The notes beneath the pieces were generated by a model, which was not told where the DNA came from, made no database searches, and saw only the letters and a program-made list of their open reading frames with translations. A stretch of 39,114 bases of DNA from Lentisphaeria bacterium (GTDB taxonomy: Bacteria > Verrucomicrobiota > Lentisphaeria > Oligosphaerales > Oligosphaeraceae), in NCBI GenBank assembly GCA_024405215.1, contig JAKSPB010000028.1:1-39114 (forward strand), in the 5' to 3' direction. Positions 1-39,114 of the stretch are shown piece after piece (the first letter of the stretch is position 1; every line of letters begins with the position of its first letter). Position numbers and translations under genes: made by a program.

Positions 1-99
1 CAGGTCCGACAGGTCCGACAGGTCCGACAGGTCCGACAGGTCCGACAGGTCCGACAAGTCCGACGGGTCCGACAAGTCCGACGGGTCCGACCCGTCCGA
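1..99. repeat. Tandem array of a 9-bp unit (CAGGTCCGA), 11 copies, cut by the window edge
   Basis: Eleven consecutive 9-base units lie here. The first six are identical (CAGGTCCGA). The last five vary at bases 2-4 (CAAGTCCGA, CGGGTCCGA, CCCGTCCGA), so the core GTCCGA is kept. The array probably continues to the left of the window. The unit is a multiple of three and free of stops. In the frame of the acetyltransferase that follows it reads Ser-Asp-Arg, then Ser-Asp-Lys/Gly/Pro repeats, and this frame stays open into that gene. The same core recurs in phase in the linker of the large surface protein at 33571-33624. There are no CRISPR-like spacers. Confidence 0.95.
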
Positions 100-124
100 C
101 AATCAGTTTTTCAATTCCATTTCC

Positions 125-604
125 ATGAATACGATTCGCTTTGCTACGCTAGACGACGTTCCTTTCATCAAGGCATGCATCCATGAGTTGGCGGAATATG
201 AGAATGCCGCGTCGGAGGATCATTCTACGGAGGAACTGTTGCGTGAGAATATCTTCGAGAAGGGCTTTGCCAAGGTGTTGATTGCGGAAGTGGATGGCGC
301 TCCTGCGGGGTTCGCGCTTTGGTTCAATAACTTCTCTACCTGGCTGGCGCGTCCTGGAATCTATTTGGAGGACCTCTATGTCCGTCCGCAATTCCGCAAA
401 CGCGGTCTAGGCAAGGCGCTTTTGCAACGTTTGTCGGAACTGGCTGTGGAAAATGGCTGGGGTCGCGTGGAATGGTGGTGTTTGAAATGGAATACGCCGA
501 GTCTGGGCTTCTATGAATCCCTTGGCGCTCGCCAAATGACGGAGTGGATGCCGTTGCGACTGGACGGCGAGCGTCTGCAGGAGTTTGGTGGGCGAAAGGA
601 TTAG
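125..604 (+). CDS. GNAT-family N-acetyltransferase (SSAT/thialysine acetyltransferase-like)
   Basis: This 159-residue single-domain GNAT protein is expected to transfer acetyl from acetyl-CoA to an amine. The start MNTIRFAT is typical of the family. The stretch around residues 75-90 ([20 protein letters not shown]) carries the acetyl-CoA pyrophosphate loop (R-K-R-G-L-G). The STW...IYLEDLYV wording resembles spermidine/spermine- or thialysine-type acetyltransferases, so a polyamine or lysine-analogue substrate is a reasonable but unproven guess. Near the C-terminus, [14 protein letters not shown] is the usual GNAT end motif. No clear ribosome-binding site precedes the ATG, and the frame is open upstream through the 9-bp array, so a longer N-terminus cannot be fully excluded. 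It converges on crcB and overlaps it by 4 bases. Confidence 0.88.
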
Positions 605-969
605 AAAATCCATCGTGCCAGCAGGATTCCTGCTGTAGCGCTAGCGAGTCCGAAGATATTCTGCAGAGCGAGATTCAAGAGGAATTTCGCGGTCTGTCCA
701 TCCAGCATCATGCGCGAGGTCTCCAATGCGTATGTGCTGAATGTGGTGAATGCGCCGAAGAATCCCACGAAGAGGATGGGGAAATACGCGGCATATTCCG
801 GGAAGCGTTCTTTGAGCCAGATGAAGCAGAAACCAGCAAGGAAGGCGCCGAGGAGATTGACCGCTAGTGTGCCGTAGGGAAATGCGGTGGGCCAGGGCAG
901 CCGCGTGATTCCGTAACGGCAGAGTGTTCCTGCGACGCCGGCCAGGCATAGCAGCAGAAGAAATTTCAT
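601..969 (-). CDS. crcB: Fluoride channel CrcB/FluC
   Basis: The 122-residue integral membrane protein has four hydrophobic segments, the usual size for FluC, a dual-topology dimeric fluoride channel that exports F-. Family signatures are visible: GVAGTLCRYG near the N-terminus, GTLAVNLLGAFLAG in helix 2, and GFFGAFTTFSTYALE in helix 3, which contains the phenylalanine and polar-track residues of the pore. It is the last gene of a minus-strand operon after ogt, with an ATGA overlap at its start. No fluoride riboswitch could be placed directly upstream because ogt abuts it. Confidence 0.93.
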   Translation of the reverse strand: MKFLLLLCLAGVAGTLCRYGITRLPWPTAFPYGTLAVNLLGAFLAGFCFIWLKERFPEYAAYFPILFVGFFGAFTTFSTYALETSRMMLDGQTAKFLLNLALQNIFGLASATAGILLARWIF

Positions 970-1478
970 GGTAGTTCTCCTTCCAGGAGTTTCTTTTTGA
1001 GGGCGAGTCCGCCGTTGTAGCCCGTCAGAGAACCATTGGCTCCCACGACGCGGTGGCAGGGGATGACGATGGCGATGGGGTTATGGCCCACTGCGTTGCC
1101 GACGGCCTGGGCGTAATGCGCGAGATTCCCTGCGCTTTCGGGATGATGTAGATGGAGATATTCACGGGCGATGGCACCGTATGTGGTGGTCGTGCCGTAG
1201 GGAATCTTCAGAAGAAGTTCCCAGATTGCCAGGCGAAATGGCGTGCCCGGCGGGCGAAGAGGCAGGGCGTAGGGATTCGGTCGCTCGCCGTTGAAATAAT
1301 CCCGCAACCATTGGTATGTACGGAGGAAGAGAGGGAGGTCGTCGTGCCGTTCCGAGGGGGCGGTCGGCAGAAGGAACCGCTGTCCTTCCAAAGTCAGCCG
1401 CAGAAGCGCCTCGCCGTCGGAGAACAGCGTGATATTGCCAACGGGGGAGGAAAATGCCGTGTGGAGTAGCCGTGTCAT
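966..1478 (-). CDS. ogt: Methylated-DNA--protein-cysteine S-methyltransferase (Ogt/MGMT)
   Basis: This 170-residue suicide alkyltransferase removes O6-alkyl groups from guanine. The active-site motif PCHRVVG is present with acceptor Cys141. It is preceded by the helix-turn-helix/arginine-finger segment (GNAVGHNPIAIVIP) and followed by the NGSLTGYNGGLALKK clamp. The N-terminal alpha/beta domain (residues 1-70) matches the usual two-domain form. Residues 106-122 (REYLHLHHPESAGNLAHY) look longer than in typical Ogt proteins, a small insertion between helix segments. The gene overlaps sfsA upstream and crcB downstream by 4 bases each, indicating translational coupling in a three-gene operon. Confidence 0.93.
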   Translation of the reverse strand: MTRLLHTAFSSPVGNITLFSDGEALLRLTLEGQRFLLPTAPSERHDDLPLFLRTYQWLRDYFNGERPNPYALPLRPPGTPFRLAIWELLLKIPYGTTTTYGAIAREYLHLHHPESAGNLAHYAQAVGNAVGHNPIAIVIPCHRVVGANGSLTGYNGGLALKKKLLEGELP

Positions 1479-2170
1479 AGTTCCACGGGAAGAGGCTGGT
1501 CAATGACGAGAGAATCCGGTTGGACCAGGCAGTCCATGGCGAGAATTTTCACGCCGTTCCTCGCCGCCTCCCGAAGGGCGTCGCCGAAGGCGGGATGGGT
1601 GACGTCGTTAGGGCGGAGACTGCGCATCTCCTTCATTTGTACAACAAAGAGAAGGAATGTTTCGTAGCCGTTTTGCCGCGCTTCAACCAGTTCGTGTAGA
1701 TGTTTCACGCCTCGTTCCGTCGGGGCATCGGGAAAGCTTGCCACGCCGTCATGTTCCAGCGTAACGCCTTTGACTTCCAGATAGATCTTTCGCGGACCGT
1801 CTTCCAGATAGAAGTCAAAGCGGGCGGAACGGTAGGTGACTTCCCGTCGAATGACGACTGCGGGGGAGAAGAGGCCGCTGCGTGGAAGCCACTCTTCTGC
1901 CACGTCGTTGGGAATCTGTGAATCCAGATTGACGAGCAGCGGAGCCTTGTCCGGACGGTTCTTTTCCACGGCCACCAGGTCGTAGGCCGTCTTTCGGGCG
2001 GGATTGCCGCCGACCGCAAGATAGACCTTGGCGTCCGGTTGCAGAAGTTCCTTGCAGCGTCCAGTGTTCTTTACATGGACGACGCATTCTCTTCCCTCCA
2101 GTTCGACCTGGGCAACGAATCGGTTGGGACGCCGCAGAAATCTGGCAGGAATGACTTGGGAATATTTCAT
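1475..2170 (-). CDS. sfsA: SfsA family DNA/RNA-binding nuclease-like protein
   Basis: The 231-residue protein matches SfsA ('sugar fermentation stimulation' protein). It has an N-terminal OB-like domain (FLRRPNRFVAQV, then CVVHVKNTGRCKELLQP). Its C-terminal nuclease-like core contains RFDFYLED, KIYLEVKGVTLE, FPDAPTERGVKHL and FLLFVVQM. The D..EVKG arrangement is the restriction-endonuclease-fold metal site. The frame is open for 32 codons upstream, but ATG 2170 gives the standard N-terminus MKYSQVIPARF. No strong Shine-Dalgarno precedes it. It is the first gene of sfsA-ogt-crcB. The spacer upstream contains repeated GCAAAACAAG words. Confidence 0.92.
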   Translation of the reverse strand: MKYSQVIPARFLRRPNRFVAQVELEGRECVVHVKNTGRCKELLQPDAKVYLAVGGNPARKTAYDLVAVEKNRPDKAPLLVNLDSQIPNDVAEEWLPRSGLFSPAVVIRREVTYRSARFDFYLEDGPRKIYLEVKGVTLEHDGVASFPDAPTERGVKHLHELVEARQNGYETFLLFVVQMKEMRSLRPNDVTHPAFGDALREAARNGVKILAMDCLVQPDSLVIDQPLPVEL

Positions 2171-2209
2171 GGGGCAAAAGGCAAGACGGGTTGCAATACA
2201 TGCAAAATC

Positions 2210-2264
2210 GCAAAACAAGTAAAGAAAAGACGGATTGCAAAACAAGCGAAATTGCAAAACAAGC
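2210..2264. repeat. Three copies of GCAAAACAAG(C/T) upstream of sfsA
   Basis: GCAAAACAAGT at 2210-2220, GCAAAACAAGC at 2237-2247 and GCAAAACAAGC at 2254-2264 are near-identical 11-mers spaced 27 and 17 bases apart. The last two copies sit in a longer ATTGCAAAACAAGC word. They lie in the spacer between sfsA (divergent end) and the terminator of the upstream minus-strand operon. They could be an operator for sfsA or simple slippage repeats; nothing here decides which. Confidence 0.6.
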
Positions 2265-2294
2265 AAAAAGCCTTCGGCGTTATCCGCCGAAGGC
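2261..2294 (-). terminator. Rho-independent terminator of the azlC-azlD-nhaC-fsa operon
   Basis: A perfect 10-bp stem (2270-2279 with 2285-2294, GCCTTCGGCG) has a 5-base loop. On the minus strand it is followed by a T-run (CTTTTTGCTT). It lies about 95 bases after the fsa stop codon. Confidence 0.88.
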
Positions 2295-2388
2295 GATCTT
2301 GTTTTCTTATCTTGGCGCTTTCCCGCTCTTGCTTCCGGCTCGATGCGTTTCCCTTGACGATGAGGCGATTGTGGACAATGCGTGGGGC

Positions 2389-3069
2389 TCAGGGAAGATT
2401 GGCCACGTTCTTGTCGGCGCCGTAGAAGTCATCCCAGGCATTGCGGAATTTTGCCACGGAGACATCCGTCATGGGATGGGCGGCCAGCTTCCAGACCAGA
2501 TCCGGGCTGAGGGTCACCGTATGGGCGCCGGCGGAGAGAACATCCATGATCTGCCGGACGTTCCGGAAGGAAGCCGCCAGGATCTGCGCGGGCAAGTGCC
2601 TGGTGTTCAGGTAGTCAACGACCTGTCGGACCATCCCGGGGCCGGATTCGTTGGCATCCTCGATGTGGTTGATGTACGGTGCCAGGAAGCTTGCGCCCTG
2701 TTCGGCTGCCAGGATGGCCTGCGAGGCGCTGTGGATGGTGGTGGCTGTGAAGGCGATGCCTTCCTTGCGCAGGTATGGCATCGCCTTGAAGCCTTCCAGG
2801 CTGACCGGCACCTTGACGTAGAATTTCCCGCTGACTTTTTCGCGCAGGGCGATGGCGTCCTTCACGATTTCCTCGGCTGTCCTGCCCAGGACCTGTGCAT
2901 GGAGCATCCGGTCCTCTCCGATGAGGCTCCGGATGTCCCGGAGGATATCCCAGAATGGGCGTTTTTCCTTGACGATGATGGTTGGACAGGTGGTCACGCC
3001 CGCCAGGGGGAATGCCTCCATTGCGCGGGCGATGTCGTGGAGATCTGCGGTATCAATGAGCAGGAACAT
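2389..3069 (-). CDS. fsa: Fructose-6-phosphate aldolase (transaldolase-like, FSA/TalC type)
   Basis: This 226-residue class I aldolase matches short FSA/TalC enzymes rather than long transaldolases. Landmarks align with E. coli FsaA: FPLAGVTTCPTII near residues 20-32, Gln59 in HAQVLG, the Schiff-base Lys86 in FYVKVPVS, Tyr132 in LAPYINHIEDA, and LAASFRNVRQ. Lys86, Gln59 and Tyr132 are the expected catalytic trio, so reversible dihydroxyacetone/glyceraldehyde-3-phosphate aldol chemistry is likely. TTCPT replaces the more common TTNPS. The ATG lies 5 bases after the nhaC stop, so the two genes are co-transcribed. The terminator at 2261-2294 closes the unit. Confidence 0.92.
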   Translation of the reverse strand: MFLLIDTADLHDIARAMEAFPLAGVTTCPTIIVKEKRPFWDILRDIRSLIGEDRMLHAQVLGRTAEEIVKDAIALREKVSGKFYVKVPVSLEGFKAMPYLRKEGIAFTATTIHSASQAILAAEQGASFLAPYINHIEDANESGPGMVRQVVDYLNTRHLPAQILAASFRNVRQIMDVLSAGAHTVTLSPDLVWKLAAHPMTDVSVAKFRNAWDDFYGADKNVANLP

Positions 3070-3074
3070 GGGGA

Positions 3075-4388
3075 TTACCTTTTTTGGCGGAAGAAGGCGA
3101 TGCTAATCAGCAGCATGATGCACAGGGCCATGGGGTAGTAAAGGGAGCCTATGAGCTGGAACGCGGAGATCTCCAGGCCGGATTCCTTGGCGAGTCCTGC
3201 GGCAATCAGTAGCTGCGCGCCATAGGGGAGGGTGCCTTGGATGACACAGGAGGCGGTGTCCAGGATGCTGGCCACGCGCTTGGGGGAACATCCGAAGTTG
3301 TCGGAGAGTTCCTTTGCGATGGGGCCGGCGATGACGATGGCCACGGTGTTGTTTGCTGTGAAGAGGTTGATGGCCCAGACCAGCAGCATGATGCCGGCTT
3401 CGCAGGCACGGGTGCCGCGGATGCCTTTCTTGATGGCGTTGAGCAGGAATTCGATGCCGCCATTGTAGCGGATGATGGCCATGAGACCGCCGGCCAGAAT
3501 GGCGACCAGCAGGGTTTCGGACATTCCGAGTGCGCCGGCGCCGGCTGCGCTCAATGCGCTCCAGAAGTCCATTTGGGAGGTGAAGATTCCAATGACCATG
3601 CTGAGGACGGCGCCGAAGAAGAGGAGCATCATGACATTCAGTCCGCAAAGGGCGCAGACCAGCAGCAGCACGTAGGGCAGGATGCAGAGGATGTGTCGGC
3701 CGGTGATGGAGCCTAGCTCGCCTTGTTCGGCGGGGTTGCTGTTATGGGCCATGATGCCGTAGAGGACCAGGGAGACGATCAGCGCGGGGAGGACGATTCG
3801 GAGATTGGTGAAGAACTTGTCGCGCATCTGGACCCCCTGGGTGCGGGTGGCGGCGATGGTGGTGTCGGAGATCATGGAGAGGTTGTCGCCGAACATGGCG
3901 CCGCCGATGACGGCGCCCAGCAGCAAGCCGGGAGCGATTCCGAGTGGCTCGATGAGTCCGCAGGCGATGGGGATGAGGGCGGCGATGGTTCCGCAGCTGG
4001 TGCCGATGGCCAGGGAGATGAAGCAGGAGACCAGGAACATTCCGATGACCAGCAGGTTGTTGGGAATCAGGTTGCGGGCGATGAGTACGGCGGCATCGAC
4101 GGCGCCCATTGCTTTGGCCACGGAGGCAAAGATGCCGGCGAGGACAAAGATGAGGCACATGATCATGATGTTCGTGTCGCCCATGCCTTTGGCATAGACG
4201 TCGATCTTGTCGCTCAGGGGCTCCTTGAAATTCAGGAACATGGCGACCATGGAGGCCACCAGGAAGGCGATGGGCATGGAGACCTTGTAGAAGTCGTTGG
4301 CCCAGATGGAGAGTCCAAGATAGAAGACGACGAAGGCCAGGAAGGGAAGCAAGGCTGCGAAACGCGGTTTGTGCGGGAGGTTTGCCAT
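3075..4388 (-). CDS. Na+/H+ antiporter, NhaC family
   Basis: The 437-residue polytopic protein has roughly 11-12 hydrophobic segments. It carries the NhaC-family signatures IGTSCGTIAALIPIA and GAMFGDNLSMISDTTIAATR, plus ANNTVAIVIAGPIAKELS in the second half, which mirrors the first half (inverted repeat architecture). The expected role is exchange of Na+ for H+, or a related solute/proton exchange, at the inner membrane; NhaC relatives also exchange malate/lactate or take up amino acids. It lies between azlD (34-base gap) and fsa (5-base gap). The shared operon with a branched-chain amino acid exporter suggests a transport-focused unit, but the substrate cannot be read from sequence. Confidence 0.9.
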   Translation of the reverse strand: MANLPHKPRFAALLPFLAFVVFYLGLSIWANDFYKVSMPIAFLVASMVAMFLNFKEPLSDKIDVYAKGMGDTNIMIMCLIFVLAGIFASVAKAMGAVDAAVLIARNLIPNNLLVIGMFLVSCFISLAIGTSCGTIAALIPIACGLIEPLGIAPGLLLGAVIGGAMFGDNLSMISDTTIAATRTQGVQMRDKFFTNLRIVLPALIVSLVLYGIMAHNSNPAEQGELGSITGRHILCILPYVLLLVCALCGLNVMMLLFFGAVLSMVIGIFTSQMDFWSALSAAGAGALGMSETLLVAILAGGLMAIIRYNGGIEFLLNAIKKGIRGTRACEAGIMLLVWAINLFTANNTVAIVIAGPIAKELSDNFGCSPKRVASILDTASCVIQGTLPYGAQLLIAAGLAKESGLEISAFQLIGSLYYPMALCIMLLISIAFFRQKR

Positions 4389-4422
4389 GGTGTATTGAGG
4401 GGAGGGGGGTGGAAGGAAAAAA

Positions 4423-4761
4423 CTACGATGAAAAATGTTGTACCAGCACCATGTAGAGGATGGTGGAGAGGATGATGGAAAGCAACGGGTTGCGTTTCCA
4501 GATATGGAGAAGGATGCAGACCAGGGCTGCCGCGGTTTCGGGAAGGCCGTAGGGCCAGACGAGGGGGGTCGTATTGCGGAAGCAGTAGATGACCAGTGAC
4601 GCGATGACGGCGGGGCCGATGACGCGCCCGATGTATAGGATGAGCCTTGGCGGCGTCCGCGAACCGCCGAAGACAGCGAAGACGGTTCCGCGCAGGGCGT
4701 ATGTCACGGCGAACATGACCAGCGTGGCCAGCAGGAGGTATGTGGTGTTTGCGCTAGGCAT
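4423..4761 (-). CDS. azlD: AzlD-family branched-chain amino acid exporter small subunit
   Basis: The 112-residue protein has four hydrophobic stretches and the AzlD pattern: TYALRGTVFAVFG in the first part, IGRVIGPAVIASLVIYC in the centre, LPETAAALVCILLHIWKRN near the end. AzlD pairs with AzlC to export branched-chain amino acids (the YgaH/YgaZ pair in E. coli exports valine). Its start overlaps the azlC stop by 8 bases, as is usual for this pair. Confidence 0.9.
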   Translation of the reverse strand: MPSANTTYLLLATLVMFAVTYALRGTVFAVFGGSRTPPRLILYIGRVIGPAVIASLVIYCFRNTTPLVWPYGLPETAAALVCILLHIWKRNPLLSIILSTILYMVLVQHFSS

Positions 4762-5455
4762 TGGCGACCTCCAGACGACGGCGGAAGAGCAGGATGGCTG
4801 CCAGGATCAGCAGCAGCGAGGGCACCAGCATGTTGGCGGGATAGATCAGCAGTCCGATGACGGCGCAAATGCCGCCGATGCCCGCCGGGATGCGTGTCTG
4901 TTTTTCCTGTAGCTGATCCATGAGAATCACGATGAAGAGGGCGGTCATGGCGAAGTCGATGCCCTTGGTGTTGAAGTTGAGCAGTCCGCCTGCCAGGCTT
5001 CCGGCGACAACGCCGGTGACCCAATAGATGTGGTCGAAGAGGGAGATTAGGAAGCAGTAGGTGAGGGAATCTTCGCCAGGTGGGTACTTGTTTTCGGTTT
5101 CCAGGGCGAAAGTCTCGTCGGTCAGGGAAAGAATCAGATAGAGTTTCAATAAGATTGGGATTCCTTTCCAGCGTTCAATGAGAGGGAGGCCGTATAGCGC
5201 GTAGCGGATGTTTATGCTCAGGGTGACGAGGGCGACGGTCAGCAACGGCGTGTGGTTGGCGAACATATCCACCGCCATGAACTGCAGGGCGCCGGAGACG
5301 GAGGTCGCACTGGTCAGAAAGGCCCAGAAGGCCCCCAGGCCAGTCTGGCTGGTCAGCAGGATGCCTGCCGCGGCCCCCATGGTCAGGTAGCCCAGCAGGA
5401 CGGGAATTGAGGCCTTGAAGGAGGCCAACGCGACTTTTTTCGTGAAACGTAGCAT
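4754..5455 (-). CDS. azlC: AzlC-family branched-chain amino acid exporter large subunit
   Basis: From ATG 5455 the protein is 233 residues with about seven membrane segments. Family landmarks are KASIPVLLGYLTMGAAAGIL, SATSVSGALQFMAVDMF and TLSINIRYALYGL, then LTDETFAL, which is diagnostic of AzlC/YgaZ. The frame is open 50 codons further upstream, but that extension is poorly conserved in character; MLRFTKKVALASFKAS is the normal AzlC beginning. It heads azlC-azlD-nhaC-fsa. A possible TATCTT -10 box lies on this strand at 5505-5510. The start codon has no strong Shine-Dalgarno. Confidence 0.9.
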   Translation of the reverse strand: MLRFTKKVALASFKASIPVLLGYLTMGAAAGILLTSQTGLGAFWAFLTSATSVSGALQFMAVDMFANHTPLLTVALVTLSINIRYALYGLPLIERWKGIPILLKLYLILSLTDETFALETENKYPPGEDSLTYCFLISLFDHIYWVTGVVAGSLAGGLLNFNTKGIDFAMTALFIVILMDQLQEKQTRIPAGIGGICAVIGLLIYPANMLVPSLLLILAAILLFRRRLEVANA

Positions 5456-5504
5456 GGAATACGGGAAAAAGACAAGGAACAGGCACAATGCGCCGTGAAT
5501 GGAG

Positions 5505-5510
5505 AAGATA
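5505..5510 (-). promoter_or_regulatory. Possible -10 box (TATCTT) of the azlC operon
   Basis: On the minus strand, TATCTT lies 50 bases upstream of the azlC start and matches the -10 box of recA and tRNA-Thr in this window. No good -35 box is visible 16-18 bases upstream, so this rests mainly on similarity to the other promoters. Confidence 0.4.
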
Positions 5511-5590
5511 ATGTATATATACGGTACTGTTCGGATATCGGGATGAAAAAGTCCGTCTTCCAAAAGGAACGAAGGAAATTTATCGATAAG

Positions 5591-5619
5591 TGCACGAAAT
5601 CGCAAAGAGAGGATATCTT
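5591..5619 (+). promoter_or_regulatory. Possible promoter of the lipoprotein gene
   Basis: A TATCTT box at 5614-5619 is preceded at 17-18 bases by GTGCAC/TGCACG, a partial match to the TTGCAA -35 box seen elsewhere in the window. It lies about 50 bases upstream of the lipoprotein ATG at 5671. Confidence 0.4.
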
Positions 5620-5670
5620 GATTTCCCGTCCGGAGTTTTTATCGTCTTCAACTGTTTAAGGAATCAAAGC

Positions 5671-6225
5671 ATGAAACAGCATTTCTTCCTGTCGGTTTGC
5701 CTGATGGCGTTTGTCTTTTGCGGATGCCAGAGCGTGAAATCCCATCGTGTGGAGAAGAAGGGCAGGGAAAACAAGAAGTTGTCATCGGAATTGCGTGTGG
5801 TGACGCAGGAAGAGGCCCTGAAGTCCATTCAGGCCGCCTATCAGTTCCTCAAGGATGCCGGGCATTATTTCATTGCCACGGTGGATGTTGACCAGCCCCG
5901 CGTCCGTCCCTTTGGCACGGTGCATGTCTTTGAAGACAAGCTCTACATCCAGACGGGGCGCAGCAAGAATGTGGGAAAGCAGCTGTTGAAGAATGGCAAG
6001 GTGGAGCTTTGCGCGATGAATGGCAACGAGTGGATTCGCGTCTCCGGGGTGTTAGTGGACGATCCGCGTCGGGAGGCGAAGGCTTCCATGCTGGAGGAAT
6101 ATCCGAATCTGAAGTCGATGTATTCCGCGGACGACGAGAATACCATGGTGCTCTACTTCAAGCCCGGCACGGGCACGGCCACTATCTGGTCCTTCTCCGC
6201 CGATCCTGTGGAAATGCACTTCTAG
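5671..6225 (+). CDS. Lipoprotein with a pyridoxamine-phosphate-oxidase-like flavin-binding fold
   Basis: The 184-residue protein starts with MKQHFFLSVCLMAFVFCGCQ, a type II signal with the probable lipidated cysteine at residue 19, so it is likely membrane-anchored. Residues 45-184 read as a split-barrel PNPOx-like domain: GHYFIATVDVDQPRVRPFG, LYIQTGRSKNVGKQL, CAMNGNEWIRVSGV and VLYFKPGTGTATIWSF. Such domains bind FMN, heme or F420; which cofactor applies here is unknown. A lipoprotein form is unusual, because these proteins are mostly cytosolic. The ATG is chosen over the longer frame because of AAGGA at 5658-5662 and the signal peptide. The tfoX-like gene follows after 11 bases. Confidence 0.85.
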   Translation: MKQHFFLSVCLMAFVFCGCQSVKSHRVEKKGRENKKLSSELRVVTQEEALKSIQAAYQFLKDAGHYFIATVDVDQPRVRPFGTVHVFEDKLYIQTGRSKNVGKQLLKNGKVELCAMNGNEWIRVSGVLVDDPRREAKASMLEEYPNLKSMYSADDENTMVLYFKPGTGTATIWSFSADPVEMHF

Positions 6226-6236
6226 GAGGTAATACG

Positions 6237-6551
6237 ATGGCATCAAGCAAAGACTATCTGAATTTTATACTGGATCAGCTTTCAGGGTTGGATGGAATAT
6301 CATACCGGGCGATGATGGGCGAATACATCATTTATTACAACGGTAGAATTGTCGGTGGAATCTACGATGACAGACTTCTGGTTAAGCCAGTTAATGTAGC
6401 GGTGGCAATGTTGTCGGATGCGAAGCTGGAACTGCCGTATGAAGGCGGAAAGGAGATGCTGCTTGTAGAAGATGTAGATAACAGAGGGTTCCTTGAGAAA
6501 CTGTTCACAGCTATTTATGAGGAACTGCCTGAACCGAAGAAAAAGAAATGA
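6237..6551 (+). CDS. TfoX/Sxy N-terminal-domain protein
   Basis: The 104-residue protein matches the TfoX N-terminal domain: FILDQLSGLDGISYRAMMGE, YIIYYNGRIVGGIYDDRLL, then KPVN.. and a lysine-rich end (EPKKKK). In gamma-proteobacteria the two-domain Sxy/TfoX promotes competence gene expression; stand-alone N-terminal domains like this have no assigned role. It has a textbook AGGAGGT Shine-Dalgarno at 6224-6230, stronger than its neighbours have, and its codons are more AT-rich. Both hint at a recent origin elsewhere, shared with the following DUF3795 gene. The start at 6237 is fixed by that site. Confidence 0.88.
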   Translation: MASSKDYLNFILDQLSGLDGISYRAMMGEYIIYYNGRIVGGIYDDRLLVKPVNVAVAMLSDAKLELPYEGGKEMLLVEDVDNRGFLEKLFTAIYEELPEPKKKK

Positions 6552-6579
6552 ACAAATTGGAATTTGCAGAGGTATCACT

Positions 6580-7061
6580 ATGAATGGATTTGAACGAAAT
6601 AATCAGTTGCTATCCTCTGTGGCCTTAATTGCGGGCTTTGTTCAATGTATATTGGCAGATACTGCCCCGGTTGTGGCGGAGGCGATGGAAACCAAGGCTG
6701 CAAGATTGCACGGTGCGGAATGGAACGCGGCAATATGGATTATTGCTTCCGCTGTTCTGAGTATCCGTGCCAGAAGTACGAGCATATTGACGAGAATGAT
6801 TCTTTCATCACCCACAGAAACCAGAAAGCCGACCTGGAGAAAGCTAAAAATATCGGCATAGATGCATACAATAACGAGCAGAAAGAGAAAATGCAGATTC
6901 TCGATTATCTGCTTATGAATTTCAACGACGGGCGAAAAAAGACGCTTTTCTGTCAGACGGTCAACCTTCAGGAATATCGTCTGAACCCGGACAGGGGCTG
7001 TTGCAAAAATCTCGTGCGGGATTCTGCAACAGCCCTTGATGTTTCCGGGAAAGAGGACTGA
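6580..7061 (+). pseudogene. DUF3795-type cysteine-rich protein, broken by a frameshift near 6630
   Basis: Translation from ATG 6580 gives MNGFERNNQLLSSVALI and then leaves frame. The next frame continues CGLCSMYIGRYCPGCGGG (from about 6631), then GCKIARC, CFRCSEYPCQKYEHIDE and KTLFCQTVNL. One missing T in the ATTGCGGG tract at 6627-6634 would join them as SVALICGLCSMYIG, the expected start of DUF3795 proteins (CGLC...C..C, probable metal-binding cysteines). After LFCQTVNL the frame runs through the inverted repeat at 6995-7035 to a TGA at 7059-7061, so the C-terminus may also be altered. A sequencing error is possible. Function is unknown. The gene is AT-rich like tfoX. Confidence 0.75.
6995..7035. 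terminator. 11-bp inverted repeat GGGCTGTTGCA...TGCAACAGCCC between convergent genes
   Basis: A perfect 11-bp stem (6995-7005 with 7025-7035) has a 19-base loop. It lies between the converging DUF3795 and B-box genes, overlapping the end of the former. Its stem shares GGCTGTTGCA with the rpoC terminator at 29313-29342. There is no T-run on either side, so it could be a terminator, a 3'-end-stabilising hairpin or a dispersed repeat. Confidence 0.6.
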
Positions 7062-7065
7062 CGGA

Positions 7066-7512
7066 TTACAGCCCCTGGCGTTCCAGGTCGTTCATCTTCT
7101 TGTTGCGGCGGATTCTGTCCTTCTGGATGTTTTTCTGGTTGAACTCTTGAACCGTCTGCTGGACGACCTGCTGTTTTTTCTTGAAGATGGGCTCGATGGA
7201 GTTGTGGTAGAAGCCCAGGATGGTTCCTCGGAAGGCGAAGAGGAGGAGCAGGACGATGATGAGAATGATCCATTTCACCGTCTTGCTTTTCGCCTGCTTG
7301 GCCTCCACGCGTTGGCGGTTGCGGTCGACGATTTCCGCTTGGATGGTAGAGGCGCGGGCCTTTTCCAGGCATTCCTGGGAGCAGCATTTGAATCCGTCGC
7401 CTTCAACCAGGCATTCACGGCAGACAGGACGACGGCAGACACAGCAATGAGCCACGGCCAGACGGTCGGTGTGGTTCAGACATACGGGGCCATTGATGGG
7501 ATCTCGATACAT
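7066..7512 (-). CDS. B-box-like zinc-finger protein with one membrane helix
   Basis: The 148-residue protein has a cysteine/histidine cluster at residues 11-48: C11, H14, CCVC (23-26), C31, C34, then CC (43-44) and C48. This resembles a bacterial B-box zinc finger (VCLNHTDRLAVAHC; RRPVCRECLVEG). A charged stretch leads to a single transmembrane helix at about 80-95 (WIILIIVLLLLFAF). The glutamine/lysine-rich tail after residue 105 may form a coiled coil. No enzyme motif is seen; the topology suggests a membrane-tethered protein-protein interaction factor. It has an AAGGAG Shine-Dalgarno (7521-7526, minus strand) and a TATCTT box at 7568-7573. Function is unknown. Confidence 0.82.
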   Translation of the reverse strand: MYRDPINGPVCLNHTDRLAVAHCCVCRRPVCRECLVEGDGFKCCSQECLEKARASTIQAEIVDRNRQRVEAKQAKSKTVKWIILIIVLLLLFAFRGTILGFYHNSIEPIFKKKQQVVQQTVQEFNQKNIQKDRIRRNKKMNDLERQGL

Positions 7513-7567
7513 GGTGGATTCTCCTTATTGAGGGACAGGCGAACAACTTGGAAAACTCAATGCGGGA

Positions 7568-7573
7568 AAGATA
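7568..7573 (-). promoter_or_regulatory. Possible -10 box (GCTATCTT) of the B-box gene
   Basis: On the minus strand GCTATCTT lies 56 bases upstream of the B-box protein start and repeats the recA box exactly (GGCTATCTT there). No convincing -35 box is seen. Confidence 0.45.
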
Positions 7574-7734
7574 GCATGTTTTTGGAAAATTGCTGAAAAA
7601 TATAAAAAATATTCAAAAACGATTTCTTCTGCAAGCTCGTCGTAAAACGCGTTCGCGTTATTCGTATGAATTGCGGCGCGGAATCGGCGCGGAAATCAAA
7701 AAATCCTTTGGGAAGTGGTTACAGTACTCCAATT

Positions 7735-9102
7735 ATGCAAAAAAACATCTTCTTTCATCTGAAATCGCTGGCAAGGGGTTGGTTCATGGGACTTTTTCTG
7801 ACGAGCGCAACGGTGCTTTGCGCTGGCGACTATTCTATCGCCGAGTTGAAACTGGATCGCGCCGACGGTCTTTATGCGGCGGGGGAGACTGTCGTCTGCA
7901 CGGGGCAGTTGCGAAAGGGCGATGCGCCGGTTTCCGAGGGCAGCCTGCGTTGCGTCATCAAGTGGGAAGGACAGGTCGTGGAGACACGTGACATCCGCAA
8001 TGACGGCACGCCCTTCCGCGTGGGCTACACTTCGCCGAAGGCCGGCTGGGTCTATTTCGGTTTCATGGCGCTGGATGCCCAGGGGAAGCTCATTGAGAAC
8101 GCCCCTGTGCGCGTAGTGCAGAACAAGAAGCACCAGGTGGGGGAAATCGGCGCAATGTACGACATGGACACTCTGCGTTCCCCCATGGAGTGTCCGGAGG
8201 ATTTTGACGACTTCTGGCGTGCGAAGCGGGAGATGCTGTGGAGTCTGCCGCTGGAGGCCAAGTGCGAGCGTCTGGCGGATCCGGAAGAGGGCATTGAGCT
8301 CTATGCCGTGGAAGTGCCGTTGCCGGGGGAAGTCCGCCCCGCCACGGGGTATCTGGCCATGAAGTCCGGCGCGGTTGCAAAGAGCCTGCCGCTCTACATG
8401 GAGTTCCTGAGCTGGATGAATTCAGACGCCAGCCGGGCCTTCGCGGTGGGCGCGGCGAAGAAAGGCGCGCTGGCCATTGCGGCGACCTGGCACGGTTTCC
8501 CCGTGGGCAAGTCGCAGGAGTTCTACACGACGGAGGGAAAGAGCTTCAATTACATGACAGGCATGGAGGACCGGGACAAATGGGTTTTCCAGGCGACCTT
8601 CTTCCGGGTGCTCCGGATGCTGGCCTATGCGAAATCGCTTCCGCAGTGGAATCAACGGGATTTGATTGTGCAGGGCGGAAGCCTGGGCGGCGCGCAGAGC
8701 GCCTGCGCGGCTGCGCTGGATCCGGATGTCACGCTGGCCATCATGACCGTCCCCGCCTTTGGCGAACTCAATCCCGGACGAAGCCATCGCAAATGCCCTA
8801 CCGTGATGTCCCGCGTTCCGGAGATGACACCGGAGATCCTGAAGACGCTGAGCTATTACGACACCGTGAATTTCATGGCGCGCATCCAATGCGAATGCTA
8901 CGTGGCCACGGGTTTTGTGGACGAACTGGTGCCTCCTTCCACGGTGGTGGCGGGGTATCACGTCATCCCCGCAGGTACAAGGAAGACCCTCTTCCTGAAT
9001 CCCCGCACGGGGCATTACGGCACCACCGTCAATGTGCCGGCCAACAAGCGCATCCAGGAGTTCTTCCAGGAGAAGGCGCCCTGGAATCGTCCGGAGTTGT
9101 AG
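7735..9102 (+). CDS. Secreted acetyl xylan esterase / cephalosporin-C deacetylase family (AXE1) protein
   Basis: From ATG 7735 the protein is 455 residues. An N-terminal signal peptide (FMGLFLTSATVLCAGD near residues 17-32) suggests export. An immunoglobulin-like beta domain (about 35-125) is followed by an AXE1-type alpha/beta-hydrolase. The catalytic set can be read: Ser316 in QGGSLGGAQS, Asp396 in TGFVDELVPPS and His427 in RTGHYGTT. It probably removes acetyl groups from xylan, other glycans or small esters. An in-frame ATG at 7666 lacks a Shine-Dalgarno and would bury the signal; 7786 is another alternative. The gene stands alone: a 222-base spacer precedes it and a 73-base gap follows. 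Confidence 0.88.
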   Translation: MQKNIFFHLKSLARGWFMGLFLTSATVLCAGDYSIAELKLDRADGLYAAGETVVCTGQLRKGDAPVSEGSLRCVIKWEGQVVETRDIRNDGTPFRVGYTSPKAGWVYFGFMALDAQGKLIENAPVRVVQNKKHQVGEIGAMYDMDTLRSPMECPEDFDDFWRAKREMLWSLPLEAKCERLADPEEGIELYAVEVPLPGEVRPATGYLAMKSGAVAKSLPLYMEFLSWMNSDASRAFAVGAAKKGALAIAATWHGFPVGKSQEFYTTEGKSFNYMTGMEDRDKWVFQATFFRVLRMLAYAKSLPQWNQRDLIVQGGSLGGAQSACAAALDPDVTLAIMTVPAFGELNPGRSHRKCPTVMSRVPEMTPEILKTLSYYDTVNFMARIQCECYVATGFVDELVPPSTVVAGYHVIPAGTRKTLFLNPRTGHYGTTVNVPANKRIQEFFQEKAPWNRPEL

Positions 9103-9175
9103 GGTGATGTTTTTTGGGGGGCAAGTGATTATGAGTCTCTTGTTTTGACCGCTGAACTTTCGGAGTCGCAGGATC

Positions 9176-9925
9176 ATGAACGTTTTTGAAGAGCAATTTG
9201 ACCTTCGCTTCAGCGAATGCGACCGTCATGGCCGCATGAAGTTGAAGACCCTTTTTGATTACGCCCAGGAGGCGGGCGGCGCGCATGCAACCGCGCTGGG
9301 CGTCGGTGCCGCGGCTTTGCGCCAGAAGCGGCAGGCGTGGTTCCTTTCCCGGATGCGCGTGCGCTTCTCCGCCTATCCCGTCATCGGGGAAAAGGTGACG
9401 GTGACGACCTGGCCATCGGGTTTTGACCGGCTTTTCTCGCTGCGGGACTATCGTTTTTCCACGGCGGACAAGGGTGAGTTCGCCGTGGCGACCAGCGACT
9501 GGCTGCTGATGGACACTGCCGGCATGCGGATCCTGCCGGTGGCGAAGCTCCTCGCGGGACTCCTGCCGGAGAACCTGGATCGTCCGCCGGTCTTTCCCAG
9601 CCTGGGGAAACTGCCGGTTGCGCCGGAAGACGGAAACGGCGTGCTGCGGAAGATCACGGCGACCCAGATTGACATCAACGGGCACTTGAACAACACGGAG
9701 TATGCCGGCATTGTGCAGGATGCCCTGGGCATGGGCGTCTACCCGGAGGAGTTCCAGCTGAACTACCAGAAGGGCGTGCCGCCGGAGACGCTTCTGTGCT
9801 TGGACGGCTCGTGCGATGGAAAGAATTTCATTTTGACCGGACGGATGGAAGGCGCGGTTGCCTTCGAGGCCGCCGGAAGCATCCTGAATATCGAAGAAGA
9901 AGGAGATACCGTATATGGGATTTGA
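9176..9925 (+). CDS. Acyl-ACP thioesterase
   Basis: The 249-residue protein has two hot-dog halves, as in bacterial FatA/FatB-like acyl-ACP thioesterases. The first half contains FSECDRHGRMKLKTLFDYAQ and FLSRMRVRFSAYPVIGEKV. The second contains DINGHLNNTEYAGIVQDA, the D-x-N-x-H-x-N-N catalytic motif. It is expected to release free fatty acids from acyl carrier protein. It heads a plus-strand unit with the RdgC-like gene (11-base overlap), acpS and pncC. The acpS gene, which activates acyl carrier protein, gives a functional link. Confidence 0.9.
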   Translation: MNVFEEQFDLRFSECDRHGRMKLKTLFDYAQEAGGAHATALGVGAAALRQKRQAWFLSRMRVRFSAYPVIGEKVTVTTWPSGFDRLFSLRDYRFSTADKGEFAVATSDWLLMDTAGMRILPVAKLLAGLLPENLDRPPVFPSLGKLPVAPEDGNGVLRKITATQIDINGHLNNTEYAGIVQDALGMGVYPEEFQLNYQKGVPPETLLCLDGSCDGKNFILTGRMEGAVAFEAAGSILNIEEEGDTVYGI

Positions 9926-11018
9926 TCGTGGAAACATGACTTGCCGGGTCTGCATGCTGCCTCAGCCGCTGCCCCAGGACTTCCTGGAGCGCCTGGCCGA
10001 GAACAAGGCCGGTTCGCTGGAGCATGTCACGGACGAACCCAGCTGGGGCTGGGTCACGGGGCGCTTCCTGCTGGAGACCGAAATCACCGAGGAGACTTGC
10101 AAATTCGGTTCCTATTACCACATCTGCCTGCGCCAGGCGGAACGGAAGATTCCCGCCTCCCTTCTGAATGCGGAGTGCAAGCTGGAGGAACTGGTGCAGA
10201 TGCGGGCGCGGAAGGTGGACCACCTGAACCGCAAGGTCCTGAAGGAAATCAAGGAGGAGATCAAGGAGCGTCTGCTGCCTACGATGCCTCCGCAGGTCTC
10301 GGGCATCTACGCGGCCATCGATCCCGTGGCGGGGATGATGTACATCACCGCCACCAGCGCGAAGCAGCTGGATCTCTTCAGCGGCTTCTTCGCCAAGGCG
10401 GCGGGATTTGATCCCCTGCCCATGACGCCGGATAATCTGGCGCAGGTGAAATACGGCGTGGATCCCCTGGCGGTCCCCGCCATCAATATCTCTCCCTCCC
10501 TGGAGGACGTTGATGGCGCCACGGGACTGCTGGGCGAGAATTTCCTCACCTGGCTCTGGTTCTTCCAGGAGACCCACGAGGGCATTCTGCCGCCGACGCG
10601 GCTGGGCGATTTCAGCCTGCTGGTGGATGGACCGCTGACGTTCGTGGCCGAGGGGAGCGGCTCTTACGAGAGCAGCCTCCGGAAGGGCACGCCCACCAAT
10701 TCCGCCGAGGCCCGCAGCGCCATGATGGTTGGCAAGAAACTCCGTAGCGCCAAGTTGGTGCTGGCGCGGAACCAGGGCGAGGAATGGAGCTGCATGCTGG
10801 ATGCCAGCCAGTTCATCCTCAAGGGGTTGAAACTTCCCGATGGCGAGGCCATGGATCCCGTGGACATCTTCACGGAGCGCATGGCGAATCTGGATATCTT
10901 CCGCCAGATGCTCTTCGAGCTCTTCCATCTCTATCTCAATACCGTCAACGATTCCGCCAAGCGCGCGGAATACCAGAAGAACGTCAAGAAGTGGGTCCAG
11001 GACCACGCGCAATACTAG
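9915..11018 (+). CDS. RdgC-like recombination-associated protein (divergent)
   Basis: The 367-residue protein resembles RdgC, a DNA-binding ring protein that restrains RecA in proteobacteria. The matching core is at about 65-155: the segment with KIPASLLNAECKLEELVQM, a lysine-rich helix (LNRKVLKEIKEEIKERLLP) and YAAIDPVAGMMYITATSAKQ, as in RdgC's 'LPas...LLPraf...vdaaSAkkae'. It is longer than E. coli RdgC (about 300 residues), with an extra N-terminal CRVCMLP and a different C-terminal half. AGGAG at 9901-9905 sets the start at 9915, overlapping the thioesterase. recA lies about 1.2 kb downstream, which suits the assignment. The call rests on pattern memory, not alignment. Confidence 0.65.
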   Translation: MGFDRGNMTCRVCMLPQPLPQDFLERLAENKAGSLEHVTDEPSWGWVTGRFLLETEITEETCKFGSYYHICLRQAERKIPASLLNAECKLEELVQMRARKVDHLNRKVLKEIKEEIKERLLPTMPPQVSGIYAAIDPVAGMMYITATSAKQLDLFSGFFAKAAGFDPLPMTPDNLAQVKYGVDPLAVPAINISPSLEDVDGATGLLGENFLTWLWFFQETHEGILPPTRLGDFSLLVDGPLTFVAEGSGSYESSLRKGTPTNSAEARSAMMVGKKLRSAKLVLARNQGEEWSCMLDASQFILKGLKLPDGEAMDPVDIFTERMANLDIFRQMLFELFHLYLNTVNDSAKRAEYQKNVKKWVQDHAQY

Positions 11019-11022
11019 CATA

Positions 11023-11421
11023 ATGGCGCTCTTGGGTGACGACATCCTTGGATTGGGGACGGATCTGGTGGAGATCGCCCGGCTGGCAAAGTCCATTGAA
11101 CGCACGGGGCAGGCCTTCCTGGAGAAGGTCTATGCCCCGGCGGAATTGGAGGCCGCGCCTGCGAAGGAGCCCAGCCGGGCGGAATACCTGGCCGGGCGCT
11201 GGGCAGCCAAGGAGGCACTGGCGAAGGCGCTGGGGACGGGCATCACGGCAAAGTGCCGCCTAAACGAAATCTGTGTGCTGAACGACCCGGCCGGGCGACC
11301 CGTGATGACGCTCTCCGGAAGCGCGCGGGAAACCGCCGGCGCGCTGGGCGCCCGGCGCATCCTGCTTTCCATTTCCCACGAACGCGCCTATGCTACGGCG
11401 ACAGTGCTGCTGACACGATGA
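11023..11421 (+). CDS. acpS: Holo-[acyl-carrier-protein] synthase
   Basis: The 132-residue protein transfers 4'-phosphopantetheine from CoA to acyl carrier protein. Diagnostic motifs are LGLGTDLVEIARLAK at the N-terminus (metal-binding Asp), YLAGRWAAKEALAKALGTGI in the middle (Glu and Lys of the active site) and LLSISHERAYATATVLL at the end. The ATG at 11023 gives the conventional beginning and lies 4 bases after the preceding stop. It is a member of the thioesterase-rdgC-acpS-pncC unit. Confidence 0.94.
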   Translation: MALLGDDILGLGTDLVEIARLAKSIERTGQAFLEKVYAPAELEAAPAKEPSRAEYLAGRWAAKEALAKALGTGITAKCRLNEICVLNDPAGRPVMTLSGSARETAGALGARRILLSISHERAYATATVLLTR

Positions 11422-11467
11422 ACCGAAAGACTGGGCCTTTCGCAAAAGGCTTGAATATACGCTGAAG

Positions 11468-11962
11468 ATGAAGACGCCTTGCTTGGATGCGGAATTTGCG
11501 GAAATCGCGCAGGAACTCCTCCGGCGCGGATGGATGATGGCCACGGCGGAATCCTGCACGGGCGGTGCCATCGCCGCCGCCTGCACGGACATTCCGGGCT
11601 CCTCCGCCTGGTTCGCCGGGGCATTGGTGACCTACACCGTTCCCTGGAAGGTGAAATACCTTGGAGTCCCGCAGAGGGTCGTTGACGAGGCCGGCGTGGT
11701 TTCCGAGGAGGTCGTTTCCGCTATGCTGGACGGGTTGCGCCGGGAGTGCGGAGTCCAGGCAGGTGTCGCGGTCTCCGGAATCGCAGGACCAACCGGCGCG
11801 GAACCCGGAAAGCCCGTGGGGACTGTGGTGGTGGGGGTGGACGCCGGTGCGCGGCGCTGTGGGGAGACGTGGCGTTTTGCCGGGGACCGCGAGGGGGTGC
11901 GCGCGGCCGTCGTGGCGTTTGGCGTCCGGAAGCTCCGCGAAATGTTGATGGAGACGGAATGA
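11468..11962 (+). CDS. pncC: Nicotinamide-nucleotide amidohydrolase PncC (CinA C-terminal domain)
   Basis: The 164-residue protein consists only of the CinA C-terminal domain, which deamidates nicotinamide mononucleotide for NAD recycling. Motifs are ATAESCTGGAIAAA (catalytic serine region), VTYTVPWKVKYLGVP, GVVSEEVVSAMLDGLR and AVSGIAGPTGAEPGKPVGTV. The N-terminal molybdopterin-like COG1058 domain of full CinA is absent. It lies directly before recA, recalling the cinA-recA linkage of Firmicutes such as Streptococcus, but recA here has its own promoter. A gap of 46 bases separates it from acpS. Confidence 0.94.
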   Translation: MKTPCLDAEFAEIAQELLRRGWMMATAESCTGGAIAAACTDIPGSSAWFAGALVTYTVPWKVKYLGVPQRVVDEAGVVSEEVVSAMLDGLRRECGVQAGVAVSGIAGPTGAEPGKPVGTVVVGVDAGARRCGETWRFAGDREGVRAAVVAFGVRKLREMLMETE

Positions 11963-12031
11963 CGGACGGCATCCGCAAAGAGACAAAAATCAACAACTTT
12001 TCATAAAAAAATTAGGCGTTTTTTGGAATTT

Positions 12032-12051
12032 GCAAAAAAACATTTTTTTGC
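12032..12051. terminator. A/T inverted repeat between pncC and the recA promoter
   Basis: GCAAAAAAA (12032-12040) and TTTTTTTGC (12043-12051) form a perfect 9-bp palindrome with a 2-base gap, ending 9 bases before the recA -35 box. It may terminate the pncC operon weakly or act as an A/T-rich upstream element for the recA promoter. The tight 2-base loop argues against a stable RNA hairpin. Confidence 0.4.
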
Positions 12052-12060
12052 GTTTTCCGC

Positions 12061-12088
12061 TTGACAAACGGAATTTTGCGGCTATCTT
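12061..12088 (+). promoter_or_regulatory. recA promoter (TTGACA-N16-TATCTT)
   Basis: TTGACA at 12061-12066 and TATCTT at 12083-12088 are separated by 16 bases and preceded by an A/T-rich tract. The predicted transcript has a leader of about 80 bases before ATG 12176. No E. coli-type (CTGT-N8-ACAG) or Bacillus-type LexA box could be recognised around it. Confidence 0.8.
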
Positions 12089-12175
12089 CTGTGTTGTTCC
12101 GTCTAGTTTTCATTCGCCTAAATCAATTTACCCTCAACAGCACCCGGCGGTGTGCGCAAAACCGCTGAAAACGAC

Positions 12176-13294
12176 ATGGCAAAAGAACCCGCGGTCTCCA
12201 CCAACGAAATCCAGCAGAAGAACCTGAAACTTGCCCTGAGCCAGATTGAGAAGGAGTTCGGAAAGGGCTCCATCATGCGTCTGGGCGACCAGGCCCATCT
12301 GGATGTGCCCACCATTTCCACTGGCTCCCTCTCCCTGGATATCGCCACTGGCATCGGCGGTGTGCCTCGCGGCCGCATCATTGAGGTCTATGGACCCGAA
12401 TCCTCCGGTAAGACCACCCTCTGCCTGCACGTCATCGCCAATGCCCAGAAGGCCGGCGGCACTTGCGCCTTCGTGGATACGGAACATGCGCTGGATCCCC
12501 GGTATGCGCGAATCATCGGCGTGGATACGGACAACCTGCTGGTCGCGCAGCCCGATTGCGGGGAGGACGCCCTGAACATCGCCGAGACCCTGGTCCGTTC
12601 CGGCGCCATTGATGTCCTCATCATCGATTCCGTGGCCGCTTTGACGCCCAAGGCGGAAATCGAAGGCGAAATGGGCGACCAGCATGTGGGACTCCAGGCG
12701 CGGCTCATGAGCCAGGCGCTGCGCAAGCTGACCCCCATCGCAGCCAAGAGCAATACTTGCGTCATCTTCACGAACCAGATTCGCGAGAAGATCGGTGTCA
12801 TGTTCGGAAATCCCGAAACCACCACGGGTGGACGCGCCCTGAAGTTCTATGCCTCCATGCGCATGGAAATTCGCCGCACCGGCGTCATCAAGTCCCCGGA
12901 CGGCCGCTCCCAGGGCAACAAGGTCAAGGTGAAGATTGCCAAGAACAAGCTGGCCGCTCCCTTCCAGGAGTGCGAGTTCGACATCATGTTCAACGAGGGA
13001 ATCTCTCGTGCCGGATCCATCCTTGCCGTCGCGCTGGATATGCACATCATCGAGAAGCGCGGTTCCTGGTTCTCCTTCGGGGAGACGCAGCTGGGGCAGG
13101 GCGCCGAACAGACCAAGGCGCTGCTGAAGAGCGACGAGGCCCTCGCCGAACGCATCATCACGGAAATCCGCAAGCAGCTGCCAGAGACCATGGCGGAAAA
13201 GAACTCCGCCGCCGCTGCCGCAAATGCCGCCAATCCCCAGGCGGAGGAGCCCTTTGACGAGTCGGCGCTTGACACGCCCGTCGATCAGCTGTAA
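12176..13294 (+). CDS. recA: Recombinase RecA
   Basis: The 372-residue protein is a full-length RecA. The Walker A loop is GPESSGKT at residues 73-80. Walker B is [10 protein letters not shown], the L1/L2 DNA-binding loops lie around [18 protein letters not shown] and the [17 protein letters not shown] segment, and the acidic, alanine-rich C-terminal tail is normal. It forms ATP-dependent filaments on single-stranded DNA for recombination and repair. [12 protein letters not shown] has a cysteine where a threonine is common. A GTG eight codons upstream is in frame, but ATG 12176 (MAKEPAVST) matches the family start. It is expressed from the promoter at 12061-12088. Confidence 0.97.
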
Positions 13295-13525
13295 GGCATC
13301 TCGCGTCCTGTTGGCAAGGCGGGACGCGACGGCCCCGCTTCCCGAGATTTCCATTCCGGGGCTTTTGCGCCCCGGGCGCAGGACGAGGGCGAAAATCCTC
13401 CGGCCGTCGAAGCGACCGCGGGGGACGCGGCGAGGATCGCCGGGCGCTGGACGGGGCCCGCGTCCGCCGTCGCGCAGTATTTGCATGTGGCTTTCATGAA
13501 TACCTAAGCTGGATTTAGAACGAAT
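13295..13525. other. GC-rich structured spacer between recA and murF
   Basis: These 231 bases hold two clear hairpins: TCGCGTCC (13301-13308) with GGACGCGA (13322-13329), and CCGGGGC (13356-13362) with GCCCCGG (13369-13375, 6-base loop). Neither is followed by a T-run. The recA frame stays open for about 70 codons past its stop, but the composition is low-complexity and no family is recognisable, so no gene is called. TTGCAT occurs near 13480 without a matching -10 box. It is probably a structured 3' end of the recA transcript; a small RNA cannot be excluded. Confidence 0.5.
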
Positions 13526-14923
13526 ATGCCTTTTCTTTCTTTTGATACGCTGGAAAAAGTAACTTCCGGCAAATGGCTGGTTGAACCATCCTGTACTCGG
13601 CGGAACGGAATCGTGAAAATCACAGACGACAGTCGTTCTCTGCCGGAAGGGGCGTTGTTCCTGGCCATTCGCGGGGAACTGACCGACGGACACAAATATG
13701 TTTCCAACGCCTTGCATGGCGGCGCGGCTGCCATTCTGGTGCAGAATGCTCCGGAAGACGCCCTGCTGGAAGAAATGAAGAGCCGCGGTTGTCCGTGCCT
13801 GCAGGTGGAGGATTCCCTGTGCGCCTACCAGAAGCTGGCCTTGTGGCACCGTCGGCAATTCCCTCGGGCGAAGATTCTCGCCATTACGGGAAGTTGCGGA
13901 AAGACAAGTACCAAGGAGATGATTGCCTCCATTCTGGAACAACGCTTCCCTGGAGGTGTGCTGAAGACCATCGGCTCCACGAACAACCACTTTGGCGTGC
14001 CGAGGAATCTCTACCGCATGGATGAAGCAACGAAGGTTGCGGTGATTGAGATGGGAACGAACCATCCGGGGGAAATTGCGAATCTGGTCTCCCTGGCGCC
14101 GCCTGAAGTGGGCGTGGTCTGCAATATCGGCTGTGCCCATCTGGAATTCTTCCATGACCTGCACGGCGTGGCGACGGAGAAATCGTCCATTCTGGCTGGG
14201 ACCCTGCCGGATGGACGATGTGTCTATCCGGCGGATGCGACCGGGGTGGAAATTCTACGGGATCGCGTGGGCGAGCGCAAGTGCCTTTCCTTCGGCAAGG
14301 GCGATGATGCGGATGTCCACTACGAGTATCTGGGATTCAAGGACGGGAAGTTCATCTTGCTGCTGCGCTGGAAGCGTACGGGAATCCAGTGGGTCTTTGA
14401 CTGGAGTCTGGGAGGTGAGCACATGGCTGCCAACGCGGCCTGCGCCGCAGCCGCCGCCACCGCGCTGGGATGCACCCCGGAGGAAGTCGTCGCGGGGTTG
14501 CGATGTTGCGTCCTGCCGGGGGCAAGACTGGAAGTCAAGGAGGTGGATGGGGTCCACTGGGTCAATGATGCCTTCAATGCCAATCCCACCAGCACCCGCG
14601 CGGCAATTGACTGGTTTGCGGAAGTGGTGCCGGCGGGGGCGCCTGCCATTCTGGTGCTGGGAGACATGCTGGAACTTGGGACGGGCGCTCTCCAGGCGCA
14701 CGAGGAAATCCTGGCATACGCGCGAAAAGCCTGCCCGGATGCCAGGCTGCTGACCGTGGGCGCACTGATGAGGCAGGCTGTGGAAAAGCTGTCGGACCAT
14801 TCCATGGAGAATTGCGCGGACGCAGGGGCGGCAAAGGCCATGCTGGAGCGGGAAATGCTCCCGGAAAGCTGGATTCTCCTCAAGAGTTCCCATGGAATCG
14901 GTCTGTCCAAGGTGGCGCCGTAA
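13526..14923 (+). CDS. murF: UDP-N-acetylmuramoyl-tripeptide--D-alanyl-D-alanine ligase MurF
   Basis: The 465-residue Mur ligase adds D-Ala-D-Ala to the UDP-MurNAc-tripeptide, the last cytoplasmic step of peptidoglycan stem synthesis. The N-terminal UDP-binding domain carries KITDDSRSLPEGALFLAIRG. The ATP loop is AITGSCGKTSTKEM (about 119-132). Next come STNNHFGVP and VIEMGTNHPGEI. The C-terminal domain has NDAFNANPTSTRAAID and LGDMLELG, both specific for MurF. It stands outside a mur/fts cluster, between recA and tRNA-Thr. No clear promoter was found. Confidence 0.95.
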   Translation: MPFLSFDTLEKVTSGKWLVEPSCTRRNGIVKITDDSRSLPEGALFLAIRGELTDGHKYVSNALHGGAAAILVQNAPEDALLEEMKSRGCPCLQVEDSLCAYQKLALWHRRQFPRAKILAITGSCGKTSTKEMIASILEQRFPGGVLKTIGSTNNHFGVPRNLYRMDEATKVAVIEMGTNHPGEIANLVSLAPPEVGVVCNIGCAHLEFFHDLHGVATEKSSILAGTLPDGRCVYPADATGVEILRDRVGERKCLSFGKGDDADVHYEYLGFKDGKFILLLRWKRTGIQWVFDWSLGGEHMAANAACAAAAATALGCTPEEVVAGLRCCVLPGARLEVKEVDGVHWVNDAFNANPTSTRAAIDWFAEVVPAGAPAILVLGDMLELGTGALQAHEEILAYARKACPDARLLTVGALMRQAVEKLSDHSMENCADAGAAKAMLEREMLPESWILLKSSHGIGLSKVAP

Positions 14924-14996
14924 GTCAGAAGAAGTCTGTTTCGGGAAAAAAGTGAAGATTTTCACGAGAAAATAAACGAAAAAGAACGAAACAGGC

Positions 14997-15024
14997 TTGC
15001 AATCCCGAAAAGGACGCTTATCTT
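14997..15024 (+). promoter_or_regulatory. Promoter of the tRNA-Thr/tuf transcript (TTGCAA-N16-TATCTT)
   Basis: TTGCAA at 14997-15002 and TATCTT at 15019-15024 have 16-base spacing, the same geometry and -10 box as recA. The tRNA begins about 60 bases downstream. Confidence 0.78.
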
Positions 15025-15086
15025 AACGAACGCGCCGACAATCAACGCGAAACAAAACGCGAAGGATCAAGGCTGACAATCTTGGT

Positions 15087-15162
<76 letters not shown>

Positions 15163-15173
15163 GCATCTTGGAA

Positions 15174-15210
15174 GCATGGACGGGCTGTATAAGTCCATCC
15201 ATGCCTTTTT
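15174..15210 (+). terminator. Terminator-like hairpin between tRNA-Thr and tuf
   Basis: GCATGGA (15174-15180) can pair with TCCATGC (15198-15204), followed by CTTTTT (15205-15210). An alternative pairing, ATGGAC/GTCCAT, is possible. It could terminate part of the transcripts starting at the tRNA promoter, or mark the 3' processing region of the tRNA. Confidence 0.65.
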
Positions 15211-15214
15211 GTCT

Positions 15215-15290
15215 ATAGAGGTTTCACTCCTCTATCTAAGATTTTTTCTTAGTTGAATTGAACTGAAGTAAAGAAGCCGCATTCGGCGGC
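15215..15290 (+). promoter_or_regulatory. Structured leader of tuf with consecutive stem-loops
   Basis: ATAGAGG/CCTCTAT (15215-15221 with 15229-15235) is followed at once by CTAAGA/TCTTAG (15236-15241 with 15247-15252, loop of five T). A short GCCGC/GCGGC hairpin lies near 15276-15290. With the preceding terminator-like hairpin, they give tuf an unusually structured 5' region. Their role (RNA processing, stability or regulation) is not known. Confidence 0.55.
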
Positions 15291-15318
15291 GCTTCGCAAC
15301 AACAAACGAGGTAGCAAA

Positions 15319-16545
15319 ATGGCAAAAGAAACCTTCGTGCGTGATAAGCCGCACTGCAACATTGGTACTATCGGCCACATCGACCACGGCAAGACCACTC
15401 TGACTGCCGCCATCACCATGGTGCAGTCTGCTATCTTCGGTGGTGATGTCCGCTCCTACTCCCAGATTGATAACGCCCCCGAGGAAAAGGCTCGTGGTAT
15501 CACGATCAACACCTCCCACGTTGAGTACCAGACCGAGAAGCGTCACTACGCTCACGTTGACTGCCCCGGACACGCCGACTATATCAAGAACATGATCACC
15601 GGTGCCGCCCAGATGGATGGCGCCATCCTGGTCATCGCCGCCACCGACGGTGTGATGGCCCAGACTTCCGAGCACGTTCTGCTGGCCCGCCAGGTCGGCG
15701 TTCCTGCCATCGTTGTCTTCATGAACAAGACCGATATGGTTGATGACCCCGAGCTGCTCGACCTGGTTGACGCCGAAGTCCGCGATCTGCTGAGCAAGTA
15801 TGACTTCCCCGGCGACGACACCCCCATCATCCGTGGTTCCGCTCTGAAGGTCAACGAGATCCTGGGCAATGCCGAACCTTCCAAGATGAAGGAAATCGCC
15901 GAGACCGCTCCTGAGTGCCAGTGCATCCGTGAGCTGATGGCTGCCGTTGACAGCTTCATCCCGGATCCTGTCCGTCCTCTGGACCAGGCTTTCCTGATGC
16001 CCATCGAAGACGTCTTCTCCATTGAAGGCCGTGGTACCGTTGTGACCGGTCGTGTCGAGCGTGGTATCATCAAGGTTGGTGACGCGGTCGAGATCGTTGG
16101 TCTGAAGGAAACCCAGAAGACCACCGTTACCGGTGTTGAAATGTTCCGCAAGCTTCTGGACCAGGGCCAGGCTGGTGATAACATCGGTTGCCTGCTGCGT
16201 GGCACCAAGAAGGAAGATGTCCAGCGCGGTCAGATCCTGGCCGTCCCCGGCAGCATCAAGCCTCATACCAAGTTCAAGTGCCAGGTTTACGTCCTGACCA
16301 AGGAAGAAGGTGGCCGCCACACCCAGTTCAAGGATGGTTATCGTCCTCAGTTCTACATCCGCACCACTGACGTGACGGGTGTCTGCCACCTGGAAGAGGG
16401 TGTCCAGATGATCATGCCTGGCGACCACGCCACCATGACCATTGAGCTGATCGCTCCTGTCGCCATGGAAGTTGGTCTGCGCTTCGCCATCCGCGAAGGC
16501 GGCCGCACCGTTGGCGCCGGTAACGTCTCCGAGATCATCGAGTAG
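15319..16545 (+). CDS. tuf: Translation elongation factor Tu
   Basis: The 408-residue GTPase delivers aminoacyl-tRNA to the ribosome. Motifs: P-loop GHIDHGKT (19-26), with Ile where most EF-Tu have Val; switch [22 protein letters not shown]; the NKTD nucleotide-specificity loop (NKCD in most EF-Tu); and the domain II/III motifs [13 protein letters not shown] and [16 protein letters not shown]. The length is slightly above the usual 394-400. GAGGT at 15308-15312 fixes the start. Codon use is strongly biased, with no TTA, CTA or TCA codons, as expected of one of the most expressed genes. Confidence 0.98.
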
Positions 16546-16635
16546 TTTTCGCAAGACGTGTCAGGAATTCCTCCTGTCAGGCGACTGGCGGGAGGAAGTC
16601 TTCACTCTCAAGAAAACGTTTAAGGAGCCATTACC

Positions 16636-16788
16636 ATGCCCTCCGAGATCATCCAGATGGCCTGCACTGAGTGCAAGCGCCGCAACTACACCACGACCAA
16701 GAACAAGCGCAATACTCCTGGCCGTTTGGAAATGAAGAAGTATTGCAAGTGGGATCGCAAGGTTACCACTCACCGCGAAGTGCGGTAG
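16636..16788 (+). CDS. rpmG: 50S ribosomal protein L33
   Basis: A 50-residue protein, [20 protein letters not shown] onward, containing [13 protein letters not shown]. This is the zinc-ribbon L33 with the first CxxC and a later cysteine (C39); the fourth cysteine of the complete ribbon appears missing, because YCKWD has no second C. AAGGAG at 16622-16627 sets the start. It lies 90 bases after tuf and 39 bases before tRNA-Trp, the standard order tuf-rpmG-tRNA-Trp-secE-nusG. Confidence 0.95.
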
Positions 16789-16827
16789 GCTTTCGGGATA
16801 ACATCCGATAGTTTGAATTTCCCTCGC

Positions 16828-16903
16828 AGGAGAGTAGCTCAATTGGTAGAGCAGCGGTCTCCAAAACCGCAGGTCGCAGGTTCGATCCCTGTCTCTCCTG
16901 CCA
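16828..16903 (+). tRNA. tRNA-Trp (anticodon CCA)
   Basis: A full cloverleaf of 76 bases: acceptor AGGAGAG/CTCTCCT, D-arm GCTC/GAGC, anticodon stem GCGGT/ACCGC with loop CTCCAAA (anticodon CCA), T-arm GCAGG/CCTGT with loop TTCGATC, discriminator G and encoded CCA at 16901-16903. It lies between rpmG and secE, as in many bacteria. Confidence 0.97.
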
Positions 16904-16935
16904 TTACTGTTTTAAAAACATACCCCGCTAGAACA

Positions 16936-17136
16936 ATGGTGAATCCTGTCAAGGCAATCCAGAATCTCTATTTCGAGACAGTAGAAGAGATGAAGAAGTG
17001 CACTTGGCCCACGAAGAAGGAACTTGTTCGTTCCACTGGCGTGGTGCTGACGAGCCTGGCTATTCTGACTGTTATGGTAATGATCTTTGACTGGGCTTTC
17101 CAGTCTGCCGTTCGGCTGATTGCCGGCATGAACTAA
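16936..17136 (+). CDS. secE: Preprotein translocase subunit SecE
   Basis: A 66-residue single-span membrane protein, the short form of SecE that clamps SecY. The amphipathic helix motif TVEEMKKCTWPTKKELVRST is followed by one transmembrane helix (VVLTSLAILTVMVMIFDWAF). ATG 16936 is chosen because the longer frame would run through the tRNA-Trp gene. No Shine-Dalgarno is visible. nusG follows after 28 bases. Confidence 0.95.
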   Translation: MVNPVKAIQNLYFETVEEMKKCTWPTKKELVRSTGVVLTSLAILTVMVMIFDWAFQSAVRLIAGMN

Positions 17137-17164
17137 TTTATCCGTCCATCGGTAGAGGATCATT

Positions 17165-17740
17165 ATGGACAATTTCGAAAAGATGAAGAGCCATTGGTAT
17201 GTTCTTCAGGTCATGAGTGGCCAGGAGAATCGTGCCATGAACCTGATTCAGATTCGTCGTGAACAAGATGTCCGCGATGGCATCGATGATGGCGTTGACG
17301 ACATCAAGATTCCGATGGACAAGATCGAGGTTCCCCAGAAGAACAAGAAGCCTGTCATTCGCGAAAAGAAGCGTTATCCTGGATATGTTTTGATTCAGGC
17401 GCGTCTTTATCAGGAAGACGGGCAGATCAATCCCGACGTGTGGGATTTGATCAAGAACACCCAGGGTGTCATCAGCTTTGTCGGCGGCGAACATCCCGTC
17501 ATGCTTTCCAAGGAAGATGTGATGGAGATGCTCCGCAGTGAAGAAGAGGCCGAGCAGCCGAAGCCCCAGATTCAGTACAATGTGGGCGAAACGGTCACCA
17601 TCAAGAGTGGTGCCTTTGAAGGTTTCGAGGCGCTCATTGAAGGGATTGTCGACCGGGGACGCCTCAAAGTTTCCGTCAACATCTTCGGACGTCAGACTGC
17701 CATGGAACTTGGCAATGATGAAGTCGAGAAAGTGAATTAG
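17165..17740 (+). CDS. nusG: Transcription termination/antitermination protein NusG
   Basis: The 191-residue protein has an N-terminal NGN domain (HWYVLQVMSGQENRAMNLIQ, then KKRYPGYVLIQARL) and a C-terminal KOW domain (VGETVTIKSGAFEGFEALIE). It binds RNA polymerase and couples it to ribosomes or Rho. A charged insert at about residues 35-62 (DGIDDGVDDIKIPMDKIEV) lies between NGN strands, longer than in E. coli NusG. It is followed by a rho-independent terminator, which separates it from the L11 operon. Confidence 0.96.
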   Translation: MDNFEKMKSHWYVLQVMSGQENRAMNLIQIRREQDVRDGIDDGVDDIKIPMDKIEVPQKNKKPVIREKKRYPGYVLIQARLYQEDGQINPDVWDLIKNTQGVISFVGGEHPVMLSKEDVMEMLRSEEEAEQPKPQIQYNVGETVTIKSGAFEGFEALIEGIVDRGRLKVSVNIFGRQTAMELGNDEVEKVN

Positions 17741-17762
17741 CTTTCCGGAAAAGTTTTTTGAA

Positions 17763-17793
17763 AACCGTCAGGTGAACGCCTGGCGGTTTTTTT
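17763..17793 (+). terminator. Rho-independent terminator after nusG
   Basis: A 10-bp stem, AACCGTCAGG (17763-17772) with CCTGGCGGTT (17779-17788, one G-U pair), has a TGAACG loop and is followed by a T-run to 17793. It lies 23 bases after the nusG stop. Confidence 0.93.
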
Positions 17794-18045
17794 GTGTTGC
17801 ATGGTATAGACGGGAAATTTCAGGAAACAACATACTTAAGTTGCCTGCGTGTTTTGATGCTGCGTTTTTCCGAGGCTTGCGCCTCTGGCGCAGGGCAAGT
17901 CCGTATCGTCAATCAATAACGGCAGCTTAGGTATATTGTTCCCGTTTTTTTTCTGCTGGAGAGTCTCGGGGGAGGGGGGCGTTGCGTCCCGTATGAGTTT
18001 TTTGAAAATCAGTCAGGAATTGTCAGGTTTCTTTCTTCCTTGCCC

Positions 18046-18073
18046 TTGCAATACGGAGAACACATCTTATAGT
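18046..18073 (+). promoter_or_regulatory. Promoter of the rplKAJL-rpoBC operon (TTGCAA-N16-TATAGT)
   Basis: TTGCAA at 18046-18051 and TATAGT at 18068-18073 are 16 bases apart, inside a 460-base gene-free spacer (17741-18200). The transcript would start near 18080 and carry a leader of about 120 bases. The rest of the spacer holds the nusG terminator, a small GAGGC/GCCTC hairpin near 17871-17885 and no convincing gene. Confidence 0.75.
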
Positions 18074-18095
18074 ACACGTTTGTCTTCATGGCAGG

Positions 18096-18130
18096 CGAAC
18101 TGTACCCTGTCGGTACAGTTCGGATTTTTC
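18096..18130 (+). promoter_or_regulatory. Leader hairpin with T-run before rplK (attenuator candidate)
   Basis: CGAACTGTACC (18096-18106) pairs perfectly with GGTACAGTTCG (18112-18122) around a CTGTC loop, then GATTTTTC follows. It starts roughly 20 bases after the predicted transcription start. It looks like an intrinsic terminator placed inside the leader of the ribosomal protein operon. Autoregulation by L1 acts in this leader in E. coli, but no L1 site was identified here. Confidence 0.7.
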
Positions 18131-18200
18131 AATTAAGTGACGTTTCCTGGGAGAGGCCCTGCCACTGCTTACCAGAAGACGTCCGATAGGAACAAACACG

Positions 18201-18626
18201 ATGGCAAAGAAAGTCACGGGTGTAGTTCGACTGCAGATTCCCGCTGGCGCTGCCAATCCGGCACCTCCCGTAGGTCCCGCGTTGGGTCAGGCTGGCGTGA
18301 ACATCATGTCGTTCTGCAAGCAGTTCAATGCTGCGACCCAGGGTCAGGCCGGGTTGGTGATTCCTGTGGTGATCACGGTCTACCAGGACCGCTCCTTCAC
18401 CTTCATCACCAAGTCGCCACCCGCTGCGGTCCTTCTGAAGAAGGCAGCTGGCATCACATCCGGAGCCAAGGCTCCCGGATCCGAAAAAGTCGGCAAAGTC
18501 ACTCGCAAAGACCTGGAGGCGATTGCGGAGACCAAGAAGGCCGATATGAACTCTCGTAGTGTCGAGGCGGCGGTGAAAGTTATCGCCGGCACGGCACGTA
18601 GCATGGGAATTGAGGTGGTCGAATGA
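18201..18626 (+). CDS. rplK: 50S ribosomal protein L11
   Basis: The 141-residue protein is standard length. Its N-terminal domain is rich in conserved prolines ([20 protein letters not shown]) and [19 protein letters not shown]. The C-terminal rRNA-binding domain carries [20 protein letters not shown] and [20 protein letters not shown]. It forms the base of the stalk at the GTPase centre. Its last codons overlap rplA by 4 bases. Confidence 0.98.
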
Positions 18627-19324
18627 AGCACAGAAGCAAGCTTTATCGCTCTCGTTGCGAAAATCTGGATCGCAGCAAGAGTTACACCTTCGACGAAGGC
18701 GTCAAGCTCCTCAAGTCCATGCCGACTGCGAAGTTCGACGAGACCGTCGAAATGGCGTTTGTGCTGGGGATTGACCCCCGGCAGTCCGACCAGATTGTCC
18801 GTGGCGCGGTGGTTCTGCCCCGTGGCACTGGCAAAACCCAGAAGGTCGTGGTGGTCGCTGATGGCGAGGCCGCGGATGCCGCAAAGGCAGCCGGAGCTGA
18901 CGAAGTCGGCTACCAGGAACTTTTGCAGAAGATCAAGGGTGGTTGGCTGGATTTCGACATCCTGATCGCGACTCCCGCCGCGATGAAGGAAGTCCGTACC
19001 CTGGGACGTGTCCTGGGTCCGCGCGGACTGATGCCGAACCCGAAGACCGGTACCGTCACGGATGACACCGCCACTGCTGTCCAGCAGGCCAAGGCCGGTC
19101 GTGTGGAATACCGCTGCGACAAGGCCGGTTGCGTGATGATGCCAGTCGGCAAGCTCTCCTTTGACGCTGACGCTCTTCTGGAAAACATGCGCACTGCGTT
19201 CATCACGATGACCAAGGCCCGTCCTGCCGCCGTCAAGGGGCAGTACATGAAGGGAGCCACTCTGTGCTCCACCATGGGCCCTGGCATTCCTCTGGACACC
19301 AATGTCAAGTTTGAGGAGAAGTAA
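18623..19324 (+). CDS. rplA: 50S ribosomal protein L1
   Basis: The 233-residue L1-stalk protein shows the family signature: [51 protein letters not shown] and GPGIPLDTN near the end. In other bacteria L1 also represses its own operon by binding the leader RNA. The ATGA overlap with rplK indicates translational coupling; rplJ starts 3 bases after its stop. Confidence 0.98.
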
Positions 19325-19327
19325 GCG

Positions 19328-19834
19328 ATGAGATCAGAAAAACTTCAGATGTTGGAAGTGGTGAAGGGGCTGATGGAAAACAAGCCTATCTTCGTCATCG
19401 GGTTCAACGCTCTGACCGTCGCTGAGTTCAGCGAATTCCGTACCAAGCTGTCCGCCATCGGCGCCGAAGTCCACGTGGTCAAGAATTCCTTGATTGCGAA
19501 GGCCGCCGCCGCCCTCGGCTACGACGACTTGGCGAAGCAGAATCTCACCCAGGCCAGTGCCCTTGTCAGTGGAAACGCCGACGCCCTGGCGATGGCCAAG
19601 GCAATCAAGGAGCTGTCCAAGACGGCAATCGCCGAGGACAAGTCCTCCAAAGTTTGCTTCAAGGTGGGATACCTTGACGGTAAGTTGCAGTCTGCCGAGG
19701 ATCTGGTTGCCCTGGCAGATCTGCCGCCCCGTGAAGTCCTCCTGGCTCAGCTGCTCGGTCTGTTGCAGACCGTTCCTGGCCAGCTGGTCCGCCTCATCAA
19801 TGCTTACAAAGAGAAGAAAGAGCAAGCCGCCTAA
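19328..19834 (+). CDS. rplJ: 50S ribosomal protein L10
   Basis: The 168-residue L10 anchors L7/L12 dimers to the ribosomal stalk. It shows [20 protein letters not shown]-like family features ([19 protein letters not shown]), [11 protein letters not shown], and the C-terminal alpha-helix that binds L7/L12 ([20 protein letters not shown]). It lies between rplA and rplL; an AAGGAAAC site precedes rplL. Confidence 0.97.
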
Positions 19835-19855
19835 AACCTTTAAGGAAACACAACA

Positions 19856-20251
19856 ATGGCTGACGAGAAGATCGAATTGACTGCCGAGATGGAGCAGTTT
19901 GTGAGTTACATCGAGGGTCTGACCATCCAGGACCTGTCCAAGCTTGTCAAGGCTCTGGAAGAGCGTCTTGGTGTCAGCGCCGCTGCCCCCGTGGCCGTGG
20001 CCGCCGCCGGTGCCGCTGCCGCCGCCCCCGTCGAGGAGAAGACTGAGTTTGATGTCATCCTGGTCGAGGCTGGTGCCCAGAAGATCCCCGTGATCAAGGA
20101 AGTCCGCGCTCTGACCGGTCTCGGCCTGAAAGAGGCCAAGGACCTGGTTGATGGTGCTCCGAAGCCCATCAAGACCGGTGCTTCCAAGGAAGAGGCCGAG
20201 CAGATCAAGGCCAAGCTGGAAGCCGCTGGCGCCAAGGTCGAGGTCAAATAA
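19856..20251 (+). CDS. rplL: 50S ribosomal protein L7/L12
   Basis: The 131-residue stalk protein has an N-terminal dimerisation domain ([18 protein letters not shown]), an alanine/valine-rich hinge (about residues 42-60) and a C-terminal factor-binding domain ([40 protein letters not shown]). It recruits elongation factors. It is followed by a 333-base spacer with several hairpins before rpoB. Confidence 0.98.
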
Positions 20252-20284
20252 TTTGACTGTTCGAGCTGTCGCATAGTGACGAAT

Positions 20285-20341
20285 CGCCGCAAGAGTGCCT
20301 TCGGGTACGCTTGCGGCGCTTTTGCGCCTTAAGAAAGGCGC
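20285..20341 (+). promoter_or_regulatory. Two hairpins after rplL (attenuator/processing candidate)
   Basis: CGCCGCAAG (20285-20293) pairs with CTTGCGGCG (20310-20318) and is followed by CTTTTG. Then GCGCCTT (20324-20330) pairs with AAGGCGC (20335-20341). The first could act as a partial terminator lowering rpoBC transcription relative to the ribosomal genes. In E. coli an attenuator sits in the same rplL-rpoB spacer. Confidence 0.6.
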
Positions 20342-20503
20342 CTCCGCATCTCCGTGCCGAGGGATATTTCTTCGACCTGGAGATGTGGAGAAAGGCATCC
20401 CTAGGTATTTTTGCGTTGGGCGGTGAGACGAAATAGATCGCCTACGATATTGCCGGAAGGGAGGATGCCTTGAGGTCAGGGGAGGTATTTCACCTGTCCG
20501 GGA

Positions 20504-20526
20504 AACGGCTTCCTGCCGTTTTTTTT
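20504..20526 (+). terminator. Rho-independent terminator immediately before rpoB
   Basis: AACGGC (20504-20509), TTCCT loop, GCCGTT (20515-20520) and a run of T reaching 20526 form a typical small intrinsic terminator 59 bases before the rpoB start. No clear promoter lies between it and rpoB, so it probably works as an attenuator for read-through transcripts. Confidence 0.8.
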
Positions 20527-20584
20527 CCCATGGTTTTTTGTTTTTTTTGTGTCACATACCGAGTTCTTCAACAGAAGGAGCATC

Positions 20585-23500
20585 ATGGAAGGCGAGCGCA
20601 TTAACTTTGGCCGTCTGAAGGAAGTTCTTCCGATTCCGGATCTGATCAGCCTCCAGACCAACTCCTATGCAGATTTCCTGCAGATGGATGTCCCCCCCGA
20701 GAAACGTGAAAATCATGGCTTGCAGGAAGTCCTGTCGGATACGTTCCCCTCTGCCGCCTCCGGCAACAAGAACGCTTTCGGCGTGGAGTTCGTCAGCTAC
20801 GATATCAAGGAAGGCGACAACGACCTTTCCGAGCTTTTGAAAGCCGGCGGCACCTACCAGGGTGATCTTTATGTGACCTTCCGCATGAAGGGCGCCAGCA
20901 ACAAGGACATCCGCGAGGAGCGCATCCGCATGGGGCATCTCCCTTTGATGACGCCCAGCGGCTCCTTCATCATCAACGGCAGCGAGCGCGTGATTGTCAG
21001 CCAGCTGCATCGTTCTCCCGGCGTGTGCTTCGAGACGAACCACCACCCCAGCGGCAAGCTGATCTACAGCTACAAGATCCTTCCTGACCATGGATCCTGG
21101 CTGGAAGTCCAGTTCGACATCAAGGATATGATGTATATCTACCTGGACCGCAAACGCCGTCGCCGGAAGTTCCTCATCTCTGTCTTCCTGCGCGCCTTTG
21201 GCTATGACAGCAACCGCGAGATTTTGGACGCCGTCTACGGCATCAAGGAGCTCACGCTGCCCGCCATCTTGAAGGAGAGCGAGCCCTCTCACTATACCAC
21301 CGTGGAAGATGTGACGGATCCCCGCGACAAGGAGGTCGTCCTGGCGAATGCGTTGGAGCCTTTGAATCCCGGCATTCTGGAGAATATCAAGGCCGCCGGC
21401 ATCAAGAAGCTTTCCTTGGTCGACACCAACGAGATTGGCGACTACTTCATCAAGTGCCTGCAGAGCGATTCGACCATCACCTGCGAGGATGCCCAGAAGG
21501 AAATCTACAAGCGCATGCGCCCCAGCGATCCTGCCAACGCGCAGAATGCCCGTGCGCTTTTCGCGAAGATGTTCCAGGATGAGCGCCGTTACGACCTGGG
21601 CCTTGTCGGTCGTTTCAAGCTGAACCAATCCCTGGGCATCAATGTGGACAAGGACGTTCGCATCCTGACCAAGCACGATATCGCCGCCGCGACCCGCGAG
21701 CTGATGCGCCTTTACAAGACCAATGGTCTCCAGGACGACATCGACCATCTCTCCCGTCGCCGCATCCGTACCATCGGCGAACTGCTGCAGAACCAGTGCC
21801 GCGTCGGTTTCAACCGTGTTGCCAACGTGGCTCGCGAGCGCAAGGTCAACAAGAAGACCGAGAATGGCTCTGTCGCCATTTCCAGCCTGATCAGCTCCAA
21901 GGGCTTTGAGAACGCCGTCACGGATTTCTTCCAGCACAACCAGCTTTCCCAGTTCATGGACCAGACCAACTGCCTGTCCGAACTGACCAACAAGCGTCGT
22001 CTGTCCGCCCTGGGTCCTGGCGGTCTGACCCGCGACCGCGCCGGCGCCGAAGTCCGCGACGTCCACGCCAGCCACTACGGCCGCATCTGCCCCATCGAGA
22101 CTCCTGAAGGTCCCAACATCGGTCTGATCTCCAGCCTGGCGCTCTATGCCCAGTTGGACGAGTTCGGCTTCATCCGCACTCCCTACTGCCGTGTCAAGGA
22201 CAAGAAGGTCGTCACCGACAAGAAGGGCAACGCGGTCATCGACTATATGAAGGCCGACGAGGAGGAGTCCCATGTGATTGCGCAGGCCAACGCGCCCCGT
22301 GACGAGAACGGCGCCTTCCTCAACGAGTATGTCCTGGGCCGCAAGGGCGGTGAAGCCGGTGAGTTCCTGGCTTCCGAAGTGGATTACATCGATGTCTCTC
22401 CGAAGCAGATGATTTCCGCTGCCGCCAGTGTGATCACCTTCCTGGAGCACGATGACGCCAACCGCGCGTTGATGGGTTGCAACATGCAGCGCCAGGCAGT
22501 TCCCCTGATGAAGCCCGAGGCTCCTCTGGTGGGGACGGGAATGGAGGGCGTCATCGCACGCTATTCCCACGCCATCCAGGCAGCCACTCGGGACGGCATC
22601 GTGGTTTGGGCGGACGGTTTCAAGATCATCGTCACTCCCGATGGCAAATTCCCGAAGGGCAAGAGCGACGAGGACTACGTGCAGAATCTGGATACTCCTG
22701 AAGTCCAGGTCTATCTGCTTTACAAGTTCCTTCGTTCCAACGCCTGCACCTTGGTCAACCAGCGTCCCATCGTGGAAGCTGGCCAGGAAGTGAAGGCGGG
22801 CCAGCCTCTGGCCGATGGCGCCTGCACCGACGGCGGCGAGCTCGCCCTGGGGCGCAACGTCCTGGTGGCCTTCATGAGTTGGCGCGGCTACAACTACGAA
22901 GACGCCATCATCATCAGCGAGAAGCTGGTGCAGGATGATGTCTACACCTCCATCCACATCAACCTCCAGGAGATCGAGGCCCGTGCCACCAAGCAGGCCC
23001 AGCCTGAGGAAATCACCCGTGACATCCCGAATGTCTCCCAGGAATCCCTGAGCAATCTGGATACCGAGGGTGTCATCCGCATGGGTGCCGTGGTCAAGCC
23101 CGGCGACGTCCTGGTCGGCAAGGTCTCTCCGAAGCAGGAGACCGACTTGGCTCCCGAGGAGCGCCTGCTGAAAGCCATCTTCGGTGAGAAGTCCAGCGAT
23201 GTGAAGGATACCTCCTTGAAGGCCGATCCCGGCAACGACGGTGTCGTGATGGATCTGCGCCTGAGGCGGAACCAGGATCCCAGCAAGGTGAAGATGACCA
23301 AGACGGAGCTGAGGACCAGCCAGAACGAGACCCGTGCCAAGTACAAGGCGAAGTACCAGGGCATCATCGAGGATCTGGTGAAGGATCTGAGCGACGAGTA
23401 CCTTGGCAACAAGCTTCCTGTGGAGATCACCGCGCTGAATGCCGAGACCCAGGAGAACGAGGTCCTCGTTCCCGCGGAGCGCAAGATCACCAAGCAGATG

Positions 23501-24628
23501 CTGAGCAATCTGGCCGCAAATTATGAGCGCTACCAGATCCGCGACGGCGAAGACAAGAACAAGATCGACGAGATCATCAAGAAATACCGCGGCAAGCTTC
23601 GCGAGAACGAGCGCTGCTGCGAGGAAGCCATTGCGCTGCTGGAGAAGAACGAAGGCGCTGAACCTGGCAAGATCACCCATGTGAAGGTCTACATCGCCAG
23701 CAAGCGTCGTCTCTCCATTGGTGACAAGATGGCCGGTCGTCACGGTAACAAAGGTATCGTCTCCAAGATCGTCCCCGTGGCGGATCTGCCCTTCATGGCG
23801 GACGGCACTCCTGTGGAAATCGTCCTGAATCCCATGGGTGTTCCTTCCCGAATGAACATCGGACAGGTTTTCGAGACCCATGTGGGCTATGCCGCGAAGA
23901 TCCTCGGCATCACCGTTGCGACTCCTGCGTTCGACGGTATGCCCGAAGAACGCATGATCGACTTGCTGGAACGCGCCCGTCTGGTGAAGATCGCCCAGGC
24001 TGCCGGTGCCGAAGTGCCTGAGAAGCTGATGGAAGATCTCCGCAAGGTGGATGGCACCGCGGTGGAGAAGGCCAAGCTGGAAGTGCGCAACCTCATCAGC
24101 GCAGCCGGTTGGAATGTCGGTCCCCGCGATGACAGCGTCTGCACTGGCGGAAAGGTCACCGACGCCAATGGCGCCGACCGCACCGACGACTTCGTCGACA
24201 TTGACGGCAAGACTCGCCTCTACGATGGTCGCACCGGCGATGCCTTCGACCAGCGCGTCATGGTCGGACAGATCTACATGCTGAAGCTGGACCACCTGGT
24301 GGTCAACAAGATCCACGCCCGCGCCGTCGGTCCCTACTCCCTGGTCACCCAGCAGCCGCTGGGCGGCAAGGCCCAGGGCGGCGGTCAGCGTTTCGGTGAA
24401 ATGGAAGTCTGGGCCCTGGAAGCCTACGGCGCCGCCTATACGCTCCAGGAGATGCTCACGGTCAAGTCCGACGACATTTCTGGCAGAACCAAGATCTACG
24501 ATTCCATCATGAAGGGCAACAACGAGCTGGATGCGGGGGTCCCCGAATCCTTCAACGTGCTGTTGCGTGAAATGATGAGCCTCTGCCTGGATGTCCGTAT
24601 CAACCACGCCAATTCCAATATGGCGTAG
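20585..24628 (+). CDS. rpoB: DNA-directed RNA polymerase subunit beta
   Basis: The 1,347-residue subunit is full length (E. coli 1,342). Landmarks: RMGHLPLMTPSGSFIINGSE in the protrusion; the rifampicin-pocket segment LSQFMDQTNCLSELTNKRRL and ALGPGGLTRDRAG; CPIETPEGPNIGLI; GRNVLVAFMSWRGYNYEDAI; KMAGRHGNKGIVS; and QQPLGGKAQGGGQRFGEMEV at the C-terminus. AAGGAG near 20575-20580 selects ATG 20585 over an upstream in-frame GTG. Residue 469, equivalent to E. coli His526, is Asn, a position linked to rifampicin resistance. TTA, CTA and TCA codons are absent. Confidence 0.98.
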   Translation: MEGERINFGRLKEVLPIPDLISLQTNSYADFLQMDVPPEKRENHGLQEVLSDTFPSAASGNKNAFGVEFVSYDIKEGDNDLSELLKAGGTYQGDLYVTFRMKGASNKDIREERIRMGHLPLMTPSGSFIINGSERVIVSQLHRSPGVCFETNHHPSGKLIYSYKILPDHGSWLEVQFDIKDMMYIYLDRKRRRRKFLISVFLRAFGYDSNREILDAVYGIKELTLPAILKESEPSHYTTVEDVTDPRDKEVVLANALEPLNPGILENIKAAGIKKLSLVDTNEIGDYFIKCLQSDSTITCEDAQKEIYKRMRPSDPANAQNARALFAKMFQDERRYDLGLVGRFKLNQSLGINVDKDVRILTKHDIAAATRELMRLYKTNGLQDDIDHLSRRRIRTIGELLQNQCRVGFNRVANVARERKVNKKTENGSVAISSLISSKGFENAVTDFFQHNQLSQFMDQTNCLSELTNKRRLSALGPGGLTRDRAGAEVRDVHASHYGRICPIETPEGPNIGLISSLALYAQLDEFGFIRTPYCRVKDKKVVTDKKGNAVIDYMKADEEESHVIAQANAPRDENGAFLNEYVLGRKGGEAGEFLASEVDYIDVSPKQMISAAASVITFLEHDDANRALMGCNMQRQAVPLMKPEAPLVGTGMEGVIARYSHAIQAATRDGIVVWADGFKIIVTPDGKFPKGKSDEDYVQNLDTPEVQVYLLYKFLRSNACTLVNQRPIVEAGQEVKAGQPLADGACTDGGELALGRNVLVAFMSWRGYNYEDAIIISEKLVQDDVYTSIHINLQEIEARATKQAQPEEITRDIPNVSQESLSNLDTEGVIRMGAVVKPGDVLVGKVSPKQETDLAPEERLLKAIFGEKSSDVKDTSLKADPGNDGVVMDLRLRRNQDPSKVKMTKTELRTSQNETRAKYKAKYQGIIEDLVKDLSDEYLGNKLPVEITALNAETQENEVLVPAERKITKQMLSNLAANYERYQIRDGEDKNKIDEIIKKYRGKLRENERCCEEAIALLEKNEGAEPGKITHVKVYIASKRRLSIGDKMAGRHGNKGIVSKIVPVADLPFMADGTPVEIVLNPMGVPSRMNIGQVFETHVGYAAKILGITVATPAFDGMPEERMIDLLERARLVKIAQAAGAEVPEKLMEDLRKVDGTAVEKAKLEVRNLISAAGWNVGPRDDSVCTGGKVTDANGADRTDDFVDIDGKTRLYDGRTGDAFDQRVMVGQIYMLKLDHLVVNKIHARAVGPYSLVTQQPLGGKAQGGGQRFGEMEVWALEAYGAAYTLQEMLTVKSDDISGRTKIYDSIMKGNNELDAGVPESFNVLLREMMSLCLDVRINHANSNMA

Positions 24629-24703
24629 TCGATCCAGGTGTTCGAGTTTGCGTGTGGACGGGAGATCCTCTCCTGTCCGAACCCCCTTTTTTGAGGTAAT
24701 AAA

Positions 24704-27700
24704 GTGGAAACCCTGATGAATAAAGCCGGTTCTGCGACCGATGTTGATGTGATGAAGGACTCCAATAGCGTCTCCATCGGTGTCGCCGCGCCGGAGACCA
24801 TTCGCAAGTGGAGTCACGGTGAAGTCAAGAGCCCTGAGACCATCAACTATCGTACCTTCAAGCCGGAGAAGAACGGTCTTTTCTGCGAAAAGATTTTCGG
24901 GCCTGTGAAGGATTACGAGTGCTCCTGCGGCAAATACAAGCGACTGAAGTACAAGGGCGTGACCTGCGATCGCTGCGGCGTTGAGGTCACACAGGCTCGC
25001 GTCCGCCGTGAGCGCATGGGCCATATCGACCTGGCCTCTCCCGTTTCTCACGTCTGGTTCTACAAGTGCGCCCCCTCCCGTCTGGGCTTGCTGCTGGACA
25101 TGCCGCAGAAGTCCCTGGACCAGGTGCTCTACTACGAGAGTTACGTGGTGCTGGACGGAGGCGACACTCCTCTGGTGGAAAAGCAGATCCTGAGCCAGGA
25201 TGAATACTTTGAAAACCACGAGAACTACGGCGATGCCTTCGAGGCCGGCATGGGTGCCGAGGCCATTGAGAAGCTGCTGGGCAAGATTGATCTGCCCAAA
25301 TTGCATGACCAGCTGAAGGAAGCCCTTGGCACCACCAAGAGCAAGCAGGCCCGCAAGCAGATTGTGAAGCGTATCCGTCTGATCGAGGGATTCCAGAAGA
25401 ACCACATGGATCCCCGCTGGATGGTCCTCCATGTCCTTCCTATCATTCCCCCGGATCTGCGTCCCCTGGTGCCCCTGGAAGGCGGCCGTTTCGCCACCAG
25501 CGACCTGAACGACCTCTATCGTCGTGTCATCAACCGCAACAGCCGTCTGAAGAACCTCCTGAACATCCCCACTCCTCCCGTCATCATCCGCAATGAAAAA
25601 CGAATGCTGCAGGAAGCCGTGGATGCCCTGTTGGACAACGGTCGCCATGGCCGCGCCGTCACGGGCACGGGCAATCGTCCTCTGAAGTCCCTCACCGACA
25701 TGCTGAAGGGTAAGCAGGGACGCTTCCGTCAGAATCTGCTGGGTAAGCGTGTTGACTACTCCGGCCGTTCCGTCATCGTCGTTGGGCCCGAACTGAACAT
25801 CAACCAGTGCGGCCTTCCCAAGGAAATGGCCCTGCGTCTTTTCGAGCCCTTCATCATCCGTCGTCTGCGCGACCTGGGCAAGGTGCACACCGTCCGTAAC
25901 GCCAAGAAGTGGATTGAAGAGCGCCGCAAGGACGTGTGGGATGTGCTGGACGAGGTGGTTTCCGGTCACCCGATTCTGCTGAACCGCGCACCTACGCTGC
26001 ACCGTATTTCCATCCAGGCGTTCGACCCCGTCCTGATTGACGGCCAGGCCATCCGCCTGCATCCGCTGGTCTGCGCGGCCTTCAACGCCGACTTCGATGG
26101 CGACCAGATGGCCGTCCACGTGCCGCTTTCCAACGAGGCGCAGCTGGAAGCCAAGCTGGTGATGCTTTCTCCCAACAACATCTTCTCTCCTGCCGACGGC
26201 CGTCCTCTGGCGCTGCCTTCCCAGGATATGGTTCTGGGTGTCTACTATCTGTGCTACGAAGACGAGGCGCGGAAGAATGCCTTCCTGGCCAAGCCCGCCC
26301 AGGAGCAACCCCACTATGACAGCTACGAGGAAGTCATGCAGGCCATGGAGGCCCATATCCTGGCCAACGAGAACAACCACAACGCCCGCGAGCCCATCCC
26401 GGTGGGTCTTGGCATCCATGATTTCTTCTACTACCGCAATCCCTACTACCGCGAGCCTGAGGAAGTCGCCCGCATTGCCGCTCTGACGGGCGACGAGAAG
26501 GAGAAACAGGACTTCGAGGACCGCAAGATGGTCTGGGGCAACCGCAAGGAGCGCTGGATCGCCACCACGGCCGGTCGTCTGATCTATCACGAGATCTGGC
26601 CCAGCGTGCTGGGACTCTGGAACAAGAAGGCCGTTAAGAAGGACATTCAGGGCATGATCAAGCAGTGCCACGAAATCTGCGGGCACGACGAGCTGCTGCC
26701 GTTGCTGGACCGCCTGAAGAACCTGGGTTACACCTGGGCGACCCGTTCCGGCTTCTCCATCGCTATCGCGGATATGCTGATTCCCTCCGACAAGGCCGAG
26801 AAGATTTCCGCTGCTCAGCAGGAAGTCGCTTACGCCCGTAAGGAACTGGAGCAGGGCTCCATCGATGAAAGCGTCCGCCGCCAGAAGTGCATCGACACCT
26901 GGACCAATGTCCGTAACGACCTGAAGAAGACCCTGCAGGACACCCTGAAGGGCAACGCTGGCCGCGTGGGCATCAATTCCGTGTGGGCGATGCTGGAATC
27001 CGGCGCCCGTGGTTCTGCCGACCAGGTGACTCAGCTGGGCGGTATGCGTGGTCTGATGTCCAATACCAGTGGTGAAATCGTCGAGACCCCCATTCTGCAC
27101 AACTTCCGTGAAGGTCTGACCGGTCTGGAATACTTCAACTCCACCCACGGTTCCCGAAAGGGTATGGCCGATACCGCTCTGAAGACCGCTGACGCAGGTT
27201 ACATGACCCGTCGTCTGGTCGACGTTGCCCACGATGTCATCTGCACCGAAGAGGACTGCGGCACCAGCAACGGCATCTGGCTGACGGCTCTGAAGGATGG
27301 TAACAAGGAGACCAAGTCTCTGGCCGACCGTATCGTCGGACGCTTCTCCGCGGATAACATCTACGACAGCATGAACAACCTGATCGTGGGCGCCGGCGAA
27401 GAGATCACCCCCTACATCGCCAGCAAGCTGAAGGAAGCTGGCCACGAGAAGGTGCACATCCGTTCCGTCCTGACCTGCCAGTCCGAGCGCGGCGTCTGCG
27501 CCAAGTGCTATGGCCGCAACCTGGCCACCGGCGAACTGCCGATGGAAGGTGACGCGCTGGGCATCATCGCGGCACAGTCCATCGGTGAACCCGGTACCCA
27601 GCTGACCCTGCGTACCTTCCACTCCGGTGGTACCGCGTCCGCTTCCGCGGCCGACAAGGAAATCCACGCCAAGTGGGATGTTCCCGCCAGCGAACTCCAG

Positions 27701-29281
27701 AAGAAACTGGATGAACTGGAAGCCAAGGCCAAGGCGGAAAAGTGGAGCGACAAGATGCTTGCCGATGAAAAGGCCGTGCTGGAAGCCAAGGAGAACGTCG
27801 CTTTCCTGACCTTTGAGAACCTGGATTTCATTAACGGTGTCGACGAGGAAGGCAAGCCTGCCAAGATCGTCGTCTCCCGTGATGGTCACATCCATGCCAA
27901 GGCCGCGCTCTTCCCGAAGGGCAGAAAGGAAGCCATGATGGGCGATGTGGACCTGAATACCTTCGACATCCCCTACGGTTCCGTGCTGCGCATCTCCGAG
28001 GAACAGCTGGTGAAGCCCGGCGAGCTGATCGCCACCATGGATCCTTTCACCACGCCCGTCATCGCGCGCAAGAAGGGTATCATCCGCTTCGTTGACTTGA
28101 TCGATGGCCAGACCATCCGCAAGACTTTCAACAAGCAGTCCGGCAAGAGCGAAATCACGGTCATCCAGCATCCTGAAGACACCCATCCGTCCTTGCAGAT
28201 CGTGGATTCCAAGGATAAGAGCGTGGTCCTCCAGACCGAGGCTCTTTCCGAAGGCACCCAGATCATCTTCGATGACGGCAAGCGGGTGAAGGAAGGTGAA
28301 TTCATCGCCAAGACTCCCAAGACCCAGGCCAAGACCTCCGATATCACCACCGGTCTTCCTCGTGTCGCCGAGCTCTTCGAGGCTCGTCGTCCCAAGGAGG
28401 CAGCCGTCATCGCCAAGATCAGCGGCTACGTGGAAATCGGCAGACAGGTCAAGAACAAGATCATGGTCAAGGTCCGCGACCCCGAGACCAACGAGGCCCA
28501 GGAGCATCTGGTGCCCACGGGCAAGCGCCTGAATGTGAACAACGACGACTACGTGGAGGCCGGCGATTGCCTGACGGACGGCGCACCCGTCCTGCAGGAA
28601 TACCTGGACATCTGTGGACCTCAGAAGCTGCAGGCCATGTTGGTCGAATCCGTCCAGCGCGTCTATCTGGCGCAGGGTGTCGGCATCAACGACAAGCACA
28701 TCGAGATCATCGTTCGCCAGATGATGCGCAAGGTCCGTATTACCGATCCTCACGACACTACCTTCCTCTTCGGCGAGACCGTTGACATGCGCGCCTTCAA
28801 CGCCGTCAACGACAAGGTCGTCGCGGAAGGCAAGACCCAGGCCGACGGCCAGCAGATCCTGCAGGGCATCACCAAGGCCTCTCTGGCTACCGACTCCTTC
28901 ATCAGCGCCGCATCCTTCCAGGATACTCCCCGTATCCTTACCGAGGCCGCTACGCTGGGCCGCGTGGACTACCTCCACGGCTTCAAGGAGAACGTCATCA
29001 TGGGTCATCTGATTCCTGCCGGTACCGGTTACTACAAGGTTCAGAACCCCGTTCTGAAGACCTTCGATGCCGATGGCAACGCCATTGAGATCACCGATGA
29101 CGGCAGCCATACCGCCGAACCCGACAGCGTCTACGAGGATACGGATACCGATCTGGGACTCGGCAACGCCACCGACGAGGCGGATCTGGCCGAGAACGAC
29201 CTGAACATCGGTTCCGCTCGCGAGACTGGTCTCTTCGACGCCAGCCACAACGACGCGAACCTCCTGGATTCTCTGGAATAA
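24704..29281 (+). CDS. rpoC: DNA-directed RNA polymerase subunit beta'
   Basis: The 1,525-residue subunit is full length with some insertions relative to E. coli (1,407). The first zinc site is C73, C75, C88, C91. The catalytic loop NADFDGDQM places Mg-binding Asp463, Asp465 and Asp467. The second zinc site uses EEDCGT and [16 protein letters not shown] lysine/alanine/glutamate-rich insert near [20 protein letters not shown] follows the [16 protein letters not shown] trigger-loop region. GAGGT at 24693-24697 fits GTG 24704 (6-base spacing) better than ATG 24716. TTA, CTA and TCA codons are absent. Confidence 0.98.
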
Positions 29282-29307
29282 TCCAGAGCGTCTGGAGCGA
29301 TAAATAG

Positions 29308-29347
29308 AAAAAGGCTGTTGCAAGATTTCTTTTGCAACAGCCTTTTT
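29308..29347. terminator. Bidirectional terminator between rpoC and the pseudouridine synthase gene
   Basis: GGCTGTTGCAA (29313-29323) pairs perfectly with TTGCAACAGCC (29332-29342), flanked by an A-run and a T-run, so it can end transcripts from both strands. The stem shares GGCTGTTGCA with the hairpin at 6995-7035. Confidence 0.92.
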
Positions 29348-29352
29348 TTTGT

Positions 29353-29376
29353 CTAGGAGCCTAGGAGCCTAGAAGC
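29353..29376. repeat. Three tandem copies of an 8-bp unit (CTAGGAGC)
   Basis: CTAGGAGC, CTAGGAGC and CTAGAAGC follow each other without a gap. The third copy contains the stop codon of the minus-strand pseudouridine synthase gene, so the repeat has grown at the gene end. Confidence 0.85.
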
Positions 29377-30397
29377 CATTCAGGAACGGCGCTGGTGCCG
29401 TGACATCGATATTGAGGCTGGGGATGACGAGTTTCCAGGCATGGAGGGCCTGGGTGGGCAGAATAAGTCTTTTCCAGTCCTGCGGTTCCAGCATGCTTCC
29501 TGCGAATTTCAGGAAGATCCGATCGTCCACGCCGTAGAGTTTGTCTCCCACGACAGGGTATCCCATGGAGCACAGCGTAGCCCGGATCTGGTGTGTCCGT
29601 CCGGTATGGAGAGTGGCTTCCAATAAAGTAAATTCGCCCCGGGGATCCGGATGGAATTTTGTCGGCTCTTCGCCGGGGAGGGGGGGGCGGTAGAATCCCC
29701 GGTTGACGAAGTCCGTCTGTGCGGTGACCGCCTCGTCGTCTTCGGGGAGTTCGATGACATCGGAATCGCCGTCGTTGCGGATCGGAGCGAAATGCTTTTT
29801 CTTTCCGACGGGGGAGTTCACGTCTTTCATCAGCCAGCCGTTGGCGGTGAAGGGAGCCGTCGGCACCCGTCCATGAACCAACACCAGGTAGCGTTTGTGG
29901 GTTTCCACGCCAAGGGAATGGAGCAGCTTTGCCGCGTTGGCAGCGAAACGGGGATTCTTGCCGACAAGCACTACGCCGGAGGTCTCCCGGTCCAGGCGGT
30001 TGACGAAGTGTATGCCTTCCAGCCCGTGCGCCTGGCGCAGCCATGCCCAGAGCGTGTGGTTGAAGAAGCGTCCGGCGGGATGGCACGGGAGATTTCCTGG
30101 TTTGTTGACAAGGATGAAGTCATCGGTTTCCGCCAAGATGGAGATGTCGAAGGAGACATCCTGTTCAAAAAGGTCCTTGGCCTGGAAGAAAACCAGGTCG
30201 TTGGCGGAAAGCGGCATCGTCTCCGTTGCGCGCAACCCGTTGACTTCCAAGTTGCCCTTGCCGATTTCTGCTGCCCACTGCGCACGGTCCAGATAGTTGT
30301 AGCGTTCCTCCAGGTAGTCCAGAAGGACGCGTCCCGCATCTTCGGCGGGAACGTGGACTTCGACGATGCGTTCCAATGGGGGGAAAGGGAGCAGCAT
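29369..30397 (-). CDS. RluA-family pseudouridine synthase
   Basis: The 342-residue protein has an N-terminal S4-like RNA-binding part (LDYLEERYNYLDRAQWAAEI, GNLEVNGLRA) and a catalytic domain with FVNRLDRETSGVVLVGK, whose Asp is the RluA-family catalytic residue (usually HRLDxxTSG). ILVNKPGNLPCHPAGRF, HTGRTHQIRATLCSMGYPVV and GDKLYGVD also fit. It isomerises uridine in rRNA or tRNA; the exact site cannot be assigned. A non-standard insert (about 195-240, KKKHFAPIRNDGDSDVIELP) lies in the catalytic domain. It starts 9 bases after the ACT-MBL gene and is probably co-transcribed. Confidence 0.9.
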   Translation of the reverse strand: MLLPFPPLERIVEVHVPAEDAGRVLLDYLEERYNYLDRAQWAAEIGKGNLEVNGLRATETMPLSANDLVFFQAKDLFEQDVSFDISILAETDDFILVNKPGNLPCHPAGRFFNHTLWAWLRQAHGLEGIHFVNRLDRETSGVVLVGKNPRFAANAAKLLHSLGVETHKRYLVLVHGRVPTAPFTANGWLMKDVNSPVGKKKHFAPIRNDGDSDVIELPEDDEAVTAQTDFVNRGFYRPPLPGEEPTKFHPDPRGEFTLLEATLHTGRTHQIRATLCSMGYPVVGDKLYGVDDRIFLKFAGSMLEPQDWKRLILPTQALHAWKLVIPSLNIDVTAPAPFLNGF

Positions 30398-30406
30398 GGT
30401 GGAAGT

Positions 30407-31855
30407 CTATTGCGCGGAATTGTCCCAGGTGAGCAGGTGGCCGTGTCCAGGCAGGATGGTCCATTTGCCTTTGCCGAGGATTTCCCGGAAGGCCTGTCGC
30501 TCCTGTCTGGCCAGCTGGGGATCGGTGTCCACCGAGGTCATCAGATAAGGGGCAAGGCAGTTGAATTCCTTTTGGCGGTCATCCAGTTCCTTGGTGTTGA
30601 CGAAAATGTCTCCCGTGAAGACCAGATTCTTCTGGCGCTCCACCAGGATGATTTCGCCACGGACATGTCCGCCGCGGCCTTCCCAGACCTCGAAGCGAAG
30701 CGTATTGAAGGAAAGATCCTCCAGGCGATGGAAGAGGGCGTCTGCGTCTTCTTCCGGGGCGCGGCGATAAATCTCCTTGCATTTCGCGAGGTCCGGCGTG
30801 CGGTAGTCCGAGAGGAGCTTGCTGATGCGGACGTATGGCGCGTGAAGGCCGGTCTGTTCGCGGAGGTTGTCCTTGCGCGCCGCTTCAAGGCGGAAGTTCT
30901 CCACGGCAGGCTGTGAGGCGTAGATGGTGGAGAAGTATTTTGCGAGACCGCAGTGGTCTACGTCGGCGTGGGTCAGAATCAGCTTGGCCTGCAGGGGCAT
31001 TGCGTTCATTCCCACGGCCTGGCGCAGGGCGCTCATGGTTTCGGTGGTGTAGCAGCAGAGACCACCGTCGACGCAGACGCAATCCAGGGGCGTGCGCAGC
31101 AGGACGGTGTTGCTTCCGCAAGGTGGTTCCAGAAGAAACAGCGAGCAGTTTTCTTCAAGCTGGAGTGTGGTAATCTTCGGGGCGAATTTCTCGCCATGAT
31201 ATTTGCTGAGGAAGTTGGAGAACTGTCGGATATAGTCGAAGGTGCGGAATTGCGCCTGGGGCTTGTCCCGCAGCTCTTCCATGATCAAGTTGGAGTTGAC
31301 GATCAGCTCTGTCTTTTGCTCCTTGTCCAGGCCGATTTCCGCGGCAATCTGGTTGGCGAAGGAGACATAGAAGACCGTGTTGTCCAGCACCAGCTCGCAT
31401 TTGTTGTATTGGACGATCTTGGTTTCGCAGATGCGGGATGCCTTCTGGATGAAATCGGAGACCAGGCGCTCGTCCTCGATAATCATGCCGATGCGGAAAT
31501 ATTGGTAAGGAGTGCCGTTCTCCCGGGAACTCATGTAGGAGATGTTGAACTGGTATTGACTGATGAGGTCCAGGATGGGATAGACTGCGCCAGGGACGTC
31601 GCGAAGCGTAAATTCCAGGAGAATCACATTGTCGTCCGCCATCTGGTCCGAGACATAACCGGCCTGTTTCAGCTGTTCCGCCACCAGATTGATGGATTCT
31701 TCCCGACCGTCTACCTCCAGGAAGAGCATGTGGACGTCCACTGCCTTGTTGTAGCTGACGCGGGTAATGTTCAGGCCTACGGACTTTATGATTTCGCAGG
31801 CGGATTTGAACACCCCGACTTTGTCAGGCATGATGGTGGTAAAGGTCTTTTTCAT
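30407..31855 (-). CDS. ACT-ACT-metallo-beta-lactamase fold fusion protein
   Basis: From ATG 31855 the protein is 482 residues. Residues 1-70 (MPDKVGVFKSACEIIKSVGL) and about 75-145 (EFTLRDVPGAVYPILDLISQ) look like two ACT small-molecule-sensing domains. A linker of unknown type (150-225) leads to a metallo-beta-lactamase fold. Its metal motif is THADVDH (H296-x-D298-x-D300-H301, with Asp replacing the middle His of HxHxDH). FTGDIF (D416) and LPGHGH (H471/H473) follow. This suggests a metallohydrolase controlled by an amino acid or similar ligand; the substrate is unknown. Longer in-frame starts up to 31993 run into non-coding-looking sequence. rluA follows. Confidence 0.8.
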   Translation of the reverse strand: MKKTFTTIMPDKVGVFKSACEIIKSVGLNITRVSYNKAVDVHMLFLEVDGREESINLVAEQLKQAGYVSDQMADDNVILLEFTLRDVPGAVYPILDLISQYQFNISYMSSRENGTPYQYFRIGMIIEDERLVSDFIQKASRICETKIVQYNKCELVLDNTVFYVSFANQIAAEIGLDKEQKTELIVNSNLIMEELRDKPQAQFRTFDYIRQFSNFLSKYHGEKFAPKITTLQLEENCSLFLLEPPCGSNTVLLRTPLDCVCVDGGLCCYTTETMSALRQAVGMNAMPLQAKLILTHADVDHCGLAKYFSTIYASQPAVENFRLEAARKDNLREQTGLHAPYVRISKLLSDYRTPDLAKCKEIYRRAPEEDADALFHRLEDLSFNTLRFEVWEGRGGHVRGEIILVERQKNLVFTGDIFVNTKELDDRQKEFNCLAPYLMTSVDTDPQLARQERQAFREILGKGKWTILPGHGHLLTWDNSAQ

Positions 31856-32358
31856 GGAAGAAAGAAGATTGGACTTGATACTTTGGAATAATGTAATACC
31901 ACGCATGTGCGCGGGCGGTAGCTCCAGGAGCCCATGTGGGGCGCGATGGCTCCGTCCTGGCATCCCCAATGCGGGGGGGCGACGCCCCCGCACTCCACGA
32001 CTCTCCTATTAGCATTTCCCATCAAACCCATCAAATTCAGGTTTGCCATGGAAAAATATTTTTGTTTTATGAAAATAAACTGATTGTATATTTCATATTT
32101 TGCGCGATGAGGCGGAAGGATTCGGTTTTCCTACCTGATTATGCGGTAAAAAAGTCATATTGCGTCTTTCATGGATTCTTTTCGGGAAAGAGGTTTAGAA
32201 AAATATTCTGAAAATATATTGATTTTTTAAACTCAATCGTATTGCAAACATCGCGCAAAGGGGCTATATTCTCTTTATCGACCGATTGGAAATGTCGAAT
32301 GCACCCATGGAACCGCCGACCATGCGCCGGCAATACCGAAAAAAGGAGAACCGAAACG
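31856..32358. other. Divergent intergenic region with a GC-rich hairpin and an A/T-rich promoter part
   Basis: These 503 bases separate the minus-strand ACT-MBL gene from the plus-strand giant gene. TGCGGGGG (31970-31977) pairs with CCCCCGCA (31985-31992), a very strong hairpin with no T-run. From 32040 the sequence is A/T-rich and contains the promoter at 32242-32270. The short open frames here look random and no gene is called. Confidence 0.6.
32242..32270 (+). promoter_or_regulatory. Promoter of the giant surface-protein operon (TTGCAA-N17-TATATT)
   Basis: TTGCAA at 32242-32247 and TATATT at 32265-32270 are 17 bases apart and preceded by an A/T-rich tract. The GGCTAT context matches the recA box (GGCTATCTT). 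The leader would be about 80 bases, with AAGGAG at 32344-32349 before ATG 32359. Confidence 0.75.
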
Positions 32359-35300
32359 ATGAACTGGAAACGAAAGAACCGTGTCTTGCTGCGTCTCGCC
32401 TATTGCGGGGCCCTCGCCTTGCCATTGTTGCGTCTTCTCGCCATTCCGCATGTGTTCGACACAGGACCGGTGCTGATCCGCGAGGTCTATGTGGACTCCA
32501 TGAACGGTAGCGACGGCAATTCCGGCGACTCCTCGGGAGCCGCCTTCAAGACGCTGGGTGCCGCGGTCACGGCGATCCAGGCGTCCCAATGCGACGGCAC
32601 CGTGCACGTACTGCCGGGAACCTACTTCGGCGAAGGGAACCGCGACCTGGACTTCGGCGGGCGCAATATCCATATCGTCTCCACGGCGGGCGCGGAGAGC
32701 ACCGTCGTGGACCTGGGAGGCATGGGGGCATTCCTCTCGCTGCATGGCGGCGGGACCGCGGGGAGCTCCCTGGAGGGGCTGACCATCCGCAACGGCGTCG
32801 ACGACGGTTCCGCCGTGATCGACCTGGAGGGCGCCTCCCTGGCCATCGCGGGGTGCGTGCTTTCCGGCAACGAAGGCAGACTGGGCGCGGTCTCCGTCTC
32901 CGGCGGCAGCCTGTCCCTGTCGGACACCGTCCTCTCCGGAAACTACGCTTGGGACGGCGCGGGCGCGCTGAACGCCTCCGCGGACGCCTCCGTCGCCGTC
33001 ACCGGCTGCGACTTCCAGGGTAATTTCGGATACTATGCCTCTGCTGTCCTGGTGGACTTCGCGGACGCGGATTTCGCCCAATGCGTTTTCCAAGGCAACA
33101 GCTGCATGGGAACGGGCGCGGCGGTCGTCGTACGTAGCGACGACGCAGACGACTGCCTGGGGCTGGAGAACTGCCTCGTGCAGGGAAACCAGGACTTCGA
33201 CGGGCCGTACGGTCTTTCCGGCGTGGCCGCCTACGGCGCGGCGGGGCTTTCGCTGCTCAACTGCACCGTCCAAGGCGAGGGGACGGTGCTCCACGCCGAA
33301 GGGACGGCACTTCTGGATAATAGCATTGTGGAAGGGGAAATGTACCTTCCGCAGGCTACCCTCGCCGACAACAATTACACTCCTGAAAATCTGGACGACT
33401 ACGGCTACGGCAACCTCCAGGGCGACGACCCTGGCGTGAATCCCGATGGAACCTTGACGCCGGACTCTCCTTGCATTGATTCGGGAAGTGTCGACTACGC
33501 CAGCGGCACCGATATCTCCGGTGCCTTCCGTGACGACGGCCTGCCGGACATCGGCTGCACGGAGTTCAAATCCGATTCTTCCGACTCTTCCGACAAGTCC
33601 GCCCCTTCCGCCCCTTCCGACAAGTCCGGCAGCAACAAGCCGTCCGATGAATACAATCCCTATCACTATTCCGAACACGCCTTCAAGCCGGGCTACGTGA
33701 CGCTGACCTGCGGCGAACTTCGCGCTGCGGGAAAGGACTACGGCGCCCTGAAGAGCCTTCTGGAGGGGAAGTTCGCCTCGCAGCTCGAGTGGGACTGCCA
33801 CTGGAGCTACTCCGTCCCCGTCCGCAACGAGTATGGGCGCATCGTGGATTACAACTACGGGACGCAGGATTGTACGGCGCAGCGGATTTCCCCCTGGCTG
33901 GACGATTTCCAGGACACCATCGGGCGCCATCCCGTCTTTTCCGACCAGTTCAGCCCCTGGTTCTGCCTGGGGAGGCTCCATTATGGATGCTCGGAAGACG
34001 AACGGACCATGTACGTCGGCGCCGAAATCGCCGAGCACGAGCTTGGCTGGACCGGCAAGGACTCCGAGGACTACCCCTGCTTCATGGCCGGCCTGCTTCC
34101 CGATCCGGACAACGGGTTCCTGGCAAAGCCCCGTGTGAACGTGCCCCTGGGCTTGCACCTGAGACTCCGGACCGACTGGGGCGGCGACGAGATCCGCCCC
34201 TGCGCCGAGCCCTGGGAGTACGACGCGCCCGTCGACGCCGGCTGCAAGGTGCTGAAGGCCATGAGCTGCCTGTCGTGCGGCATGGAGAGGCGGATCGACC
34301 CCGACCCCATGCCGTCGTGGAACAGCCGCGTCCTCTATCATCGTGACTGCTACTTCACCCCCGAGGTCTCCGACGAGGAGTACCCGGCCGCGTTGGCTGC
34401 TGCGAAGGCCGTCAGCGCACGGTGCCGCTACGGCGGGGCGTACTTCTGGGAGACTGCGGCTCTGAATCTCGAGGGGACGGGCGCCAGTTCCTGGAACCGG
34501 GACTATACTACCGTATGCGACAGGACGGGCCGCCGGAGGCTCACCTTCCGGAAAGCCTGCCTGGGAGTAACCGTGCACAAGGACGACTACCGCTCCCATA
34601 TGAACTGCGGAAGCTACACACCCAATCTCGCCATCCCCCTGCAGTCCTGCGGCGAGAGCGCTCTCTCCTACGACGTCACCACAGTTGGCATCGGAGGGCT
34701 CGCCGCCGACGGCGGAACGGCGACGGCATTGGTGCGGGACGCCTCGGGCGACTTTTTCCGACGCTACCTGCTGATGCCCTCCAGGATCGACCAGGAGGAG
34801 GAGAAGGAGTTCCACGCCCGCGCCCGCAAGGCGCGTGCCGCAGGCACGGCGACCTTCCAGGCCGCGCCCGAGGGCGGAGCCTGGCCCACCGAGGCGGACT
34901 ACCCCACGGGAGAGTATCCGAAGGAGCGGAACGATTGGTCCTGGACGCCATGCTGGCGCTTCCCCCGGTGGAGCCTCTCCGGCAGTGGAATCCCGTCGTA
35001 CGGCGACATCCGCGACGACGATGGCTCCGCGCTGCTGGCGGTTGCGAAGGCCGTCCAAGGCGGGGAAGCCAATGGCCAGGCGACCCTGGAGATCCCCTTC
35101 GACCTGGGGACGGGGCGCTATCTCCTGACGTCCAGCTGCCACGCCGACGAATGGTGGTGGCGTCCGGCCAACGGCGCGACGCCCACGGCGGACGCGTGCC
35201 AGGGCTGGAACCTCGGCGAGAAGAGCTGGAACGTGCTGGCCTGCGACATCCGCGTGGACATGCTGGAGGACAAGGCGGAAAGCCCCTTGCCCCTGCTGCT

Positions 35301-37962
35301 CCTCAACGACGACTATGACGACGATGACTTCGTCAAGCAGAAGCTGAAGGCAAAGGAGGTCTTCTGGACGGAGGACTCCCTGAAAGCGGATCTGGACAGG
35401 ACGGGACCGATTTCCTACATTGACGACGACCTGAAGGCCGTGAAGGTCACCGTGCCGGACGTATTCGGCGGCGACCGCGAACTTCTGAAACGCCTCTGGA
35501 TCCGCGTCAAGGCGGAGAATGGCATCCGGTTCTATGGCGACGAAAAGAAGAACGCTCCTGACGCGCGAAGCTGGACGAAGGAAGACAACGGCGCCGACGG
35601 CGCCAAAGTCGGCGAAAATGGCGAAAAGGCCGAAGAGAAGAACTCCTGGCTCTTCCGCGTGCTGCCTCCGAATGAATACGGCGCACGGTTCTCCTGCCAG
35701 CTCTTCGCGGAGGGCGTAAAGCAGGGCGAGGGCATCGTCACCGCCACTCTGCTGCTGGCGGATGAATCCAATGGACAGGACGCGCGGCCGGGCTTCACGC
35801 CTGTCGTCGCGGACGCCATGGAGGTGTCTGTCATCCGCGTGGCCCTCGTCCCCGACTACGGACGCGACGGCTCCATCGACGACGCCGACCGCGTTGACGC
35901 CCTTAAGGGGCGCCCCCTTCGGATGTGGTATAACGACAACACCGACATCGACGGCTTCAACCTCTGGGATTTCGAGAATGACGAAGAGAACAAGCGCGTG
36001 TCTCATGTGAAGTATAATCATCCCGAAACCAATAGGACAAGTCCCAACTGCAACGACGGCATCGTGAACGGTCGGGGCGACCTGCTGGATCTCTTCCCCG
36101 TCTGGCTGGACGCGAAGGATTTCCTGATCTTGAACGGCGGGGAATGGGAGCCGCAGGTGGCGTTGAGCCACGCCAGGAATGAAATCCAGGCGGTCTATTC
36201 CGATCTGGCTCCCGGCGCCGTGAAGGACTTCCGCCACCAGGATGGCCACAGGGGCTATTCCGCCAAGGGGGACGATGCGCTCCATGAGGCGTCCGTCCAC
36301 GGCCTGGGGGAGGAGTTTCCCGCAGGCTTCCTGGACGAATGCCGGAACGGAAATGGCGTCCTTCTCTGTGAAGGGCACAGCCCTACGGATACGACAAACG
36401 AATCCTGCATCAATGCCGTCTTCCAGCTGGTACGGAAGAACGCCGACGGCTCCAAAACGGTCCACACGGTGGGACGCTGCAGGCTGAACACCTCCGTCTC
36501 GCCGGTCTCCGCCATGTACCGCTACTACAGCCTGCGCGGCTGCGAAAAGGATCCCGCCAAATCCGCGACGCGGGTCAACGGCGCGGCCATGCCGGGTGCG
36601 ACGGGAGTTGACGTCTCCGAGCCGGCGAACATGCCGGACAACGAGACCGATCCCGTGTACTTCGCCTTCGTCCATGGCTTCAACGTGGACGAGAAGGAGA
36701 GCGGCAACTGGCAGGGACGGATGTTCAAGAGGCTCTACCAGACCGGCGCGAATGTCCGCCTGGTGGGCATTGACTGGAACGGAGACTATAGTTGCCAATG
36801 GAACTACCACACCAACGCGGAGCATGCCTTCCGCACGGCCGGTGCCTTGAAGGAGTGCGTGACCGAGCTGGCGTCCAAGGGCGGGAAGGTCTTCCTCCTG
36901 GGGCACAGCCTGGGGAACATGCTGGTCTCCAGCGCCATCGTCGACCGCACGATGGCGGCGGACGGATTCTTCATGCTCAACGCGGCCGTCGCCGCGGAGG
37001 CGTATGACCCGGAAAGGCACAATACCTGTTCAAACATGAACCGGATGGTTCCCAAGGCATGGCGGAAGTATCCTTTCCAAACTTGGTCCGCTGAATGGTA
37101 CAGCCATTTCCCGGAAGGAGACGACAGAAGCAGGCTTACTTGGAAAGGTCGCTTTGAAGCCATGCTCCATGCACCAGGGACTGGGGCCGGCGCCAAGCTT
37201 ACAGTCTACAACTACTTCGATTCCCAGGACGAGGTCATCGGAACCTTCGTCGGCGACAATCCGGCGGATGACGAGGAACTCTGGGTGACCGATGAAACCG
37301 GGATTGGACGTCTCCTGGTTGGGAAAACCGGCGATTTCGACATTACCTCGCGGCAGTTTGCATGGCATAAGCAGGAGTTTACAAAGGGCAGGCGGAATGG
37401 CTTCCACTGGCTGTTGGAAACAGGCTTTGGGAAATACCTCAAAGACGAAACGAATGTCCACCCGGAACACGAGGACTTCGCCTATACCGACGAGGCCGGA
37501 TGGGGATTCCAGGAGTTTGAAAGAACGGGAAGGAGGCATAGCAGCCGTGGCGGTTGGCAAACATATAGATACAGTGCCCGAAAGTCTGTCAAGGAGGCGA
37601 AGGCCATGAAGGATAACAAGAAGGCGTTGCAGGACTTCAACCAGGCCGTCTTCCTTCACAATCCCGCATACATGGCCCAGCCGACCATATCCCAGAAGGA
37701 TCAGGATCATCTCCTGGCATTCGGAATCCCCGCGCTGTCAGGAACGGCAGGATCGGGTGATGTAGGGGTAATTGAAAAAAAACTTGACATAAGTTCCAAG
37801 AAAAATGCCTGGCAAAGGGATGACGCATTCTGCCTTCACGGAATCTGGGCGCATTCGGACTACATGATCATGCCATATTTCTGCACCTACGGCCTTTACG
37901 AGGAGATCGTAAAAGTCCTGGATCCATCGATGGCAAAAACGGAGCAAAACACAAGCAACTGA
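32359..37962 (+). CDS. Giant secreted protein: beta-helix, SDK linker, large middle region, C-terminal alpha/beta-hydrolase
   Basis: The 1,867-residue protein begins with a basic stretch and a hydrophobic segment (about 8-30), so it is exported or anchored. Residues 42-400 look like a right-handed parallel beta-helix (VYVDSMNGSDGN start, repeated LSGN/FQGN turns). They end in SPCIDSGSVDYASG...DIGCTEF, resembling 'choice-of-anchor' beta-helix termini. A 9-bp-repeat-encoded Ser/Asp/Lys linker follows (405-432). The long middle part is unrecognised; it has a cysteine cluster (CLSCGMERR) and one dockerin/EF-like loop (DYGRDGSIDDAD, about 1164). The C-terminal hydrolase has FAFVHGFNVDE and GHSLGN with Ser1517, likely Asp1624 (FDSQDEV) and His1832 (WAHSDY). 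AAGGAG precedes ATG 32359. A secreted partner follows 13 bases after its stop. Confidence 0.8.
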   Translation: MNWKRKNRVLLRLAYCGALALPLLRLLAIPHVFDTGPVLIREVYVDSMNGSDGNSGDSSGAAFKTLGAAVTAIQASQCDGTVHVLPGTYFGEGNRDLDFGGRNIHIVSTAGAESTVVDLGGMGAFLSLHGGGTAGSSLEGLTIRNGVDDGSAVIDLEGASLAIAGCVLSGNEGRLGAVSVSGGSLSLSDTVLSGNYAWDGAGALNASADASVAVTGCDFQGNFGYYASAVLVDFADADFAQCVFQGNSCMGTGAAVVVRSDDADDCLGLENCLVQGNQDFDGPYGLSGVAAYGAAGLSLLNCTVQGEGTVLHAEGTALLDNSIVEGEMYLPQATLADNNYTPENLDDYGYGNLQGDDPGVNPDGTLTPDSPCIDSGSVDYASGTDISGAFRDDGLPDIGCTEFKSDSSDSSDKSAPSAPSDKSGSNKPSDEYNPYHYSEHAFKPGYVTLTCGELRAAGKDYGALKSLLEGKFASQLEWDCHWSYSVPVRNEYGRIVDYNYGTQDCTAQRISPWLDDFQDTIGRHPVFSDQFSPWFCLGRLHYGCSEDERTMYVGAEIAEHELGWTGKDSEDYPCFMAGLLPDPDNGFLAKPRVNVPLGLHLRLRTDWGGDEIRPCAEPWEYDAPVDAGCKVLKAMSCLSCGMERRIDPDPMPSWNSRVLYHRDCYFTPEVSDEEYPAALAAAKAVSARCRYGGAYFWETAALNLEGTGASSWNRDYTTVCDRTGRRRLTFRKACLGVTVHKDDYRSHMNCGSYTPNLAIPLQSCGESALSYDVTTVGIGGLAADGGTATALVRDASGDFFRRYLLMPSRIDQEEEKEFHARARKARAAGTATFQAAPEGGAWPTEADYPTGEYPKERNDWSWTPCWRFPRWSLSGSGIPSYGDIRDDDGSALLAVAKAVQGGEANGQATLEIPFDLGTGRYLLTSSCHADEWWWRPANGATPTADACQGWNLGEKSWNVLACDIRVDMLEDKAESPLPLLLLNDDYDDDDFVKQKLKAKEVFWTEDSLKADLDRTGPISYIDDDLKAVKVTVPDVFGGDRELLKRLWIRVKAENGIRFYGDEKKNAPDARSWTKEDNGADGAKVGENGEKAEEKNSWLFRVLPPNEYGARFSCQLFAEGVKQGEGIVTATLLLADESNGQDARPGFTPVVADAMEVSVIRVALVPDYGRDGSIDDADRVDALKGRPLRMWYNDNTDIDGFNLWDFENDEENKRVSHVKYNHPETNRTSPNCNDGIVNGRGDLLDLFPVWLDAKDFLILNGGEWEPQVALSHARNEIQAVYSDLAPGAVKDFRHQDGHRGYSAKGDDALHEASVHGLGEEFPAGFLDECRNGNGVLLCEGHSPTDTTNESCINAVFQLVRKNADGSKTVHTVGRCRLNTSVSPVSAMYRYYSLRGCEKDPAKSATRVNGAAMPGATGVDVSEPANMPDNETDPVYFAFVHGFNVDEKESGNWQGRMFKRLYQTGANVRLVGIDWNGDYSCQWNYHTNAEHAFRTAGALKECVTELASKGGKVFLLGHSLGNMLVSSAIVDRTMAADGFFMLNAAVAAEAYDPERHNTCSNMNRMVPKAWRKYPFQTWSAEWYSHFPEGDDRSRLTWKGRFEAMLHAPGTGAGAKLTVYNYFDSQDEVIGTFVGDNPADDEELWVTDETGIGRLLVGKTGDFDITSRQFAWHKQEFTKGRRNGFHWLLETGFGKYLKDETNVHPEHEDFAYTDEAGWGFQEFERTGRRHSSRGGWQTYRYSARKSVKEAKAMKDNKKALQDFNQAVFLHNPAYMAQPTISQKDQDHLLAFGIPALSGTAGSGDVGVIEKKLDISSKKNAWQRDDAFCLHGIWAHSDYMIMPYFCTYGLYEEIVKVLDPSMAKTEQNTSN
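33571..33624 (+). repeat. 9-bp codon-phased repeats (TCCGACAAG type) in the surface-protein linker
   Basis: Six 9-base units (TCCGATTCT, TCCGACTCT, TCCGACAAG, TCCGCCCCT twice, TCCGACAAG) encode Ser-Asp-Ser, Ser-Asp-Lys and Ser-Ala-Pro triplets. The core TCCGAC and the 9-base period equal those of the intergenic array at 1-99. Confidence 0.85.
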
Positions 37963-37975
37963 CAAGGAGGACACC

Positions 37976-39043
37976 ATGAACAAGATGAAGAACTGCCTTT
38001 GCATCGCTTTTTCCGCCTTCCTTTTTCTTTCTCCCCATGTCTTCGGTTACGGACGCGGCATCTTCTTCCGGCTCTTCGGGGCGGAGGCGAAGATCTGCGC
38101 CACGGTCGTGGACGACGACGGCAAGCCCGTGGAGGACGCGGAGGTGACGGCGACCTACCGGCTGTATCACACGGGGTGGGGAGACTGCGTGAACAACGTG
38201 ACGTGCTTGACCGACGCCGCGGGACGAGCCGACCTGGCGGGGCGCTGCGACGAGTTCGACGCATGGGTCATCGCGGAGAAGGATGGGTTCTACCGGACTT
38301 GCGAGGAACGTTCCGTGAAAAGCGAGGACAATCCGGACGGAAAGGGCATCTACACCAAGTGGGGGAAGTGGAACCCATACGGCGTGAAGAAAACCTATGT
38401 CCTGAAGGAGATCCGGAATCCCGTGCCTATGGTGGTGTTCCGGGATATTGCCATGTCTTCAACTGAATTTGACAAGGAATTCGGCTTTGACCTGGAATAC
38501 GGGGATTTCGTGAAGCCCTACGGCGACGGCGAGGTGGCGGATTTCTACGTGAAGTTCGAATGGGACGAGGATGCGCAAAATCTGGTGAAGAAGATGACGA
38601 TGACTTTTCCCAACGCCCTTGACGGAGCCTACATCTGTCCGTATTATGAGCCATCCCGGCTGAAGAGTCCCTACCGGGCGGATGAGGAGGCACAGTATCT
38701 GAAGGAGTTTGTCTTCTCTAAAACAAGAAAAAGGGATCCGAAAGAAGGATTCTGGCGGATTGTTTCCGAGGAGCAGCTTGCCAAGGACCAGGGGCTGATC
38801 CTGCGTACGCGAACGAAGGTGGATGCCGACGGCACTCTCGTCAGCGCGCACTACAGCAAGATCTACGGTCAATTTGATATAGGTGGCTATTTCCCGGAAT
38901 TGGAAATTACCAATGGTGGCATTACCTCCTTCTTCAATCCCGTGGAGAACGACACCAACCTGGAGTGCGACGGGAAACCTCATCCCGAACTTCGAAAAGG
39001 AAGAAGGAAAAATGTGGAACATGGCAATTGCGAGGCATTATAG
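37976..39043 (+). CDS. Secreted protein with a carboxypeptidase-regulatory-like domain
   Basis: The 355-residue protein has a signal peptide (CIAFSAFLFLSPHVFG, residues 9-24). A beta-sandwich carboxypeptidase-regulatory/transthyretin-like domain follows at about 37-115 (ICATVVDDDGKPVEDAEVTA, LTDAAGRADLAG, VIAEKDGFYRT). The remaining two thirds (VPMVVFRDIAMSS, FDLEYGDFVKPYGDG) is not a family I can name. AAGGAGG at 37964-37970 fixes the start, 14 bases after the giant gene's stop, so both are one operon. The last 25 residues are rich in charged residues and may follow a frameshift near 38972 (one A fewer in GGGAAACC gives GNLIPNFEKEEGKMWNM). Function is unknown; a partner or accessory protein of the surface protein is plausible. 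Confidence 0.75.
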   Translation: MNKMKNCLCIAFSAFLFLSPHVFGYGRGIFFRLFGAEAKICATVVDDDGKPVEDAEVTATYRLYHTGWGDCVNNVTCLTDAAGRADLAGRCDEFDAWVIAEKDGFYRTCEERSVKSEDNPDGKGIYTKWGKWNPYGVKKTYVLKEIRNPVPMVVFRDIAMSSTEFDKEFGFDLEYGDFVKPYGDGEVADFYVKFEWDEDAQNLVKKMTMTFPNALDGAYICPYYEPSRLKSPYRADEEAQYLKEFVFSKTRKRDPKEGFWRIVSEEQLAKDQGLILRTRTKVDADGTLVSAHYSKIYGQFDIGGYFPELEITNGGITSFFNPVENDTNLECDGKPHPELRKGRRKNVEHGNCEAL

Positions 39044-39058
39044 TTGATGCAGTCCCGC

Positions 39059-39092
39059 CTTCCCGGACAGGCATCCGCGCCTGTCCGGGAAG
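39059..39092 (+). terminator. Strong 14-bp hairpin after the surface-protein operon
   Basis: CTTCCCGGACAGGC (39059-39072) pairs perfectly with GCCTGTCCGGGAAG (39079-39092) around a 6-base loop, 15 bases after the last stop. There is no T-run (GACCC follows), so it may be a rho-independent-like 3' hairpin, an RNA stabiliser, or a dispersed palindrome. Confidence 0.7.
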
Positions 39093-39114
39093 ACCCAGAC
39101 ACCCGAAACAATCC

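Follow-up and report, generated by a model that had tools for sequence, protein, structure and literature searches.

A candidate polymorphic toxin-immunity pair centered on an exported lipase-like hydrolase in a Lentisphaeria genome

Classical polymorphic toxins exchange unrelated toxin domains. Features already described for such systems include orphan cdiA-CT/cdiI arrays (PMC3150448), tandem immunity paralogues that recombine (PMC9484751), and lipoprotein immunity to lipase effectors, as in Tle3/Tli3 (PMC9860674). The concept of a toxic alpha/beta-hydrolase is also known, since Tox-ABhydrolase-1, -2 and -3 were predicted as polymorphic toxins (Zhang et al., 2012; PMC3482391).

We analyzed a window of 39,114 bp, the whole of contig C21 in the 97%-complete genome of a gut Lentisphaeria-type bacterium (2.98 Mb in 82 contigs), whose plus strand carries a gene for a predicted toxin, an exported hydrolase effector of 1,867 aa (gene 1, 32359..37962), followed by a gene for a predicted immunity protein, an exported partner of 355 aa (gene 2, 37976..39043). 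Like CDI and Rhs systems (PMC3150448, PMC3482391), this family combines a large exported protein ending in a candidate toxin with a small gene directly downstream, has displaced C-termini and partner genes in arrays, and recombines at a conserved stretch. Unlike them, it has a single toxin-domain family, an exchange point within the catalytic domain, past the serine, rather than before the toxin, an exported partner, and no TPS, VENN or Rhs features in a Pfam scan. The constancy of the hydrolase family beside variable N-terminal stalks is to be read with the search in mind, which began from the hydrolase and would miss other toxin domains on these stalks.

The likeness to Tle/Tli pairs (PMC9860674) lies in a lipase-like alpha/beta-hydrolase with GxSxG, acid and histidine, in an adjoining partner or immunity gene, and in the compartment, since Tle/Tli immunity proteins sit in the periplasm or outer membrane and the partner here is also exported. 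The differences are a Sec-type signal, a giant N-terminal stalk, an unrelated partner sequence family, and no T6SS sheath gene found. Tox-ABhydrolase-1/2/3 are tied to DUF2235 or to Imm66, Imm69 or SUKH immunities, and no such Pfam match was obtained for the pair; DUF2235 (Tox-ABhydrolase-1) was absent from the Pfam results of 71 family members, and Tox-ABhydrolase-2 and -3 are set apart here through their tied Pfam models, not by direct comparison.

Setting and architecture of the two genes

On the 5' side of the pair lie ordinary genes, read from their translations as recA, murF, EF-Tu, nusG, ribosomal protein genes, rpoB and rpoC. G002, a genome of the same genus, also has the pair, there on a contig of 13,680 bp. 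The first-pass annotation of the window had proposed a two-gene unit with a Shine-Dalgarno sequence, and the genes are as it described, with AAGGAGG before the start of gene 2 and a gap of 13 bp between the stop of gene 1 and that start. It had also given the pair its own promoter, for which there is one promoter-like site (TTGCAA-17-TATATT, 32242..32270, plus strand) with 9 of 12 matches, a level within reach of chance. On the minus strand, very long open frames extend opposite rpoB/rpoC (20552-29323) and opposite gene 1 (32275-37020); codon bias in GC-rich coding DNA is the simplest account of them.

All protein features below are encoded on the plus strand, and the domain layout first proposed for gene 1 holds up. 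The protein begins with a hydrophobic, signal-peptide-like stretch (residues ~1-33, 32359..32457; hydropathy only), in agreement with its first-pass annotation as exported, and continues into a probable parallel beta-helix (residues ~41-415, 32479..33603). A beta-helix had been annotated here, which we consider plausible, not proven: an exported protein from another genome, itself tandemly repeated, is similar to residues ~40-415 (32% identity, E 7e-43), and the choice-of-anchor Q model (NF041518) scores 23.9 bits, just below its cut-off of 25. Domains of ~370 residues related to this helix occur, several in tandem, in exported giant proteins at L012 and other loci of genome G054, from the same class. 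TRF recovered the repeat-encoded Ser/Asp/Lys linker as 4.9 copies of a 9-bp unit (33578..33621). The ~720 residues that follow (433-1149, 33655..35805) matched no family and, among the sequences compared, are shared only by a paralogue in the same genome and by the same-genus genome; a phmmer search of the whole gene 1 protein against PDB sequences gave no match.

Ahead of the hydrolase lies a domain (residues ~1155-1380, 35821..36498) with the conserved motif DxNRDGxID...FWINDDxD...VNGRxDLxDFFPV, for which the libraries and papers that we searched describe no family. A Foldseek search of the hydrolase region placed peptidylarginine deiminase structures at the top (E 1e-4); Foldseek gives no matched region, and the match presumably runs through this pre-hydrolase domain of the model. 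Its acidic motif looks like the calcium-binding middle domain of peptidylarginine deiminases. We rejected membership in PAD_M (PF08527), as there was no sequence match to PF08527 or to deiminase sequences, and keep the resemblance as a fold-level lead only. The N-terminal parts of relatives differ, with TSP3 repeats in 22 of 41 and also RCC1 and laminin-G. What the relatives have in common is not the beta-helix but the last ~700 residues of the protein together with the partner.

The alpha/beta-hydrolase domain occupies residues ~1430-1867 (36646..37959). An AlphaFold model of residues 1150-1867 (mean pLDDT 84.5) agrees with the fold originally assigned: its VIA matches are lipases and esterases, the best being Bacillus lipase A (Z 15.0; 169 residues at an rmsd of 2.6), and include Tle3 (Z 12.9). 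By sequence profile, pancreatic-type lipases match weakly (E 0.003), and Pfam DUF900 matches residues 1436-1529 (24.6 bits against a gathering cut-off of 20.5). DUF900, compared here together with Abhydrolase_6, has no assigned function and reaches no further than the first part of the hydrolase, leaving the pre-hydrolase domain and the tail outside. The catalytic residues lie where the first reading had put them, with Ser1517 in GHSLGN (36907..36909), Asp1624 as the acid (37228..37230) and His1832 (37852..37854). Among 71 relatives, the serine is present in 71, D or E at 1624 in 71, and the histidine in 70, with the full triad in 70. The enzyme is predicted to be lipase-like, a label that rests on fold and motif.

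The partner model (pLDDT 87.9) opens with a signal-like helix at residues 3-34, matching the signal peptide annotated for gene 2. Of 139 partners, 98 begin with an export-signal-like stretch, whereas among control ORFs 144 of 464 do (p=1e-16), and export signals are present in most family members. Residues 36-147 (38081..38416) form the carboxypeptidase-regulatory/transthyretin-like domain that had been suggested, superposing on 2nsm with Z 10.6 and rmsd 1.9 over 79 residues. The beta-rich domain beyond it (residues ~150-335, 38423..38980), which contains the family's invariant positions D172, G185, N321 and E330, had no Pfam or NCBIfam match and no description in the papers searched; among the VIA matches no fold is named for it, which does not make the fold new. 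Partner-like proteins of ~540-764 aa at L037 (genome G003), L042 and L044 have an extra C-terminal region, repeated in the longest.

Coupling of hydrolase and partner across the phylum

We ran HMMs of the hydrolase and partner families on 80 named loci plus array loci from genomes; a scan of genome contigs with a single protein gave no match, and the loci came from a scan with an alignment. Of the 96 distinct hydrolase copies, 88 are immediately followed, on the same strand, by a partner, at a median distance of -9 bp with the HMM start as reference point. One of the loci with the pair, L113, lies on contig NZ_JACHFD010000029 of the cultured Haloferula luteola YC6886. Eight copies had no adjoining partner call: five stop ~220 bp or less from a contig end, one (L040) is followed by three diverged partners, and two (L105 and L215) have no directly downstream partner.

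Of 388 genomes sampled from the phylum, 67 (~17%) have the hydrolase and 65 the partner. Both occur together in 42, about one genome in nine, against 11 expected (p=2e-22), and 23 have a partner and no detected hydrolase. We also examined 15 loci from genomes that had appeared to be hydrolase-only, using an enlarged model: a diverged partner lies downstream in 11, at L219 and L222 the protein after the hydrolase is of similar size and begins with a hydrophobic stretch, and no downstream partner was found at L225 and L228. The absence of the partner beside homologues had been named in advance as evidence against a linked pair; adjacency in 88 of 96 copies and the excess of co-occurrence go the other way, and hydrolase and partner are a conserved two-gene module.

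Partner arrays, displaced tails and recombination

Partners are often found in series. A second hydrolase copy in the same genome, cut by the end of contig C13, is followed by three tandem partners, and three partners in a row follow the hydrolase at L034 and L040. L201 combines complete hydrolase copies with long fragments and with short tails, and every one of them has a partner. Five tails alternate with eight partners at L198 (genome G233), which, like L197 (genome G072), is a partner array with tails only; in neither does the stretch read include a full-length hydrolase, and the two are possibly pure immunity islands.

The window itself probably ends inside such an array, broken by the assembly. 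The first-pass annotation had closed the operon with a strong hairpin 3' of gene 2 (39060..39091, plus strand). The hairpin is real (GC-rich, -32 kcal/mol), whereas its role as the end of an operon is not proven, and we did not accept it as a terminator because it has no T run and recurs as a spacer. We interpret it as an array spacer, since it recurs in the paralogous C13 array and before a further, decayed partner start; the places are 39060-39091 in the window, the spacers of L010, and 1-240 of L052. The start of contig C78 carries the end of a partner, a hairpin of the same shape with a different stem sequence, then ACCCGAAACAATCC and the decayed start of a next partner. Contig C21 stops just past its hairpin, and it is the recurrence in C13 together with the C78 layout that points to a broken array.

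Displaced C-terminal hydrolase tails numbered 27 in 19 loci, a count that leaves out continuations of frameshifted hydrolase copies. A partner follows 25 of the 27, 23 of these within ~22 bp. On the hydrolase model, in which serine, acid and histidine occupy columns 329, 430 and 593, 24 of the 27 begin past the catalytic serine, so that the tails are mostly without it. Some are nearer to a foreign than to the local copy (50% vs 30% at L062, 49% vs 28% at L111), and others match the full-length copy at their own locus with 75-97% identity (L075, L128, L203); tails therefore probably arise by both import and duplication.

Comparison of the window DNA with the C13 paralogue revealed a shared tract of 971 bp at 99% identity (36040..37014, plus strand), corresponding to residues 1228-1552 and running through the catalytic core, including the serine. 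In 50-codon blocks, identity drops to 52-86% on the 5' side of the tract and to 54-81% on its 3' side. The three C13 partners are mosaics: the first halves of b and c share ~90-100% identity and most of their second halves 60-69%, whereas a and c are 87-94% alike in the second half. Between neighboring copies, identity goes from 98-100% down to ~60-69%. Family-wide, partner similarity gave a Spearman coefficient of 0.46 with the pre-hydrolase domain vs 0.32 with the tail. With the rest of the protein controlled for, the tail-specific partial correlation with the partner was only 0.16 family-wide (Mantel-type test), and within genomes the values were 0.33 (p=0.02) and 0.56 (p=0.09); by these values, tail-partner co-variation is weak, and we do not take it as proof.

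Competing interpretations of the pair

The first-pass annotation had suggested a cell-surface enzyme or adhesin. A near-obligatory partner that is tandemly duplicated and recombining, in a family with displaced hydrolase tails, led us to replace that suggestion with a toxin-immunity reading. Gene coupling, tandem diversified partners, tails accompanied by partners and recombination in the core together make up the signature of polymorphic toxin-immunity loci, and by this analogy we consider the pair a probable member of that class. Three observations weigh against the assignment, namely that family-wide partner similarity follows the pre-hydrolase domain more than the tail, that the toxin domain is always of the same family, and that the genome yielded no dedicated delivery machine. 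The T6SS sheath gene VipB was not found in the 97%-complete genome and gene 1 has a Sec-type start, on which grounds we rejected T6SS delivery. Five secretins are present, with nothing specific to delivery, and PADLOC gave no match. A Sec signal by itself accounts for export to the periplasm only.

The strict gene order, the export signals and the intact triad would also fit a lipase or esterase secreted for nutrition or for a role at the surface, with the partner as its dedicated folding factor, activator or co-lipase in the manner of Lif foldases, and one published Tli is reported both to activate and to neutralize its own toxin (PMC10294624). In a foldase, however, nothing would call for arrays with as many as eight diverging copies, for mosaic sequences, or for inactive client tails in front of the gene; the Pfam lipase chaperone models do not match the partner, and the 23 sampled genomes with a partner and no detected hydrolase are a further point against a helper, which we judge improbable. 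More improbable still is an exported lipase that damages its producer, with an inhibitor shielding only the producer's own envelope and no role in competition: coupling, co-localization and the missing T6SS sheath gene are accounted for, but the diversification, the foreign-like cassettes and the partner-only genomes are left without explanation. For the arrays alone, the displaced tails may be functionless passengers, carried along in partner-gene duplication because the hydrolase and partner genes abut. Tails that closely resemble the local copy and mostly lack the serine speak for this, whereas several are closer to a foreign copy and tails that are 50-70% divergent are still in frame; we think it unlikely, though less so than the helper, and passenger tails would leave the toxin-immunity reading of the main pair unchanged.

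Under the toxin-immunity reading, we infer enzymatic activity, toxicity, neutralization, target and exit route as follows. Gene 1 would be a Sec-exported toxin in which a variable stalk, probably a beta-helix in this case, precedes a conserved pre-toxin domain and a lipase-like C-terminal hydrolase, the probable targets of which are membrane lipids or esters in neighboring cells. The gene 2 protein, exported to the same compartment, would bind the hydrolase and so spare the producer and its siblings. Homologous recombination within the conserved catalytic core would generate diversity, swapping the acid/His tail together with the downstream partner gene, and spare tail-plus-partner cassettes and extra partners would be retained in tandem.

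We found no paper on the hydrolase-partner pair in the part of the literature covered, and no prior description of the mid-enzyme exchange point, the pre-hydrolase domain or the partner C-terminal domain in the libraries and papers searched. Tentatively, and with rather less confidence than for the pair itself, we suggest that these genes may represent an undescribed class of polymorphic lipase toxins, Sec-exported and widespread across Verrucomicrobiota taken broadly (Lentisphaeria, Kiritimatiellae, Verrucomicrobiia). In this class the variable cassette would start inside the enzyme, gene conversion would homogenize the serine core, the acid/His tail and exported immunity gene would be swapped as a unit, and delivery would be by a route other than T5SS, T6SS or T7SS.

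The interbacterial weapons of this group seem little studied. If the interpretation is correct, the pair would provide a concrete antagonism system in gut and environmental Verrucomicrobiota/Lentisphaerota, with the hydrolase in 67 of 388 genomes and a further set carrying only the partner, and would add an undescribed immunity family and a toxin whose specificity is swapped in mid-enzyme.
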